Assembly (NCBI RefSeq): GCF_003428625.2
Contig: NZ_QVQT02000001.1
Coordinates: forward strand, 620,001 to 684,000
From: Paracidobacterium acidisoli
Lineage (GTDB): Bacteria; Acidobacteriota; Terriglobia; Terriglobales; Acidobacteriaceae
DNA: 64,000 nucleotides
Direction: 5' to 3'
This document shows positions 1 through 64,000 of the stretch, one piece after another. The position numbers were made by a program, and so were the translations under genes. Each line of letters starts with the position of its first letter. Position 1 is the stretch's first letter. The notes under the pieces were generated by a model. The model was not told where the DNA came from and did no database searches. It was given only the letters and a program-made list of their open reading frames with translations.

Positions 1-944
1 GGCCGCAGGAGAAGACCGCCGGCGGCTCCGAGGTGCTGCGCAGCCAGGCCGCATGCCCCTTCCAGGCATTTGCCACCAAACGCCTGCGCGCCGAGGCATG
101 GAAGAGCCACGAGTGGGGCCTGTCCGCAGCACAGCGCGGCAATCTGCTGCACGATGTGATGCGCCGCCTCTGGTCCGGCTCGGAGCCGGATTCCCTGCGC
201 ACCCACGACGATCTGCTCGCCGCTTTCGCACAGAACCGCCTCGACGCAATACTCGACCTCCACATCGCTGCCGCCTTTGCTCCTCTGGTCAGCAGTGCCT
301 CCGATGACTCATGGATGCAGGCCTACCTCATCTCAGAGCAGCAGCGCCTGCACATGCGTCTTGAGGAGTGGCTGCAGATCGAAGCGCGGCGTCAGCCTTT
401 TACCGTGGAAGCCTGCGAGCAGAAGCTGCATGACGTGCATGTGGGCGATCTGCGGCTTAACCTGCGCGCGGACCGCATCGACCGCCTGCCCGACGACAGC
501 CGGCTGCTGATCGACTACAAGACCGGCGAGGTCTCCGCGGCTGCGTGGCGCGGCGAGCGGCCCGAAGAGCCGCAGCTGCCTCTTTATGCCGTCTACGGTA
601 ATGTGCCGCACGTCAGCGGCCTGCTCTTCGCTCAGATCCGCGCCGGCAAAACCGGCTTTCAGGGGCGCGTGCGCAACGCAGCCGAACGCCTCGATGCAAC
701 GCTGAAAGCCACCTCCACCATGATGAAGGAGCCGTATACCGAGGCCATGCGCGACGGCTGGGAAGAGGCGCTGCGCCATCTGGCCGAAGACTTTCTGCGC
801 GGAGAAGCCTCGGTCGATCCGCGCGACAGCAAAGTGTGCCTGTACTGTCCGCTGCCCGGACTCTGCCGCATCGCCGAATCGGAGCGCGACCCCGGCGAAG
901 ATGAGGACGGCGAGGAAGTGGAGGACCGCGATGAGAATGCCTGA
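1..944 (+). CDS. AddB-like PD-(D/E)XK nuclease, C-terminal part (5' end outside window)
   Basis: This is the C-terminal nuclease part of an AddB/RecB-type exonuclease used in double-strand break repair. The reading frame is open from base 3 with no stop, so the gene starts upstream of the window; the first in-frame start-like codon (GTG at 33) is internal. The nuclease core is visible as ADRID followed by the IDYKTGE block (D and K of the PD-(D/E)XK motif). A C-terminal CLYCPLPGLC cluster and an earlier Cys (AACPF) match the four-cysteine iron-sulfur clamp of AddB nucleases. Its stop overlaps the start of the AddA-like gene, so the two are translationally coupled and probably form one complex. 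Confidence 0.85.
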   Translation, partial: PQEKTAGGSEVLRSQAACPFQAFATKRLRAEAWKSHEWGLSAAQRGNLLHDVMRRLWSGSEPDSLRTHDDLLAAFAQNRLDAILDLHIAAAFAPLVSSASDDSWMQAYLISEQQRLHMRLEEWLQIEARRQPFTVEACEQKLHDVHVGDLRLNLRADRIDRLPDDSRLLIDYKTGEVSAAAWRGERPEEPQLPLYAVYGNVPHVSGLLFAQIRAGKTGFQGRVRNAAERLDATLKATSTMMKEPYTEAMRDGWEEALRHLAEDFLRGEASVDPRDSKVCLYCPLPGLCRIAESERDPGEDEDGEEVEDRDENA

Positions 945-3900
945 CCTCTTCTCTTCTCTGCCCGCCGATCAGGACCAGCGCGACACGGCGCTCGACATCG
1001 CGAAATCGGTCATCGTGCAGGCTCCCGCCGGCTCCGGCAAAACCGATCTGCTCACGCGGCGCTTCCTCAGACTTCTGGCCGTCGTGAATGAGCCGGAGGA
1101 GATTCTCGCCATCACCTTTACCCGCGCGGCCACCGCCGAGATGCGCTCGCGCATTCTCTCCGATCTGGAAACCGCCGCCGGTCTGCGCAGCGGCAGACCC
1201 GAAGATGCGGAACGCATCGATCTGGCGCGGGCCGCGCTCGACCACGCCTGCCGCCGTGGCTGGCGGATTCTCGAACAGCCGCATCGCCTCATCATCGAGA
1301 CCATCGATTCGCTCTGTCTGCGCATCGCGCACGATCAGCCGCTGCTGGCGCGGCTGGGCGGCCATCTGCAGCCCACCGAAGACTCCGGTCCTCTCTATGC
1401 TCTGGCGGCGCGGCGAACCCTCGGGCGCCTGGGCGGAGACAACGCCGCGCTCAGCGAAGCCGTCGCTCATCTGCTGCGCCTTCGCGACAACAATCTGGCT
1501 GATTGCGAGCGGCTGCTTGCCGATATGCTGGCGCAGCGCGACCAGTGGCAGCACGCCTTTCCGCTGGCGGGGGAGATCGACTGGGATTTCGTCCGCTCTC
1601 ATCTCGAGCTTCCCTTTCGCCGTGAGGTCAACCGCGTTCTCAGCAGAGCGCATGAGCTGCTGACCTCCGATGCCTTCCTCGTGCGCGAGCTGCTCGATCT
1701 GGCGCGCTACGCATGCGAAAACCAGAACGAGCGCGTCGCTCTGCTGGCCGAGCTGAAAACGCTGCCCGCAGCGGAAGCGCTTCCCGTCGACCACTGGCTC
1801 TGCATCTGCAACTTCCTGCTGACGGAAAGCGATCAGTGGAGAAAGCGCGTGCAGGCGCCGGAGGGCTTTCCTCCGGGAGCCGCGGGCTCGGAAAAAAAGC
1901 AGCGCAAGGAAGCCATGACGTTCCTCCTCGGCCGCCTCGCACAGATGCCCGATCTGCTCGACGCGCTGCGCGCCGTCCGCAGGCTTCCTCCCGCGCGTTA
2001 CAGCGAAGAGCAATGGACCACGCTGCAGCGTCTCTTTCTCACGCTGCGGCACGCCATCGCCGAGCTGCGCGTGCTCTTCGCCGAGCGTAATACCGTCGAC
2101 TTCACCGAGGTCAGCCTCGACGCGCTGCACGTGCTGCGGCAGAGCAATCCCGACCGTCTGCTCGCCCTCAGCGGCAACCTGCGCCACCTTCTGGTCGATG
2201 AGTTTCAGGACACCTCGCGCCGTCAGCACGAGCTGATCTCGACGCTGCTCTCTGCCTGGGAGCCGGGCGACGGACGCACCTGCTTCCTCGTCGGCGATCC
2301 CATGCAGTCGATCTACATGTTCCGCCAGGCCGAGGTCGAGCTCTTTACGCAGGTGCAGCGGCGCGGTATCGGAAACGAGGAAGCCATCGCCTGTGAGCCG
2401 GTCCGCCTTCTCGTCAACTTCCGCTCGCACGCGGGCCTCACCGGTCCGCTCAACGAGATCTTCGGGCAGGTCTTCGACGGCGAGGCCGTTCCCGGGTCGG
2501 CGGCCGTTCCCTTCTCGCCCTCACAGGCTTCCGTGGAAGCCACTGAGCCCGCCGCCGTGCATGTGCATCCGCAGATCATCGGCGCACCGGACAGAGCAGT
2601 CACCGAAGCCGACCGGCAGAGAGCCCGCGAGCAGGAAGCGGAGCAGGTCGTCGAGATCATCGAGCGCCATCTGCCGGCCATCGAAGACGCCCGCGCCTCC
2701 GGCGGCGAGTATCGCGTCGCCGTTCTTGTGCGCGGACGCAGCCATCTGGCGCAGCTCGTGCCGCTGCTGCGTCATCGCGGCATTCCCTTTCGCGCCGTCG
2801 ATATCGAGAAGCTGGCCGAGCGCCAGGAGCTGCGCGATCTGCTGTCGCTCGCCCGCGCTCTGCTGCACCCCATGGATCGCACCGCATGGCTGTCGGTGCT
2901 GCGCGCGCCCTGGTGCGGGCTTACGCTCGAAGAGCTGCACACGCTCACCGGCAAAGACGATCCGCAATGGAAGCGCACCCCCATGCCGGATCTCATCGAG
3001 CGGCATCTGCCGCTGCTGACAGAAGAAGGACGGCGGCGCGCCGGCCATATCCTCGACGTGATGCGTCAGGCATCGTGGCTCCGCTGGCGCCAGTCGCAGT
3101 CGCCTTCCTTCACGTCATGGATCGAGCGGACGTGGCGCACCCTCGGCGGCCCTGCCTGTATCGACGCCGTATCGTACGAGAACACGCAGGTCTTCTTCTC
3201 TCTGCTCGACGCAGCCGCTCCGGGCGGAGCCGATCTGCTCTCCGGAGATTTCGAAGCAGAGCTGGAGAAGCTCTTCGCACAGCCCGATCCCGCCGTCAGC
3301 GAGCGCTGCGGCGTGCAGCTGATGACGATTCACAGAGCGAAGGGGCTCGGCTTCGATGCCGTCATCGTGCCTGGGCTCGATCGCGGCTCGGGCTCGGACG
3401 CGCAGCCGCTCATCTGCTCGCTCGAGCGCATCAGCCCTTACGACGAGGAAGACGAGTTTCTCGTCGCGCCGATCGGACTGCGCGGCGAGGACACGCATCC
3501 GCTTTACCGGTGGGTGCGCAGACAACGGCAGATCCGCTTCGATGAAGAGCGCAGGCGGCTCTTTTACGTCGCCTGTACGCGCGCCCGCCGGGAGCTGCAC
3601 CTGCTGGGCACAGCCGCGGTAAACGGCTCGGGCGTGAAGCCGGAGACGGCGGACAGCCTGCTCCAGTCTGCATGGCCGGCTCTCGAAGCGGAGTTTCTCT
3701 CCGCCGCGCAAAGACAGCCCGATAATCTGCTGGCCTTCCCTGATCCGGCCCCGGTTCCCGGTGTTGTCCCGCTTCCGGGTATCGTTCAGCTGGCCGCCGC
3801 CGCGGCCCCGGCGAAGCCGCTTACGCTGCGCCGTCTTTCTTCGAGGATCGATCTTCACCCTCGCGGAGAAAATGTAACTGTACTCGGCACACATATCGAG

Positions 3901-4506
3901 GCCGTCGGTGAAGAGGCCGCATGGCGGCGCCCCGAGGGCTCGCGCCTCGCGCGCATCCTCGGCGAAACGGTTCACGCTCTGCTGCAGCGGCTCGGTCCGC
4001 GGCTGGCTGCCGGATCGCCGGATGCCGGCCTCATCCGCAGGCACGCCGCATCGCTGCTGCGTGCCGCGGCGCTGTCTGAAGACACGCTTCAGAATGCAAC
4101 AGAGACGGTGACATATATGCTGCTGGCCTGCGCCGCCGATCCCGTCTGCCGCTGGACGCTCGAGCCGCACGCCGGGGCGCAGTCGGAGGCATCGTGGACC
4201 GGCATGGCCGAGGGTGTGCTGCGCACGCTGCGCGCCGACCGCATCTTCCGCGCGGGGGAGCGGCCTCTGACTCAGGGATCGGAGTATCTCTGGGTGATCG
4301 ATTACAAGACCAGCGCTCCGTCCACGAGCTCCGCCGCACAGCGCGAATCCTTCGTGCGCGCGGAGCGTGCGCTGTATGCGCCTCAGCTTCTGGCCTATGG
4401 ACGGGTTCTGCGCGCGATCCACGGCGGAGAAACGCCGCTGCGGCTGGGGCTCTGCTATCCGCAGATCGCCGTGCTGGACTGGTGGGACCCGGACGCCGAA
4501 GGCTAG
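931..4506 (+). CDS. AddA-like UvrD-family helicase/nuclease
   Basis: About 1191 residues. It is the helicase partner of the AddB-like nuclease and unwinds and degrades DNA ends for recombinational repair. UvrD motifs run in order: Walker A APAGSGKT (residues 31-38), DEFQDT (423-428), GDPMQSIY, TIHRAKGL and VACTRARREL. The C-terminus carries a second PD-(D/E)XK nuclease (ADRIF, then IDYKTSA with D1124 and K1126), as in AddA. I chose ATG 931 because GGAGG sits about 7 nt upstream and the gene then overlaps the preceding stop by 14 nt; an ATG at 901 lies in frame but has no such site. Tandem AddB-AddA order supports the call. Confidence 0.92.
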   Translation: MRMPDLFSSLPADQDQRDTALDIAKSVIVQAPAGSGKTDLLTRRFLRLLAVVNEPEEILAITFTRAATAEMRSRILSDLETAAGLRSGRPEDAERIDLARAALDHACRRGWRILEQPHRLIIETIDSLCLRIAHDQPLLARLGGHLQPTEDSGPLYALAARRTLGRLGGDNAALSEAVAHLLRLRDNNLADCERLLADMLAQRDQWQHAFPLAGEIDWDFVRSHLELPFRREVNRVLSRAHELLTSDAFLVRELLDLARYACENQNERVALLAELKTLPAAEALPVDHWLCICNFLLTESDQWRKRVQAPEGFPPGAAGSEKKQRKEAMTFLLGRLAQMPDLLDALRAVRRLPPARYSEEQWTTLQRLFLTLRHAIAELRVLFAERNTVDFTEVSLDALHVLRQSNPDRLLALSGNLRHLLVDEFQDTSRRQHELISTLLSAWEPGDGRTCFLVGDPMQSIYMFRQAEVELFTQVQRRGIGNEEAIACEPVRLLVNFRSHAGLTGPLNEIFGQVFDGEAVPGSAAVPFSPSQASVEATEPAAVHVHPQIIGAPDRAVTEADRQRAREQEAEQVVEIIERHLPAIEDARASGGEYRVAVLVRGRSHLAQLVPLLRHRGIPFRAVDIEKLAERQELRDLLSLARALLHPMDRTAWLSVLRAPWCGLTLEELHTLTGKDDPQWKRTPMPDLIERHLPLLTEEGRRRAGHILDVMRQASWLRWRQSQSPSFTSWIERTWRTLGGPACIDAVSYENTQVFFSLLDAAAPGGADLLSGDFEAELEKLFAQPDPAVSERCGVQLMTIHRAKGLGFDAVIVPGLDRGSGSDAQPLICSLERISPYDEEDEFLVAPIGLRGEDTHPLYRWVRRQRQIRFDEERRRLFYVACTRARRELHLLGTAAVNGSGVKPETADSLLQSAWPALEAEFLSAAQRQPDNLLAFPDPAPVPGVVPLPGIVQLAAAAAPAKPLTLRRLSSRIDLHPRGENVTVLGTHIEAVGEEAAWRRPEGSRLARILGETVHALLQRLGPRLAAGSPDAGLIRRHAASLLRAAALSEDTLQNATETVTYMLLACAADPVCRWTLEPHAGAQSEASWTGMAEGVLRTLRADRIFRAGERPLTQGSEYLWVIDYKTSAPSTSSAAQRESFVRAERALYAPQLLAYGRVLRAIHGGETPLRLGLCYPQIAVLDWWDPDAEG

Positions 4507-4517
4507 CTCGGCAGGAG

Positions 4518-5210
4518 TCAGCTCCGCGTGCCGGTCTTCTCGGTCGCCGGTTTCTCGCCCATCTTGTGGCGGACATCGGCGCCGCGCACCCAGAAGATGA
4601 CGTCTTCGGAGATATTCGTCGCGTGATCGGCCACACGCTCCAGGCTGCGCGAGATCATCAGCGCATTCAGCGCCTGCGGAGTCAGATTCGGCTCCTTCTT
4701 CATCAGCGTCAGCAGCGTGTAATGCGCGGCTCCGTTCAGCTTGTCCACGCTGTCATCCATCGACAGCACGGTTTCGGCGGTCTGGGCGTCGGCTTCGATA
4801 AAGGCCTGCAGCGCCTTGCGCACCATGGAGCCGGCGAGGCTGGCCATGCGCGGAATATCGATCGGCAGATCGGCCACCGGGAAGGCCTGCAGCTCGCGCA
4901 CGCGGTCGCTGATGCTGCGGGCCGCATCGCCCACACGCTCCAGGTCCGCGTTGATCTTGATTACGGCAAGGATGAAGCGCAGGTCGATGGCCATCGGCTG
5001 CTCCATCGCGAGCAGGTCGAGCGCCATCTGGTCGATCTCGCGCTCCAGGCGGTTGATGGCCAGCTCGCCGCGATCGACCAGGTCACAGATGGAAGTATCG
5101 CGGACGCGATAGGCTTCAATCGCGCGCTGAATCGCCTGTTCTGCCATACCGGCCATCACCAGCAGCTTTTCCTTCAGGTCATCGAGGCTTTGCCGGAATC
5201 TGAGTCGCAT
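4518..5210 (-). CDS. phoU: Phosphate transport system accessory protein PhoU
   Basis: 230 residues, the usual length of PhoU. It has the paired three-helix repeat of the family: a first half around ELAINRLEREID and INADLERVGDAA, and a second half around RSLERVADHATNI. PhoU links the PstSCAB transporter to the PhoR kinase and keeps the Pho response off when phosphate is plentiful. It is the last gene of the minus-strand pst operon, and its ATG shares one base with the TAA stop of pstB (TAATG), which implies coupled translation. Confidence 0.95.
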   Translation of the reverse strand: MRLRFRQSLDDLKEKLLVMAGMAEQAIQRAIEAYRVRDTSICDLVDRGELAINRLEREIDQMALDLLAMEQPMAIDLRFILAVIKINADLERVGDAARSISDRVRELQAFPVADLPIDIPRMASLAGSMVRKALQAFIEADAQTAETVLSMDDSVDKLNGAAHYTLLTLMKKEPNLTPQALNALMISRSLERVADHATNISEDVIFWVRGADVRHKMGEKPATEKTGTRS

Positions 5211-5968
5211 TATCCAAACCTGCCCGTGATGTAATCTTCCGTCCTCTTGTCTCCCGGATTTGTGAATATCTTGTGGGTCGAATCAAACTCGACAAGTTTT
5301 CCATTCAGGAAGAATCCGGTGCGCTCTGCCACACGAGCGGCCTGCTGCATGTTGTGCGTCACGATGACGATGGTGTACTGCGCCTTCAGCTGGAAGATCA
5401 GATCCTCGATCTTCGAGGTGGAGACGGGATCGAGCGCCGACGCCGGCTCATCCATCAGCAGCACCTCCGGATCGACGGCAAGCGCGCGCGCAATGCACAG
5501 ACGCTGCTGCTGGCCGCCGGAGAGGCTCGCGCCCGATTTCTTCTTCAGATCGCCCTTCACCTCATCCCACAGCGCGGCGTGGATCAGCGAGCGCTCGACC
5601 ACCTCGTCCAGCACGCGCCGGTTGCGGAAGCCGTTCAGCCGCAGGCCGGAGGCGACGTTGTCGTAAATGGACATGGTCGGAAAGGGGTTCGGACGCTGAA
5701 AGACCATACCGATGCGGCGGCGGATCTCGACCGGCGAAGCATCGCTGTAAATGTCAATTTCGCCGATGCGCACCGATCCGGTGACTTTGGCGATGGGATT
5801 GGTCTCGTGCATCCGGTTGAGGCAGCGCACGAAGGTCGATTTGCCGCAACCGGAGGGACCGATGAGCGCCGTCGCCTGGTTTGCGGGAATGTGCAGGTTA
5901 ATATCCTGCAGCGTATGGTTGGCTCCATACCAGGCGTTCAGGTTCCTGACTTCGATGCCGACACCCAC
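5210..5968 (-). CDS. pstB: Phosphate ABC transporter ATP-binding protein PstB
   Basis: 252 residues. It energises phosphate import through PstC/PstA at the inner membrane. Visible motifs are Walker [11 protein letters not shown]-loop VFQRPNPF, signature LSGGQQQRL, Walker [13 protein letters not shown] and the H-loop (VTHNMQ). The start is GTG, one base after the pstA stop. The [16 protein letters not shown] stretch is typical of PstB rather than of other ABC ATPases. Operon position between pstA and phoU confirms the assignment. Confidence 0.97.
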
Positions 5969-5969
5969 C

Positions 5970-6845
5970 TTAGCTTGCCCCTTTCAGCACACCGCGTGTG
6001 GTTACATAGCGCACCAGTGATACGGCGCCCACAATCAGAACGATCAGCACCAGAGCGCCGGCCCATGCCTGGCGGATCTGATCCTCATACGGCGACGCTG
6101 CATAGACATAAATCTGCAGCGGCAGTGCGGCAATCGGCTGGTTCACGTCCACGCTCCAGAACTGGGAGCCAAGCGCCGTAAACAGCAGCGGAGCCGTTTC
6201 GCCTGCGATGCGGGCAAAGGCCAGCATGCAGCCGGTGATCACGCCGGGGGAAGCCGTTCGTAACGTAATCGAGAGCACCGAGCGCCAGTTGGGCACGCCC
6301 AGTCCGAGCGCCGCTTCACGGATCGCGTGCGGCACCATCAGCAGCATCTCTTCGGAGGTGCGGGTGATGGTGGGAATCATCATGATCCCCAGGGCCACGC
6401 CGCCGGCCAGCGCCGAATAGTGCTTCTGGCGGGCGACGATCAGGGCATACATGGCGATGCCCATCACGATCGAGGGCACTCCGTTCAGCACGTCGGCGGT
6501 GAAGCGAACCAGGTTCGCCAGCTTTCCGCCTCGGCCGAACTCCGCAAGAAAGATACCGGCCGCGATACCGACCGGCACGCCGATCGCGCTGGCAACAGCC
6601 AGCAGAATGCCGGAGCCGACGATGGCGTTCGCCATGCCGCCGCCGGTCGCGCCCTCCGGAGCCGGAGTCTTCGTGAAAAAGGCCAGGTTGAGCGAGCTCG
6701 CTCCCTTAAAGAGCAGATACCCGAAGATCGCCACCAGCGGGGCAACGACCAGAATCGTGCTGAGAACAGCAAGGCCCGAGGCAAGATGGTTCGTTGCCAT
6801 GCGGCGCATGCGGTTGGCCGTGCTCACTCGGTACTCGTTGGGCAT
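5970..6845 (-). CDS. pstA: Phosphate ABC transporter permease PstA
   Basis: 291 residues with about six membrane segments. It is an inner-membrane channel subunit that pairs with PstC. The region around [14 protein letters not shown] and the [15 protein letters not shown] stretch (the EAA loop that docks on PstB) are diagnostic of the family. The start is ATG at 6845, 21 nt after the pstC stop. Gene order pstS-C-A-B-phoU is the canonical one. Confidence 0.95.
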
Positions 6846-6866
6846 CTCTCTGTTTCCTTTTGCCGT

Positions 6867-7907
6867 TTAAGCCACGCGAGGCGGCGCGCCGCGCGTTACC
6901 GCCCAGACCAGCAGACGCGCCAGAGCGTTCACAAGGATCGTAATGATAAACAGCGCCAGGCCTATCTCGATCAGCGCCGAAGTATGCGTATCGCTGGTCG
7001 CTTCGCTGAACTCGTTGGCGATCACGCTGGCCATGCTGTAGCCCGGCGCCAGCAGCGACTTTGAAATGGAGGCGGCCGAGTTGCCGATGACCATGGTCAC
7101 CGCCATGGTTTCTCCCAGCGCACGCCCAAGGCCCAGAATCACCGACCCAACGATGCCGATGCGCGCATTGCGCAGAACACCCATGCGGATCATCTCCCAC
7201 CGGGTCGCGCCCAGCGCCAGCACTGCTTCGCGCTGCGTATACGGCACGGCGATCATCACCTCGCGGGTCAGAGAAGAGATGATGGGCAGAATCATGATGG
7301 CGAGAATGACGCCCGCGGCAAACATGCCGATGCCGAGGTTCGGCCCCTGAAAGAGTCCCGTCCAGCCGAGAGTCTTCATCAATGCCGGGTTGACGTACTG
7401 GCGCAGAAGCGGAACCAGCACAAACACGCCCCAGAGCCCGTACACCACGCTCGGAATCGCCGCCAGCAGCTCGGTCAGAAAGGCCAGAGGTCCGCGCAGC
7501 ATCTTCGGGCACATCTCCGTGATAAAGATGGCCACGCCCACCGCGAGCGGAACGGCGATTACCAGCGAAACCGCGGAAGTCACCAGCGTGCCGTAGATGA
7601 AGGGCAATGCGCCGAAGTTACCGTTGATCGGGTCCCAGCCGCTGCTCAGGAAGAACTTCCAGCCGAAGAGGCCAAGCGTGAGCTTCGATCCCTGCACCAG
7701 CGACGTCGCGATCAGCGCGACGATGCCGAAGATGCTCAGTGCACAGAGCAGCATCAGCCAGCGGAACGCCCGGTCCGACAGTGAAGAGTTTCCCCGGCTT
7801 GTCAGCCAGGTCCGCGCTTCCGATGGCTTATCCGCCGGCGGCACAGTCACAGACCCCTCCGCTGAAGCCGAGGGCTGCGGCACTCGCTCCTGAATACGTA
7901 GACTCAC
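6867..7907 (-). CDS. pstC: Phosphate ABC transporter permease PstC
   Basis: 346 residues from a GTG start at 7907. It has a roughly 40-residue hydrophilic N-terminal tail, then about six membrane segments. The loop EAVLALGATRWEMI is the EAA motif that contacts PstB, and AIPSVVYGLWGVFVL is typical of PstC. Together with PstA it forms the phosphate channel. It lies about 150 nt downstream of pstS; that gap may allow a higher level of the binding protein, as is common in binding-protein operons (inference). Confidence 0.95.
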   Translation of the reverse strand: MSLRIQERVPQPSASAEGSVTVPPADKPSEARTWLTSRGNSSLSDRAFRWLMLLCALSIFGIVALIATSLVQGSKLTLGLFGWKFFLSSGWDPINGNFGALPFIYGTLVTSAVSLVIAVPLAVGVAIFITEMCPKMLRGPLAFLTELLAAIPSVVYGLWGVFVLVPLLRQYVNPALMKTLGWTGLFQGPNLGIGMFAAGVILAIMILPIISSLTREVMIAVPYTQREAVLALGATRWEMIRMGVLRNARIGIVGSVILGLGRALGETMAVTMVIGNSAASISKSLLAPGYSMASVIANEFSEATSDTHTSALIEIGLALFIITILVNALARLLVWAVTRGAPPRVA

Positions 7908-8056
7908 AACCTTTAACCCTATACGCGCTTTTTGAACGCCACGTTAAACGCAATGAAAAATCAGGGGATTACGAGCAGCATTGCGGAGGAGTTTCGGCTC
8001 TGAATTCCGGAAATTCCGGACGCAGCCTGCTTCGGCCGCGCCCGGTTTCCGAGGAC

Positions 8057-9064
8057 TTACTGCAGCTTTCCGATCGCCACGCGCACCTTGTCGGAGACCG
8101 ACTTGGGCAGCGGAGCGTAGTCGAGCGAGGTCACTTCGCCTTCGCCGTGATCCAGCATCCAGTAAAGGAAGTCCTTGATCACCTTACCCTTGGAAGCATC
8201 CTGCGCCTTTATCGGGATCAGCAGCCAGGTAAAGCTGGAGATCGGGTAGGCATTCGCGCCCGGAGCATTCGTGATCGAGACGCGGAAGTCTGCCGGCATC
8301 GTCTTCACGCTGGCCGCCGCTTCGGTCACGCCGTCGATGCTCGCCTTGACCCACTTGCCGGCTGCATTCCGCACCTGGCCGAAGGCGATTTTGTTCTGCA
8401 GAGCGTAGATCAGCTCCACATAGCCGATGGCGCCAGGCATCGTGCGGACGTTGCCCGCGACACCGGGGTTACCCGAGGCGCCGATTCCCTTCGGCCACTG
8501 CGGCGAGGTGCCGACGCCGACGCTGCTCTTCCACGAAGGGCTGACCTTCGACAGATAGTCGGTGAAGATATAGGTGGTGCCGCTGCCGTCGGAACGGTGT
8601 ACCACGATGATGTCCTGATTGGGCAGCTTCACGCCCGGGTTGTCCTTCGCGATGCGCGCATCGCTCCAGTTGCCGATTTTGCCCTCAAAGATATCGGCCA
8701 GAACATCGGGAGAGAACTTCAGGTCGGAGCCCACGCCGGGCAGGTTGTAGATCGGCACAACGGCGCCCAGCACCGTCGGGATGTGCATCAGCTTTACCTT
8801 CGATTCAGCAAGCTGCTGATCGGTCATCGGACCGTCGCTCGCGCCGAAATCCACGGTCTGCGCGGTCACCTGGCGAATGCCGCCGCCCGATCCGATTGCC
8901 TGATAGTTGATCTGCACGCCCTGGTGCGAATTGCTGTACTCAATGAACCACTTGCTGTAGATCGGCGCCGGAAAGGTCGCTCCGGCTCCGTTGATCTTCT
9001 GCGCAAATCCAGCCGATGCGACGCAGGCGAGCAGCGCCGTCGATAAAAGAACACTTTTTTTCAC
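8057..9064 (-). CDS. pstS: Periplasmic phosphate-binding protein PstS
   Basis: 335 residues with a clear Sec signal peptide (MKKSVLLSTALLACVASAGFA, cut before Q). It captures phosphate in the periplasm and delivers it to PstCA. Family blocks seen are INGAGATFPAPIY, the phosphate-binding GSGGG, DFGASDGPMT and VHRSDGSGTTYIFTDYL. The start is GTG at 9064 with a G-rich ribosome site about 10 nt upstream. A candidate Pho box lies 45-73 bp upstream of the start. It is the first gene of the pst operon. Confidence 0.96.
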   Translation of the reverse strand: MKKSVLLSTALLACVASAGFAQKINGAGATFPAPIYSKWFIEYSNSHQGVQINYQAIGSGGGIRQVTAQTVDFGASDGPMTDQQLAESKVKLMHIPTVLGAVVPIYNLPGVGSDLKFSPDVLADIFEGKIGNWSDARIAKDNPGVKLPNQDIIVVHRSDGSGTTYIFTDYLSKVSPSWKSSVGVGTSPQWPKGIGASGNPGVAGNVRTMPGAIGYVELIYALQNKIAFGQVRNAAGKWVKASIDGVTEAAASVKTMPADFRVSITNAPGANAYPISSFTWLLIPIKAQDASKGKVIKDFLYWMLDHGEGEVTSLDYAPLPKSVSDKVRVAIGKLQ

Positions 9065-9108
9065 TGTTTTCCCCCTCAGAAGTACTTGAAAAATCTTCCG
9101 TCCGGAGT

Positions 9109-9137
9109 GTTAACAAGGCATTACGAAAAGGTGAAAA
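9109..9137 (-). promoter_or_regulatory. Candidate Pho box upstream of pstS
   Basis: Read on the minus strand there are three 7-mers with an exact 11-bp period: TTTTCAC, TCGTAAT and TGTTAAC, separated by 4 bp. PhoB/PhoP sites are direct 7-mers (CTGTCAT-like or TTAACA-like) with an 11-bp period, and these copies share the T at position 4 and A at position 6. A weak -10-like GAAGAT follows about 10 bp further on. The match to any one consensus is partial; the periodicity and position before pstS carry the call. Confidence 0.4.
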
Positions 9138-9244
9138 GCGAGGAAAATCTGCCCCTGGACGTATTAATAACTATCTGAAAAATATAGACTTGCGAAGCCT
9201 TTGCGGAAATTTTCCACCAAATTTTTCGCCTGTCGCGATGCCGC

Positions 9245-10753
9245 TTACTTTTTGTGCTCTGCAATCTCCGGATCGGTCTCAGCGGCCGCAGGACGCTCCT
9301 GCTTCGCTGCCGTTTTCCCCGCCGGTTCTCCTTCGCCCGGCACTGCGGGCGGCGACGCGCACGGCAAAGTAAACAGGAAGGTTGCGCCCGCGCCCAGCTC
9401 GCTCTCCGCGCGGATCGCTCCGCCATGCGCCATCAGCACGTGCTTGACGATTGCCAGCCCCAGGCCGGTACCGCCCGACTCCCGCGAGCGCGCTTTATCC
9501 ACCCGGTAAAACCGCTCGAAGATGCGGTCGAGATGCTCCGACGGGATGCCGGGTCCAAAATCCTGCACATAAAACTCGACCGAGCCCTCCAGCAGACGCG
9601 CTCCAACCCGCACCCGGCCGCCGGCTCCGCCGTACTTCATAGCGTTTTCGATCAGGTTGCCGAAGACCTGGGTCATCGCGTCCACATCGGCCATCACCCA
9701 TTCCGTGGTGACGCTGCCCTCGACCAGCAGGACGCCGGAATCGACCACCATGCCGGCCAGCGACTCGATCGCATCCGAGACCAGCGCCGAGGCCCGCACG
9801 CGCTGCAGGCGCAGCTTGTATTCGCCGGATTCCACGCTGGCCAGGGCCAGCAGGTCCTCCGTCAGGCGGTTCATGCGCTTCGCGTTTTTCAGAATGATGG
9901 AGAGAAACTCCCGGGCATTCTCCGGCAGCTCCACAATGTCTTCGAGCAGCGTCTCCACGTATCCGGAGATCGAGGTGAGCGGCGTTCTCAGCTCATGCGA
10001 GACGTTGGCGATAAAATCGCGCCGCGTCTTTTCCACGCGATCCACTTCGGTCACATCGTGCAGCACGGCCACGGCGCCGCCGCCCGGCGTGGGGGCTGCG
10101 CTGACCTCGAAGATCCTGCCCGGCACCATCGAGGTGGCCCTGCCGCTGCATATCTCACGGCTCTTGAGCGCAGTCTGCACGCAGGTCAGCACATCGGGAT
10201 CGCGAATGATGTGCACCAGCGGACGCCCTTCGCGCACCGCGCCGGGAGCGAAGCGCTGCATCACGGTGTTGGACCAGCTCACATGTCCTGAGGCATTTAC
10301 GGCGACCACGGCCTCCTGCATGCTGTCGAGCAGAGCGGCCAGCTCGCGCTGTTTGCTCTCAAGCGCATGGAAGCTCTGTTCGAGGCGATCGGCCGTCGCG
10401 TCAAGCGCGTGCGCCGCCTCCGAGATCTCGTCCAGGTTTTCGTGCCGGTCGTCGACCGGAGCGATGCGGGCCGAAAAATCTCCGGCCGCGATCCGGCTGG
10501 CGAAGTCGGCGATCCGCTCCATGCGGCGCGAGAGCTGCTGCGCGAAGAAGGCGGCCAGCAGCGTCGCAATCACGACCGAAGCCAGCGAAACCAGCAGCAG
10601 ATAGCCGTGCGAGCCGGCCGTGACGCGCAGCAGGAACAAATCGAGGAGGACCGTGCCGATGCACAGTACCAGGACAAAGGAGAACAACAGCCTGAAGAAG
10701 AATCTGCCCGTCACATGCGTATCCTGGTCACCACGCGTGGGCTGGCCACGCAT
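9245..10753 (-). CDS. phoR: Phosphate regulon sensor histidine kinase PhoR
   Basis: 502 residues. Two N-terminal membrane segments lie close together (about residues 14-36 and 38-63) with almost no periplasmic loop, as in PhoR. Then come a HAMP linker, a PAS domain (about 125-225), the HisKA H-box FIANVSHELRTPL and the HATPase region with NLIENAMKYGG, DFGPGIP and GGTGLGLAIVKH. It phosphorylates PhoB under phosphate limitation and is thought to sense through Pst/PhoU. ATG 10753 is used; a GTG at 10714 just before the first membrane segment is an alternative. It sits between phoB and pstS on the same strand. Confidence 0.92.
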   Translation of the reverse strand: MRGQPTRGDQDTHVTGRFFFRLLFSFVLVLCIGTVLLDLFLLRVTAGSHGYLLLVSLASVVIATLLAAFFAQQLSRRMERIADFASRIAAGDFSARIAPVDDRHENLDEISEAAHALDATADRLEQSFHALESKQRELAALLDSMQEAVVAVNASGHVSWSNTVMQRFAPGAVREGRPLVHIIRDPDVLTCVQTALKSREICSGRATSMVPGRIFEVSAAPTPGGGAVAVLHDVTEVDRVEKTRRDFIANVSHELRTPLTSISGYVETLLEDIVELPENAREFLSIILKNAKRMNRLTEDLLALASVESGEYKLRLQRVRASALVSDAIESLAGMVVDSGVLLVEGSVTTEWVMADVDAMTQVFGNLIENAMKYGGAGGRVRVGARLLEGSVEFYVQDFGPGIPSEHLDRIFERFYRVDKARSRESGGTGLGLAIVKHVLMAHGGAIRAESELGAGATFLFTLPCASPPAVPGEGEPAGKTAAKQERPAAAETDPEIAEHKK

Positions 10754-10816
10754 TCCGGCCGCCGAAGGAACGGGACTTCCGCCGAAGTCCGTTCCACGTC
10801 TTTCGTTTGCTGCCGC

Positions 10817-11515
10817 TTACGCCGTCCGCGGAATCTCGAACCGGTAACCGGCGCCGCGCACCGTCTTCAGATAGCGCGGATTCTCCGGATCTGCCTCGAT
10901 TTTCTCACGGATGCGCCGTACATAAACGTCGACGGACCGGGGGGTTACGAAGCGTGCATCGCCCCAGACCGCATCCAGCAGGTGGTCGCGGCTGAAGACC
11001 CGGCCCGGGTGCCGCGCCAGGTAATCGAGCAGCCGGAATTCGGTCGCGGTGGTCGTGGTCAGGTCGCCGCGCACCCGCAGCTGCATGGCGCTGGCATCGA
11101 TCTCCACGTCTTCAAAGCTGATCAGCGACGGCGTGGAGGGCCGCTCGAAGCGGCGCAGGACCGCCTTGACGCGGGCCAGCAGCTCACGCGGCGCAAAGGG
11201 CTTGGTGATGTAATCGTCGGCGCCCAGCTCCAGCCCCAGCACCCGGTCGTTTTCGCCCGCGCGCGCGGTCACGAAGATGATCGGAATCGTGCTCAGCGCC
11301 GGATGATTGCGCAGCCTCCGGCAGACATCGAGGCCGTCGCCGCCGGGAACCATGATGTCCAGCAGGAACAGCGCAGGCGGCTGGCGCTCGGCATCGGCAA
11401 CGATGTTGGTAGGGGTGCCATAGATGCGGGCGGGAAATCCAGCCGCCTCCAGGTGATGCTGCATAAGGCGGGCTATATCCGCATCATCTTCAAGAACAAA
11501 TACCGTCTGGCTCAA
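10817..11515 (-). CDS. phoB: Phosphate regulon response regulator PhoB
   Basis: 232 residues of OmpR/PhoB type. The receiver has acidic pair EDD near the N-terminus, phospho-acceptor D in LFLLDIMVPGG and K in TKPFAPREL. The C-terminal winged helix has the GRVFSRDHLL and SVDVYVRRIREKI blocks and ends in KTVRGAGYRFE. The start is a TTG (codon for the residue before SQTVFVLEDD) with GAGG about 9 nt upstream; no ATG or GTG fits the conserved N-terminus. It is first in the minus-strand phoB-phoR-pst run, so it probably activates the adjacent pst promoter. Confidence 0.92.
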   Translation of the reverse strand: MSQTVFVLEDDADIARLMQHHLEAAGFPARIYGTPTNIVADAERQPPALFLLDIMVPGGDGLDVCRRLRNHPALSTIPIIFVTARAGENDRVLGLELGADDYITKPFAPRELLARVKAVLRRFERPSTPSLISFEDVEIDASAMQLRVRGDLTTTTATEFRLLDYLARHPGRVFSRDHLLDAVWGDARFVTPRSVDVYVRRIREKIEADPENPRYLKTVRGAGYRFEIPRTA

Positions 11516-11717
11516 CCGTCTTTTCCTCGTCCCACAGCCGGAGGGGATTCCGGCCCGGAGATTGCCTTAATGCCATCAGGCTACACCGGAAAGGCAAAGA
11601 GAATGCAAAAGCTGTGTAAATTCCGCAGGCCGGTACCGGTCTCACCGGTCCGGCTTTGGCGGTCTCCCGCAGCCGAAACCGGGACCGGCAAGACGGCTAA
11701 CACCTGAAGAATCCAGA

Positions 11718-11726
11718 TGCTATACT
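11718..11726 (+). promoter_or_regulatory. Extended -10 promoter element before the receiver gene
   Basis: TGC followed by TATACT matches the extended -10 pattern TGnTATAAT. No good -35 lies 17 bp upstream, which is tolerated for extended -10 promoters. It would start a transcript of the 11799 gene with a leader of about 65 nt. The 283-bp spacer 11516-11798 separates this gene from the divergent phoB and also holds overlapping CCGG-rich inverted repeats around 11631-11655. Confidence 0.4.
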
Positions 11727-11798
11727 TCGTCCATCTTCGCTGCACGGCTTGCGGGGCGGTAGGTTCAGATCACACAGCTGAACGGGTAGCTGGTTCTC

Positions 11799-12200
11799 GT
11801 GTCCACGGATTTGACGATACTCTGCATCGATGATGAGGCCCTTGGCCTCCAGATCCGCAAGGCGGTGCTGGAGCGCGCCGGTTATCGGGTTCTGACGGCG
11901 CTCGACGGCCAGTCGGGCATCTCTCTTTTTCTGGATCAGGCCATCGATGCGGTCATCCTCGACTTCTATATGCCGGGGATGGACGGCGGTAAAGTCGCCG
12001 CGATCATGCGCAGCGAGCGGCCGCAGATTCCCATCATGCTGCTTTCGGCCTATATCAACCTGCCCTCCGATACCACGGCGCTGGCAGATCTGACGCTGCT
12101 CAAGGGGGGAGAGCCCTCCGATTTTCTGGCCCGTGTGGGACAGATGCTGACAGCCAGCCAGGCGCGCGTCGACAGGGGGGCCCTCGGTGAACCTGCATGA
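11799..12200 (+). CDS. Stand-alone receiver (CheY-like) response regulator
   Basis: 133 residues, a receiver domain only. The acidic pair is in LCIDDEA, the phospho-acceptor D is in [12 protein letters not shown], the Ser/Thr position is in LLSAYI and the Lys is in LLKGGEP. There is no DNA-binding or enzymatic output, so it probably acts by protein contact or in a phosphorelay. The start is GTG at 11799. Its end overlaps the start of the downstream kinase gene by 14 nt, so the pair is almost certainly co-translated and cognate. The output of the system is not visible in this window. Confidence 0.85.
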
Positions 12201-13977
12201 GTTCCGCCGCATTCTCCGCGAGACTCTCTTTGTTCCGATTCTGACCCTTCTGCTCCTGGCCGGATTTGTCCTCGGACAGATCTGGAACACGGACAAAGCG
12301 CAGATGTGGCTCGACCACAGCGACGACATCACCGACCAGATACAAACGCTGTCCGTCCTGGTCGTCGACCAGGAGACCGGCCTGCGCGGCTTCCAGCTGA
12401 CCAACGATCCGGTGATGCTCACGCCGTACCATGCCGCGGCACCGCAGATCGAATCGGCCTTCAGCAGCCTCGATCGCCTGATCGGCAGCGATGCGGAGCA
12501 GCGCGCGGCCCTCGTTCAGGTACACGATCGGTACAGTCTGTGGCTGGGCTTTGCCGAGCCGATCCTCGCCGGTAAAGCGGGCGCCGCCAACGACCACGAT
12601 CTGAACCTGCGCGGCAAGCAGCTGATGGACCACCTCCGCTCCGGCCTGAACGACATGCGGATGATCCAGGAGCACCAGCGGCGCAGACGGTCGGCCCTGG
12701 TGCACCGCCGCGAGCACGAAGAGTTCCTGGCCATTCTTATCTCCGCCATCCTCGTCGGCGTGTTCCTCGGCTTCTTCACGCGCGGCCGCATCCGCAATAT
12801 GTCGCGCAGCTACAACCGCGCGCTCGAAGAGGCCGACCAGCGGACCGAAGAGGCCGCCGAAAGCCGGCAGTGGTTCCGGACCACGCTCGAATCCATCGGC
12901 GATGCCGTCATCGCCTGCGATATCGAAGGCCGCGTGAACTTCATGAACGCCATCGCCGAGACCCTGACCGGATGGGATGTGGATGACGCTCAGGGAGAGC
13001 CGCTTCACGAGGTCTTTTACATCATCAATGAGACCACCCGTGAGCGCTGCGAAAATCCCGTCGAAAAGGTGCTGCGCCTGCGCACCGTGGTGGGCCTCGC
13101 CAACCACACGGCGCTCATCTCCAGAGACGGCGCTGAATACGTGATCGACGACAGCGCCGCTCCCATTCTCGATGCCGATGGCCGCCTGACGGGCATCGTA
13201 CTGGTCTTTCGCGATGTCACCGAAGCGCGCCGCTCGGAAGCCGCGCTCATCGCCTCGGAAAAGCTGGCCGTGGCCGGACGCCTGGCCGCCAGCATCGCGC
13301 ATGAGATTCACAATCCGCTCGACTCGGTCGCCAACCTGCACTTCCTGCTCTCCGGCGAGTCCGACGCCGCAAAGCGCGCCGAGTACCTGAAGCTCGCGCA
13401 GCAGGAGGTCTCCCGCACCATGCAGATCAGCCGCACCATGCTGAGCCTGTATCGCGAGCCGAACGCGCCCGTTCAGGTCGACCTCAGCGACCTCATCGAC
13501 GGCGTGCTGCTGCTGCTCGACCGCAGGCTGAAACAACTGGGCATCACGGTGGAAAAGAGCACCTTCGCCTCGCTCCATGTCGAGGGCTTCCCGGCCGAGC
13601 TGCGCCAGGTCTTCACCAACATCATCCTCAATGCCGCCGAGGCCGCGGGCCACGACGGGCGCATTCACATTCACATGGAAGAGGCGCCGGCTGAAGAGCT
13701 GCACGGCGCCGGAGCCATCGTCGAAGTCACCGACAGCGGTCCGGGAATTTCAGAGAGCGCGAGCCAGAAGCTCTTCCAGCCCTTCTACACCACCAAGGGA
13801 GAAGACGGAACCGGCCTCGGCCTCTGGGTCAGCATGGGCATCGTGCAGAAGCATGGCGGCGCCATCCGCATCGGCAACGGCTCCGTCAATGGCCTGCAGG
13901 GCGCAAGCATCCGCGTCTATCTGCCGTCGCGCACCATGGCCAGCGCCGCGACCCGCTCCACGCCCCAGCTCCTCTGA
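12187..13977 (+). CDS. CHASE3-PAS sensor histidine kinase
   Basis: 596 residues from a GTG start inside the end of the receiver gene. Order: membrane segment (about 12-32), extracytoplasmic CHASE3 domain (about 35-175, with the [12 protein letters not shown] signature), second membrane segment (about 182-200), a coiled linker, a PAS domain (about 225-345), HisKA with the H-box [12 protein letters not shown], and HATPase with [18 protein letters not shown] and GTGLGLW. The family autophosphorylates the H-box His and passes phosphate to a receiver, here presumably the overlapping upstream one. The ligand of CHASE3 is not predictable. Confidence 0.88.
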
Positions 13978-13990
13978 AGATCCGGCATAC

Positions 13991-14011
13991 GCGCAGGCTC
14001 AGCCTCTGCGC
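13991..14011. terminator. Possible shared hairpin between convergent genes
   Basis: GCGCAGGCT and AGCCTCTGCGC form an imperfect 9-10 bp stem with a one-base loop at the convergent ends of the kinase and the phosphorylase. It overlaps the last codons of the phosphorylase and lacks a clear T run, so termination is only a possibility. Confidence 0.25.
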
Positions 14012-16656
14012 ATGTTGCTCGATGTGCCTCCGGCCGCCGGAATATAGCACTTCTGCGTGTAGTCCATCACCATGCGGTCGGCGTTGAAGCGCCAGCCCAG
14101 CGTGCGGATGGTCCGCTTCATGCGTTTGATCCAGCCGCGCGGCAGGCCGTCCGCGTCGCGCTGGTAGTACAGCGGAATCACCTCTTCGCGCAGCACGCGA
14201 TACAGATCGTCGCTGTCGCGGCTGTCGTGCACATCCATGTTGAGGTGCGTGCGCCCGGTGCCGATGGCGAATCCGTTCAGCCCGTCGTAGGCCTCGGCCC
14301 ACCAGCCGTCGAGCACCGAGAGGTTCAGCCCGCCGTTCAGCACCACCTTCTGGCCCGACGTGCCCGAAGCCTCCAGCGGACGCCGCGGATTATTCAGCCA
14401 CACGTCCACGCCCTGCACGAAGCGGCGGCCCACGTTGATGTCGTAGTCTTCGACGAAGACGAAGCGGTCCGCGAACTGGCTGTCGTGCATCAGCTGCGCC
14501 ACCTGCTGCAGCACACGCTTGCCCGGCTCGTCCTGTGGATGCGCCTTGCCGGCAAAGACGAACTGCACCGGACGCTTGGGATCGTTCACCATCGTCGCCA
14601 GCCGCTCGATGTCGGAGAGGATCAGGTTGGCGCGCTTGTAGGTTGCGAAGCGGCGCGCAAAGCCGATCGTCAGCGCATCGGGGCTCAGCACGCGGCCCAG
14701 CCGCAGCACCGCGTCGCGGGCCTCGCCGCGCCGCTCGGCCTGTTCCATCGCGCGCTGCCGCACGAACTCCAGCATCTGCGCCTTCAGCGCGAAGTGCGTC
14801 TCCCACAGCTCGCCGTCGTCGACGTCTTCAATGCCCTCCCATGTGCGGGCCTCGCCGCTGTGCGCCTGCCAGTTCGCGCCCAGATGCCGCTCGTACAGCC
14901 GCGCCATCTGCGGAGCCAGCCACGTCGGCACGTGCACGCCGTTGGTCACGTGGCCGATCGGCACCTCGTCTTCCGGTTTGCCGGGATACAGCACCGTCCA
15001 CATCTCGCGCGAGACCTCGCCGTGCAGCGCGGAGACGGCATTGGCGCGGCGCGAGAGCTTCAGCCCCAGCACCGTCATGCAGAACTCTTCTGAGTGGTTC
15101 GACGGATTCTCGCGTCCCAGAGCCATCAGCTGATCGTGCGAAAGTCCGAGCGATTCGCGCAGCGGCCCCAGATGCTCCTCGATCAGATCCGGATGGAAGC
15201 GGTCGTGCCCTGCCGGAACCGGCGTGTGCGTGGTAAACACCGCCTCGCGCGCGATGTGCGGAGCCGTCGCCTGAAAGTTGGTTCCCTCTTCGCGCATTCG
15301 CGTCAGAATCGCCTCGAGCAGAACAAAGCCGCTGTGCCCCTCATTCAGGTGCAGCACGCCGGGCGATACGCCCATCGCCTTCAGCGCGCGGAAGCCGCCG
15401 ATCCCGAGCAGCAGCTCCTGGCGAATACGCACCCGCCGGTCGCCGCCGTAGAGACGCGAGGTCAGCTCGCGGTCTTCCGGAGCGTTGCCCTCCACATTCG
15501 AATCGAGCAGCAGCAGCACGATGCGGCCCACCTTCAGCCGCCACACGCGGGCGCGAATGGGATTGCGGCGCGTCTCGATCTGGACCGTCACCACTTCGCC
15601 GTTCGTGCCGATCGCCGGCTCGATGGCAAGCTGGCTGGTGTCGGTCTCGATATAGTCCTCGTGCTGCCAGCCGGTCTTGTCCAGCCACTGCCGGAAGTAG
15701 CCCTGGCCGTAAAACAGGCCGATGGCGATCAGCGGAATATCGAGATCGGAGGCGCTCTTGATGTGATCGCCCGCCAGCACGCCGAGGCCGCCTGAGTAAA
15801 CCGGCAGCGATTCGTGAATGCCGAACTCGGCCGAGAAGTACGCGACCGGATGCGCGCGCAGCACGCCCGCATGTGTCGCGCCCCAGCTGCGGTCGGCCTT
15901 CAGATACTCGCGCTTGCGCCGGTAGGCATAATTGATGCGGCTGTGCAGCACCAGCTCATTGGCGCGCTGCTCGATCGTCGCCAGCGGCATCTCGTTCAGC
16001 AGCGCAATGGGGTTGTGATTCAGCTCGCGCCAGCGCGTCGGATTCAGATCGAGAAAGAGCGATGCCGTCTCGTTGTCCCAGCTCCACCACAGATTGCGGG
16101 CCAGCGACCAGAGGCGCTCCTGCACCGGAGCGATGAAGCGGTCAAGCGTCCGCGCCTCGCTCACCACCGCCGCCACCTGTCCGGCGGCCTCGGCCAGCCT
16201 GCGCACCTCGTCGTCGCGGAAGCTGCGCGCCTCGATGGTCTGCACCACCAGCACGCCCTGCAGCACGCCGCGGTCGATCAGCGGCACGCCCAGAAAGGAG
16301 CGGTAGTCGTCTTCACCCGACTGCTCGAAGTATTTGAAGCGCGGATGCGTCCGCGCCTCCTCGGCTGCCACCGGACGAACCTGCTCGGCGACCAGGCCGG
16401 CCAGACCTTCGCTGAGCAGCATGCGCAGCGTGCCGATACAGGAGGCGCGCAGGCCGACCGTCGCCGCCAGCACCATGTTGGCCCGGTCCGGCTCCAGCAG
16501 ATAAATCGAGCACACATCGGTCTGAAAGCGGCGGGCGATCAGCTTCACCACCTGCATCAGCGTCTCCGCCGGCTTGCCGCTGTCTTCCATTAACTGGCCG
16601 ACTTCTTCCGATGTCAGCACTGGGTTCACCTCGATCGAGTCGGTGGATTGAGACAT
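13999..16656 (-). CDS. glgP: Alpha-glucan (glycogen) phosphorylase with N-terminal GAF domain
   Basis: 885 residues. It releases glucose-1-phosphate from glycogen or maltodextrin. Residues about 25-165 form a GAF domain of the PtsP type (TDVCSIYLLEPD, SFLGVPLIDRGVLQGVLVVQ). The rest is the short bacterial alpha-glucan phosphorylase family: FSAEFGIHESLPVYSGGLG, HLNEGHSGF, HVTNGVH, RFATYKRANL and the cofactor site EASGTSGQK, where K770 would hold pyridoxal phosphate. I chose ATG 16656 (GGAG about 9 nt upstream) over a 46-codon low-complexity extension that opens at 16794. The GAF fusion suggests control of glycogen breakdown by a small ligand; which ligand is unknown. Confidence 0.9.
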   Translation of the reverse strand: MSQSTDSIEVNPVLTSEEVGQLMEDSGKPAETLMQVVKLIARRFQTDVCSIYLLEPDRANMVLAATVGLRASCIGTLRMLLSEGLAGLVAEQVRPVAAEEARTHPRFKYFEQSGEDDYRSFLGVPLIDRGVLQGVLVVQTIEARSFRDDEVRRLAEAAGQVAAVVSEARTLDRFIAPVQERLWSLARNLWWSWDNETASLFLDLNPTRWRELNHNPIALLNEMPLATIEQRANELVLHSRINYAYRRKREYLKADRSWGATHAGVLRAHPVAYFSAEFGIHESLPVYSGGLGVLAGDHIKSASDLDIPLIAIGLFYGQGYFRQWLDKTGWQHEDYIETDTSQLAIEPAIGTNGEVVTVQIETRRNPIRARVWRLKVGRIVLLLLDSNVEGNAPEDRELTSRLYGGDRRVRIRQELLLGIGGFRALKAMGVSPGVLHLNEGHSGFVLLEAILTRMREEGTNFQATAPHIAREAVFTTHTPVPAGHDRFHPDLIEEHLGPLRESLGLSHDQLMALGRENPSNHSEEFCMTVLGLKLSRRANAVSALHGEVSREMWTVLYPGKPEDEVPIGHVTNGVHVPTWLAPQMARLYERHLGANWQAHSGEARTWEGIEDVDDGELWETHFALKAQMLEFVRQRAMEQAERRGEARDAVLRLGRVLSPDALTIGFARRFATYKRANLILSDIERLATMVNDPKRPVQFVFAGKAHPQDEPGKRVLQQVAQLMHDSQFADRFVFVEDYDINVGRRFVQGVDVWLNNPRRPLEASGTSGQKVVLNGGLNLSVLDGWWAEAYDGLNGFAIGTGRTHLNMDVHDSRDSDDLYRVLREEVIPLYYQRDADGLPRGWIKRMKRTIRTLGWRFNADRMVMDYTQKCYIPAAGGTSSNMRRG

Positions 16657-16887
16657 AGAGTATGCTCCGTCCCGGCGCGCCGGCGCTTCTGCCGGAGCGG
16701 TTGATGCAGCCTGAAGGTTCGCCTCCCCATCAGGTCCTTGCGGGCACAGGGGTACTGCAAACGTGCCGTGTTTCAGGCGCCGGGGGAGGAGCACAGATCA
16801 AAGTTCGTCCAGTCTATAACGGTTCCGTTGCAATCGATGATGCAAATCGGGAGGAAGCAGGCATATTGCAGCCGCCCCGGCACGCAG

Positions 16888-17817
16888 CTAAGCCGAGGGC
16901 GGACGAAACTCCAGACCGGCCTGCCGCGCCGACTGTTCAGTGGCCTGCAGGTCAACCTGGTCAAGAGAGATACGCTGCTGGCGTCCGGCCGCCGCTTCAT
17001 CGAGCACGATCAGCGTCGTCGGCGTCAGCGCGTAATTACGAATTTCCTGGGTATGTCCGTCGCGAAAGACGACCGTCAGCGTCGGCTCGGCTATGGGAGC
17101 CGGCTGGCTGGTCTGAGACAAACGCTCCTGAGGCGCGTACTCCGGAGGGGGCGCGTAATCCTGCCGGGCATCGCTCTCCTCATACGGCTGATTGCTGTAT
17201 CCTTCGGGCGCTTCGGCAGAACCGTTCTGATCGGGAGCCGCCTCTGCGGACGCGGAGCCGGAGTCGTCATACTCCTGGTCGCCGTATCCCATGAAGTCCG
17301 GATAACCCACCTCCCACGGAACCAGCCCGACCGCGCCGCCGTATCCATAGCCCCGGTACGGGCTGCGATACCGGTAGCGGTGATCGCCGCGCGCGTGTCC
17401 GTCTCCGTATCCGTTTCCGTTATGGAAGCCGTTTGCCGTGCGGGACCACGCAGCTCCGCTCGCAGGCCTGCTGCGTCCGAAATATGGAGTCGTAAAGGCA
17501 TTCAGCCGCTGCGAGGTGAGGCCGGGCTGTCCCCAGGAAGATGCGCTGCGGTTCACAGGAAATGATCCGGAGAATGACCTGGAAAATGATCCGGGCGGGA
17601 GAAAGGCGCGAGGCGCTGTTGAAAATCCGCCGCTGTTCAGAGGACGACCGGCGAAACCGCCTCCCGCGGGGTGCCCGGCAAAGCCGCCGCCCACCGCATG
17701 TCCTCCGCCTCCGCCATGACTGCCGGAACCACCAGCGCCGCGCTGCGCCATAGCGCCGGGCACAGAGATCAGCATGGCAACCGCACACACCAGCGAGGCT
17801 CGGATGAGAAACCTCAT
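16888..17817 (-). CDS. Secreted Gly/Ser/Tyr-rich protein of unknown function
   Basis: 309 residues from ATG 17817. A TTG at 17823 is two codons earlier and has better spacing from GAGGAG, so the start is uncertain. A Sec signal peptide (about residues 1-25, ending GAMAQR) precedes a Gly/Phe-rich region with repeated GGGFAG-type pieces, a tyrosine/glycine middle (GYGYGGA) and an acidic Pro/Gln section. A compact end domain (last 70 residues, VVFRDGHTQEIRNYAL then ISLDQVDLQAT) looks folded. I do not recognise a characterised family. Low-complexity secreted proteins with a small C-terminal domain recur in acidobacterial genomes (general knowledge). No enzymatic motif is visible. Confidence 0.75.
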   Translation of the reverse strand: MRFLIRASLVCAVAMLISVPGAMAQRGAGGSGSHGGGGGHAVGGGFAGHPAGGGFAGRPLNSGGFSTAPRAFLPPGSFSRSFSGSFPVNRSASSWGQPGLTSQRLNAFTTPYFGRSRPASGAAWSRTANGFHNGNGYGDGHARGDHRYRYRSPYRGYGYGGAVGLVPWEVGYPDFMGYGDQEYDDSGSASAEAAPDQNGSAEAPEGYSNQPYEESDARQDYAPPPEYAPQERLSQTSQPAPIAEPTLTVVFRDGHTQEIRNYALTPTTLIVLDEAAAGRQQRISLDQVDLQATEQSARQAGLEFRPPSA

Positions 17818-17965
17818 ATGCAAAGTCTACTCCTCTGCTCCGAAGCGCTGCTCCGAAACCGCATGGAGAATTCTTCCCTGCGCTCCGGGCATACCTGCCC
17901 TGTCTACAGAACGCAGCCGCACCGGTCCGCGCTCGGAAAACCCTCGGACGCGGTGGATTGCCGGG

Positions 17966-17998
17966 CCGATTCATTACACTCCCCGATTCATTACACTC
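17966..17998 (+). repeat. Tandem 16-bp repeat containing two -10-like boxes
   Basis: The same 16 bases (CCGATTCATTACACTC) occur at 17966-17981 and 17983-17998, period 17 bp, directly before the acetyltransferase start at 18005. Each copy contains TACACT, a plausible -10 hexamer. If the second is used, the transcript would start at or next to the ATG (leaderless). Confidence 0.6.
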
Positions 17999-18004
17999 TC
18001 TGAG

Positions 18005-18613
18005 ATGCCCGATCGCCCTCTGATGTCCGTTGCGCCCGTCACCCTCGAAGGCAGTCTGGTGCGGCTCGAGCCGCTCCGCATCGAGCACCTGCCGGCTCTG
18101 GCCGCCATCGCCTTCCATCCCGAGATCTGGCGCTGGATGCCGCTTCACGTCGAAACCGAAGACGATCTGCGCCGGTGGATCGAAAAGGCACTCGCGGACG
18201 CGAACGCCGGCAGAGCCATGCCCTGGATCACGTGGAGCAAACGCCACAACCGTTATGTCGGCTCTACGCGCTTCATGGACATCGACCGGGCCAACCGCAT
18301 CCTCGAGCTGGGCAGCACCTGGATCGATCCCGAGGTGCAGCGCACCGGCATCAATGCCGAAGCGAAGTACCTGCAGATGACATATGCCTTCGAGGTAATG
18401 GGCGCGATGCGCGTCGGCCTCAAAACCCATCACCTCAATCTGCAGTCGCAGAACGCCATGCGCGCGATGGGCGCAACGTACGAGGGCACGCTGCGCAACA
18501 GCGTCATTCAGCCCGATGGAAGTATCCGCCACAGCGTCTGGTTCAGCGTTATCAGTGAAGAGTGGCCACAGGTAAAGGCCGCGATGGAAGGCCGCCTCGC
18601 ACGTCACGCATAA
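18005..18613 (+). CDS. GNAT-family N-acetyltransferase (RimJ/RimL type)
   Basis: 202 residues from ATG 18005. The fold of the RimJ/RimL branch is visible: VRLEPLRIEHLPAL at the start, a GSTRFMDID strand, the acetyl-CoA region around GSTWIDPEVQRTGINAEAK (a variant of the Q/RxxGxG/A loop) and NLQSQNAMRAMGATYEG at the end. Such enzymes acetylate the amino group of a protein N-terminus, an amino acid or an antibiotic; the substrate is not predictable here. Only about 6 nt separate a -10-like box from the ATG. It ends before a strong bidirectional terminator shared with the convergent permease gene. Confidence 0.85.
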   Translation: MPDRPLMSVAPVTLEGSLVRLEPLRIEHLPALAAIAFHPEIWRWMPLHVETEDDLRRWIEKALADANAGRAMPWITWSKRHNRYVGSTRFMDIDRANRILELGSTWIDPEVQRTGINAEAKYLQMTYAFEVMGAMRVGLKTHHLNLQSQNAMRAMGATYEGTLRNSVIQPDGSIRHSVWFSVISEEWPQVKAAMEGRLARHA

Positions 18614-18645
18614 AAGCCACGCGCATCAATGACACGAATGAACGC

Positions 18646-18673
18646 AAAGGCCCTCCCGCGGGAGGGCCTTTTT
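18646..18673. terminator. Bidirectional rho-independent terminator
   Basis: AAAGGCCCTCCCGC followed by GCGGGAGGGCCTTT is a perfect palindromic stem ending in a T run on the plus strand and A-rich on the other side. It lies between the convergent acetyltransferase and permease genes and can serve both. Confidence 0.85.
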
Positions 18674-18688
18674 CCATCAGCGCAGACG

Positions 18689-20167
18689 CTATCGGCGGCT
18701 CGCCGTCGCCGTGGGAAGCTGGCGCACCTTGCTGTGCTTCACCGAGTAGCTGAAGTAGATGATGAGACCGATCACCAGCCAGCTGGTGAAGCCGACCTTC
18801 GCGGGCGTGTCGGTCGAGACCATCAGCGACAGCGAAATCAGAATGCCGGCCAGCGGCACGAACGGCACCCACGGTGTGCGGAAGGGACGCGGAATATCGG
18901 GCTGCCGCACGCGCATCACCCACACGCCCAGGCAGACGATGGCGAAGGCAAGCAGCGTGCCGAGGCTGACCAGCTCGCCCAGAAACGAGATGTTGAAGAA
19001 CGCGGCCAGGAAGGCGACGAGGATGCCGACCGCAATCGTAACCAGCCACGGCGTGCGGAAGCGCGGATGAATGCGGCCGACCCAGGGAGGCAGCAGCCCG
19101 TCCTTCGACATAGTGTAGAGAACGCGCGTCTGTCCCAGAATCATGACCAGCATGACGGAGGCAAGACCGGCGATGGCGCCAAGGTCGATCATGCACACGC
19201 CCCAGGTGGCGCCGATGGCCGCCGCGCCGTCCGCCACCGGAGCCGCCGTATTCAGCGTCGAATAAGGCTTCAGCCCGGTGAGCAGTCCGGCGACGATGAT
19301 GTAGAGGAGCGTGCAGAGAACGAGCGAGCCCAGAATGCCGAAGGGCAGATCGCGCTGCGGGTTCCGCGACTCCTGCGCCGCCGTCGAGACGGCGTCGAAG
19401 CCGATGTAGGCGAAGAAGACCACGCTCGCGCCGCGCATGATGCCCGACCATCCGAACGCGCCGAAGTGGCCCTGGTTCTTCGGAATGAACGGATGCCAGT
19501 TGGCCATCATGATGTGCCAGTGGCCGAAGGCAAACGAGATGGCGAGGCCGATAAAGATAAAGACGACCGAGACCTTGATGATCACGGCGGCGCTGTTGAA
19601 GTTGGCCGACTCGCGCACGCCGATCACCAGAATCGTGCTCACCACGATAATGGCCGCAAGCGCGAAGATATCGACCTTTGCCGAGAACGGATGCCCCCAG
19701 AGAGCAAGCGTGACCGACGGCGTCGGATTGAATGGAAGCCGGACACCGAAGAAGCCCAGCAGACTGCTCACGTAGCCGCTCCAGCCGACGGCGACGGTGG
19801 CCGCGCCGAAGGCATATTCGAGGCAGAGCGCCCAGCCGATAATCCAGGCGACCAGCTCGCCGAGCGTCGTGTAGCCGTAGGTGTAGGCGCTGCCGGCAAT
19901 CGGAATCATCGCGGCGAACTCCGCATAGCAGAGACCGGCAAAAACGCAGCCGGTGCCGGCAATGATGAACGAGATCACGATGGCGGGCCCGGCGAACTGC
20001 GCCGCGGCCGTGCCGGTGAGCACGAAGATGCCCGCGCCGATGATGGCGCCGACGCCAAGGGTGATCAGATTGATCGGGCCGAGCGAGCGTTTGAGCGTGT
20101 GCTCGCCTTCATCGCTGGCTTCCTTCTGCACGACGGAAAGAGGTTTTACCGCAAAAAGTTTAGCCAT
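18689..20167 (-). CDS. APC-family amino acid permease (cationic amino acid transporter type)
   Basis: 492 residues, about 12-14 membrane segments. The first helices carry the APC substrate-binding pattern GVGAIIGAGIFVLTG and the second ends in FAGLCYAEFAAMIP, both typical of the CAT subfamily of amino acid uniporters/symporters. FFAYIGFDAVSTAAQE is the conserved helix 6 region. It sits at the inner membrane. The gene follows another APC permease on the same strand with a 29-nt gap, so the two are probably co-transcribed. Substrate specificity cannot be read from sequence alone. Confidence 0.9.
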   Translation of the reverse strand: MAKLFAVKPLSVVQKEASDEGEHTLKRSLGPINLITLGVGAIIGAGIFVLTGTAAAQFAGPAIVISFIIAGTGCVFAGLCYAEFAAMIPIAGSAYTYGYTTLGELVAWIIGWALCLEYAFGAATVAVGWSGYVSSLLGFFGVRLPFNPTPSVTLALWGHPFSAKVDIFALAAIIVVSTILVIGVRESANFNSAAVIIKVSVVFIFIGLAISFAFGHWHIMMANWHPFIPKNQGHFGAFGWSGIMRGASVVFFAYIGFDAVSTAAQESRNPQRDLPFGILGSLVLCTLLYIIVAGLLTGLKPYSTLNTAAPVADGAAAIGATWGVCMIDLGAIAGLASVMLVMILGQTRVLYTMSKDGLLPPWVGRIHPRFRTPWLVTIAVGILVAFLAAFFNISFLGELVSLGTLLAFAIVCLGVWVMRVRQPDIPRPFRTPWVPFVPLAGILISLSLMVSTDTPAKVGFTSWLVIGLIIYFSYSVKHSKVRQLPTATASRR

Positions 20168-20196
20168 CGATCAGGCACTTCCTCTCAGAGACAAAT

Positions 20197-21747
20197 TCAG
20201 AGCGAGTTCTCCGCGCGGCTCCGCCGGGACCAGATCGCAAACACCGGTATCCCCAGCAGCACAATCAGAATTCCAGGCCATGTGTACTGCGGTTTATAGC
20301 GCAATAGTACGATACAGATCCACGCCGCCATCACTATATAGATCGCCGGCAGCACAGGATACCCGAACGCCTTGTAAGGCCGCTCGGCATTTGGCCGCTT
20401 CACCCGCAGCACAAACAGGCTCGCGATGGTGAGGCTGTAAAAGATCAGCTCCACGCAGATGATGTAGTCGAGCAGCTGGCTGTAGGAGCCGGAGAGGCAG
20501 AGCACGCACGTCCACAGCCCCTGCACCACCAGCGCCGCCACCGGCGTGTTGTGCTTCGGATGCAGCCGCCCCGCGGCGCGAAAGAACAGCCCGTCGCGGC
20601 TCATCGCGTAATAGACGCGCGCCCCGGCCAGCGTGAGCCCGTTGGCGCATCCGAAGGTCGAGATCAGAATCGCCCCCGCCATCAGATACGCGCCGCCATG
20701 CGAGAAGACCTGCTGCAGCGCAGCCGTGGCCACGCGATCCTCCGAGGCGAACTGTATGCCGCGGACAAATGCGGTCGCTCCATGCGGATCGCCGTGCAGC
20801 GGCAGCGCCAGCAGATAGACGACGTTCGCCAGGATATAGAGCGTCATCACCAGCCCTGTTCCCAGCACCAGCGACAGCGGCAGATTCCGCCGCGGATTCC
20901 GCACCTCGCCCGCCGTGTAGGTCACGTTGTTCCACGCATCGGCGGAGAAGAGCGATCCGGTCTGCACCACGGCCAGCACGGTAAAAAGGCCGACCATCGT
21001 GATCGGCCCTCCCATGCCCACCTGCACCGCGTGCAGCGTATGCAGCGATGCGCCATGCCAGAAGCTCGCGCCGAAGTTCGCGTGGATCGCCGCCGCGTTG
21101 CGTCCCAGCAGCAGCCCGAAGCCGACCAGCCCCAGCAGCGCCGCCGTCTTTGCCGTGGTGAATACGTTCTGCACCAGCGCGCCCAGCTTCAGGCCGAAGA
21201 CGTTCACCACCATCAGCACCAGAATCACGGCCATCGCCGTCAGATTCTGCGTGTTCAGGCCGATATCCATATTGCCGAGCACCATCGGCCCCACGGCCAG
21301 CGCGGGGATATGCCCGATATGCCAGATCCAGTGCGTCGAAGAGATCGCCGGAAAGAAGACGCCGAGAAACTTGCCGAAGCCCACGGCAACCGCCGCAATC
21401 GTGCCCGTCTGGATCACCAGAAAGAGCGTCCATCCGAAGAGAAAGCCCCACAGGCGTCCCAGCGCCTCGCGCAGGTAGATATACTGACCGCCTGCGTGCG
21501 GCATCATCGCCGCCAGCTCGCCGTAACTCAGCGCGCCGATCATGGTCATCACCGTGGCTACCAGCCATGCCCCGATCAGCAGCGCCGGCGAGCCGACCGT
21601 CCGCCCGATATCGGCGGAGACCAGGAAGATTCCGGACCCGATCATCGAGCCCATCACAATGGCCGTGGAACTGAAGAGCCCGAGACTCGCCACCAGACGC
21701 GGGGTACCCGGTTTTGGAGCCTGTACGGTGGTTTCCGTGGACGTCAC
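20197..21747 (-). CDS. APC-family amino acid permease (LAT/SteT-like)
   Basis: 516 residues with about 12 membrane segments, from a GTG start. Helix 1 reads GSMIGSGIFLVSADI, the classic APC amino-acid binding turn, and the next block is ALSYGELAAMMPHAGGQYIYLREALG, which places it with the LAT-type exchangers (e.g. serine/threonine exchanger SteT) rather than with the CAT-type permease next to it. The C-terminus ends with a basic tail (WSRRSRAE). It is upstream of and probably in one operon with the 18689-20167 gene, giving two different amino acid carriers together. Confidence 0.88.
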   Translation of the reverse strand: MTSTETTVQAPKPGTPRLVASLGLFSSTAIVMGSMIGSGIFLVSADIGRTVGSPALLIGAWLVATVMTMIGALSYGELAAMMPHAGGQYIYLREALGRLWGFLFGWTLFLVIQTGTIAAVAVGFGKFLGVFFPAISSTHWIWHIGHIPALAVGPMVLGNMDIGLNTQNLTAMAVILVLMVVNVFGLKLGALVQNVFTTAKTAALLGLVGFGLLLGRNAAAIHANFGASFWHGASLHTLHAVQVGMGGPITMVGLFTVLAVVQTGSLFSADAWNNVTYTAGEVRNPRRNLPLSLVLGTGLVMTLYILANVVYLLALPLHGDPHGATAFVRGIQFASEDRVATAALQQVFSHGGAYLMAGAILISTFGCANGLTLAGARVYYAMSRDGLFFRAAGRLHPKHNTPVAALVVQGLWTCVLCLSGSYSQLLDYIICVELIFYSLTIASLFVLRVKRPNAERPYKAFGYPVLPAIYIVMAAWICIVLLRYKPQYTWPGILIVLLGIPVFAIWSRRSRAENSL

Positions 21748-21906
21748 TGTCCCTTTGTTCTACTCGAAAACCCAGCGATTTGCCATCGCCGTTTTGCGGT
21801 CCGCCGGTTCGCTCCGCATTCTTCTTTTGACGGGACAAACCACGCTTCGATTTCCCCGATCCAGTCCGATTCCGGCACAACTTTCCGCCCTGGGAAACAA
21901 TTCGCC

Positions 21907-21941
21907 GAGAGGGTCCGCGCCGCATAAACGCAGACCCTCTC
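21907..21941 (-). terminator. Terminator of the dehydratase gene
   Basis: GAGAGGGTC (21907-21915) and GACCCTCTC (21933-21941) are a perfect 9-bp inverted repeat with a 17-nt loop, 16 nt beyond the stop of the 21957-23309 gene. On the minus strand it is followed by a T-rich stretch (ATTGTTT). Confidence 0.6.
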
Positions 21942-21956
21942 CGGCTGGAAACGCAG

Positions 21957-23309
21957 CTACTGCTTGATCACCGTGCCGTCCAGCTTCCGGATCTCACCCC
22001 ATCCGCCGTTCAGTCCGTTCGCGCTCTGTCTGAAGGGATACTTCGCCGCGGCCTGTTCGTCGATCTCGATGCCCCACCCCGGCTTTTCGTTCACCCACAG
22101 GTATCCGTTCTTCAGAACCGGGCAGCCGCGGAAGATCTCCTGCGTCGTCTCGTTGAAAGGCGTGTACTCCTGAATGCCGAAGTTGTAGCTGACAATATCC
22201 AGCGTCACATTGGCCATGTGCCCCACCGGAGAGACATCGCCCGGACCGTGCCACGCCGTCTTCACGCCATACATCTCGGCGAGAATCGCGATCTTGCGCG
22301 ACGGCGTAAAGCCGCCCGCTTCGGAGAGATGCACGCGGATGTAATCGATCAGCCGGCCTTCGATCAGCGGCTGCCACTCGTGCGGACTGTTGAAGAGCTC
22401 GCCCATCGCAATCGGCGTCGCGCAGTTCTGCCGGATCTGCTGAAAGTATCCCAGGTCCTCCGGCGAGAGCGGATCTTCGAGGAAGAACATGTTGTACTGC
22501 TCCGCCTCCTTGCAGAACATCACCGCCTCGTTCGGCGTCAGGCGCTCGTGCATATCGTGAAGCAGATTGACCTCTTCGCCCAGCTCCTTACGCGCAGTCT
22601 CCAGCAGCTTCAGCCCGCGCCGCATGGCATAGGCGGGCTCGAACAGCGGCTTGTTGTGCAGCGGCTTCAGCGTGTGATCTTCGCCGTGCTGCGCGCCATA
22701 GCCCGCCATGCCCGGAACCCCCACCTGCACGCGCACATTGCGAAAGCCCTGGGCCATGAACTTCTTCGCGTTGTCGATTACCTCAGCATATTCGGCGCCG
22801 TCGGCGTGCGCATACGCGTCCACCGCCTCGCGGCACTTGCCGCCCGCAAGCTGATACACCGGCATGCCCGCCTGGCGGCCCTTGATATCCCACAGCGCCT
22901 GATCGATGCCGCTCAGCGCGTTGTTCAGCACCGGCCCGTTTCGCCAGTACGAGCTGTCATAGCAGGACTGCCAGATGTCCTCGATGCGGTCCGTCGTCTT
23001 ACCCAGCAGAAACGGCTTGAGATACTTCTCGACCGCCGGCTTCACCAGATCGGCGCGCTGCGTGAAGGTCGCGCAGCCATAGCCGTACAGGCCATCCTGA
23101 TCGGTTGTGATCTTCACCACTGTGAGCCGCGAGCCGGCCGGCTCGCATTCGATCACGCTGATGTCTTTGATACGCGGCAGCGGCATCGCGCGTGTCGCGC
23201 GCTCCACCTGCTCCTGCGCCTGGGTCATCCCCTGTACAAGCCGGGGAGCCAGACCGAGCGCGCATGCGCTCCCTGCGGTCTTCAGAAAATCACGACGCTG
23301 CAAAGCCAA
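21957..23309 (-). CDS. Tat-exported enolase-superfamily dehydratase (D-mannonate/galactonate dehydratase-like)
   Basis: 450 residues. The N-terminus has a twin-arginine signal (QRRDFLK plus a hydrophobic stretch), so the protein is predicted to be exported folded. The rest is a mandelate racemase/muconate cycloisomerase fold: LHDMHERL (metal Asp), FFLEDPLSPED (metal Glu), AMGELFNSPHEW (metal Glu) and the catalytic-side TAWHGPGDVSPVG, closest to the ManD/RspA family that dehydrates sugar acids. A TTG start is used because AGGAG lies 6 nt upstream and no ATG fits. Periplasmic location is unusual for a sugar-acid dehydratase; the true substrate is uncertain. Confidence 0.82.
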   Translation of the reverse strand: MALQRRDFLKTAGSACALGLAPRLVQGMTQAQEQVERATRAMPLPRIKDISVIECEPAGSRLTVVKITTDQDGLYGYGCATFTQRADLVKPAVEKYLKPFLLGKTTDRIEDIWQSCYDSSYWRNGPVLNNALSGIDQALWDIKGRQAGMPVYQLAGGKCREAVDAYAHADGAEYAEVIDNAKKFMAQGFRNVRVQVGVPGMAGYGAQHGEDHTLKPLHNKPLFEPAYAMRRGLKLLETARKELGEEVNLLHDMHERLTPNEAVMFCKEAEQYNMFFLEDPLSPEDLGYFQQIRQNCATPIAMGELFNSPHEWQPLIEGRLIDYIRVHLSEAGGFTPSRKIAILAEMYGVKTAWHGPGDVSPVGHMANVTLDIVSYNFGIQEYTPFNETTQEIFRGCPVLKNGYLWVNEKPGWGIEIDEQAAAKYPFRQSANGLNGGWGEIRKLDGTVIKQ

Positions 23310-23452
23310 ATCCCTCTCCTTCTGCGACCAGATTGCAACCTCGCAAATTCTACCTGGAAATCTGCGCTCTCCGGCAGCCCGAACGGCGCGGATTCGTTTT
23401 TTCGAGTTCGTTGCCGAACTATTGTCTTTGCTGCCCGTAATGCGCAGGAAAT

Positions 23453-24100
23453 TCAGCGCAGTCTTCGCAAAAACGCGCGCGCCTGTTCGGCCGCGGAGTT
23501 CCCGGCGGAAAAGACAGCGGAGATCACGGCAACCGAATCAGCGCCCGCCTCCCGCACCGACGCCGCATTCTCGAGCGTGATGCCGCCAATCGCCACCAGC
23601 GGCTTCGCCGTCAGCCTGCGCGCCAGCCGCACCCCTTCAAGACCGACCACAGGATCGGGATTCAGCTTGCTTCCCGTCGCAAAGACCGGGCCGATGGCGA
23701 TATAGTCCACCGGCTCCGCATCGGCCTGGAGCAGCTGCTCCTCGCTGTGTGTGGAGACGCCCACGATACATTGCGCACCGGCCATGCTCCTCACCGCTGC
23801 AGGGGTCATATCCTCCTGACCCACATGAACGCCATCGAAGCGTGTCTGCTGCAGCAGCATCGCACGGTCGTTCAGGATCAGCCGCATCGCCGCCGGCGCG
23901 GCCTCGCGCATCGCCAGCGCCTCTTCCAGCACCTCGGCATCGGAGTCCTGCTTGTTGCGGTACTGCAGCAGCTCCACGCCGGCATCGGCCAGCTCCTGCA
24001 TCAGACGGCGCAAAGACTCACGCCGGCCGCCGTCGCGAGGAAGTGCGAGCTGCGCATCGAGAATCGGATAAAGAGAAGGAAACTTCTGCGGAGAGGTCAC
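23453..24100 (-). CDS. thiE: Thiamine-phosphate synthase ThiE
   Basis: About 215 residues. ThiE joins HMP pyrophosphate and THZ phosphate to make thiamine phosphate. The TIM-barrel motifs are clear: LQYRNK (usually QLRxK), LILNDR, GVHVGQEDM, GVSTHSEEQL, DYIAIGPVFATGSK and VAIGGI. The GTG at 24100 is the last start before conserved sequence, but the AGGA before it is too close; another GTG at 24142 is possible, so the start is unsure. It is divergent from the glycosylase gene with an 81-bp spacer and no other thiamine genes nearby. Confidence 0.87.
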   Translation of the reverse strand: MTSPQKFPSLYPILDAQLALPRDGGRRESLRRLMQELADAGVELLQYRNKQDSDAEVLEEALAMREAAPAAMRLILNDRAMLLQQTRFDGVHVGQEDMTPAAVRSMAGAQCIVGVSTHSEEQLLQADAEPVDYIAIGPVFATGSKLNPDPVVGLEGVRLARRLTAKPLVAIGGITLENAASVREAGADSVAVISAVFSAGNSAAEQARAFLRRLR

Positions 24101-24181
24101 TCCTGCGAGTGTAAGATGCGCCGCGCCGGCAGGCCAAAGCACCGGTTGCGCAAACTTCTCCGCGCGTGCACGCTGATACTC

Positions 24182-25081
24182 ATGCCGGAGCTGCCCGATA
24201 TCTCCGCTTATCTCACCGCGCTTGCGCCGCGCATTGTCGGAAAGCGTCTGGAACATGTGCGCATCGCCGGCATCACCCTGCTGCGCACCGCGCAGCCGCC
24301 GGTAACCGATGCCGAAGGCCGCTCCGTGCGGGAGCTGCGCCGCATCGGCAAACGCATCGCCATCGGCCTCGACGGCGATCTCTGGCTCGTGCTGCACCTC
24401 ATGATCGCCGGACGCCTGCACTGGCGCACTCCCGGCGCGAAGCTGGCCGGGCGGCAGAGCCTCGCCGCCTTCGATTTCGCTGACGGCTCGCTGGTACTCA
24501 CCGAGGCAGGAACGAAGCGCCGCGCCTCACTGCACGTTCTGCAGGGCGAGGACGCGCTGGCCTCCGTCGATCCCGGCGGCATCAACGTCTTCACCGCCAG
24601 CCTCGACAGCTTCCGCTCCGCGCTCACCGCGGAAAACCGCACCCTCAAGCGCGCGCTCACCGATCCGCGTCTGCTCAGCGGCATCGGCAACGCCTACTCC
24701 GACGAGATTCTGCACGCCGCGCAGATGTCTCCCGTCACCCTGACCCATAAATTGAAAGCGGAGGAGTGGCAGCGCCTCTATGACGCCACACGCGAGACGC
24801 TGCAGCTCTGGATCGACCTCCTGGGCGATGAAGCGCAGAGCGCCTTTCCCGAGAAGGTCACCGCATTTCGCAAAGAGATGGCCGCGCACGGCCGCTATGG
24901 CCAGCCCTGCCCGCGCTGCGGCCAGCCGATCCAGCGCATCCGCTACGCCGACAATGAGACGAATTACTGCGCGCAGTGCCAGACCGGAGGAAAAGTGCTC
25001 GCCGACCGCAGCCTCTCGCGCCTGCTCGGCTCCGACTGGCCGCGCACACTCGATGAGCTGGAGGCGCTGAAGCGCAGGTGA
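24182..25081 (+). CDS. Fpg/Nei-family DNA glycosylase
   Basis: 299 residues. It starts MPELPDI, giving the catalytic Pro2 and Glu3 of formamidopyrimidine-DNA glycosylases that remove oxidised bases and cut the strand. A Lys in IGKRIAIGL matches the helper lysine. The H2TH region LLSGIGNAYSDEIL is intact and the end has a zinc finger C-x2-C...C-x2-C (CPRCGQP, YCAQCQ). The finger residue that is Arg in E. coli Fpg (AQRATFYC) is replaced here (ADNETNYC), and the HLGMSG loop reads HLMIAG, so base preference may differ from classical MutM. Divergent from thiE. Confidence 0.88.
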   Translation: MPELPDISAYLTALAPRIVGKRLEHVRIAGITLLRTAQPPVTDAEGRSVRELRRIGKRIAIGLDGDLWLVLHLMIAGRLHWRTPGAKLAGRQSLAAFDFADGSLVLTEAGTKRRASLHVLQGEDALASVDPGGINVFTASLDSFRSALTAENRTLKRALTDPRLLSGIGNAYSDEILHAAQMSPVTLTHKLKAEEWQRLYDATRETLQLWIDLLGDEAQSAFPEKVTAFRKEMAAHGRYGQPCPRCGQPIQRIRYADNETNYCAQCQTGGKVLADRSLSRLLGSDWPRTLDELEALKRR

Positions 25082-25114
25082 CGACCCTCTCCTGCGCTCC
25101 GCCTGTACTGTCTT

Positions 25115-25993
25115 TTAATTCGCCGCCGCCGACAGGTTAAGCGTCATCTGCGAGCCGCTTTCTAGGTCGATATTCCGCCCCGAGGCATCGAGCGCCGTGG
25201 TCGAGCCGGCACCGGCCCCGCTGCTGAAGGTCACCCCCGGCAGATTGCCGACCGGAATCCGGTTCAGACCCAAAGCCGTCGTCGACCCTGCGCTGCCCGC
25301 CGCCGATCCCGCTGCTGCTCCCGTGGCACGCAGGCCGCTGTCGGCCGCTCCGGCCGTGGTCTGCAGCGCCCCATCAGCGGTCGAGCCCGCCGCTCCGGCG
25401 GTATTCGACACCAGACCACCCGTAGCGTGAGCCGCTCCGCCCAGCGCGCCGCCACTGCCGCCGCCCATCCGTCCGGCTCCGCGCATGCTGCCACCCGCCA
25501 TCTCGCTGCTGCCCGAGCCCATCCCGTCATCGGAGCCCTCGGCGGAAGCTGCCACCGTCGGGACCGACAGCGAGGTCAGCATGGCATGCACCGGAATCTG
25601 ACGTCCGTCATGCATCACGGCATGGTCGAATGCGAAGGCCAGATGGGAGGCCCCGTGACGGCCCTCCTTCGCCTGGACTTCGGTCACCTTCCCGATCAGC
25701 CGCGAACCCCGCGGCAGCCTCGTGCCGTCCGACAGCCGCGTCGAATTGGTGGTGCGGGCGGCGACCTCGTCGCCCACCTTCGCGTTCTTAGTGTCGATCT
25801 TCTTCGTCAGCTCGGCTGAGACCTGGGTCGATTCTTCGGCAGCCGTCGACGCCGAAGCACCCGTCTGACCTGCGCCGGCCGCAGCCGAGCCCTGCGTCTG
25901 AGCGCCGGCAGAGGCTGTCTGTGTCCATGCGGGAGCGGAAAGGGTAGTGAGAGTAAGGATCGCTGCGGCATACAGGGGAAGACTGGCTTTCAT
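25115..25993 (-). CDS. Secreted Ala/Gly-rich protein with a small beta-rich domain, unknown function
   Basis: 292 residues from ATG 25993 (GAGG about 8 nt upstream); an open stretch back to 26170 looks non-coding. A signal peptide (about 1-25, ending PAWTQ) is followed by an Ala/Gly/Thr-rich linker and then a 70-residue block with KVGDEVAARTTNSTRLSDG and LPRGSRLIGKV, which looks like a beta-barrel module resembling part of TrbI-like surface proteins (weak resemblance). The second half is very Gly/Ala/Ser-rich (GGGSGGALGGAA). I do not recognise a named family. Probably cell-envelope or extracellular. Confidence 0.7.
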   Translation of the reverse strand: MKASLPLYAAAILTLTTLSAPAWTQTASAGAQTQGSAAAGAGQTGASASTAAEESTQVSAELTKKIDTKNAKVGDEVAARTTNSTRLSDGTRLPRGSRLIGKVTEVQAKEGRHGASHLAFAFDHAVMHDGRQIPVHAMLTSLSVPTVAASAEGSDDGMGSGSSEMAGGSMRGAGRMGGGSGGALGGAAHATGGLVSNTAGAAGSTADGALQTTAGAADSGLRATGAAAGSAAGSAGSTTALGLNRIPVGNLPGVTFSSGAGAGSTTALDASGRNIDLESGSQMTLNLSAAAN

Positions 25994-26247
25994 ACGTTCA
26001 TCCTCGCGGAAAGTATTCGGGAGCTTCATGATAAGGCTCCCTGTCTGCCCGCTGGGAATCCATACTCTGCGCCGGAGTTGTCCCTGGCCGCCGATTCTTC
26101 CCCCATGGGTAACGTGTGGCCGGGAGATCACGAAAAGGCGAAGCCGCCGGCAAGGCAGAGAACGGCCCACGCCGGCTCAACGACGAAAGATACACGTATC
26201 CCTCGTCTCCGCCTTCCATGCATTCAGTCTTTGAATCGATTTAGCGT

Positions 26248-26460
26248 CTAACTGTACGGAATCGGGGCGGACGGCGCCTGCGACATCCGCTTCTCTTCAC
26301 AGACATGGCAGGACTGCAGCCGTGTCTTCTCCTTTTTAGTGCGAAACGTGCCGACCACATGCAGGCAATGGGGGCAAAACAGAATGGAAGCTTCGGCGAT
26401 CATCCGTACGGGGGGCAGATGAGTCGGCCGGGCATGCAGGGTCTTGACCGAGGGAATCAT
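26248..26460 (-). CDS. Small zinc-ribbon-like protein, unknown function
   Basis: 70 residues. Two CxxC knuckles, FCPHC and SCHVC, are spaced by about 23 residues, as in a zinc ribbon. An AGGAG sits 7 nt before the ATG at 26460, which makes translation likely. It has no signal peptide or membrane segment. The family is not recognised; a role as a metal-binding or nucleic-acid-binding accessory protein would be a guess. The 254-bp spacer to the 25993 start on the same strand shows no gene. Confidence 0.6.
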   Translation of the reverse strand: MIPSVKTLHARPTHLPPVRMIAEASILFCPHCLHVVGTFRTKKEKTRLQSCHVCEEKRMSQAPSAPIPYS

Positions 26461-26888
26461 CGCTTTCTCCTGAGGTGAGAGTTGCGACTGGCTGTTCGTT
26501 CAAATACTCCGCGGAAGAGCCTGCTGCCGATGCTTTCGGGAAGGAACAGAAGCTTTGCCGCGGATACTGGCTTACTTACGGTGTTGTCAGTGTAGATGCA
26601 ATTTAAATGGATTACGCTTTCTTTGTAAAAAATTTGTTGTCGGTTTCATGCCGTCCAAAACTTCGCAGCCCATCCCTTCCAGCTTTTTCCATAGAAAAGA
26701 GAAAGGTAAGCGTAGCCCAGCTACCGGCCCATGCAGTAACGGCCTGATCGTTTGACTTAGCAAACTGGTTACTGGTCATCTTCCGGTCTGTATCCTGCCC
26801 TGGAGCTCTTAGTAAAAGCTCCTGCCCGGCTCTTAAAGATTTTTAACGGCTATCCGATAAGTTCCACAGGATTTATTGGATAACTCTT
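26461..26888. other. Gene-free, AT-richer spacer with inverted repeats
   Basis: 428 bp with lower GC than its surroundings and no convincing gene; the only sizeable reading frame (26555-26755) has no ribosome site and odd composition. It holds two inverted repeats upstream of the receiver-GGDEF gene: a nested one at 26734-26774 and GGAGCT/AGCTCC at 26802-26822. Confidence 0.6.
26734..26774 (+). repeat. Nested inverted repeat upstream of the GGDEF gene
   Basis: CAGTAAC (26734-26740) pairs with GTTACTG (26768-26774), and inside it GTTTG (26750-26754) pairs with CAAAC (26761-26765). As RNA this would be a two-tier stem with a 9-nt left bulge and a 2-nt right bulge. It could be an operator, a leader structure or chance; it does not match the c-di-GMP riboswitch consensus. 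Confidence 0.4.
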
Positions 26889-27911
26889 ATGCTGCCCGAA
26901 ACCCCGCCCGACGTACTGATCGCCTCCGCCGATGCCGAAACTGTCCACCTTCTTTCCGCTCTTCTTGATTCGATGCAGTGCCCGGTGGAAGTGATCTCCG
27001 ACGGCATGGACGCCCTGCGGCGTCTGAACGGCGAGCAGCCCCCCCGCATCGCGCTGCTCGATATCGACCTGCCCTCCATGGGCGGAATCGAGATTCTGAG
27101 CGAGCTGCGCCGCCGCGAGGAGCAGCGCAGCACCTGGGCCATGCTGATGAGCGAATCGGTCGACCTGGGCGCGGTGCGCACCGCCACCGACGCCGGAGCC
27201 GACGACTTTCTGCTCAAGCCCGTCGACGAGATCGACCTGCGGGTGCGCATGCGCGTGGCTGAGCGGGTACAGGCGCTGATGAGCCAGCTGCAGCGCGAGG
27301 CCGCTTCGGTCCGCTTTCACGCCACGCACGACAACCTCACCGGCACATGGAACCGCGAGGCCATGCTGAGCCTGCTCTTCCGCGAGACCGACCGCGCCCA
27401 GCGCATGAAGACGCCTCTGGCGATGATGCTTCTCGACCTCGACGGCTTTTCGCAGATCAACCTGGACTTCGGCTACGAATCCGGCGACCGCGTGCTGCAG
27501 GAGCTGGGCGCCCGCTTCCGCCGCTTCCTGCGCAGCTACGATCTGGTCGGCCGCTGCGGCGAAGATGAGTTTCTTGTCGCCCTGCCCGGCTGCACCACCG
27601 CCGACGCGCAGCAGATGGCGAAGCGCATCACCCATGCCGTGCTGAAGAAGCCCTTCCCCGTGCAGCGCGATCTGGCCACGCTGACGGCCAGCATCGGCAT
27701 CGCCGGCAGCCGTGGACGCTCTCCGCTTGTGGTGCTGCGCGAGGCCGAGCGAGCCCTCGCGAACGCCAAGCTCAGCGGCAAAAACTGCATCCGCGTCTAC
27801 TCACCGCCCGAGATAACCGAGGCGCCGGCGTCCGATATACCCTCCCGCCCGGCGGCGGAGCCGGTCCGGATGCGCATCTCGCCGGAGCTTTCCGGCGGCA
27901 TCGTCTCCTGA
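26889..27911 (+). CDS. Receiver-GGDEF response regulator (diguanylate cyclase-like)
   Basis: 340 residues. Receiver domain (about 8-125) has phospho-acceptor D in LLDIDLPSMGG and K in LLKPVDE; the acidic pair at the start is reduced to ASADAE. The GGDEF domain (about 140-305) has the HDNLTGTWNR start, LLDLDGFSQIN and the active-site loop GEDEF in place of GGDEF. RxxD (RSYD) lies five residues before the loop, matching the inhibitory c-di-GMP site. Such proteins make the second messenger c-di-GMP when phosphorylated. The altered loop leaves activity open. There is no adjacent kinase. Confidence 0.85.
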   Translation: MLPETPPDVLIASADAETVHLLSALLDSMQCPVEVISDGMDALRRLNGEQPPRIALLDIDLPSMGGIEILSELRRREEQRSTWAMLMSESVDLGAVRTATDAGADDFLLKPVDEIDLRVRMRVAERVQALMSQLQREAASVRFHATHDNLTGTWNREAMLSLLFRETDRAQRMKTPLAMMLLDLDGFSQINLDFGYESGDRVLQELGARFRRFLRSYDLVGRCGEDEFLVALPGCTTADAQQMAKRITHAVLKKPFPVQRDLATLTASIGIAGSRGRSPLVVLREAERALANAKLSGKNCIRVYSPPEITEAPASDIPSRPAAEPVRMRISPELSGGIVS

Positions 27912-27917
27912 AAAGAA

Positions 27918-27940
27918 ATCCCGGCCATCGCGGCCGGGAT
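27918..27940. terminator. Hairpin between convergent genes
   Basis: ATCCCGGCC and GGCCGGGAT form a perfect 9-bp stem with a 5-nt loop between the GGDEF gene and the convergent phosphoesterase gene. A-rich sequence before it gives a T-rich tail on the minus strand, so it may terminate the phosphoesterase transcript best. Confidence 0.65.
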
Positions 27941-27969
27941 CTGCGCTTCTTCCTGTCACTCACCGCAGC

Positions 27970-30792
27970 TCAGTCGTCATCGTCGCGGTCTTTGCTGCCG
28001 CGGTCGGCGGGATGCAGCAGCATCGCCGGCACCGGCTTATCACCCATCGCATCCTTCCACAGAATGACGTTGAGCTTCTGCGTCGGCGCGCGGTCTTCAT
28101 GCGTGAAGTCCATGCGGCTCGACTCCTTCGCCCCCGGCGAGCGCGGCGTGTTCGCCGTGTAGATCAGGCCGTTATCGCGGTTGCGGTAGTCGGCGTCGAA
28201 GGCCGGCTGATTCCCTGCTCCGCCGAAGAGCGGCGCAATCAGCGGCGCAAAGGCGTCGTTGTTGTTCATCGGTGGCACGCCCAGCAGGTCTTCCATGGTG
28301 CGCAGCACGCTCACCGTCGTGTAGAAGTGGTGATCCACCACCGGCTGCTCCGCGCGCGGAGAGTACTTGCTGATCACCAGAGCGATCGAGCGATGCGCAT
28401 CCACGTGGTCGGCTCCCGCCTGCGCGTCGTCTTCCAGGACGAAGAAGGCTGTGTCGTCCCAGTAAGCGCTGTGCGAGATGGCGTCGACGGCGCGGCCTAC
28501 CGCCAGATCGTTGTCGGAGACCGAGGCCTCCGGTGTCGGCGAGCCCGGACGGGTTCCGGCCGTGTGATCGTTCGGCAGGCGCAGCATCACGAAGGCCGGC
28601 ATCGTGTCGTGGCCCTCCTGGCGGTCCGCAACCCAGCGCCGGAAGTAGCTGAGAAACTCATTGACGCGAAGCTGATCGGGAAAGCTCAGGTTGAAGTCCG
28701 GATACTGCGGATCGAAGTGGCCTTCGAGCTCCGGCTTGGTCGCGACATTCTTATAGATCAGCGGAATCGGCCAGGGATATTTGCTGACGCCTCCGCCGTA
28801 ATTGGCCGGAATCGCCTCGCCCGTATGAATGAACGGGTGCGGGCAGAAGTGCGTCGGCTCCGGCGTGCCCTGCAGCGGCGACGGCGTCTTTGGAGCCTCG
28901 CCGGAATCGTCGCAGAACTTTGTCGAGATGAATTCACCGAAGTGATAGAGCGATTTGCCGTGGCGCGCCAGGTCGGTCCACAGATAACCGCTGGCCGGCT
29001 CATCGATATCGGGAATGTGCTCGAGTAGCGGATAGCCGTTTTCGACCACTCCCTCAAAGTCATACGTGCGCTCGCGGCCGCGATAGGCCTGCTGCCAGTC
29101 GCGCTCCGTGTAATCGCTGGTGATGGCGGCCGTCGACCAGACGTGCCCGTCGCCTGAAACTTCGCCGGAGTCGTAGAAGTTATCCAGCACGCCGAACTGC
29201 TCGGCCAGCTTGTGCAGGTTGGGCGTCATGTCGCGCCCGTACATCGTCAGCGACGCGTCGCCGTCCCCCTCCTTCAGATCGCCGAAGATCTGATCGTAGG
29301 TGCGGTTCTCTTTGATGATGTAGATCACGTGATGAATCGGATGGCCGCCGCTCTCAAACTCGATGTGCTTCTGCGCCGCGTTCATCATGTTGCTGGCGAC
29401 CGTCTGGCGCGTCAGCTCCTTCAGATCGCCCTCCGCCGCGCTCAGATCGATCGAGGCCAGCGAGCCATGCAGCAGCGTGGCGATGTAGGTGTGCGGACGA
29501 TGCAGGCGGTCGGAATGCCCGGCTACCGGATGCGCCGGAGGAGGCTGCGGTGCGGCGTTCGGCCCGGTGCTGCGCGACTTTGCCGTCGCTACATACAGAT
29601 GATCGCCGTTCACAGCCACCGCTGTCGGATACCACTCCGTGGGAATAAACCCTTCGGCAAAGACCGGCTTCTTCACTGCAAGGTCCACCGGAACGTGAAA
29701 GACCGCCACGGCATCGGAGCCGGAGTTGGCGGCATACAGCATACGTCCGTCCGGCGAGACAGCGACCGCGTCCGGCATCGCTCCAAAGAAGGTCTGCCCC
29801 GGCAGGCGCGTATCGAAGATGCCCGCAAGCCGCATCGTTTCGCCGTCCAGCCGGATGGCCGCGACCGCGTCGCGATTGGCCAGCGCCACATAGATATGCT
29901 TTTCATCCGGGCTGAAGACCATATCGACCGGGTGCGAGCTGGGATCGACATCGTGCGCCGGAGGCATCAGCGCAATCCGGCCGGCGACTTTGCCCGTGCG
30001 CAGGTCGAGCTCCGCCACCGCCGAGCCGTTCCACAGCGCGACATACGCGTGGCGGCCATCCCGCGCAGCCAGCACGGCGATGGGATACTCCGACGGCACA
30101 ACCGGACCGCGGGCCAGGTCGAAGCGCTTGTCGATCTTCCCCGAAGCGGCGTCGACGAGCAGCACATCGTCGGAGAACTCATCGGCGACCAGGATCTTCT
30201 CCGCGCCGGAGTCATCCTTCAGCACCGCGAGGCCGGTCGGCACCGGAATCGCCGTGTCCGTCCCCATCTGGTCCGCTCCGTGCTTCTGCGTGCGGCCGGC
30301 CTCCAGATGCTGCAGCGGAATCGGAATCAGGCGCTCCGGCGTCAGCACGCCATCGGAAAAGCCGTATACCGCAATCGCGTTGCCCGTATGGCCGGCGTCC
30401 CCGCCGTTGGGGCTCGAAAGCGAATCGAAGCTCGCATACAGGTGGCGGCCATCGGTCGAGAAGGCGACGCCGGAGTACATCGTCTGCGGCGCATTCACCA
30501 GCGTGCGCGCATCGGGATTGTCCGTCAGCTTTCCCGTCGAGGCATCGAGCACCGCGATCGACTGCTGGTAGCTCGACTCAGCCGTGCCGTAACCGGCGTT
30601 GATCAGCGCCAGCCAGCGATGATCGGGCGACCAGGCCGCGTGCATCGGCAGACTGTTCATCTGCTGCGGCGATCCTGGAACCGGCGGCAGAATCTGCTTG
30701 CTGGTGGGCAAAGGAATGGACTGCGCCAGGCACAGGGTCGCGCAGGCAGGGACAAGGAGGAGAGCCAGTTGCCGCAGATTCATCATCTCCAT
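27970..30792 (-). CDS. Secreted YncE-like beta-propeller / phosphoesterase fusion
   Basis: 940 residues with a signal peptide (about 1-23, cut after LCLA). The first half (about 40-430) is a seven-bladed YncE-like propeller with recurring blades such as AVSPDGRMLYAANSGSDAV and MVFSPDEKHIYVALANRD. The second half (about 487-930) belongs to the phosphoesterase/alkaline phosphatase-like superfamily related to phospholipase C and acid phosphatases: YIIKENRTYDQIFGDL, DNFYDSGEVSGDGH and FFVLEDDAQAGADHVDAHR supply metal ligands and the nucleophile region. Probably periplasmic or extracellular release of phosphate from organic esters. The exact substrate is unknown. Confidence 0.85.
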   Translation of the reverse strand: MEMMNLRQLALLLVPACATLCLAQSIPLPTSKQILPPVPGSPQQMNSLPMHAAWSPDHRWLALINAGYGTAESSYQQSIAVLDASTGKLTDNPDARTLVNAPQTMYSGVAFSTDGRHLYASFDSLSSPNGGDAGHTGNAIAVYGFSDGVLTPERLIPIPLQHLEAGRTQKHGADQMGTDTAIPVPTGLAVLKDDSGAEKILVADEFSDDVLLVDAASGKIDKRFDLARGPVVPSEYPIAVLAARDGRHAYVALWNGSAVAELDLRTGKVAGRIALMPPAHDVDPSSHPVDMVFSPDEKHIYVALANRDAVAAIRLDGETMRLAGIFDTRLPGQTFFGAMPDAVAVSPDGRMLYAANSGSDAVAVFHVPVDLAVKKPVFAEGFIPTEWYPTAVAVNGDHLYVATAKSRSTGPNAAPQPPPAHPVAGHSDRLHRPHTYIATLLHGSLASIDLSAAEGDLKELTRQTVASNMMNAAQKHIEFESGGHPIHHVIYIIKENRTYDQIFGDLKEGDGDASLTMYGRDMTPNLHKLAEQFGVLDNFYDSGEVSGDGHVWSTAAITSDYTERDWQQAYRGRERTYDFEGVVENGYPLLEHIPDIDEPASGYLWTDLARHGKSLYHFGEFISTKFCDDSGEAPKTPSPLQGTPEPTHFCPHPFIHTGEAIPANYGGGVSKYPWPIPLIYKNVATKPELEGHFDPQYPDFNLSFPDQLRVNEFLSYFRRWVADRQEGHDTMPAFVMLRLPNDHTAGTRPGSPTPEASVSDNDLAVGRAVDAISHSAYWDDTAFFVLEDDAQAGADHVDAHRSIALVISKYSPRAEQPVVDHHFYTTVSVLRTMEDLLGVPPMNNNDAFAPLIAPLFGGAGNQPAFDADYRNRDNGLIYTANTPRSPGAKESSRMDFTHEDRAPTQKLNVILWKDAMGDKPVPAMLLHPADRGSKDRDDDD

Positions 30793-31030
30793 CTTCCGTG
30801 CAGCACATTATCAGAATGTAAAGGCCGGCGCTCCGCGATTCTTCCGGGGAAAAAATCTCTCCACCGCATGCTCGCCTTCGGGCAAAATCCGGCATTTCCG
30901 GGGTCATTTCGCGCTTTCGGGGCCGTTCCGGGCGGTGTTCCTCCGGCTTACAAAAGTGTTACACGTGCGCCGCCACCCCAACTGTTAGGGTTTTAAAAGA
31001 GAGATCCCCCGCACAAGGACCTGCCCACCC

Positions 31031-31978
31031 ATGCCCGTTGAACTGCTTGAAACCACCTCCGTCGCCGATACCGCTGAACAGCCCGCCGCGCACAGCGCAG
31101 GCAGCCGAGCTTCGGCAAAGGCTATGCCCACGCTGGGGCGCAAAGCGCAGAGCGGCAGCGTCAGCTTCATCACCACCTTCTTTATGGTCGTCTTTCATGT
31201 CGGGGCCATCGCGGCGCTGTTCATGTTCACCTGGAAGGCGCTGATCCTCTCCGCCATTCTCTGGGTCTTCGCGTCCAACATCGGCATCGGCATGTGCTAT
31301 CACCGTCTGCTCACCCACCGCGGCTATCACGTGCCCAAATGGCTGGAGTACATCATGACGGTGGGCGCCACGCTGTCGCTCGAGGGCGGGCCCATCTTCT
31401 GGGTCGGCATGCACCGCATCCATCACCAGCTCTCCGATCATGAAGGCGACCCGCACACGCCGACCGAGGGCGGCTGGTGGGCGCACATCGGCTGGATCAT
31501 CTGCGGCGTCTCCCTGAATGCCGAGACCACGCTGATGTCGCGCTACGCTCCCGACCTCGCGAAGGACAGATTCTACGTCTGGCTCAGCAAGTATCACTGG
31601 ATTCCTCTCGCCATCTCCGGGCTCCTGCTGCTGGCCATCGGCGGCTGGTCCGCCGTGATGTGGGGCGTCTTCCTGCGCGTCACGCTCGGCCTGCATGCCA
31701 CCTGGCTGGTCAACTCCGCGACCCACATGTGGGGATCGCGCCGCTTCCCGACCCGCGATCACTCCCGCAACAGCTGGTGGGTGGCGCTGCTCACCGGCGG
31801 CGAAGGCTGGCACAACAACCATCACGCGCACCCGGTCTCCGCGCGGCACGGCCTGCGCTGGTATGAGGTGGACGTGAACTACTACGGCATCTGGCTGCTC
31901 AAGCGTGTCGGCCTCGCCCGCGACGTCCGCGTTGCGCAGTACGACCCGAGTAACCCAAAGCCTGCCGGGGTAGCCTGA
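31031..31978 (+). CDS. Acyl-CoA/acyl-lipid fatty acid desaturase
   Basis: 315 residues. Membrane di-iron desaturase with the three histidine boxes in order: HRLLTH, HRIHH and HNNHH, plus four hydrophobic helices around them. It would introduce a cis double bond (Delta-9 type by similarity to stearoyl-CoA desaturases) into membrane lipid acyl chains, a typical response to cold. About 35 N-terminal residues are low-complexity. No ferredoxin or reductase partner is adjacent. A hairpin terminator follows 27 nt after the stop, separating it from the kinase gene. Confidence 0.92.
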   Translation: MPVELLETTSVADTAEQPAAHSAGSRASAKAMPTLGRKAQSGSVSFITTFFMVVFHVGAIAALFMFTWKALILSAILWVFASNIGIGMCYHRLLTHRGYHVPKWLEYIMTVGATLSLEGGPIFWVGMHRIHHQLSDHEGDPHTPTEGGWWAHIGWIICGVSLNAETTLMSRYAPDLAKDRFYVWLSKYHWIPLAISGLLLLAIGGWSAVMWGVFLRVTLGLHATWLVNSATHMWGSRRFPTRDHSRNSWWVALLTGGEGWHNNHHAHPVSARHGLRWYEVDVNYYGIWLLKRVGLARDVRVAQYDPSNPKPAGVA

Positions 31979-32004
31979 ACCCCTCCATAGCTGAGAAAAT
32001 CGAG

Positions 32005-32032
32005 TACCCCATGTCCGCCCGGGCATGGGGTA
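32005..32032 (+). terminator. Hairpin after the desaturase gene
   Basis: TACCCCATG (32005-32013) and CATGGGGTA (32024-32032) are a perfect 9-bp inverted repeat, followed by TATTTC. It decides the start of the next gene: an ATG at 32011 lies inside this stem and would put coding sequence on the terminator, so the kinase probably begins downstream at 32062. Confidence 0.6.
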
Positions 32033-32061
32033 TATTTCATTCCCTGACCACAGCGACGCTC

Positions 32062-32991
32062 ATGCGCATCACCGGCCGAAGACGGAACATGATCCTGTTC
32101 ATCCTGCTCGGCGTCTGCCTGGTGGGCGTGGCCATCGCGCTGAACGTGGGCTGGGTGGTGCTCAACTGGCGCAGGCTCGCGCCGCTGGCCCTCGGCATCC
32201 CCTTCTTCATCCTGCTCATTGTGGGTCTGGTGCTCAATACCATCTTTCTGGTGCGCGAGGTCCGCCGCAACGAACGCCACGACAGCTTCATCAATGCCGT
32301 CACGCACGAGCTGAAGACGCCCATCACCTCCATTCGCCTTTATCTCGAAACCCTGCAGCGCCGCCAGGTCAGCGAGGAAACGCGCGAAGAGTTCTACCGC
32401 ACCATGCTGGCCGACAGCGACCGCCTGCTGGCCACCGTCGAGCAGGTGCTCAAAGCCGGTGAAGTAGGGCAGCGCTCCCGATCGCAGATCCGCATCGCCG
32501 TCGATATGCATGCCCTCACCGAAGAGTGCGTGCGCACCGCCATCACCCGCTATCATCTCGACCCTGCTTCCATCACCCTCCACAGCGAAGGCCCTGCCCG
32601 GCCGCTGGTGGTGCGCGGCGACCCCGACGATCTGCAGACCGCGCTGATGAATCTGCTGGGAAACGCCGTCAAGTATTCACCGGAAAAGCTCGAAGCGCAG
32701 GTCAGTCTGCGCCTCGAGCACGACACCTGGGTGCGCATCAGCGTCACCGATCAGGGCATCGGCATTCCGCCCGCGCATCTGCGCCGCATCTTCCGCCGCT
32801 TTTACCGCGTGCCCACCCGCAGCGTGCTGCGCACCAAGGGCACCGGCCTCGGACTCTTTCTGGTGCGCACCATCGCGCGCCAGCACGGCGGCGATGCCTT
32901 TGCCGAAAGCGCCGGCGAGGGGCGCGGCGCCACCGTCGGCCTGCAGCTTCCCCGCCTGCTGGTGCAGACTGCAAACAAGGAGAAGCGGTAA
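32062..32991 (+). CDS. Sensor histidine kinase with membrane-embedded input
   Basis: 309 residues from ATG 32062. Two membrane segments (about 12-33 and 44-65) with a very short loop and no recognisable sensor domain, so the signal is likely sensed in the membrane. HisKA has the H-box AVTHELKTPITSIR; HATPase shows NLLGNAVKYS, TDQGIGIP and GTGLGLFLVR. It is followed 8 nt later by an OmpR-type regulator gene, its likely partner. The earlier in-frame ATG at 32011 lies in a terminator hairpin and is less likely. Confidence 0.87.
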   Translation: MRITGRRRNMILFILLGVCLVGVAIALNVGWVVLNWRRLAPLALGIPFFILLIVGLVLNTIFLVREVRRNERHDSFINAVTHELKTPITSIRLYLETLQRRQVSEETREEFYRTMLADSDRLLATVEQVLKAGEVGQRSRSQIRIAVDMHALTEECVRTAITRYHLDPASITLHSEGPARPLVVRGDPDDLQTALMNLLGNAVKYSPEKLEAQVSLRLEHDTWVRISVTDQGIGIPPAHLRRIFRRFYRVPTRSVLRTKGTGLGLFLVRTIARQHGGDAFAESAGEGRGATVGLQLPRLLVQTANKEKR

Positions 32992-32999
32992 GCCGCGCT

Positions 33000-33746
33000 A
33001 TGGAAAAAATTCTCATCGTCGAAGACGAAGCGCATCTGGCCCAGGGGCTGCTCTTCAACCTGCAGGCCGAAGGCTACGAGGCGCAGGTCGAAAACGATGG
33101 CGAATCCGCGCTGGCGGCGCTGAACAGCGGCGAGCACTACGACGCTGTCCTTCTCGACGTGATGCTTCCCGGCAAAAGCGGCTTTGAAGTCGCCGCCGAG
33201 CTGCGCGCTCAGGAGAACTTCATCCCCATCCTTTTACTCACCGCCCGCAGCCGTCCCGAAGACGTGGTGCTCGGCTTTGAGTCGGGCGCAGACGACTACC
33301 TGCCCAAGCCCTTCGATCTCTCCGTGCTGCTCGCCCGCCTCAACGGCCTGCTGCGGCGCATGTCCTGGCATGCTGTGCCGCACGCGGCGGAGAGCCCCGC
33401 AGACAGCGCTTCCCTGCCGCAGGAGACCGCCGAGCCGGGAGACTTCCTCTTCGCCGGACGCCGCATCGACTTCGACTCCCTCGAGCTGCACGCTCACGAG
33501 CGCGTCGTCCATCTCACTCTGATGGAAGCCGATCTGCTCCGCTATCTCGTGCAGAACCGCGGGCGTATCGTCTCCCGCAAAGAGCTGCTCGAGCAGGTCT
33601 GGCACGTGCACGAAGACACCGACACCCGCGCCATCGATAACTTCATCGTGCGCCTGCGCCGCTACCTCGAAGACGAGCCCGCCTCTCCGAAATATCTGCA
33701 GACCGTGCGCGGAGTCGGCTACCGCTTTCTGCCCGAAGCCGAATAA
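33000..33746 (+). CDS. OmpR/PhoB-type response regulator
   Basis: 248 residues. Receiver: VEDEA acidic pair, D in VLLDVMLPGKSG, T in LLTARS and K in LPKPFD. A 35-residue Ala/Pro linker (AAESPADSASL region) separates it from a winged helix with HLTLMEADLL, RGRIVSRKELLEQVW and ending TVRGVGYRFLPE. It begins 8 nt after the kinase stop. It controls transcription; target genes are unknown, though the copper operon immediately downstream on the same strand is worth testing. Confidence 0.92.
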   Translation: MEKILIVEDEAHLAQGLLFNLQAEGYEAQVENDGESALAALNSGEHYDAVLLDVMLPGKSGFEVAAELRAQENFIPILLLTARSRPEDVVLGFESGADDYLPKPFDLSVLLARLNGLLRRMSWHAVPHAAESPADSASLPQETAEPGDFLFAGRRIDFDSLELHAHERVVHLTLMEADLLRYLVQNRGRIVSRKELLEQVWHVHEDTDTRAIDNFIVRLRRYLEDEPASPKYLQTVRGVGYRFLPEAE

Positions 33747-33803
33747 TCCGGAAGATCTCCCATCAAATCCCCTCGCTGAGTCCTTTTGCACGCTCCCGTC
33801 ATC

Positions 33804-33831
33804 TATACTCAATATAGGGGGTGGGGGTATA
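33804..33831 (+). promoter_or_regulatory. Candidate promoter and CsoR-type operator of the copper operon
   Basis: A TATACT -10-like box at 33804-33809 is followed by ATAGGGGG-T-GGGGGTAT just before the copZ start, and TATAC/GTATA ends form an inverted repeat across the element. CsoR operators are G-tract sequences flanked by AT-rich ends (TACCCC...GGGGTA type), and a csoR homologue ends this operon. Only the GC-tract half is a good match. Confidence 0.4.
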
Positions 33832-34037
33832 TGAAGGAAGTTACGCTGCGAATCGAAAACATGCACTGCGGAGCCTGTGTGCGCCGCGTCACCCAGGCGC
33901 TGGAAAGGGTGGAAGGGGTAAAGGTGGAAGAGGTTCGCATCGGCGCAGCCCGTGTGGAAGCCTCGGAACACCGGCCAGCCGCGGAGATCGTAAAGGCCGT
34001 CGAAAGGGCCGGATACGCCGCCTTCGTCGAACAGTAA
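33831..34037 (+). CDS. copZ: Copper chaperone, heavy-metal-associated domain protein
   Basis: 68 residues, one HMA domain. The metal site reads NMHCGACVRRV (CxxC), and the fold ends with AVERAGYAAF. It would bind Cu(I) in the cytoplasm and hand it to CopA. I start at ATG 33831; an upstream open stretch from 33786 runs through the promoter. A GGGGGTGGGGG tract just ahead must serve as ribosome site. The next gene is copA, 40 nt downstream. Confidence 0.88.
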   Translation: MKEVTLRIENMHCGACVRRVTQALERVEGVKVEEVRIGAARVEASEHRPAAEIVKAVERAGYAAFVEQ

Positions 34038-34077
34038 AAGCGCAGCCGAAATCACACAACCGGAAGGGATCGGTCTC

Positions 34078-36348
34078 ATGGCGATTGCCGAAAAAACTGC
34101 GGGGAAGGAAGAGGCGCTCATCCTGCCGGTCTCCGGCATGACCTGCGCCGCCTGCCAGACGCATGTGGAGCGGGCGCTGCGTGAGACGCCGGGCGTGCGC
34201 GAGGCCAGCGTCAGTCTCATGACGCATTCGGCCCGCGTCGTCTTCGATCCCTCCGTCGCACCGCCGCAAAAGCTCATCGAAGCCGTGCGCGAAGCCGGCT
34301 ATGAGGCCGATCTTCCCAGGGAAAACGCATCCGCTGCGAGCCATGGGCACGAGCACTCCGAGGAGCCTTCCCTCAAATGGAAGGCCATCGCCACGCTCGT
34401 CGCCGGCGCGGCGGTCATGGCCGCAGGCATGCACAGGACGCCCTTCGCGGCGTGGCTGCCGGAGCGAGCGCTCGACTTCATAACGCTCACCATCACCACG
34501 GTCCTTATGGTCTGGGCCGGCGGACTCATCTACAGCCGCGCCTGGCGTGCCGCACTGCATCGCAGCACCAACATGAACACGCTGGTGGCGCTCGGTACCG
34601 GAGCGGCCTTTGTCTACTCCGCCGCAGCCACGCTCGCCCCCGGATACTTTCACCGGCACAGCCTCGCCGCCGGCTCCTATTACGACTCCGTTCTGCTGAT
34701 CCTCGGCTTTCTGCTGATCGGGCAGTGGCTCGACGCACGCGCCAAACGCCGCACGCTCGATGCCCTGCATGCGCTGATGAAGCTCGAGGCGCAATCGGCC
34801 CGCGTGCTGCGCGATGGCCGCGAGGTTGAGCTGCCGCTGGCCGAGGTGGTTCCCGGAGACATCGTCATCGTGCGCCCCGGCGATCGCATTCCGGTCGACG
34901 GCCTCATCCTCTCCGGCAGCACCTCGGTCGACGAGTCGCTGATCACCGGCGAATCGACGCCTGTGCTGCGCGCTCCGGGCGACCGCGTCATCGGCGGCTC
35001 GCTCAACTACGAGGGCGCGCTCGAATACCGCGCCACCTCGATCGGCGCCGACAGCGTGCTCGGGCAGATGATGCGCCTGATGGAGCAGGCGCAGTCCTCG
35101 AAGGCGCCCATGCAGCAGCTCGCCGACCGCGTCAGCGCCGTCTTCGTGCCCATCGTGCTCGGGCTCGCCGCGCTCACCTTCGCCGTGTGGATGATCTTCC
35201 CCGCCGCACATACCGGAGCCGACGCCGCCCGCGCCCTGGCCGTGGCCATCACCGTGCTCGTCATCGCCTGCCCCTGCGCCATGGGTCTCGCCGTGCCCGC
35301 CGCGCTTACCGTCGCCGTAGGCCGCGGAGCGCAGCTTGGCGTGCTCTTCAAGGGCGGGGAAAGTCTGGAGCGGCTGGCGCGCGTCGATACCGTCGTCTTC
35401 GACAAGACCGGAACCATCACCCTCGGCAAACCCGGGGTGACCGCGCTGTATCCCGCTGCCGGAGTGAGCGAAGCCGATCTGCTGACGGCGGCTGCGGCCA
35501 TCGAACAGCGCTCCGAGCATCCCATCGCGAAAGCCATCGTGCAGGCGGCCCTCGAGCGCCGCCTCACGCTTCCCTCCGTTCAGAACGTGACCGCAGCTCC
35601 CGGCCGCGGCGTCCACGGCTTCACAGACGGTCATCAGGTCGCGGCGGGCAACGCCGCCTTTGCCCGCGAGCTCGGCGCGGAAATTCCGGAAACCGCCGGC
35701 ACTCCCGCAACGATGCAGGGAACAACTCCCGGAGCCACCCGCGTCTTCGTCTGCCAGGATGGCCGGTACCTTGGCTCCATCGAAGCAAGAGACACGCTTC
35801 GTCCCGACGCTGCCGAAGCCGTCGCAAAGCTGCAAAAAATGGGCCTGCGCGTCGTCATGCTCACCGGCGATACCCGCGACGCGGCGCTCACGGTCGCCGC
35901 CTCGGCAGGCATTGACGAGGTCTTCGCCGGACTGCTCCCCGATCAGAAGCTTGAAAAGATTCGCGAGCTGCAAAGCTCCGGCCGGCGCGTCGCCATGATC
36001 GGCGACGGCATCAACGACGCCGCCGCGCTCGCCCAGGCCGATGCCGGCATCGCCGTCGGCACCGGAGCCGATCTGGCCCGCGAGGCCGGCGACGCCATCC
36101 TGCTCAGCGGAGAGCCGCTGCAGATGGTGCGCGCGCTGCTGCTCGCCCGCCAGGCCGTGCGCGTCATGCGGCAGAACCTGGGCTGGGCCCTCGGCTACAA
36201 CGTCGTCGGCATCCCCGTCGCCGCCGGTGTGCTCTGGCCCGCCTTTGGAATCCTGCTGAGCCCGGCCATCGCCGCCGCCGCCATGGCGCTCAGCTCCGTC
36301 AGTGTGTTATCCAACAGTCTGCGCCTCAGGAGCTTTGAGCCCCAATGA
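34078..36348 (+). CDS. copA: Copper-exporting P-type ATPase CopA
   Basis: 756 residues. One N-terminal HMA domain (TCAAC, C23 and C26), then the P1B-ATPase core: membrane CPC metal site (C398, C400), phosphorylation DKTGT (D442), HP dipeptide (H481) and hinge GDGIND (642-647). It pumps Cu(I) out of the cytoplasm using ATP. The run of eight membrane helices is complete. Its stop overlaps the csoR start (ATGA), so copper export and sensing are translated together. Confidence 0.95.
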   Translation: MAIAEKTAGKEEALILPVSGMTCAACQTHVERALRETPGVREASVSLMTHSARVVFDPSVAPPQKLIEAVREAGYEADLPRENASAASHGHEHSEEPSLKWKAIATLVAGAAVMAAGMHRTPFAAWLPERALDFITLTITTVLMVWAGGLIYSRAWRAALHRSTNMNTLVALGTGAAFVYSAAATLAPGYFHRHSLAAGSYYDSVLLILGFLLIGQWLDARAKRRTLDALHALMKLEAQSARVLRDGREVELPLAEVVPGDIVIVRPGDRIPVDGLILSGSTSVDESLITGESTPVLRAPGDRVIGGSLNYEGALEYRATSIGADSVLGQMMRLMEQAQSSKAPMQQLADRVSAVFVPIVLGLAALTFAVWMIFPAAHTGADAARALAVAITVLVIACPCAMGLAVPAALTVAVGRGAQLGVLFKGGESLERLARVDTVVFDKTGTITLGKPGVTALYPAAGVSEADLLTAAAAIEQRSEHPIAKAIVQAALERRLTLPSVQNVTAAPGRGVHGFTDGHQVAAGNAAFARELGAEIPETAGTPATMQGTTPGATRVFVCQDGRYLGSIEARDTLRPDAAEAVAKLQKMGLRVVMLTGDTRDAALTVAASAGIDEVFAGLLPDQKLEKIRELQSSGRRVAMIGDGINDAAALAQADAGIAVGTGADLAREAGDAILLSGEPLQMVRALLLARQAVRVMRQNLGWALGYNVVGIPVAAGVLWPAFGILLSPAIAAAAMALSSVSVLSNSLRLRSFEPQ

Positions 36349-36719
36349 CCACACGGACCACCCCCCGCTCGACAAACTCGCCCGCCAAACCTGCGGCCGC
36401 GTCCGACCCATGCGCCTGTCCGGTACAGGGCCGCCGCGCCGTCGGTGTCGATCCCGGCATCAAGGCCGCGGTCTCTCGCCGTCTGGCGCGTATCGAAGGA
36501 CAGATTCGCGGCCTCGAGAAGATGGTCGATGAGGAGCGCTACTGCGCCGACGTGCTCGTGCAGATCTCCTCCGTGCAGGAGGCGCTGCGCGGCGTCAGCC
36601 GTCAGCTGCTGGAAAACCACCTGAAGCACTGCGCCACCGACGCCATCCGCCGCGGCCCCGAAAGCGCCGAGGCCATGTACGGCGAGCTGCTCGATCTGGT
36701 CTATAAGCACGCCCGCTGA
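36345..36719 (+). CDS. csoR: CsoR-family copper-sensing repressor
   Basis: 124 residues. DUF156/CsoR fold: RLARIEGQIRGLEKM, then the copper ligands Cys in RYCADVL, and His and Cys in NHLKHC (H-x3-C), matching the Cys-His-Cys trigonal site of CsoR. Apo-CsoR represses and Cu(I) releases it. A roughly 30-residue N-terminal extension with CACP is unusual and may be an extra metal-binding tail or a wrongly early start (the core starts near 36445). Last gene of copZ-copA-csoR, with a four-base overlap with copA. Confidence 0.88.
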   Translation: MTTRTTPRSTNSPAKPAAASDPCACPVQGRRAVGVDPGIKAAVSRRLARIEGQIRGLEKMVDEERYCADVLVQISSVQEALRGVSRQLLENHLKHCATDAIRRGPESAEAMYGELLDLVYKHAR

Positions 36720-36782
36720 GGGCTCCGGCTTCCCGCCCGCGGATCGCTCCGGCACGTTAAACTGAAAGCTGGACTGAAGTCA

Positions 36783-39101
36783 GTGCGGATTCTTACCCGG
36801 TACATCCTCAGAGAAGTGCTCTCGCACGCGCTGATCGGCGGCGTGCTCTTCACCTTCGTGCTCTTCATGCGCGATCTCGGCCACCTGCTGGAGCTGGTGG
36901 TGCGCAACAGCGCCTCGCTGGGCAGCGTGCTCGAGATCTTCGCGCTGATGATGCCGAACTTCTTCACGGTCACGATTCCCATGTCCGTGCTGGTCGGCAT
37001 TCTGCTCGGGCTCAGCCGTCTCGCCGCCGACAGCGAAATCACGGCCATGCGCGCCTCCGGCATCGGCGTCTGGCGCTTCGTCGGCATCGTCGGTCTGGTT
37101 GCCGTTGCGGCCTGGGGCGTCGGTCTTGCCAATACGCTGTACTTCGCGCCGAAGTCCTCTGAAGCCATGATCCGCCTCGAGACCTCGCTGGCCAATGCGC
37201 AGGCTTCGTACGAGGTGCAGCCGCACGTCTTTTACGAGGACTTCAAGAACTACGTCCTCTATGTGCAGGACGTGCGCGCCGCCGCGGGCGCGGCGCAGTG
37301 GCACCAGATCTTTCTCGCCGACCTCTCCAATCCCTCCGCTCCAAAGATCACCACCGCCGACCGCGCCACCGTCATCGACGGGCCGAACCAGACCGTAACC
37401 ATGCGTCTGCGCGACGGCACCGAGCATCAGATGGACGCCACGCGGCCCAACGATTATGAGGTCTCCACCTTCGCGCAGACCGACCTGCCGCTGCAGGCCG
37501 GCTCGCAGGAAGACGTGCATCTGGGCCGCAGCGATAAGCCGATTCTCGCCATGTCGAACAGCGAGCTGCTCGAGCGCTCCCACCGCAAAGGGGGCAAGCC
37601 GTACCTCATCGAGCTGAACAATCGCTTCTCCTACCCCGCCGCCTGCCTGGTGCTGATGCTGGTCGCCGTGCCGCTGGGTCTCTCCTCGAAGCGCGGCGGC
37701 AAGAGCGCGGGCTTCGTGCTCACCATCGCTCTTGTCTTTATCTATTACTTTCTCTCCTCCACCGGAACCGCTCTCGCCCGGCAGAACAAGATCCCCGTCG
37801 GCGCCGGTGTCTGGATGGCGAATATTCTCTTCGCCACCTTCGGCATTCTTCTCCTGCGTGAGATGTCGACCGGCGGCTCGATGCTGACCGCCATCAACTC
37901 TGCCGGAAGCTGGTTCCGGGTCCGCGCCAGGCAGGACGAAGCCACCGTCGCCGCGCCCGCGCAGCCGGAGCGCGTCCGCGTCACCCGCGGACGCTTCCCG
38001 CTCATTCTGGACGAGTACGTCATCCGCCAGTTTCTGGCTACCTTCGCGCTGGTGCTCTCCACCTTCGTGATGCTGATGCTGGTCTTCACCTTCTTCGAGC
38101 TGCTCGGCGACATCATCCGCAACCGCACGCCGCTCGTGACCGTCGGCGACTACCTCATCAACCTCACCCCCAGCATGATCTACCTGATCACGCCGCTCAG
38201 CGTGCTCATCGCCGTGCTCGTGGTCTTCGGCATCATGAACCGCACCAGCGAGCTGACCGCCATGAAGGCCACCGGCATCAGCCTCTACCGCATCGTCGTG
38301 CCGGTTCTGGTCATCGCCGCCGTCCTCGCGACCTCGCTCTTCATGTTCGACGAGCTGTATCTGCCCAAAGCCAACCGCCGGCAGGAGGCGCTGCGCAACA
38401 TCATCAAGGGCAAGCCCGCCCAGACCTTTGAGCACCCCGGCCAGAAGTGGATCTTCGGACGCCAGCAACCGGGAAAGCCCGGCCGCATCTTTTACTACGA
38501 GTACTTCGACTCCGACAGCGACACCTTCGGCAACGTGACCGTCTTTGAGTTCAACGCGAACAGCTTCACCCTCTCCCGGCGCATCTTCGCCGCGACCGCG
38601 CACTGGGAGCCGCGCGTGAACACCTGGGTCTTTGAAGACGGCTGGACCCGAACCTTTACCGGAGACGAGGTGCAGGACTACCGCCCCTTCGCCGTCAGCA
38701 CCTTCCCTGAGATCCAGGAGCAGCCGCAGTACTTTAAAAAGGAGACGCTGCAGTCCACCGAGATGAGCTTCAGCGAGCTGCGGCGCTACATCCAGGACCT
38801 GCGCCAGAGCGGCTTCGACACCATGCGCCTGCGCGTGCAGCTCAATCACAAGATCGCCTATCCGCTCATCACGCTGGTGATGGCCGTGCTGGCCATCCCC
38901 TTCGCCATCTCCATGGGCAAGCGCGGCTCGCTCACCGGTGTGGCCGTCGCCATCGGTCTCGCCGTCGCATACTGGGTCTGTTCCGGAATCTTCGAGGCCA
39001 TGGGCAACGTCAATTTACTACCGGCCTTTCTGGCCGCCTGGTCACCCGACCTGCTCTTTGCGCTGGCAGGCGGCTATCTGCTTCTGCGAAGCTCTACCTG
39101 A
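36783..39101 (+). CDS. Fused LptF-LptG lipopolysaccharide export permease
   Basis: 772 residues, twice the usual 350-390. The first half (about 1-370) is a YjgP/LptF-type unit (LTRYILREVLSHAL at the start, then IPMSVLVGILLGLSRLAADSE), and the second (about 395-770) repeats the architecture (LDEYVIRQFLATFAL, then TPLSVLIAVLVVFG and NRTSELTAMKATG). Each half has six membrane helices around a periplasmic jellyroll. In the Lpt system LptF and LptG form the inner-membrane part that extracts LPS using LptB ATPase. The start is GTG 36783. No lptB is in the window. Confidence 0.9.
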   Translation: MRILTRYILREVLSHALIGGVLFTFVLFMRDLGHLLELVVRNSASLGSVLEIFALMMPNFFTVTIPMSVLVGILLGLSRLAADSEITAMRASGIGVWRFVGIVGLVAVAAWGVGLANTLYFAPKSSEAMIRLETSLANAQASYEVQPHVFYEDFKNYVLYVQDVRAAAGAAQWHQIFLADLSNPSAPKITTADRATVIDGPNQTVTMRLRDGTEHQMDATRPNDYEVSTFAQTDLPLQAGSQEDVHLGRSDKPILAMSNSELLERSHRKGGKPYLIELNNRFSYPAACLVLMLVAVPLGLSSKRGGKSAGFVLTIALVFIYYFLSSTGTALARQNKIPVGAGVWMANILFATFGILLLREMSTGGSMLTAINSAGSWFRVRARQDEATVAAPAQPERVRVTRGRFPLILDEYVIRQFLATFALVLSTFVMLMLVFTFFELLGDIIRNRTPLVTVGDYLINLTPSMIYLITPLSVLIAVLVVFGIMNRTSELTAMKATGISLYRIVVPVLVIAAVLATSLFMFDELYLPKANRRQEALRNIIKGKPAQTFEHPGQKWIFGRQQPGKPGRIFYYEYFDSDSDTFGNVTVFEFNANSFTLSRRIFAATAHWEPRVNTWVFEDGWTRTFTGDEVQDYRPFAVSTFPEIQEQPQYFKKETLQSTEMSFSELRRYIQDLRQSGFDTMRLRVQLNHKIAYPLITLVMAVLAIPFAISMGKRGSLTGVAVAIGLAVAYWVCSGIFEAMGNVNLLPAFLAAWSPDLLFALAGGYLLLRSST

Positions 39102-39115
39102 GGACACACGGAACG

Positions 39116-40888
39116 ATGCTTGCCAAACTGAAACCGCTGCTTCCCTATATGCGCCGCTATCGGCGCAGCTACGTGCAGGGCGGCATCTCCATCGTTCTCA
39201 GCAATGCGATCTGGGTTGCCTTTCCCTGGGTCATTCGCGCCGCCATCGACGATCTCAACTCCGGCGTCACGCAAAAGAAAATCCTCTTCTACGCCGCGCT
39301 GCTCGTCGCCATCTCCGCCTCCAAAGGCGTCTTTCTCTTCCTTACCCGCTGGATTCTGATCGGCATCTCGCGCGACATCGAGTTCGATCTGCGCAACGAT
39401 CTCTTCCGCCAGCTTGAAAAGCAGCCGCCCGAGTACTACCAGCGCAACCGCACCGGCGACATCATGGCCCGCATGACGAACGACCTCAGCGCCGTGCGCA
39501 TGCTGCTCGGTCCGGCCATCATGTACAGCGCCAACACCATTCTCTTCTCCGCCGGAGCGCTCTACTTCCTGCTGCGCATCAGCCCCTTTCTTACGCTGAC
39601 GGCGCTGGCTCCGCTGCCGCTGGCCAGTATTCTCGTGCAGGCCATGGGCCGCAAAATCCATGAGCGCTTCGAGCGCATCCAGGCCATGTTCTCCGACATC
39701 TCCGCCCAGGCGCAGGAGAACTTCTCCGGAGCACGCCTCGTCCGCGCCTTCGCCCAGGAAGAGGCGCAGATCGCGGCCTTTGAAAAATCCAATAAAGAGT
39801 ACATTCGCCGCGGTCTGCGCCTCGTGCAGCTAATGGGCATGCTGTGGCCCACGCTCGAATTCATTCTCGGCCTCGCGATGGTCATCGCTCTGCTCGTCGG
39901 CGGCCATGAGGTGCTCACCCACCGCATCTCCGTCGGCGACTTCGTCGCGTTTACCACTTACATGATCATGCTCACCTGGCCGATCATTGCGCTGGGCTGG
40001 GTGGTCAATCTCTTCGAGCGCGGCACCGCATCGGTCACGCGCATTCACGAGCTGCTCATTCAGGAGCCGACCATCGACGACCACAGCGCCGACGCCTCGC
40101 TCGATCGGCAGCCGATTCACGGCGAGATCGAATTCCGCAATCTGCACTTCGCCTACGATGCCAGCGTGGCCGGCGATCATCGCGGCGCCGAGGTGCTGCA
40201 GGGCATCTCCCTTCGCATCCCCGCCGGCAGCAGCCTCGCGCTGGTCGGCCCGACCGGAGCGGGAAAATCGACGCTGGTCAGCCTCATTCCGCGCCTTTAC
40301 GACGCGCCCTCCGGCACCGTGCTCGTCGACGGCATTCCCGCAGACCGCTATCCGCTCGACACGCTCCGCGCCGCCATCGGCTTCGTTCCGCAGGAGACCT
40401 TTCTCTTCAGCCAGACCATCCGCGACAACATCGCCTTCGGCGTGCCGAACGCGGCGATGCAGCAGATTCTCGACGCGGCGCAGGCCGCGCACATCCGTGA
40501 AGAGTTCGAGCTCTTTCCCGAAGGCTTCGAGACCCGGGTCGGCGAGCGCGGTCTCACCCTCTCCGGCGGACAGAAGCAGCGCAGCGCGCTGGCCCGCGCC
40601 CTGCTGCGCAACCCGCGCATCCTCATCCTCGACGACGCGCTCGCCAGCGTCGACACCTGGACCGAGGAACAGATTCTCGAAGAGCTGCGCCGGCTAATGG
40701 TGGGCCGAACCACGATTCTGATCTCGCACCGCGTCTCGACCGTGCGCCACGCCGATCAGATCGCAGTGCTGGTCCACGGCAAAATCGCCGAGCTGGGCAC
40801 ACACGAAGAGCTGCTGGAGCGAGACGGCTACTACGCCGATCTCTGGCAGAAGCAGCTTCTCGAGGAAGAGCTCGCCGTCACCAGCTGA
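39116..40888 (+). CDS. ABC exporter half-transporter (TM287/BmrC-like)
   Basis: 590 residues: six membrane helices (about 1-320) then an ATPase domain. Motifs: Walker A GPTGAGKST (about 377-385), Q-loop FVPQETFLFS, signature LSGGQKQRS and Walker B ILILDDALASVDTW. The residue after the Walker B Asp, normally catalytic Glu, is Asp here, which is the mark of the degenerate half of heterodimeric exporters (TM287, BmrC); the H-loop His (LISHRVS) is kept. MsbA-like lipid or drug export is plausible, and it starts 14 nt after LptFG, but no second half-transporter is encoded nearby. Confidence 0.9.
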   Translation: MLAKLKPLLPYMRRYRRSYVQGGISIVLSNAIWVAFPWVIRAAIDDLNSGVTQKKILFYAALLVAISASKGVFLFLTRWILIGISRDIEFDLRNDLFRQLEKQPPEYYQRNRTGDIMARMTNDLSAVRMLLGPAIMYSANTILFSAGALYFLLRISPFLTLTALAPLPLASILVQAMGRKIHERFERIQAMFSDISAQAQENFSGARLVRAFAQEEAQIAAFEKSNKEYIRRGLRLVQLMGMLWPTLEFILGLAMVIALLVGGHEVLTHRISVGDFVAFTTYMIMLTWPIIALGWVVNLFERGTASVTRIHELLIQEPTIDDHSADASLDRQPIHGEIEFRNLHFAYDASVAGDHRGAEVLQGISLRIPAGSSLALVGPTGAGKSTLVSLIPRLYDAPSGTVLVDGIPADRYPLDTLRAAIGFVPQETFLFSQTIRDNIAFGVPNAAMQQILDAAQAAHIREEFELFPEGFETRVGERGLTLSGGQKQRSALARALLRNPRILILDDALASVDTWTEEQILEELRRLMVGRTTILISHRVSTVRHADQIAVLVHGKIAELGTHEELLERDGYYADLWQKQLLEEELAVTS

Positions 40889-40931
40889 TTCGCTGCGGAG
40901 ATACGCACCGGAGCCGGATTCGGAACATGCT

Positions 40932-41399
40932 TTATGCCGTCCAGGCGGAAGACTCCGCCGCTTCGACGCCGGACTCCACCGGAACGAGGACCGGCACCGC
41001 CGGGCGCGGCGGCGGCGGCTGTGCGAACTGTCTGCGCACCTCCGGGTCCTGCGCCACCTGCTGCCATGCCTCGCGGACATTGCGGATACACCTGATCGCT
41101 TCGAGCAGCCGTTCGGCCGAAGCCAGACGCGACCCTTCGAGACAGAGCGCAAAGATCACCGCGTAAAACTCTGAGAGCGATTGCGCCGGTCCTCCCACCT
41201 CCATCCGCAGCCGCGACTGCAGATGCATGAGAATATCCAGGGTCCGCTTCATGGCGATGCGCCTCTCACGCACATTGCCCTCTTCGATGGCCCGCACGCC
41301 GCGAAAAAGAAACCGGACCATGCCGTCGTAGAGCGCCACCACCAGCTCTACCTGGTTCATTCCCGCGACACTCTTCTGCTGATAGCTGCTGTTCTCCAT
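40932..41399 (-). CDS. fliS: Flagellin export chaperone FliS
   Basis: 155 residues; the family is usually 120-135. The FliS helical bundle is recognisable: start YQQKSVAGMNQVELVVALYDG and the helix RIAMKRTLDILMHLQSRL. The last 35 residues are Pro/Val-rich and extra. FliS binds flagellin in the cytoplasm to prevent early polymerisation. It starts 5 nt after the fliD stop, and fliC is upstream on the same strand. Confidence 0.85.
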   Translation of the reverse strand: MENSSYQQKSVAGMNQVELVVALYDGMVRFLFRGVRAIEEGNVRERRIAMKRTLDILMHLQSRLRMEVGGPAQSLSEFYAVIFALCLEGSRLASAERLLEAIRCIRNVREAWQQVAQDPEVRRQFAQPPPPRPAVPVLVPVESGVEAAESSAWTA

Positions 41400-41404
41400 C
41401 GGGA

Positions 41405-42784
41405 TCAGTTGTTGCCGTTCTCGTTGTAGCCGGTGATGGCGCTGTAAATCTCGTTGATGTTATCGAGCTGCTGCGGAATCTCGGTCAGCGTGTAATTCGC
41501 CAGGTTCAGCTCCGTGGTCAGCTGCGACTGCTGTGCGCTGATCGAGACGTTTTCGTTGCTGATCTCCGCGTTCAGCGTCGACTCTTCCGTCGAATTCTGC
41601 TGCAGGAACTCATAGACCAGCCCGCTCGGAGCATTGTTTCCGATGTTGCTGATCACGGTCGAAAGGTTCCCGCCAAAGGAGGTGAACGACCCGCTCGGCT
41701 CGAAGAAATTGACCACGTCGCTGTAATTGCTGTTCAGCTCGCTGTTCAGCGTGTCGGTATCGAGCGAGAGCGTGCCGTCGTCGTTGACGCTGATGCCGAG
41801 CTGGGTAATCGAGGTGATCGCTCCGCTGGTCTGAGTAAAGTCCAGCGCCTGCTCGATGTCCTCCTGCAGCGTGGCCGTCAGCGAGTTGCCGTACAGCGGC
41901 TCGGGGTTGCCGCTGGCGTCGTCGCCCTCCTGCTGGTTCAGATCCTGCAGCACCGTGTTGTAGGCGCTCACAAAGGTGCTCACCGCCGTCTCGACCGCGG
42001 AGTTATCGTTGGTGATCTCCACCTGCACCGTTTCGCTCGGCGCGGCGCTGAGCAGCTGAAAGGTGACGCCCTGAATCGCCGTCGTCACCGTGTTGGAAGC
42101 GCTGCTGAACGAGGCGCCGTCGACCGTCAGCTGCGCATCCGCGCCCGGCTGCGACTGCGTGAAGCTGATCGCTGTGGAGCTGGTGCCGTCCTCGACCGTG
42201 CTGCTCACGCTCAGATCGCCCGCCACGCCGCTGGTGCCGCTGACCAGCGACAGCCGCGAGCCGGAGGAGTCCGTAATCACGTTGGCCGAAAATCCATAGT
42301 TGCCGCCGTTGATGGCGCTGGCCAGCGTGCTCAGCGTGTCGCCGCCGGCGTCGATGGTCTGCGTGTTTCCGTTCACCGTGACCGTCAGCTGCCCGGAGAG
42401 CGTATCGCCTGCGCTGGCAGTCGGCAGCGTCGTGCTTACAAACGAAGAGGTCTCAGCCAGCGAGGTCACCACTACCGTGTGCGTCCCGGCCACGGCATTG
42501 CTCGACGCGGAAGAGAGCTCCAGCACACTGTTGTCGGAGCTGGAGCCCTGCTTACCGGAGAGCACGCCCTCGAAGTCGGTGAGCGACTGGAGCGCGTTCG
42601 AGAGCGTGCTGATATCGCTGCCGATGCTGCTCACCGCGCTGTCCTGCGATTCCAGCAGGCTGAGCTGATTCTTCCACGGCGTCTCGATGGACTGCAGGTT
42701 GGTCACCATCTGACTGACGGTGGAGCTGACATCAAAACCCTGACCGCTGGTCGGGCTGCCAAACGAGATTCCGACAATTCCCAT
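41405..42784 (-). CDS. fliD: Flagellar hook-associated protein 2 (filament cap) FliD
   Basis: 459 residues. FliD N domain (about 10-100, SPTSGQGFDVSSTVSQMV then LQSIETPWKNQLSLLE), a variable middle rich in Ser/Thr/Asn, and the FliD C domain near the end (VSTFVSAYNTVLQDL, DFTQTSGAITSITQLGI). It caps the growing flagellar filament and guides flagellin folding. The high Ser/Thr/Gly content is normal for the family. Just upstream of fliS and downstream of fliC and its terminator. Confidence 0.9.
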   Translation of the reverse strand: MGIVGISFGSPTSGQGFDVSSTVSQMVTNLQSIETPWKNQLSLLESQDSAVSSIGSDISTLSNALQSLTDFEGVLSGKQGSSSDNSVLELSSASSNAVAGTHTVVVTSLAETSSFVSTTLPTASAGDTLSGQLTVTVNGNTQTIDAGGDTLSTLASAINGGNYGFSANVITDSSGSRLSLVSGTSGVAGDLSVSSTVEDGTSSTAISFTQSQPGADAQLTVDGASFSSASNTVTTAIQGVTFQLLSAAPSETVQVEITNDNSAVETAVSTFVSAYNTVLQDLNQQEGDDASGNPEPLYGNSLTATLQEDIEQALDFTQTSGAITSITQLGISVNDDGTLSLDTDTLNSELNSNYSDVVNFFEPSGSFTSFGGNLSTVISNIGNNAPSGLVYEFLQQNSTEESTLNAEISNENVSISAQQSQLTTELNLANYTLTEIPQQLDNINEIYSAITGYNENGNN

Positions 42785-42921
42785 AGCTGCTCTATCGTCG
42801 CCATCGCGGAAAACCTTGAATGGCGCTCCCTCTGCTGTGCTCAGCCTGCAGTCGGCGGACCGGAAAGAGACTTCCGATTCTTAGCGAATCCTCAGCAAAA
42901 TGCAGAAAGGCGGAAAAACAG

Positions 42922-42955
42922 AAAGGCAGAGAGGCCGTTTAGCCTCCCTGCCTTT
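42922..42955 (-). terminator. Terminator after the flagellin gene
   Basis: A 13-of-14 bp stem: AAAGGCAGAGAGGC (42922-42935) with GCCTCCCTGCCTTT (42942-42955). It lies 44 nt beyond the flagellin stop on the minus strand, followed by CTGTTTTTCC. It would separate the abundant flagellin transcript from fliD-fliS. Confidence 0.75.
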
Positions 42956-42998
42956 GCCTTGCCGCTCCCGGTTACTGCGGGAGCCCGGTAACTTCCGG

Positions 42999-43814
42999 TT
43001 ACTGCAGGAGCTTCGTGACTTCCTGCTGTGCGCTGTTGGCCTGGGCCAGAGCGCTGATGCCTGCCTGGTTGAGGATCTCGAACTTCGAGAGGTTGGAGGT
43101 TGCGGTTGCGTAGTTGGTCGCGATCACGTCGTTTTCGGCCGACATGGTGTTGGTCGACTCCGTGCTCTCGACATTCGAGACGGCCTGCAGCTGGTTGATG
43201 TCCGCACCGGCCGTGCCGCGTGAAGCCGCCACGGTGGCAATCGCCGTCGTGATCAGGCCTTCTTCGGTCTGCGCCTCCGCGCTGGTGGTGAAGCCGGCTG
43301 CGGTCAGACCCAGGGTCGCCGCAGCGGTTGCGCCCAGAGCCGTGGTGTCATACGACTGGCTCAGCGTGCCGTCGGAGGTATAGACATTGGCCGCCTTCGT
43401 GAAGACATTCAGACCGTTGTACTCCGTATCGGTGCTGATGTCGGTGATCTCGGTCTGGATGTTCAGATACTCGGCATTGGCCGCCGTGATCTGATCGCTG
43501 TTCAGCGTGCCGTTGCCGGCTTCGGTCGACAGCGTGACGGCGCGGTTCAGCAGGCTGGTGATCTGCGACAGCGCTCCGTCGGCCACCTGCAGAAAGTCCA
43601 CGCCCTCATCGGCGTTGTTGGTCGACTGCGTCAGCGCGGTCGAGGAAGCGGTAAGACCGTCGGCCAGCGAGAGGCCCGCGGCATCGTCGGCGCCGGAGTT
43701 GATGCGCTGTCCGGAGGAGAGCTGCTCGAGCGTGTTCTGCAGGCCGAGCTGCGTGTTGTTGAGATTGTTGGAAGCGTAGACCGCTGCGATATTGTTCAGG
43801 ACACCCAAAGACAT
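42999..43814 (-). CDS. fliC: Flagellin
   Basis: 271 residues, a minimal flagellin. The conserved N-terminal domain is intact (NNIAAVYASNNLN, LEQLSSGQRINSGADDAAGLSLAD) and the C-terminal one ends with ISALAQANSAQQEVTKLLQ. Only a short Thr/Ala-rich variable middle (D2/D3) remains. ATG 43814 is chosen (GGAAG in front); an open stretch continues to 44111 but is the leader of a sigma-54 promoter. Exported through the flagellar type III system as filament subunit, with FliS as chaperone. Confidence 0.93.
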   Translation of the reverse strand: MSLGVLNNIAAVYASNNLNNTQLGLQNTLEQLSSGQRINSGADDAAGLSLADGLTASSTALTQSTNNADEGVDFLQVADGALSQITSLLNRAVTLSTEAGNGTLNSDQITAANAEYLNIQTEITDISTDTEYNGLNVFTKAANVYTSDGTLSQSYDTTALGATAAATLGLTAAGFTTSAEAQTEEGLITTAIATVAASRGTAGADINQLQAVSNVESTESTNTMSAENDVIATNYATATSNLSKFEILNQAGISALAQANSAQQEVTKLLQ

Positions 43815-43995
43815 ATCTTCCGTTCCTCGTTTCGTTTGATTTCCGGTGTTTGTTCCGGGCTCCTTCTTCCGGGTGCCTGACCGGTACAAAAGCGCGCTGC
43901 TCCGTACCGGGTCACCGCTTTGACAGGAACCACGTTGCCCACTGCCTTCATCGGCAGCCTCCACAGGCGCTTTACCGGCGCCCTCCCGGTTTGGC

Positions 43996-44012
43996 ATGCA
44001 ACGTGCGTGCCC
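43996..44012 (-). promoter_or_regulatory. Sigma-54 (-24/-12) promoter for flagellin
   Basis: Read on the minus strand, GGCACG-CACG-TTGCAT matches the RpoN consensus (TGGCACG-N4-TTGCW) almost perfectly, with GG and GC 10 nt apart. It would give a leader of about 170 nt before the fliC ATG. The element is near-palindromic: on the plus strand TGGCATG-CAAC-GTGC also keeps GG-N10-GC and could drive flbD-motA-motB about 100 nt downstream. Confidence 0.75.
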
Positions 44013-44109
44013 CCTCTGCCCACGCCGGCTCCATAGCCCTGTCGCAGCCTTCTTCGTCAACCTTTCCGCTGTACCGCCGATAAGCCCACCACAGGGAGGC
44101 AGCCACCGC

Positions 44110-44433
44110 ATGATTCAGGTAGCGCGGCTCAACGGAAACCCGCTGGTCGTCAACAGCGATCTGATTCGCTATGTCGAATCCGCACCGGATACGACGATCA
44201 CACTCATCAACGGGGAAAAGATTGTCGTGCTCGAAAGCTGCGACGAGGTCGTGAGCCGCACCATCGCATGGCGCGCGCGGCTGCTGAGCGAGGCCGCAAA
44301 GCTTTCCCCCGCCGCCGCATGGTGGATGGCTCCGGTCTCGGCCATCCAGGCGGTCGCCGAGGCCGGCGCAGAGCAGGACGAGGAGATGGAGTCCGGCTCC
44401 GCCGCGGCCCAGCGCCGCCGCTCCGATTCGTAG
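44110..44433 (+). CDS. flbD: FlbD-family small flagellar protein
   Basis: 107 residues. The core (first about 65) matches the FlbD family: MIQVARLNGNPLVVNSDLI then VESAPDTTITLINGEKI and VVLESCDEVV. The family normally ends near residue 70-80; here an Ala/Glu-rich tail is added. It is found in flagellar operons of many phyla; its exact role is unclear and it is not the Caulobacter sigma-54 activator of the same name. ATG 44110. motA follows after 117 nt. Confidence 0.8.
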   Translation: MIQVARLNGNPLVVNSDLIRYVESAPDTTITLINGEKIVVLESCDEVVSRTIAWRARLLSEAAKLSPAAAWWMAPVSAIQAVAEAGAEQDEEMESGSAAAQRRRSDS

Positions 44434-44550
44434 CCGGCGCCACACCACAGTGATTACGCAGGACAGGATTCGCAGCAGAGGGCTGTGAAGAAGTCCGGGA
44501 CAGTTTGGAAAGCTCGAAAGAAGTTCGTCAGTATTCGGAGAGAGAAAGGC

Positions 44551-45330
44551 ATGGATACAGCAAGTCTTGGAGGCATTCTGCTGGCGCTTGTCGGTATTCT
44601 GGCCGGCCTGTTGCTTGAGGGCGGCCACATCGGCCAGATTCTGCAGCCCACCGCGGCCATGATCGTCTTCGGAGGCACCCTCGGCGCGGTGATGCTGCAG
44701 TTCCCTCTGCGGACGGTGCTGGCCGCATGCCGGCGGCTGGTGCGCATCTTCTTTCACGGCAAAGACAGCGGCGAGGCCACGCTGCAGCAGATCGTGCGCT
44801 TCGCCAACAAGGCGCGGCGCAGCGGCATCGTCTCGCTCGATCAGGATCTGTCCACCATCGAAGATCCTTTTCTCCGCCAGGCCGTCATGCTGGCCGTCGA
44901 CGGCACCGAGCCCGCCGAGCTGCGCCGCATCATGGAGCTCGAGATGGACAACCACACCGAGATCGAGGAGAAGATTCCCGCCGTCTTTGAATCCGCCGGA
45001 GGCTTCGCCCCCACCATCGGCATTCTCGGCGCCGTGATGGGGCTGATCCAGGTCATGCAGCACCTCGATCACATCGACGAAGTGGGCAAGGGCATCGCCG
45101 TGGCCTTCGTCGCCACCATCTACGGCGTGGCCTCGGCCAATCTCTTCTTTCTTCCCGTCGCCGGCAAGCTGAAGCACCGCATCCATGAAGAGCAGTTCGT
45201 GCGGCACATGATGCTCGAAGGCATCGTCTCCATCCTCGAAGGAATGAACCCGCGCATTCTCGAGGTGAAGCTGGAGAGCTTTCTGACCTCGCCGCGCGCC
45301 AAAGGCAAAGAGGAGAGCAAACCGGCATGA
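44551..45330 (+). CDS. motA: Flagellar motor stator protein MotA
   Basis: 259 residues, four membrane helices. The N-terminal helix carries [18 protein letters not shown] and the end has the GFAPTIGILGAVMGLIQVM helix lining the proton channel. The large cytoplasmic loop (about 65-145) includes the basic and acidic residues that contact FliG. ATG 44551, with AGAGAAAGG just before. It overlaps motB by four bases (ATGA), the usual stator arrangement. Confidence 0.93.
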   Translation: MDTASLGGILLALVGILAGLLLEGGHIGQILQPTAAMIVFGGTLGAVMLQFPLRTVLAACRRLVRIFFHGKDSGEATLQQIVRFANKARRSGIVSLDQDLSTIEDPFLRQAVMLAVDGTEPAELRRIMELEMDNHTEIEEKIPAVFESAGGFAPTIGILGAVMGLIQVMQHLDHIDEVGKGIAVAFVATIYGVASANLFFLPVAGKLKHRIHEEQFVRHMMLEGIVSILEGMNPRILEVKLESFLTSPRAKGKEESKPA

Positions 45331-46235
45331 GGCGGCGCAGGCGCGGACACAATCCGGGGCATGAGCGCTGGCTGGTCTCCTATGCCGACTTCATCACGCT
45401 GCTCTTCGCCTTCTTTGTCGTGCTCTACGCCAGCTCGCGGGCCGATCAGAAGAAGCAGGCGCAGATCTCCCAGGCCATCCACTCCGCCTTTCAGGTGCTC
45501 GGCCTCTTCCCCGCGTCCTCGTCGAAGACGCCCGACGGAAAGGCGACAAAGACCCCGGATCAGTCCGTGATGCCGGTCAACATCATCCTCGGAGACGATC
45601 TGGCCGCCTCGCCGCGCGCGCTCGAAGACTTCGAGCGGATACGCAGAAAGCTCGCGGACCGGCTCTCCAACCAGATCGCCACGCATATCGTCGCGCTGCG
45701 CATCGGGCGCGAGGGACTCGTGATCTCACTGCGCGAGGCAGGCTTCTATGACAGCGGATCGGCGGTGCCGCACCGCTCCTCGCAGTCCAGTCTCGATCAG
45801 ATCGCTGAAGTGCTCGCCGCCAGTCCGTGGGACATCCGCATCGAGGGACACACCGACAACGTGCCCATCCACACCGCGCAGTTCGACTCCAACTGGGAGC
45901 TCTCGACGGCGCGCGCCAGCGAGCTGGCCCGCTTCTTCATTCTGCGCCATACCATCGCGCCGCAGCGTCTCTCCGCCTCGGGCTATGCGGAGTTCCATCC
46001 CGTCGCCAGCAATGCCACGCCGGAGGGCCGCGCCGTCAACCGCCGCGTCGATATCATCGTTCTGCCGCGCATCAGCGGCACGCCGTCTGCGTCCCCGGCC
46101 ACACAAACCCAGACGCAGCCTCAGCCTCCAGTCCAGCCACAGACTCAGGCCCAGGCGCAGGCCGTATCGCAGCTCGCGCATCTTCCCTCAGCGCCTCTGC
46201 CCGCTCACGACAGCCCTCGCCGCAACCAGCCCTGA
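45327..46235 (+). CDS. motB: Flagellar motor stator protein MotB
   Basis: 302 residues. One N-terminal membrane helix with the ion-binding Asp in SYADFITLLFAFFVVLYA (the D equivalent to E. coli D32), a plug region, and an OmpA-like peptidoglycan-binding domain (about 115-235) with IEGHTDNVPIH and ASGYAEFHPVASN. A Gln/Pro-rich tail follows (PQPPVQPQTQ). It anchors the stator to the cell wall. Overlaps motA. Confidence 0.92.
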   Translation: MRRRRRGHNPGHERWLVSYADFITLLFAFFVVLYASSRADQKKQAQISQAIHSAFQVLGLFPASSSKTPDGKATKTPDQSVMPVNIILGDDLAASPRALEDFERIRRKLADRLSNQIATHIVALRIGREGLVISLREAGFYDSGSAVPHRSSQSSLDQIAEVLAASPWDIRIEGHTDNVPIHTAQFDSNWELSTARASELARFFILRHTIAPQRLSASGYAEFHPVASNATPEGRAVNRRVDIIVLPRISGTPSASPATQTQTQPQPPVQPQTQAQAQAVSQLAHLPSAPLPAHDSPRRNQP

Positions 46236-46357
46236 GCCGCGCTCCCGCTCCCGATAAATCCTGGCCTCTTTCTGACACGCGCCCGGAAGCATGAAATCGG
46301 ACTGAGGCTTTTGCCTTCCTGCGCCGCGGCCGCCGCCGGTTTCTTACAATCATCTGT

Positions 46358-47113
46358 ATGGCTCGAGCGTCTGCATCGCGATCCCCGCTGCGATTTCCGG
46401 AATCTGAGCCGCCTGCTCTTCCGGCCGCTTCGGCTGCTCGCCGCCTGCGCCGCATGTATGACCGTCTTCTGCAGCTCTGGGGGCCGCAGGCCTGGTGGCC
46501 GGCGAAGACGCCTCTCGAGGTCGTGATCGGCGCATACCTTACGCAGAGCACTTCATGGAAGAGCGTGGAGCGATCGCTTGCGAATCTCGACGCTCGCGGC
46601 CTTCTCGCGCATGGAAAGCAGTCCATCGAGGCCATCCACGCCCTCTCCGAAGAGGAGCTGCGCTCGCTGATCCGTCCCTCCGGCTATATGACGCGCAAGG
46701 CCGCCTCCATCAAATCCTTCGCTGCGTTTCTGATCGCCGAGTACAACGGCAGCCTCGAGGCGCTTGCCGCCGAGCCGACGGCCATCATCCGCGCAAAGCT
46801 GCTCGCGCTGCCCGGCGTTGGACCGGAGACCGCCGACGCCATCCTTCTCTATGCGTTCGGCCATCCGGCCATGGTCGTCGACGAATACCTACGCCGCATC
46901 GTCACGCGCCACGGCCTGTTGCCGGAGAAGGCAAAGTATCCTGCGATTCAGTCGCTCGCCGTCTCCGCCTTTGCCCAGGACACACCACGCGAGCGGCTCA
47001 CGCACTACAACGAATTTCATGCGCTGATCGTCGAGACCGGCAAGCGGTACTGCGGCCCCACTCCGAAGTGCGAAGAGTGCCCGCTCGCTTACGACCGGAA
47101 GGCGGCGCGATAA
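46358..47113 (+). CDS. Endonuclease III-related (MagIII-like) DNA glycosylase
   Basis: 251 residues. HhH-GPD fold: LPGVGPETADAI with catalytic Asp in MVVDEYLRR. The catalytic Lys of endonuclease III (VGRKTAN) is Glu here, as in the 3-methyladenine glycosylase MagIII of Helicobacter (VGKESADAI), so a monofunctional glycosylase that removes alkylated bases is likely. The C-terminal Cys cluster has only three Cys (CGPTPKCEEC), so the usual iron-sulfur cluster is incomplete. A TACAAT box ends 7 nt before the ATG, suggesting a leaderless transcript. rdgB follows 10 nt after. Confidence 0.82.
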   Translation: MARASASRSPLRFPESEPPALPAASAARRLRRMYDRLLQLWGPQAWWPAKTPLEVVIGAYLTQSTSWKSVERSLANLDARGLLAHGKQSIEAIHALSEEELRSLIRPSGYMTRKAASIKSFAAFLIAEYNGSLEALAAEPTAIIRAKLLALPGVGPETADAILLYAFGHPAMVVDEYLRRIVTRHGLLPEKAKYPAIQSLAVSAFAQDTPRERLTHYNEFHALIVETGKRYCGPTPKCEECPLAYDRKAAR

Positions 47114-47123
47114 GCTGAGAGGG

Positions 47124-47756
47124 ATGCCTTCCATTCTCAACGCAGCCACCACCAGCGCCGGAAAGCTGCGCGACTTCTCCGCCGCGGCCGGCCACAGCGG
47201 TATCCGCATCGAGCCGCTCCCCGGACTCCGCGATATCCCCGCGCCGGAAGAAGACCAGCCCACCTTCGAAGGCAACGCGCGGCTCAAGGCGGCATACTAC
47301 AGCCGCTTCGCGCCCGATCTTCTGGTGCTTGCCGACGATTCCGGTCTCGAGGTCGACGCGCTCTCCGGGCATCCCGGCGTCCGCTCCGCGCGTTATGCCG
47401 CCGATGCCGGTTTTTCCCCCGCAGGCGTCGCCACGCTCGACGAGCGCAACAATCTTTACCTGCTCGAACAGATGAAGAACATCGCCGCTGAAGTCCGCAC
47501 CGCCCGCTACCGCTGCGTCCTTGCCGTGGCCCGCGGCGGGGAAGTCCTGGCGATCGGAGAAGGCGCTGTAGAAGGCAGCATTCTCACCGCACCCCGGGGA
47601 GACGGTGGATTCGGCTACGATCCGCTCTTCTGGCTGCCCGAGCTTCACAAAACGATGGCGGAAATCGATCCTGCGGCCAAAAACGGCTTCAGCCACCGGG
47701 GACGCGCTTTTTCAGCGCTGATCGCCGCGATGGCTGAGCAAAACGAGAAGATGTAA
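47124..47756 (+). CDS. rdgB: XTP/dITP pyrophosphatase RdgB (Ham1 family)
   Basis: 210 residues. It hydrolyses non-canonical purine triphosphates (dITP, XTP) to keep them out of DNA. Motifs: TTSAGKLRDF at the start (TxNxxK region), LADDSGLEVDALSGHPGVRSARYA and GDGGFGYDPLFW, then FSHRGRAFSAL. It starts 10 nt after the glycosylase stop, so the two form a DNA-hygiene operon: one removes damaged bases, the other cleans the nucleotide pool. Confidence 0.93.
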   Translation: MPSILNAATTSAGKLRDFSAAAGHSGIRIEPLPGLRDIPAPEEDQPTFEGNARLKAAYYSRFAPDLLVLADDSGLEVDALSGHPGVRSARYAADAGFSPAGVATLDERNNLYLLEQMKNIAAEVRTARYRCVLAVARGGEVLAIGEGAVEGSILTAPRGDGGFGYDPLFWLPELHKTMAEIDPAAKNGFSHRGRAFSALIAAMAEQNEKM

Positions 47757-47769
47757 AGCTGTGGTCTGC

Positions 47770-48306
47770 TTACGCGTAGTTCAGGGACTCTGCCAGACGG
47801 GGATAAAGTCCGCTGTGGCTGCCCTGATAAAGGGCCAGCAGTCTCTGCGACATCAGATGGTATGCCGTTGCCGCCTCGTGAATGTAGAACGGAATGCGAA
47901 TCGGCTTGCGCTGCAGCAGCATGCTGAAGCGAATACGGCGAATGGAGCGGCGGAGCTGCACCGCATCCCGGCGGATTCTCTCCGACACGATAGCCGCCTC
48001 TTCATAGTTCCAGCGCTGCACCCAGGCAGCAAGCTGAATCAGCACTTCGGCGTTTTTGTACATGCTGTCGAGGCCCTGTTTGCCGCCGACCAGCTGCCAC
48101 ATGTCGCCCGGCTCCAGCTCAATCTGGTTCTGGCCTGGCTGCAGGTTATCCATGGCAACGATCGAGATGCCCGAAAACGGGACAGGGACAATACGAGCTG
48201 CCAGTCCATCCCACGTCGCAGAGCGAAGCTTCTGGCTCGCAATCTGCGTATAGAGGAACCCGGCAACAACCAGTGCTACAAACACACCCAGAGCCACTAT
48301 CGACAT
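47770..48306 (-). CDS. Membrane-anchored protein, unknown function
   Basis: 178 residues. One N-terminal membrane helix (about 2-20, VALGVFVALVVAGFLYT) and a cytoplasmic or periplasmic domain of about 155 residues with helical, Arg-rich stretches (ERIRRDAVQLRRSIRRIRF) and Trp/Tyr-rich patches (WVQRWNY). No family recognised. It begins 11 nt after the stop of the 260-residue membrane protein, so the pair is an operon. Convergent with rdgB, 13 nt apart. Confidence 0.75.
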   Translation of the reverse strand: MSIVALGVFVALVVAGFLYTQIASQKLRSATWDGLAARIVPVPFSGISIVAMDNLQPGQNQIELEPGDMWQLVGGKQGLDSMYKNAEVLIQLAAWVQRWNYEEAAIVSERIRRDAVQLRRSIRRIRFSMLLQRKPIRIPFYIHEAATAYHLMSQRLLALYQGSHSGLYPRLAESLNYA

Positions 48307-48317
48307 AAATCCAACCT

Positions 48318-49100
48318 TTAAGTGTTGTGATTCCTGGGACCGCTTACGGCGCGCAATCCAAACTGCGTTTGCTGATGCAGGCTACGAAGGTAGTTCTGCA
48401 TATCGGGAGACAGTGTACGACTTTCCGGCTCAGGAAGCCAGAAAATTATTGCCCAGTAAACTGCAGCCAGATCATAGGCGACCAGCCGGATATGTTCCAG
48501 AGCATCGTAATGCCAGGTCTGGCCAAAATAGCTGTGAGCCGCTTCCACCAATAGCGCCACCACCGCCCAGGCGGCAAATCCCTGCCCCAGGCTCATCACG
48601 TAGTTACGCCACACCAGGCCAAGCTGGGTCGAAGCGAGCCGCATCGCCAGAAAAAGCTCGCACGTCAGCATGATGGAAAAGAGGTTAGCCCGGGAGATCC
48701 ACGAGCCCAAAGTGTGCGGAACGGTCGGATTAACCAGCCACACCACAAGCACCGCAACGACTGCGCCAGCCAGGCCCACGATAATGAAAAGCCGCCGTGC
48801 GTCCTGCACCCAGGTGCCGGTCGGCTTCAGAACATTGCGGGCGATCTCAAAAACCAGCGCCAGCTGCAGAACAAGGTCGAGGATGGAAGACGACCAGTAA
48901 GCCCCTGCGTAAATACCGGAGCTGCAAAAACGGTAGACGAAGTAAAGGACAATATCGAAAACGACGATCTCAAAACCGACCAGGGCGGTAAACACCGGAA
49001 ACTGCTTCCACCTGCCGCGAAAGAACAGCACGAGGAGCACGGCGGCGTTTCCGAGGAAACCCGCCGCCCACAACGCCCGATCAAGAAGAGAGAGCTGCAT
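48318..49100 (-). CDS. Polytopic membrane protein, unknown function
   Basis: 260 residues with about seven hydrophobic helices (first about 8-27, then about 36-56, 70-88, 104-124, 135-155, 165-185 and 207-223). The C-terminal 40 residues are soluble (PEPESRTLSPDM onwards). It resembles no family I know by motif; no transporter or receptor signature stands out. It is upstream of the 178-residue anchored protein and downstream of the secreted repeat peptide gene, all on the minus strand. Confidence 0.75.
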   Translation of the reverse strand: MQLSLLDRALWAAGFLGNAAVLLVLFFRGRWKQFPVFTALVGFEIVVFDIVLYFVYRFCSSGIYAGAYWSSSILDLVLQLALVFEIARNVLKPTGTWVQDARRLFIIVGLAGAVVAVLVVWLVNPTVPHTLGSWISRANLFSIMLTCELFLAMRLASTQLGLVWRNYVMSLGQGFAAWAVVALLVEAAHSYFGQTWHYDALEHIRLVAYDLAAVYWAIIFWLPEPESRTLSPDMQNYLRSLHQQTQFGLRAVSGPRNHNT

Positions 49101-49162
49101 CCCGTAACTATCTTACCTTTCCACAGCGATAGCTCAGGGTAGTTTCTCCTGCACCTAAAGTG

Positions 49163-49471
49163 CTATGCAGTCATAGCTGGAGGCAGCTTCGGAGACGGTG
49201 CTCCGCCACCCATCGGCACAGCGGCATAGCTCGGCGGCAGCTTCGGAGACGGCGCTCCACCACCCATTGGGACGGCGGCGTAGGACGGATCAGCAGTATA
49301 GCTCGGCGGGAGCTTCGGGGTTGGTGCTCCACCGCCCATCGGCACAGCGGCAAAAGATGGCGGCAGTTTCGGCGTCGGTGCACCACCTCCCATAGGAACG
49401 GCAGCATAGGCTCCGGTGCTAAGGATGAGGAGGGAGGCGGACAGGAACAGGTTGCGGGCGGAAAGGCTCAT
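49163..49471 (-). CDS. Secreted Pro/Gly-rich tandem-repeat peptide
   Basis: 102 residues. A Sec signal peptide (about 1-23, ending GAYA) is followed by four copies of an 18-residue unit AAVPMGGGAPSPKLPPSY, with T or S at position 11 and Y or F at the end, and a six-residue insert TADPSY between copies 2 and 3. GGAG lies 6 nt before the ATG. The DNA copies differ mostly at silent positions while the peptide stays constant. No known family; could be a structural, surface or processed peptide. First of a minus-strand run of three unrecognised genes. Confidence 0.8.
   Translation of the reverse strand: MSLSARNLFLSASLLILSTGAYAAVPMGGGAPTPKLPPSFAAVPMGGGAPTPKLPPSYTADPSYAAVPMGGGAPSPKLPPSYAAVPMGGGAPSPKLPPAMTA
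49172..49405 (-). repeat. 54-bp coding tandem repeat (four units)
   Basis: Four 54-bp units encode the repeated peptide. Codons vary between units (VPM is written GTT CCT ATG, GTG CCG ATG, GTC CCA ATG), so the units are old and held constant at protein level. An 18-bp insert lies after the second unit as read along the gene. Confidence 0.9.
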
Positions 49472-50261
49472 GAAAGGCTCCAGAGCGCGGCTGCGCTCAC
49501 TTCAAGAGTACTCCGCAAAGCACAGGAAACAAAGGGTTTTTACCTTTCATTTATGGCAACAACTTGTTTCTCGACTAAATTCCCCTCCCCGGAAACTTGA
49601 CCTTTCATTCATTTTGTGTTTTTCGTGCATTCCTAACGGGTTCTCTGGAATCCGTTCCAGGGTCACTCGATATGCATTTCGTCCAGCAATGACGCGGTCG
49701 TTTCCATGACATGAAAAAAGCGCACCGGTATACGGAACAGAGCAAAATCGTATGCCTGCGCTGTCATTCGCTTGTCCTCCGCCGTCCGGCAGGAAGCTGC
49801 ACCAAAAGTGGTATCTGGCGGGAGCAGCGCACTTTTCATATCGGATTCACGCCCTGTTCATCTCTGCCCGGGCCTGTATGCACCAGTTCCAGGGCTGTTG
49901 CCACGAGTTTTCCACAGGCGCGAAAATCGCCGCCGCCCTCGGTTTTCGGAACCGTTTCCGGAAAATTGCCGCTGCATGCCAACCCATTCTGCTGCAGCTT
50001 TCTTGACGATGATTCGTTTCAGAACCAATAATGAATCTTGACACTTCCAGCGCTTCAGCAAGAGCGATCCATGCAGTCTGCCTGGTGCCGGCTGCGATCA
50101 CCTCAGTCCTGCACCGCCAGGGTCCGGACAACCGGCCGGGTCTCCTTCGCGCGGGCACATAACCAGCCTTCCCTGCGATTCACCAGGTCGCGAAGGCGAG
50201 GAACCAGCGTGCGTACGATTCCATCAGTTGATATCCGATCAGATATCCGGGGGGTGCGACT
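49472..50261. other. Gene-free 790-bp spacer before sdhC
   Basis: No reading frame here has both a ribosome site and protein-like composition; the longest (49711-50031) is Ser/Pro/Cys-rich noise. It contains a repeated ACCTTTCATT (49542-49551 and 49600-49609) and a GATATCCG direct repeat (50230-50237 and 50242-50249) just before the sdhC start. It must hold promoters for sdh and for the divergent repeat-peptide gene, but I could not fix them. Confidence 0.55.
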
Positions 50262-50954
50262 GTGAGCGCATCCACGGCAGTGACCGCGGACCAGAATCGG
50301 GCGCCGGGCTTCTGGCAGTCGACCAACGGCAAGAAGGCCGTGATGGCAGTCACCGGCGCCATCATGTTCCTGTTCATCATCGGCCACGTCGCAGGCAACC
50401 TGCAGATCTTCGAAGGCCCGGACAAGCTCAACGCCTACGGACACTTTCTGCACAGCATCGGAGAGATCCTCTGGGTTGTCCGCGTTGTGCTGATCGCCAG
50501 CGTGATCCTGCATATCACGGCGACCGTGCAGCTGGCGCTGCGCAACAAGGCGGCGCGGCCGGTCGGCTATTCGCGCAAGCAGGCCATCAACTCGTCCTAT
50601 GCCTCGCGCACCATGTACTGGAGCGGGCCTATCGTGCTCGTCTTCATCATCTTTCACCTGCTGCAGTTCACCGCCGGCTATATCCATCCGGGATCGCAGT
50701 TCATTGAGGGCGATGTGTACCACAACGTCGTCGCCGGCTTCCAGGTCTGGTGGGTTTCGGTCTGGTACATCTTCGCCGTCAGCCTGCTTGGCCTGCATCT
50801 GCGCCACGGCATCTGGAGCGCCTTCCAGTCCATCGGATACAACCATCCGCGGCACACGCCGCTGCTGAAGAAAGCTGCGCTCATCATCGCGCTGCTCATC
50901 ACCCTTGGCTACATTTCCATTCCGATAAGCGTTCTGCTGGGGCTGGTAAAGTAA
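50262..50954 (+). CDS. sdhC: Succinate dehydrogenase cytochrome b558 subunit
   Basis: 230 residues with five membrane helices, the b558 type that carries two haems in one subunit. Haem ligand histidines lie in FLHSIGEILW, SVILHITATVQ, IIFHLLQF and LGLHLRHGIW. It anchors SdhA/B and passes electrons to quinone. GTG start at 50262. The stop is directly followed by the sdhA ATG. Confidence 0.92.
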   Translation: MSASTAVTADQNRAPGFWQSTNGKKAVMAVTGAIMFLFIIGHVAGNLQIFEGPDKLNAYGHFLHSIGEILWVVRVVLIASVILHITATVQLALRNKAARPVGYSRKQAINSSYASRTMYWSGPIVLVFIIFHLLQFTAGYIHPGSQFIEGDVYHNVVAGFQVWWVSVWYIFAVSLLGLHLRHGIWSAFQSIGYNHPRHTPLLKKAALIIALLITLGYISIPISVLLGLVK

Positions 50955-52868
<1,914 letters not shown>

Positions 52869-52915
52869 TCCGGCAGGAATTGAAATTAAGCAGCCCGGCA
52901 GAGATTGGATAAGTT

Positions 52916-53719
52916 ATGAAATTGACTCTCAAAATCTGGCGCCAGAAGAGCAGAAACGACAAGGGACAGTTCGTCACCTACACGATGAACGACGTCAATC
53001 CCGAGATGTCCATGCTCGAGTGCCTCGATGTGCTGAACGAAACGCTCATCGAAAAGGGCGAGGAACCGGTTGCCTTCGAGCACGACTGCCGTGAAGGCAT
53101 CTGCGGCTCCTGCGGCTTCATGATCAACGGCGTCGCTCACGGTCCGGAGCGCGCCACCACCGTCTGCCAGCTCACCATGCGCCACTTTAAGGATGGGCAG
53201 GAGCTGGTCATCGAGCCGTGGCGTGCAAAGGCCTTCCCGCAGATCAAGGATCTCGTCGTCGACCGCCGCGCCTTCGACCGCATCATCGCCTCCGGCGGAT
53301 ACGTCTCCATCTCCACCGGCAATGCGACCGACGGCAACACGCACCTCATCGGCAAAGACACCTCCGACCGCGCCATGGACGCCGCCGCCTGCATCGGCTG
53401 CGGAGCCTGCGTCGCCGCCTGCCCCAACGCGTCAGCCGCGCTCTTTACCGGTGCCAAGATCGCCCACCTCGGCATTCTGCCCCAGGGCAAGCCTGAGCAG
53501 GATCGCCGCGCCCGCGGCATGGTGGCGCAGCTGAACACCGAGCCCTTCGGCAGCTGCACCAATATCGGCGAGTGCACCGGCGCCTGCCCCAAGGAGATTC
53601 CTCTCGAGGTCATCTCCGTCATGAACCGCGACTACATCCGCGCCAGCTGGAAGAAGCGCGATGACGATGTGCGCACCGTGCGTCCCGTCACCGACTGGAG
53701 CCTCTCTTCAAAGCCATAA
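52916..53719 (+). CDS. sdhB: Succinate dehydrogenase iron-sulfur subunit
   Basis: 267 residues. Three clusters visible: [2Fe-2S] in [11 protein letters not shown] with the later Cys in TTVCQLTM, then [12 protein letters not shown] and [12 protein letters not shown] for the [4Fe-4S] and [3Fe-4S] sites. It moves electrons from FAD to the haems of SdhC. It ends the sdhCAB operon before a hairpin terminator. Gene order sdhC-A-B matches the b558-type systems. Confidence 0.95.
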
Positions 53720-53755
53720 GCCGGTCGATCAACCCGGCGCTGCAGCCAATTTGCG

Positions 53756-53787
53756 GAATGCCCGTTCTCTCCTGAGAGCGGGCATTC
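53756..53787 (+). terminator. Terminator of sdhCAB
   Basis: GAATGCCCG (53756-53764) pairs with CGGGCATTC (53779-53787), and TCTC/GAGA extends the stem inside. It lies 37 nt after the sdhB stop and is followed by GCATTTAT. Confidence 0.7.
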
Positions 53788-53854
53788 GCATTTATACCGC
53801 TTACGGCAGGCTTGTTTTCAGCAGCGCAGCGCATTCCGTCTTCGCCGCTCCTGT

Positions 53855-54739
53855 TCATGCCCGGTACACGCGCCGGATCTCATCCACCAGCTTCACCCAC
53901 GCCTCCAGATCGACGAAGTGTCCCACTCCCGGCAGCGGACGCCAGTCTCCCTCGCAGCCCGCGTCGTTAAAGCTTTTGATCGACACCGCCGACGGCAGCG
54001 CGCCGTCCTCCATGCCCCACACCAGCGTTACCGGCGTAGTGATCGGCGTCTTATACAGGTCATACAGCCGTCTGTGCCGCGAAGGAAAAATGAGCGACTG
54101 GAAAAACTGCCGGTAGTACTCCACCGGCCCGTGTATATCGCGCGGACGCTGAAAGCGCGCCACAATCTCATCCACCAGCGCGCGGTCCATCGTTCCCGGC
54201 TGCCCTTCCCGCACGGTGAAGGACCAGCGCAGCGCCTTTCGCCCGATGCCTGTCGTCATAAACCACTCCGGCAGATACGGCACCTGATACGGCAGCACCC
54301 ACGGAATGCGAAAGATCTGCCAGTCCTCCAGCGTGAACGCGGCGCGCACCAGCGTCCTGGGATGCGTGCAGTTCACCACCACCAGCCTGCGAATCATCGG
54401 CGAGAAGCGATGCGCAAAGAGCCATCCGATCGCGCCGCCCCAGTCGTGCGTCATCAGCAGCGCGCCCTGTATGCCCAGCGCTTCGATCAGCGCCTTCACA
54501 TCGTCGGTCAGCGTGAAGACGTCATAGCCGCTCTTTGGATAACTCGATCCGGGAAACCCACGCAGATCCGGCGCGTAGATGCGGCACTCCGGCATCAGCT
54601 CCATCACATGCCGCCAGCTCATCCACCCTTCCGGATAGCCGTGCAGGCACAGAATCTGCGGTGCGCTCTGCGGTCCCGACACAGCTACGTGAAAGGTGAT
54701 GCCGTTGGCGGCCACCTGTCTGTGTTCGATCAGGGCCAC
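53855..54739 (-). CDS. Epoxide hydrolase-like alpha/beta hydrolase
   Basis: 294 residues from GTG 54739 (GGAG 8 nt before); the frame runs open to 55018 without a better start. Fold signature LCLHGYPEGWMSW (oxyanion hole HGYP), nucleophile Asp in THDWGGAIGW, and the end His in GVGHFVDLE. HGxP plus an Asp nucleophile and lid Tyr residues are typical of soluble epoxide hydrolases and haloalkane dehalogenases. It would detoxify epoxides or open a catabolic intermediate; the substrate is unknown. Divergent from the dipeptidase gene. Confidence 0.85.
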   Translation of the reverse strand: MALIEHRQVAANGITFHVAVSGPQSAPQILCLHGYPEGWMSWRHVMELMPECRIYAPDLRGFPGSSYPKSGYDVFTLTDDVKALIEALGIQGALLMTHDWGGAIGWLFAHRFSPMIRRLVVVNCTHPRTLVRAAFTLEDWQIFRIPWVLPYQVPYLPEWFMTTGIGRKALRWSFTVREGQPGTMDRALVDEIVARFQRPRDIHGPVEYYRQFFQSLIFPSRHRRLYDLYKTPITTPVTLVWGMEDGALPSAVSIKSFNDAGCEGDWRPLPGVGHFVDLEAWVKLVDEIRRVYRA

Positions 54740-54951
54740 GGTGCGTGCTCCGAAAATGAGAGTGTGAAAACTTCGGATCAGCGAAAAACGAGGTGCTCCG
54801 GACAATACCAGAAAGACCTGCCCTTCGCCAGAAAGATTTGCCCGCCGCCCGGCAGCGATCCTCCGTGAAATCGAGCCTTCCGTTGTTACAATCCCCTTGC
54901 CGGCGCTGCTCCTTCTCGCCTGCTCACTGTCCTGTTCCGTTGCCCGCCACC

Positions 54952-56187
54952 ATGCTTCCGCACATCGCGAAGCAATCCACACAGACCTCTGCAAAGGTTC
55001 CCTCCGTGACGCATACACGCTCTCATCTCTCTCCGGAAGCGGTGCACAACAGCGCCATCGTCATCGACACGCACGCTGACACCACGCAGCGCCTCGTCGA
55101 CGAGCACTACGACCTCGCCGATCCTCTCCATGGCGGCGACTTTAACTTCGCTTCGGCAAAGCAGGGCAACCTTGCCGCCGAGTTCTTCGCCATCTGGGTC
55201 CGGCCCGACCTCTGCAAGGGGCAGGAGGCGCACCGCACCCTTGCGCTCATCGATGCCGTTTACCAGCAGGCCGCAAAGCATCCCGGCAAAATGCGCATGG
55301 CCTTCTCACCCGCCGGCATTTACGCCGCGCACCGCGAGCACAAACTCGCCGCGCTCATGGGCATCGAAGGCGGCCACTCCATCGAGAACAGCCTTGGCCT
55401 GCTCCGCGACTACTACCGCCTCGGCGTGCGCTACATGACGCTCACCTGGTCGAACTCCATCGACTGGGCCAACTCCTCCGGCGATGAAGGCAGGCCCGGT
55501 GTGCCGCACACTCCCGACGGGCTCACGCCCTTCGGCAAAGAGGTGGTGCGCGAGATGAACCGCCTCGGCATGATGGTCGACATCTCCCACGCCGCCGACG
55601 ATACCTTCTGGGCCGTCATCGCCACCTCGAAAGCTCCCGTCATCGCCTCTCACTCCTGCGCCCGCGCGCTCTGCGACGCGCCGCGCAACATGACCGACGA
55701 GATGCTTCGCGCCGTCGCCAAAAGCGGCGGAGTCATTCAGGTGAACTTCTACTCGGCCTTTCTCAGCCAGGCTTATCGCAACGCTTTACTCGCGCAGCAG
55801 CCGCAGGTGGACAAGGCAAAGCAGACGCTCCGGGACCGGTACAAAGCCGAAGGTAAAGAGGTCACGTACCGTGATCTCGAAAAAATCGAGCTCGAATACG
55901 CCAATCGCATTCCGCGTCCGCCCTTCAGCGACCTTATCGATCACATCGACCACATCGCCGAAGTGGCAGGCATCGACCACGCCGGTCTCGGCTCCGACTT
56001 CGACGGCGTCGGCGGACAGCTTCCTCAGGGCATCGACTCGGCCGCCGATCTGCCGAAGATCACCGCAGCGCTCATGGCCCGCGGCTACTCCGCGCAGGAC
56101 TGCCGCAAAATTCTCGGCGGAAATTTCCTCCGCGTCTTCCGCCAGGCGCAGGCCGTGGCAAAGCAGATGCAAAGCGCGCCGCAATAA
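54952..56187 (+). CDS. Membrane dipeptidase-like peptidase, M19 family
   Basis: 411 residues from ATG 54952; no signal peptide in this frame. M19 (renal dipeptidase) zinc motifs: IDTHADT near the start, GIEGGHSIENSLG, VDISHAADDTFW, IASHSCARALCD and GSDFDGV. It hydrolyses dipeptides, possibly D-amino-acid or beta-lactam-like ones. A lipoprotein-like signal (LLLACSLS) exists just upstream but in another frame (from 54897), so a frameshift or an unsettled start is possible. A TACAAT -10-like box is at 54886. Confidence 0.87.
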   Translation: MLPHIAKQSTQTSAKVPSVTHTRSHLSPEAVHNSAIVIDTHADTTQRLVDEHYDLADPLHGGDFNFASAKQGNLAAEFFAIWVRPDLCKGQEAHRTLALIDAVYQQAAKHPGKMRMAFSPAGIYAAHREHKLAALMGIEGGHSIENSLGLLRDYYRLGVRYMTLTWSNSIDWANSSGDEGRPGVPHTPDGLTPFGKEVVREMNRLGMMVDISHAADDTFWAVIATSKAPVIASHSCARALCDAPRNMTDEMLRAVAKSGGVIQVNFYSAFLSQAYRNALLAQQPQVDKAKQTLRDRYKAEGKEVTYRDLEKIELEYANRIPRPPFSDLIDHIDHIAEVAGIDHAGLGSDFDGVGGQLPQGIDSAADLPKITAALMARGYSAQDCRKILGGNFLRVFRQAQAVAKQMQSAPQ

Positions 56188-56282
56188 TCAGACCTTATTC
56201 GCTCGCCTCGGGATCTCCATCCGCTCGCGGCGGCTGGCCCCAGGCACGGCGCATACGTTACCCTGTCCTTTCGGACTTTTGA

Positions 56283-57101
56283 ATGATCTCGATACGACGC
56301 ACCGCCCTGGCCTTTGCCATTACGACATGCCTCGCTCTCACCGCCGCTGCGCAGCAGCCGGCCACTCCGCAGACGCCTCCCGCAACGCCTGCGCCCGCAT
56401 CCGGCCAAACGCCCAGCCCCGCATCGACTCCCGCATCCAGTCAGGACCTGCCCGATGCTCCCGGAGCGCAGCCGCAGGCTCGTCCCGCGCCCGAACCCAC
56501 CGGCCCCACCGCCGTTCTCGACACCAGCATGGGCCGCATCACCTGCCAGCTCTTTTCGCAGCAGGCGCCCGAGACCGTCGCCAATTTCATCGGCCTCGCC
56601 GAAGGCACAAAGGACTGGACCGATCCCGTCACGAAGGAAAAAGTGCACGGCAAGCCCTTCTACGACGGCACCATCTTTCACCGCGTCATTCCCGACTTCA
56701 TGATCCAGGGCGGCGACCGCACCGGCACCGGCATGGGCGATCCCGGCTACCTCTTTAAGGATGAGCTCAACCCGGACCTGAACTTCGACGTGCCCGGACG
56801 GCTCGCCATGGCCAACTCCGGCCCCGATACCAACGGCTCGCAGTTCTTCATCACCGAAGTGCCGACCGAGTGGCTCAATCAGAAGCACACCATCTTCGGT
56901 CAGTGCGATCAGCACGGCATCCTCGTCGCCCAGTCCATCGCTCAGGTCCAGCGCGACCGCGACGACAAGCCGGCCGATCCCGTCGTTCTCAAAAAAGTGA
57001 CCATCGTTCCAACTGGTCAGCCTCTGCCGCCTCCGCCTGCGGATACCACCGCTCCGGCGCAGGCCCCCGCTGCAGCGCCGCAAGCCGCTCCGCAGCAGTA
57101 A
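56283..57101 (+). CDS. Exported cyclophilin-type peptidyl-prolyl isomerase
   Basis: 272 residues. Signal peptide (about 1-23, ending TAAAQ), a Pro/Ala/Ser-rich linker (about 25-75), then a cyclophilin domain (about 75-240) with [15 protein letters not shown], the catalytic Arg in FHRV, and [10 protein letters not shown] written [10 protein letters not shown], plus a Pro/Ala tail. It would speed proline isomerisation in the periplasm. A second cyclophilin gene without a signal follows 35 nt later. Confidence 0.92.
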   Translation: MISIRRTALAFAITTCLALTAAAQQPATPQTPPATPAPASGQTPSPASTPASSQDLPDAPGAQPQARPAPEPTGPTAVLDTSMGRITCQLFSQQAPETVANFIGLAEGTKDWTDPVTKEKVHGKPFYDGTIFHRVIPDFMIQGGDRTGTGMGDPGYLFKDELNPDLNFDVPGRLAMANSGPDTNGSQFFITEVPTEWLNQKHTIFGQCDQHGILVAQSIAQVQRDRDDKPADPVVLKKVTIVPTGQPLPPPPADTTAPAQAPAAAPQAAPQQ

Positions 57102-57136
57102 CCTCATCTTCAACCAACACGTGAGGAGTTCTCTGT

Positions 57137-57667
57137 ATGTCGCGTCAACCTGGAACTTATGCCGTTTTCAATACCAGCGAAGGACAGATCGTTGTCCGCC
57201 TTTTCGAGAAGGACGCGCCCAAGACCGTCGCCAACTTCATCGAGCTCGCCGAAGGATCGCGCGAATGGACGCACCCCATCACGAACAAAAAGAGCAGTGA
57301 CAAACTCTACGACGCCACCATCTTTCACCGCGTCATTCCCGACTTCATGATCCAGGGCGGCGATCCCGCAGGCTCCGGCTTCGGCGGCCCCGGCTATCGC
57401 TTCGAGGACGAGACCAAGGGCTCTCCGCACCGTTTCGACAAGAAGGGCAAGCTGGCCATGGCCAATGCCGGACCCAACACCAACGGCTCGCAGTTCTTCA
57501 TCACCGTCGCCGCGACCGACTGGCTCACCGGCAAGCACACCATCTTCGGTGAAGTGGTCGAAGGTCAGGAGATCGCCGACAAAATCTCCAAAGTGGCGAC
57601 CGCCGCGCAGGACAAGCCGCGTAATCCTGTCGTGATCCAGAGCCTGCAGATCGAGCGCGTCGCTTAA
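57137..57667 (+). CDS. Cytoplasmic cyclophilin-type peptidyl-prolyl isomerase
   Basis: 176 residues. Cyclophilin domain with [16 protein letters not shown] and [12 protein letters not shown], and no signal peptide. Its sequence is close to the upstream exported one, so the pair looks like a duplication in which one copy gained an export signal and linkers. A GGAG precedes the ATG. A strong terminator follows. Confidence 0.92.
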
Positions 57668-57690
57668 TTCACAGGCCGCAGTGCTTCTTC

Positions 57691-57715
57691 AAAGGCCCGC
57701 TCCGCGCGGGCCTTT
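57691..57715 (+). terminator. Terminator after the cyclophilin genes
   Basis: AAAGGCCCGC (57691-57700) and GCGGGCCTTT (57706-57715) form a perfect 10-bp stem with a 5-nt loop and a T-rich end (CCTTTCTTCT), 24 nt after the stop. Confidence 0.85.
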
Positions 57716-57765
57716 CTTCTGCCGGAAGGACGATCGCGCAGGCCTGCTCTTCAGCTCCTCTGCCG

Positions 57766-57776
57766 TGGTCGAACCA
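57766..57776 (+). promoter_or_regulatory. Candidate GntR/FadR-type operator before the acid-sugar operon
   Basis: TGGT-CGA-ACCA fits the TGGTnnnACCA pattern bound by the FadR branch of GntR repressors, which often control sugar-acid genes. It lies 36 bp before the kdgT-like start, next to a TACGAT box at 57782 that could be a -10. No GntR gene is in the window. Confidence 0.4.
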
Positions 57777-57812
57777 CAATACGATACGATTCGAAGAGAG
57801 CCGAAACCCACC

Positions 57813-58808
57813 ATGCAGATCAGAGTGAAGCGCGCGATCGAGAATGTCCCCGGAGGCATGATGATCGTTCCGCTCGTCCTCGGAGCCGTCATCACCACCC
57901 TCGCTCCGCGCACCGCCGCCTTCTTCGGCTCCTTCACCGGCGCTCTGTTCACCGGCGCGCTTCCCATCCTCGCCGTCTTCTACGTGTGCATGGGAAGCAC
58001 CATCTCCGTGCGCTCGCTTCCTGAGGTCGTCCGCCGCGGCGGTGCTCTGATGGGCACCAAGATCGTGCTCGGCATCCTCGCCGGTCTTCTGCTGGGACAC
58101 CTCATCGGCGTACAGCCCATTCACGGAGGCTGGTTCGCCGGCGTCTCCACGCTCGCCGTGGTCGCTGCCGTCAACGACACCAACGGCGGACTGTACATGG
58201 CGCTCATGAGCCAGTACGGCAGCTCCGAAGAGGCAGCGTCTTACTCCGTCATGGCGCTGGAGTCGGGACCGTTCTTCACCATGATCACCCTTGGCGTCGC
58301 CGGTCTGTCCAGCTTTCCCTGGCAGACGCTGCTCGGCGCCATCCTGCCTCTCGCCATCGGCATGATACTCGGCAACCTCGACTCCGAGCTGCGCGATTAT
58401 CTCGGCAGCGCCGCCCCGGTCATGATTCCTTTCTTCGCCTTCGCCCTCGGCGCCACGCTCGACCTCCGCCGCGTGTGGGAGGCAGGCCTGCTCGGCGTGG
58501 CACTCGGCATCGCCATCATCCTCGTCACCGGAACCCTGCTCATCCTCATCGACCGCCTCATCGGCGGCAAAGGCACGGCCGGCATCGCCGCCGCCACCAC
58601 TGCAGGAAACGCCGCCGCCGTGCCCGCGCTGGTCGCGGCCGCAAATCACCGCTACGCCGAGGCCGCCGGACCGGCAACGGTGCTCGTCGCCTCCAGCGTC
58701 ATCGTCACCGCCTTCCTCGTGCCGCCGCTCACCGCATGGTGGGACCGCCGGACGCGGGGCGGCCCATCCGGCAACCCGCCGCTCCCAGCCGTTGAAGAGG
58801 CTCTCTGA
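57813..58808 (+). CDS. KdgT-family 2-keto-3-deoxygluconate permease-like transporter
   Basis: 331 residues with about ten membrane helices. Family motifs: [14 protein letters not shown] at the start, [30 protein letters not shown] and [15 protein letters not shown]. The KdgT family imports sugar acids with protons. It is followed with no gap by the acid-sugar kinase, so the substrate is probably a four-carbon acid rather than KDG. ATG 57813 is used; a frame from 57681 runs through the terminator and operator. Confidence 0.85.
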
Positions 58809-60086
58809 ATGCAGCGCATGCTGGTCATCGCCGACGATCTCTCCGGCGCCGCCGACTGCGGCGTTGCCTGCTCGAGTCACGGGCTCAGCGCCGTCGTCCT
58901 TCTCGACGAGATCGAAAACGAGATCGAGGCCGACGTCCTCTCCGTCGACAGTGACACGCGCTACGCCGCTCCCGAAAAAGCCGCTGCCGAAACAGCAAAG
59001 CTCACACGCCGTTATGGCCGCGAGCGCCTGCTCTTCAAAAAAATCGACTCCACCCTGCGCGGCAACGTCGCCGTGGAGCTGGCCGCCGCCCTGTATACGC
59101 AGCGCGAGCTCACCGGCAAACGCGTCGTTGTTGTGCTGGCTCCCGCCTTTCCGGCGCACGGACGCACCACACGCGACGGCCGGCAGCTTCTCCACGGCAG
59201 GCCGATCGAGGAGGCCGATCTCTGGCTGCGCGAGCCCGTCACGCCGCTCTCGCACATCCCCACGCTGCTGCAGACCGCCGGTCTTCTGCCCGCAGTGATC
59301 CCGCTCAGCCTTGTCCGCTCTGCGCCCGACACGCTGCGCGTCGACATGCAGCAGATGGCCGAAAAGGCCGATGTGCTCATCTGCGACGCCGAGGACGAAG
59401 ATGATCTGCGCGCCATTGCCGAAGCCTCCACCGCGCTCGGGACGCAGACCATCTGGGCCGGCTCCGCGGGACTCGCCTGGCATCTGCCGCGGGCCGCAGG
59501 CCTGGCCCGCTCCACACCCTGCATCATCGACCGGCCCGCCCTTGCCGGTCCCGTGCTCTTCGTCATGGGCAGCCTCTCTCCGGTCTCGCGCGAGCAGGTC
59601 CGCACCCTCGTCTCCTCTTCCGATGTCCTTCCCATCGTCGTCTCGCCCGAAACGCTGCTGAGCGGCGCAGAGTCTCCGGAGTGGCACGAGCATCAGGCCG
59701 CGATGCGCGACGCCCTCACCTCCGGCAAAGATGTCGTCCTCACCGTCGCCGCCGACCGCCTCATCGCGCAGGAAAGAGGACAGGCGCTTTGCGCTGCTCT
59801 GGCGCAGATGGCCGCGCCCTGCCCGGAAAGCATCGGCGCTCTTGTGGCATCGGGTGGAGAAACCGCGCGCGCCGTGCTCCAGGCCTTCGGCATCACGCGC
59901 CTGCGCCTCATCGGCGAAGTCGAAGCGGGCCTGCCCTTCTCCCTTGCCGACGGCTGGAACAGACCGTTGCCGGTGCTGACCAGGGCCGGCGGATTCGGCA
60001 CGCCGCAAACGCTCCTTCACTGCCTCCGGTTTCTGCGCGAGCCCGATCGTCACGCCGCGGACTCCGGCTCAACACGAAGATTCTGA
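58809..60086 (+). CDS. Four-carbon acid sugar kinase (DUF1537, DtnK/OtnK-like)
   Basis: 425 residues. N-terminal substrate domain starts LVIADDLSGAADCGVA with KKIDSTLRGN; the C-terminal nucleotide domain carries LVASGGETARAVL and ends with LTRAGGFGTPQTL. Members phosphorylate the 4-OH of D-threonate, L-threonate or D-erythronate. It is adjacent to a PdxA homologue, the combination shown in other bacteria to turn D-threonate into DHAP. It starts directly after the transporter stop, so the operon is tightly coupled. Confidence 0.88.
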   Translation: MQRMLVIADDLSGAADCGVACSSHGLSAVVLLDEIENEIEADVLSVDSDTRYAAPEKAAAETAKLTRRYGRERLLFKKIDSTLRGNVAVELAAALYTQRELTGKRVVVVLAPAFPAHGRTTRDGRQLLHGRPIEEADLWLREPVTPLSHIPTLLQTAGLLPAVIPLSLVRSAPDTLRVDMQQMAEKADVLICDAEDEDDLRAIAEASTALGTQTIWAGSAGLAWHLPRAAGLARSTPCIIDRPALAGPVLFVMGSLSPVSREQVRTLVSSSDVLPIVVSPETLLSGAESPEWHEHQAAMRDALTSGKDVVLTVAADRLIAQERGQALCAALAQMAAPCPESIGALVASGGETARAVLQAFGITRLRLIGEVEAGLPFSLADGWNRPLPVLTRAGGFGTPQTLLHCLRFLREPDRHAADSGSTRRF

Positions 60087-60104
60087 CCCGCGAGGATTCT
60101 GATC

Positions 60105-61115
60105 ATGGAACGTCCCATCATCGCCATCACAATGGGAGACGCCGCCGGCGTCGGCCCCGAGGTCATCATGAAGTGCCTCGCGCATCCCGAAATGTATGAG
60201 CAGTGCCGCCCCCTGGTCATCGGCGATGCCGAGCGCCTCCGCGAAGCCGGACGCATCGCCGGCAGTCATCTCGAAGTGCGCAGCCTCGCCCTCGATGAGA
60301 TCGCAAAGGCCGCCTTCCGCCTCGGCACTGTCGACTGCATCGACCTCAAGCTGATTCCGAAGGACCTTCCCTGGGGAAAGCTCTCGCCCATTGCCGGCGA
60401 CGCGGCCTACCGCTACATTGAAGCCGCCGCGAAGCTCGCCCTCAGCGGCCAGGTCGCCGCCATCTGCACCGCTCCTTTAAATAAGGAGGCGCTGCACGCC
60501 GGCGGTCATAAATTTCCCGGCCATACCGAGCTGCTGGCCGCGCTCACCGGCACCGATGAAGTCTCCATGATGCTCACCACGCCGAAGATGCGCGTGCTGC
60601 ACGTGACCACGCACATCGGCCTGATCGATGCCATCGCCAGGATCGAGCCCGCCCTCGTCGAGCGCACCATCGCCCGCGGATACGCCGCTCTGCAGAAGGC
60701 CGGAATCCCCGATCCCCGCATCGGCGTCTGCGGCATCAATCCGCACGCCGGCGAAAACGGCCTCTTCGGTTACGGCGAGGAAGAGACAAAGATCGTTCCC
60801 GCCATCGAAGCCTGCCGGAAAAAGGGCTGGAACGTCGAAGGCCCTCTGCCCGCCGACACGCTCTTCTTCCGCGCCCAGCGCGGCGACTTCGATCTGGTCA
60901 TCGCCATGTATCACGATCAGGGGCACGGACCGGTCAAGGTGCTGGGGCTCGAATCGGGCGTCAACATCACCATCGGCCTTCCCGTCATCCGCACCTCTGT
61001 CGACCACGGCACCGCCTTCGATATCGCAGGCACCGGCAAGGCCGACGAGCGCAGTATGATCGAGGCCATGCGCCAGGCCATTCAGCTTGCTCCGCAGCAC
61101 ACGGCCACGCACTGA
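60105..61115 (+). CDS. pdxA2: PdxA2-type 4-phospho-threonate dehydrogenase (PdxA family)
   Basis: 336 residues. ITMGDAAGVGPEVIMK at the start, TAPLNKEALHAGGHKFPGHTE and the metal site region MYHDQGHGPVK. The PdxA family oxidises and decarboxylates 4-phospho acids. With the DUF1537 kinase upstream (18 nt) and a KdgT-like permease, D-threonate 4-phosphate to DHAP and CO2 is the most likely role; the vitamin B6 role of classical PdxA cannot be excluded by sequence alone. Ends before a terminator that also occurs after the toxin gene. Confidence 0.87.
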   Translation: MERPIIAITMGDAAGVGPEVIMKCLAHPEMYEQCRPLVIGDAERLREAGRIAGSHLEVRSLALDEIAKAAFRLGTVDCIDLKLIPKDLPWGKLSPIAGDAAYRYIEAAAKLALSGQVAAICTAPLNKEALHAGGHKFPGHTELLAALTGTDEVSMMLTTPKMRVLHVTTHIGLIDAIARIEPALVERTIARGYAALQKAGIPDPRIGVCGINPHAGENGLFGYGEEETKIVPAIEACRKKGWNVEGPLPADTLFFRAQRGDFDLVIAMYHDQGHGPVKVLGLESGVNITIGLPVIRTSVDHGTAFDIAGTGKADERSMIEAMRQAIQLAPQHTATH

Positions 61116-61160
61116 GCAGAGCAGAAAACCGGACGCACGAAAATCGGAGCAGATCTGAAA

Positions 61161-61197
61161 AGAAAAGAGGCCCGCCATCGAGCGGGCCTTTCTGTTG
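61161..61197. terminator. Terminator copy 1 (after pdxA2)
   Basis: AGGCCCGC (61169-61176) and GCGGGCCT (61183-61190) with loop CATCGA, T-rich on both strands. Bases 61161-61197 recur almost exactly at 61916-61950. Confidence 0.85.
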
Positions 61198-61210
61198 CGG
61201 ATAATATGTC

Positions 61211-61232
61211 AGTAAGAAATGGTAGTCTTACT
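61211..61232 (+). promoter_or_regulatory. Inverted-repeat operator/promoter of the toxin-antitoxin module
   Basis: AGTAAGA (61211-61217) and TCTTACT (61226-61232) are perfect 7-bp arms with an 8-bp spacer. A TAATAT -10 box lies at 61202-61207, so the start point falls inside the repeat, as expected for an antitoxin autorepressor site. Confidence 0.6.
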
Positions 61233-61251
61233 TCAGGGGGAAGGAGTAAAG

Positions 61252-61503
61252 ATGGCACTCACCAGCAGCGTCAGCAGTAAGGGACAGGTCACCATTCCCC
61301 AGGAGGTGCGCGTTCGCCTGGGGCTGAAGGAAGGTGACCGGGTTGAATTTGTGGTCGAAGGCGGCCAGACCATTCTCCGTCCGGCGCACTCTCTGAAGAA
61401 CCCGTTTGAAGAGTACCTCGGCGCTTTTCCTCACTTTAAAAGCCGGGAAGAGATCAATGCCTGGATTCGTGACTTACGGGATGAAGAGCCGGAAGATAAA
61501 TGA
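61252..61503 (+). CDS. AbrB/MazE-type antitoxin
   Basis: 83 residues. N-terminal swapped-hairpin DNA-binding domain: SSKGQVTIPQEVRVRLGLKEGDRVEF. The C-terminal tail (FPHFKSREEINAWIRDLRDEE) would cap the toxin. AAGGAG precedes ATG 61252; a GTG/TTG-rich stretch from 61219 is not needed. Probably represses its own promoter through the inverted repeat at 61211-61232. It overlaps the toxin gene by four bases (ATGA). Confidence 0.9.
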   Translation: MALTSSVSSKGQVTIPQEVRVRLGLKEGDRVEFVVEGGQTILRPAHSLKNPFEEYLGAFPHFKSREEINAWIRDLRDEEPEDK

Positions 61504-61916
61504 GAACAGCCATTGACAGCAATGTCATCTCAGCCATCTTCTCCGCAGAATCGACGGCCAAAGACCTGATCAACGCGCTGGGGCATTCTGCCTCCCAGGG
61601 AGGCCTGGTGATCTGCCCGGTTGTGTACACGGAGCTGCACGCCTATCCGGGAGTAACCAGAGCGGACATTCATACATTTCTGGAGAAGACCCGGATTACC
61701 GTTGACTGGACGCTGGAGCGGGATATCTGGGAACTGGCATCGGAACGATTTGCGCTGTATGCCGCCCGGCGGCGGCAACACTCCGGAAATACAAAGCGCC
61801 TGATCGCCGATTTTCTGGTCGGCGCTCATGCTCTGCTGCGCGCCGATTGCCTGCTGACTTTGGATAAACGCGGATATCGAGAAAATTTTGGCGAACTAAC
61901 CCTGATCGCAGTATGA
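61500..61916 (+). CDS. PIN-domain toxin (VapC-like)
   Basis: 138 residues. The PIN acidic residues are in AIDSNVI (D6), TELHAYP (E45), IADFLVGAHA (D104) and LTLDKRGY (D122), the set that binds metal in VapC RNases. It would cleave RNA when the antitoxin is lost. A VapC toxin with an AbrB antitoxin is the common VapBC pairing. The stop overlaps the first base of the second terminator copy, so the module fills exactly the space between two terminator copies. Confidence 0.88.
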   Translation: MRTAIDSNVISAIFSAESTAKDLINALGHSASQGGLVICPVVYTELHAYPGVTRADIHTFLEKTRITVDWTLERDIWELASERFALYAARRRQHSGNTKRLIADFLVGAHALLRADCLLTLDKRGYRENFGELTLIAV

Positions 61917-61950
61917 AGAAAAGGCCCGCCATCGAGCGGGCCTTTCTGTT
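61916..61950. terminator. Terminator copy 2 (after the toxin gene)
   Basis: GGCCCGC-CATCGA-GCGGGCC hairpin with TTTCTGTT, the same as copy 1 apart from two missing bases near the 5' end. It can also stop mdh transcription on the minus strand (GGGCCTTTTCTTC). Confidence 0.85.
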
Positions 61951-61975
61951 CTGGCGCGAAGCGCAGTCGCCTGGA

Positions 61976-62011
61976 CGGCCAGTCCCGCGGTTGCCGGGGC
62001 GGCCAGTCCCG
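61976..62011. repeat. 24-bp-period direct repeat after mdh
   Basis: CGGCCAGTCCCG occurs at 61976-61987 and 62000-62011, with similar bases around each (CCTGGA/CCGGGG before). A third, weaker unit follows. It lies between the toxin terminator and the mdh stop; function unknown. Confidence 0.55.
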
Positions 62012-62031
62012 TGTACTGCCGAGCGCGCAGT

Positions 62032-62958
62032 TTATACGCCGATGACGGCGCAGAGCTCCTTCACGGCCTCGGCGCTCTTCTTCAGCGCTGCTTCTTCCTC
62101 CGGCGTCAGCCTGATCTCGATGATCTGCTCCAGTCCGCGCGCGCCCAGCTTGCAGGGAACGCCGATGTAGTAGCCGCTGATGCCGTATTCGCCTTCGAGA
62201 AAAGCCGCGCAGGGCAGAATCTTCTTCTTGTCCTTCAGAATGGCCTCGACCATCTCGACCGCCGCGGCCGAAGGCGCATAGTATGCGCTGCCCGTCTTCA
62301 GATACTTCACAATCTCCGCGCCGCCGTCGCGCGTGCGCTGTACGATCGCATCCAGCCGCTCCTTCGGAATCAGCTCGGTGATGGGAATGCCCGCGACCGT
62401 TGAATAGCGGGCCAGCGGCACCATCGTGTCGCCGTGTCCGCCCAGCACAAAGGCCGTCACGTTCTCGACCGAGACCTTCAGCTCCTCGGCGATAAACGTC
62501 CGGAAGCGCGCCGAATCCAGCACGCCGGCCATGCCGATCACCCGGTTGCGATTGAACTTCGCCTGGCGATACGCGGTCTGCGCCATCGCGTCCAGCGGGT
62601 TCGAGACGATGATCAGAATACAGTCCGGCGAAGCGGCGATGGCCTTGCCGACCACGTCCGACATGATCTTGTAGTTGGTCTGCAGCAGATCGTCGCGGCT
62701 CATGCCCGGCTTGCGGGCAATGCCGGCGGTGATCACCACGATGTCCGAATTTGCCGTGTCGGCGTAATCGTTCGTGCCGAGAATGTGCGCGTCGCGCTTC
62801 TCGATCGGCATCGCTTCCAGCAGATCGAGGCCCTTGCCCTGCGGCACACCTTCCACCACATCGATCAGCACCACATCGGCCAGTTCCTTCGAAGCGATCC
62901 AGTGAGCCGCCGTGGCTCCCACATTTCCAGCGCCGACGATCGTTACTTTCTTCCGCAT
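62032..62958 (-). CDS. mdh: Malate dehydrogenase (LDH-like type)
   Basis: 308 residues. NAD site [13 protein letters not shown], substrate loop [12 protein letters not shown] (Arg pair for malate), [11 protein letters not shown] (catalytic Asp) and [11 protein letters not shown] (catalytic His). The Arg in ARKPGM rather than Gln indicates malate not lactate. It converts malate to oxaloacetate in the TCA cycle. It follows icd on the minus strand with a 96-bp spacer, so the two may share a promoter upstream of icd. Confidence 0.95.
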
Positions 62959-62982
62959 ACTTCTCCTCTGTCTTCAGTTCTT

Positions 62983-63010
62983 AGTGGTCAGTTGCCAGTG
63001 GTCAGTTGCC
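62983..63010. repeat. Tandem 14-bp (two heptamer) repeat between icd and mdh
   Basis: AGTGGTCAGTTGCC is present twice with no gap. A related TGACAACTGG in inverse orientation follows at 63026-63036. Heptamer-based short tandem repeats of this kind are common intergenic elements in some bacteria. Confidence 0.7.
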
Positions 63011-63054
63011 AATCACCACCGGGGACTGACAACTGGTACCGGATGACTATCCCT

Positions 63055-64000
63055 TTACATGTTCTCGATCATGCGGGTGGCGAACTCGCTCGTCTTCACC
63101 TTGGTCGCGCCCTGCATCTGCCGCTCGAAGTCATAGGTCACGAACTTCTGCTGAATCGTCTTCTCCATCGAGCTTTCGATCAGCTTCGCCGCTTCCTTCC
63201 AGCCGATGAACTCAAAGAGCATCACGCCCGAGAGCATTACCGATCCCGGATTAATCACGTCCTTGTCCGCATACTTCGGAGCTGTGCCGTGCGTCGCCTC
63301 AAACACTGCATAGCCGTCGCCGATATTCGCACCCGGCGCAATGCCGAGCCCGCCCACCTGCGCCGCGCAGGCGTCGGAGATGTAATCGCCGTTGAGGTTC
63401 GGGCAGGCCAGAACGCTGTACTCATCCGGCCGGATAATCACCTGCTGGAAGATCGAATCGGCGATGCGGTCGTTGATCAGCACCTTCTTCTTCCACTGTC
63501 CGTTGCCGTGCGTCGCGCCGATCGAATCGAGCACGCCCTTCACCTGCGCGAACAATGCCTTGCGGAAGTCCTCGGAGCCGAACTCGAGTCCCGGCTCGAT
63601 CATCGCCGCATTCTGCTCGACGGTCAGGCTGGGGTTCGCTTCCACATTGCCCAGCACCCAGCTCTCGAACTCCGTCACCACATCGGCGCGGAACTCGGCA
63701 ACTGCAACCTCATAACCCCACTCGCGGAAGGCGCCTTCGGTGAACTTCTGAATATTGCCCTTGTGCACCAGCGTGACCGACTTGCGCGCGTTGGCGACCG
63801 CATATTTAATGGCGTTCCGCACCAGCCGCTTCGTGCCGGTAATCGAGATGGGCTTGATGCCGACGCCCGAATCCTCGCGCACCTTCTTTTTGCCGCCCTT
63901 CAGCATATCGTTGTTGAGGAAGTCGATCAGCTTCTTCACTTCCGCAGTGCCCTGCTGAAACTCGATGCCCGCATAGACGTCTTCCGTGTTCTCGCGGAAG
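63055..64000 (-). CDS. icd: NADP-dependent isocitrate dehydrogenase, C-terminal part (5' end outside window)
   Basis: About 315 residues of the C-terminal part are visible; the frame is open to the window edge and starts beyond it. [15 protein letters not shown] is the substrate-side loop (RENTEDVY), followed by [29 protein letters not shown] and [18 protein letters not shown]. It is the E. coli Icd type, oxidising isocitrate to 2-oxoglutarate. Together with mdh downstream it forms a TCA pair on the minus strand. Confidence 0.93.

Follow-up and report, generated by a model that had tools for sequence, protein, structure and literature searches.

A repeat peptide, a seven-helix membrane protein and a membrane-anchored partner as a candidate peptide-signalling cassette of Acidobacteriaceae

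In a 64,000-nucleotide stretch of the Paracidobacterium acidisoli genome (the window), three consecutive genes of the minus strand encode a repeat-peptide precursor of 102 aa (49163..49471), a seven-helix (7TM) membrane protein of 260 aa (48318..49100) and a single-helix membrane protein of 178 aa (47770..48306). The first was assigned from its open reading frame (ORF), a signal-peptide-like N-terminus and four repeat copies; the second is a candidate peptide receptor by its ORF, structure model and family distribution, and the third, whose helical domain is probably cytoplasmic, is a candidate transducer by its ORF, model and 7TM adjacency. The original prediction of a peptide, a polytopic and an anchored protein in a row was borne out by the ORFs, both in coordinates and in the gaps of 62 nt (precursor to 7TM gene) and 11 nt (7TM to partner gene), and its statement that none of them is recognised agrees with the lack of any Pfam match for the three proteins at E up to 10. 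The topology is likewise seen in the structure models, with seven long helices and a C-terminal helix in the 7TM protein (pLDDT 90.5) and one N-terminal helix ahead of a helical domain in the partner (pLDDT 87.9). No terminator-like or sigma-70-like site was found on the minus strand in 47600-49900; since shuffles of this region expect only 2.6 terminator-like (mean, both strands) and 1.0 sigma-70-like sites (mean), the scan says little. Close to the cassette, at 42999-46235 of the window, the minus strand carries a flagellin-like gene and the plus strand carries genes resembling motA and motB, judging from the translations.

The precursor starts with a predicted Sec signal peptide (residues 1-23; 49403..49471, minus strand), for which a simple scoring script places the cut between GAYA and AVP, and copy 1 of the repeat begins directly after this cut (AVPMGGG). 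The four copies read from the sequence, all on the minus strand, are AVPMGGGAPTPKLPPSFA (49349..49402), AVPMGGGAPTPKLPPSYTADPSYA with a 6-residue insert (49277..49348), AVPMGGGAPSPKLPPSYA (49223..49276) and AVPMGGGAPSPKLPPAMTA (49166..49222). Four units of 18 residues had been predicted; the number stands, and the uniform spacing does not, as the copies follow each other at 18, 24 and 18 residues. The synonymous difference among them is 0.60 per site (pS) compared with a non-synonymous difference of 0.10 (pN), by which measure the repeat exceeds chance. When the peptide sequence was searched in 100 relatives, no convincing homologue was obtained (3 genomes at E<=0.001, own genome included). 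The same genome has a second cassette (L053:11090-12986), whose AMIPSTPAPVPPPS repeats reach the contig end and are partly masked.

Judged by its relatives, the window trio is one copy of an Acidobacteriaceae cassette, the extent of which the original prediction understated. Using a profile of 21 diverse 7TM proteins, the family was detected in 285 of 300 Acidobacteriaceae genomes, with Acidipila rosea (DSM 103428, L107), Edaphobacter lichenicola (X5P2, L112) and a Granulicella among the named carriers, and single-protein searches of 100 related genomes returned the 7TM protein in 49 and the partner in 11. In a phylum-wide sample, 31 of 247 genomes matched the profile; 25 of them were Acidobacteriaceae, and the other six matches were weak (E 6e-8 to 8e-4). 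One genome from another family of the same class matched the 7TM protein at E 1.1e-6. In the samples searched, almost all Acidobacteriaceae appear to have the family, and other groups appear to have it rarely or not at all. The partner keeps its place as well: of its 17 matches in the 100 related genomes, 15 adjoin a 7TM match, it lies directly downstream of the 7TM gene in all 25 named loci, and its profile matches downstream of 99 of the 128 7TM genes surveyed below.

The resemblance to systems of a peptide and a membrane partner, which had first been suggested from adjacency and topology, is supported by a peptide gene of the same build adjoining the 7TM gene almost everywhere we looked; on sequence criteria, a small signal-peptide gene seems nearly always to lie beside the 7TM gene, and the single-helix partner usually. 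The upstream survey took in 128 distinct 7TM genes that encode no more than 275 aa and have 400 nt or more of sequence in front of them. A signal-peptide-like ORF with P.P or repeats, features that the picker favours, was present within 330 nt upstream in 109 of them, and the rest are 5 genes with a repeat ORF truncated at a contig end (one of these ORFs is masked as well), 7 with another small signal-peptide ORF, 6 that are second members of tandem 7TM pairs and 1 without a peptide ORF. Two tandem 7TM genes behind one peptide gene, perhaps a receptor pair, occur at L068, L145, L175, L185 (genus g9) and L060 (g34). An earlier looser scan, with a signal-peptide ORF at 97 of 320 control genes, was replaced by a uniform test requiring a signal-peptide-like ORF that ends at most 200 nt upstream and whose mature part contains P.P or has a 7-mer more than once. 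This test was passed by 102 of the 128 7TM genes and by 42 of 320 other genes drawn from 46 sources, partner genes among them. By tandem repeat alone the figures were 48 of 128 and 0 of 320, and by a signal-peptide-like ORF alone 114 of 128 and 109 of 320.

The peptide varies by locus, but most versions keep a Gly/Pro core, which is GxxPxP or, among distant members, G..C..C. Upstream of 7TM genes, arrays reach up to 23 copies, examples being AFPMGTNPLPRVNEA (seven copies, at a locus with the same 7TM protein as Acidipila rosea DSM 103428), AKGIIGSLPRPAGTLQ (eight), APGTSHSPWGCLQA (four) and ITGSDPRPPKSSVVVAG (twelve), and single copies are exemplified by ..MSGGNPHP.. with a hydrophobic tail and by ..ADGGAPMPGCSACK. 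Single-copy forms of the tail type end in a hydrophobic stretch, and the G, P and P of GxxPxP are invariant in 17 such peptides, which is partly circular as the picker favoured P.P; in 13 Cys-type peptides, G, C and C are invariant in the mature part. At L057:4518-5188, one 7TM gene has upstream of it three peptide genes in tandem, whose 59-aa products are nearly identical, a case of whole-gene duplication in place of intragenic repeats.

Long 7TM proteins (>275 aa) at first gave the impression of lacking a peptide, which was overturned by small, mostly Cys-type genes nearby. Such a gene lies 129-357 nt downstream or just upstream in 24 of 26 cases (looser filter, 7TM loci only), or in 19 of 21 when five loci brought in by the peptide search are set aside; of two further cases, one has a peptide gene and the other, the third 7TM gene of the window genome (L290, 285 aa), has no convincing one beside it. 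At L215, three peptide genes of the kind described for L057 stand downstream of a long 7TM gene. In the Cys-type group, the ORF at the partner position is a distant relative of the partner (13 ORFs; profile comparison probability 81, E 1.2e-5, 13% identity). The association was also approached from the peptide side, by searching 100 genomes with peptide-only profiles made from 17 of 27 tail-type and 13 of 14 Cys-type peptides. With the Cys-type profile, 30 of 49 matches were examined for neighbours (flanks about 1.5 kb); 27 of the 30 loci carry a 7TM gene, as do 20 of 23 without the seven seed-peptide loci, and the three loci without it matched at E 7.7e-4 or worse. The tail-type profile is weak, with a 7TM gene at 11 of 25 examined loci and, without seed and sister loci, at 6 of 20, the 14 misses being at E 8.8e-5 or worse; all six loci at E<=1.2e-7 have the 7TM gene, five of these being seeds or tandem sisters.

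Selection on the copies is visible beyond the window. Copies within precursors differ at pS 0.313 and pN 0.065, and pN is below pS in 40 of the 41 precursors with differences; because silent differences are many and coding ones few, the copies had time to diverge and were kept alike as peptides. To explain the tandem-array form, found in 49 of 123 classified loci, a quickly built 7TM tree requires 13 changes, nine or more of them forced by well supported branches; a few script-set labels of this tree are wrong (L185_2311 and L068_1129, second members of tandem 7TM pairs whose supposed peptide is 7TM sequence, and L170, set as single, which has two copies). In close pairs, those with a 7TM identity of at least 75% (23 pairs, not independent of each other), the mature peptide changes faster than the signal peptide (0.73-0.84 vs 0.91-0.94), and this was not seen in more distant pairs. 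The units line up with the predicted signal-peptidase site in only 13 of 44 arrays. In these selected 13, a small residue (A, V, S, T, G or C) stands three before the junction in 88%, and Ala immediately precedes it in 48%, compared with a 15% Ala background, which is only a hint of signal-peptidase-like junctions between copies. The same peptides could be thought of as a structural or envelope component without any signal, either as a surface peptide rich in Pro and Gly or as a small part of a 7TM complex. Pro/Gly repeats are known from structural proteins, and the hydrophobic end of the tail-type forms could hold them in the membrane beside the 7TM protein; however, arrays without such a tail exist, copies are conserved within a precursor while the units differ among loci, and the small gene stays next to the 7TM gene, so that we regard this explanation as quite improbable.

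For the 7TM protein, no significant match was found in Pfam, NCBIfam, PHROGs or PDB sequences, and its 21 relatives gave scattered Pfam matches only (best E 0.06). Among these 21 diverse proteins, only W164 and G174 are invariant, with P35, F37, Y64, E85 and W216 nearly so, and no invariant set of catalytic-looking residues or recognisable protease site was seen. Polar residues including E85, R88, D100, E148, R165, H167 and H242 are conserved in closer relatives of the window protein, and an enzyme role is therefore still conceivable. The 7TM protein and its partner might accordingly export or process the peptide, as AgrB exports or processes AgrD, with the receptor elsewhere. Such a function would be expected to show the same adjacency and gene order, would provide the cutting that arrays require, and would fit both these polar residues and the absence of a widely recurring output gene beside the cassette. 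We nevertheless consider it unlikely, given that neither a protease site in the 21 proteins nor a significant family match was recognised, and that the peptides have Sec-type signal peptides, so that a dedicated exporter is unneeded.

When the 7TM model was compared with PDB using Foldseek, nothing was obtained at E<=0.001 (best 0.02), and GPCRs and microbial rhodopsins headed the list, which also had some unrelated rows. A second aligner, which re-ranks Foldseek's own candidates, gave 50 best rows that are all GPCR domains by title or recall (179-207 residues aligned, 3.5-5.7 A), at Z 13.8-10.7, where helical bundles may reach about 13 by arrangement alone; the top row is LYCHOS/GPR155 (Z 13.8, 189 residues, 3.8 A). 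The model thus appears to resemble GPCR domains best, at scores that unrelated helical bundles can reach. A viral fold library contained nothing at E<=0.001; its weak rows included receptor-like proteins of herpesviruses, membrane proteins of phages and a lysoplasmalogenase (E 0.12). Basic residues sit in the loops that follow helices 1, 3 and 5, which by the positive-inside rule would place the N-terminus outside and the C-terminus inside. Across 128 proteins, variability is greater in the outer 40% of the helices than in the inner 40% (2.90 vs 2.29 bits, p 3.6e-6), a pattern that may be common to many membrane proteins. In a partial Mantel test with 78 peptides, the core co-varied with the outer helix half at r 0.26 and with the inner half at 0.10; covariation of peptide and receptor was rejected as evidence, since it was not significant with 47 variability-matched position pairs (59 of 300 random swaps were as large). 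Fold searches with the partner returned only common helical bundles and no informative match, and basic residues after its helix suggest that the helical domain is probably cytoplasmic.

Among 46 sources, the only widely recurring neighbours are the 7TM (42) and partner (34) genes. The next widest clusters cover 12, 9, 8 and 7 loci, of which the three largest come mostly from genomes closely related to each other (L111-L127), and no widespread kinase or regulator gene was found beside the cassette (46 sources; genes of 80 aa or more). A NarL-like regulator gene, presumably a NarL-like response regulator, lies near the cassette in 5 of the 46 loci (L062, L067, L069, L070 and L071), and four of these five (not L069) also have a short gene that we take to be PilZ-like.

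Cassettes are also found on two Acidisarcina polymorpha plasmids, pACPOL1 (L233:3727-5364) and pACPOL3 (L234:3736-5350), with the peptides GGTNPRP and GGGAPRP; the 7TM frame of pACPOL1 looks broken, and the annotated partner of pACPOL3 is short. In the jumbo phage Tunturi_5 (a Tunturiibacter phage, PP885688.1), gp204 is a 7TM relative (25.6% identity, E 7e-5), and an unannotated signal-peptide-like ORF of 103 aa lies just upstream, overlapping the annotated start of gp204 (L232:3658-4858). In this single case, the phage may carry its own peptide-receptor pair. Weak matches of gp204 were a PorU sortase model (E 0.0038, 14.9 bits vs a cut-off of 420) and an unknown PHROG (E 0.0084), and a scan of viral contigs found no relative. 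Plasmid-borne cassettes and a fast-changing peptide paired with a membrane protein would also suit an antimicrobial or contact toxin, for which the 7TM protein, with its partner, provides immunity. We hold this to be very improbable, considering that a near-universal 7TM protein (285 of 300 genomes) would be unusual for a bacteriocin, that arrays reach 23 copies, that a second, probably cytoplasmic partner is conserved, and that the short Gly/Pro core does not look membrane-active.

Among the roles first offered for the membrane proteins (to process, export, sense or be protected from the peptide), sensing fits best. We propose, as a rather probable reading, that the trio is a peptide-signalling cassette composed of a secreted peptide ligand, a stand-alone 7TM receptor and a membrane-anchored cytoplasmic transducer. 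This reading draws on gene order and its conservation, on signal-peptide-like N-termini, on the repeats with the selection that acts on them, on the core motif and on the seven-helix model. We infer the further steps, namely that single copies are released and bound, that the proteins have the orientation given below, and that a signal is relayed to an output. The precursor would be exported by Sec, its mature part being one or several short Gly/Pro peptides with the core GxxPxP, and the copies would be released outside the inner membrane. A released peptide would bind the 7TM receptor, N-terminus out and C-terminus in, which would alter the state of the membrane-anchored helical partner in the cytoplasm, and the partner would pass the signal onward. 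With lineage-specific peptide sequences, each cassette could be a private channel. In its widest form, the proposal is a private-channel peptide language of the Acidobacteriaceae, with a large Gly/Pro peptide repertoire (>100 candidates), many of them multi-copy, each with its own stand-alone 7TM receptor of GPCR-like build and a membrane-anchored cytoplasmic relay, and with plasmids and perhaps jumbo phage having pairs of their own; this we put forward tentatively, with slightly more doubt than conviction.

Acidobacteriaceae are abundant soil bacteria, and on this reading the cassettes would offer about a hundred candidate pairs of peptide and receptor, open to testing with synthetic peptides. 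Such a design is not known to us from any bacterial system, and together with the lack of a family match this is the reason for suggesting a new kind of system; a literature search found no description of one, as judged on titles and abstract starts, with most subscription papers and bioRxiv preprints outside the search. If the function is ordinary quorum sensing, the cassette would be less of a departure and rather a new form of familiar signalling.

Several known systems can be compared with the cassette. In the Agr system of Gram-positive bacteria, a small peptide gene lies beside membrane-protein genes and the peptide varies by lineage, and the cassette is alike in both respects. Unlike Agr, its peptide has a Sec-type signal peptide, no AgrB-family protease was matched in Pfam or NCBIfam, and no kinase gene recurs at the cassette, the NarL-like regulator being confined to the few loci named above. 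The seven helices of the model align in the same order as those of animal GPCRs and LYCHOS/GPR155, with a Foldseek result that is not significant, whereas a sequence relationship is not detectable, as no GPCR was matched in Pfam up to E 1 or in searches of PDB sequences up to E 10. We know of no G proteins for the cassette. The fungal alpha-factor precursor has a secretion signal followed by several short peptide copies, as described in two papers (PMC6265332, PMC10057649). By sequence, the window precursor is similar, with a signal-peptide-like N-terminus and four tandem copies, and the cassette, like the fungal system with its Ste2 receptor, has a seven-helix protein. In contrast to alpha-factor and Ste2, the window's peptide has no KR or RR (dibasic Kex2 sites), the 7TM protein has no Ste2-family match (window protein against Pfam at E up to 10, and 21 relatives), the peptide and 7TM genes are adjacent, and a third, single-helix gene belongs to the cassette. 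If our reading is correct, the Acidobacteriaceae would have a near-universal peptide language, a bacterial parallel to yeast pheromones from unrelated parts.
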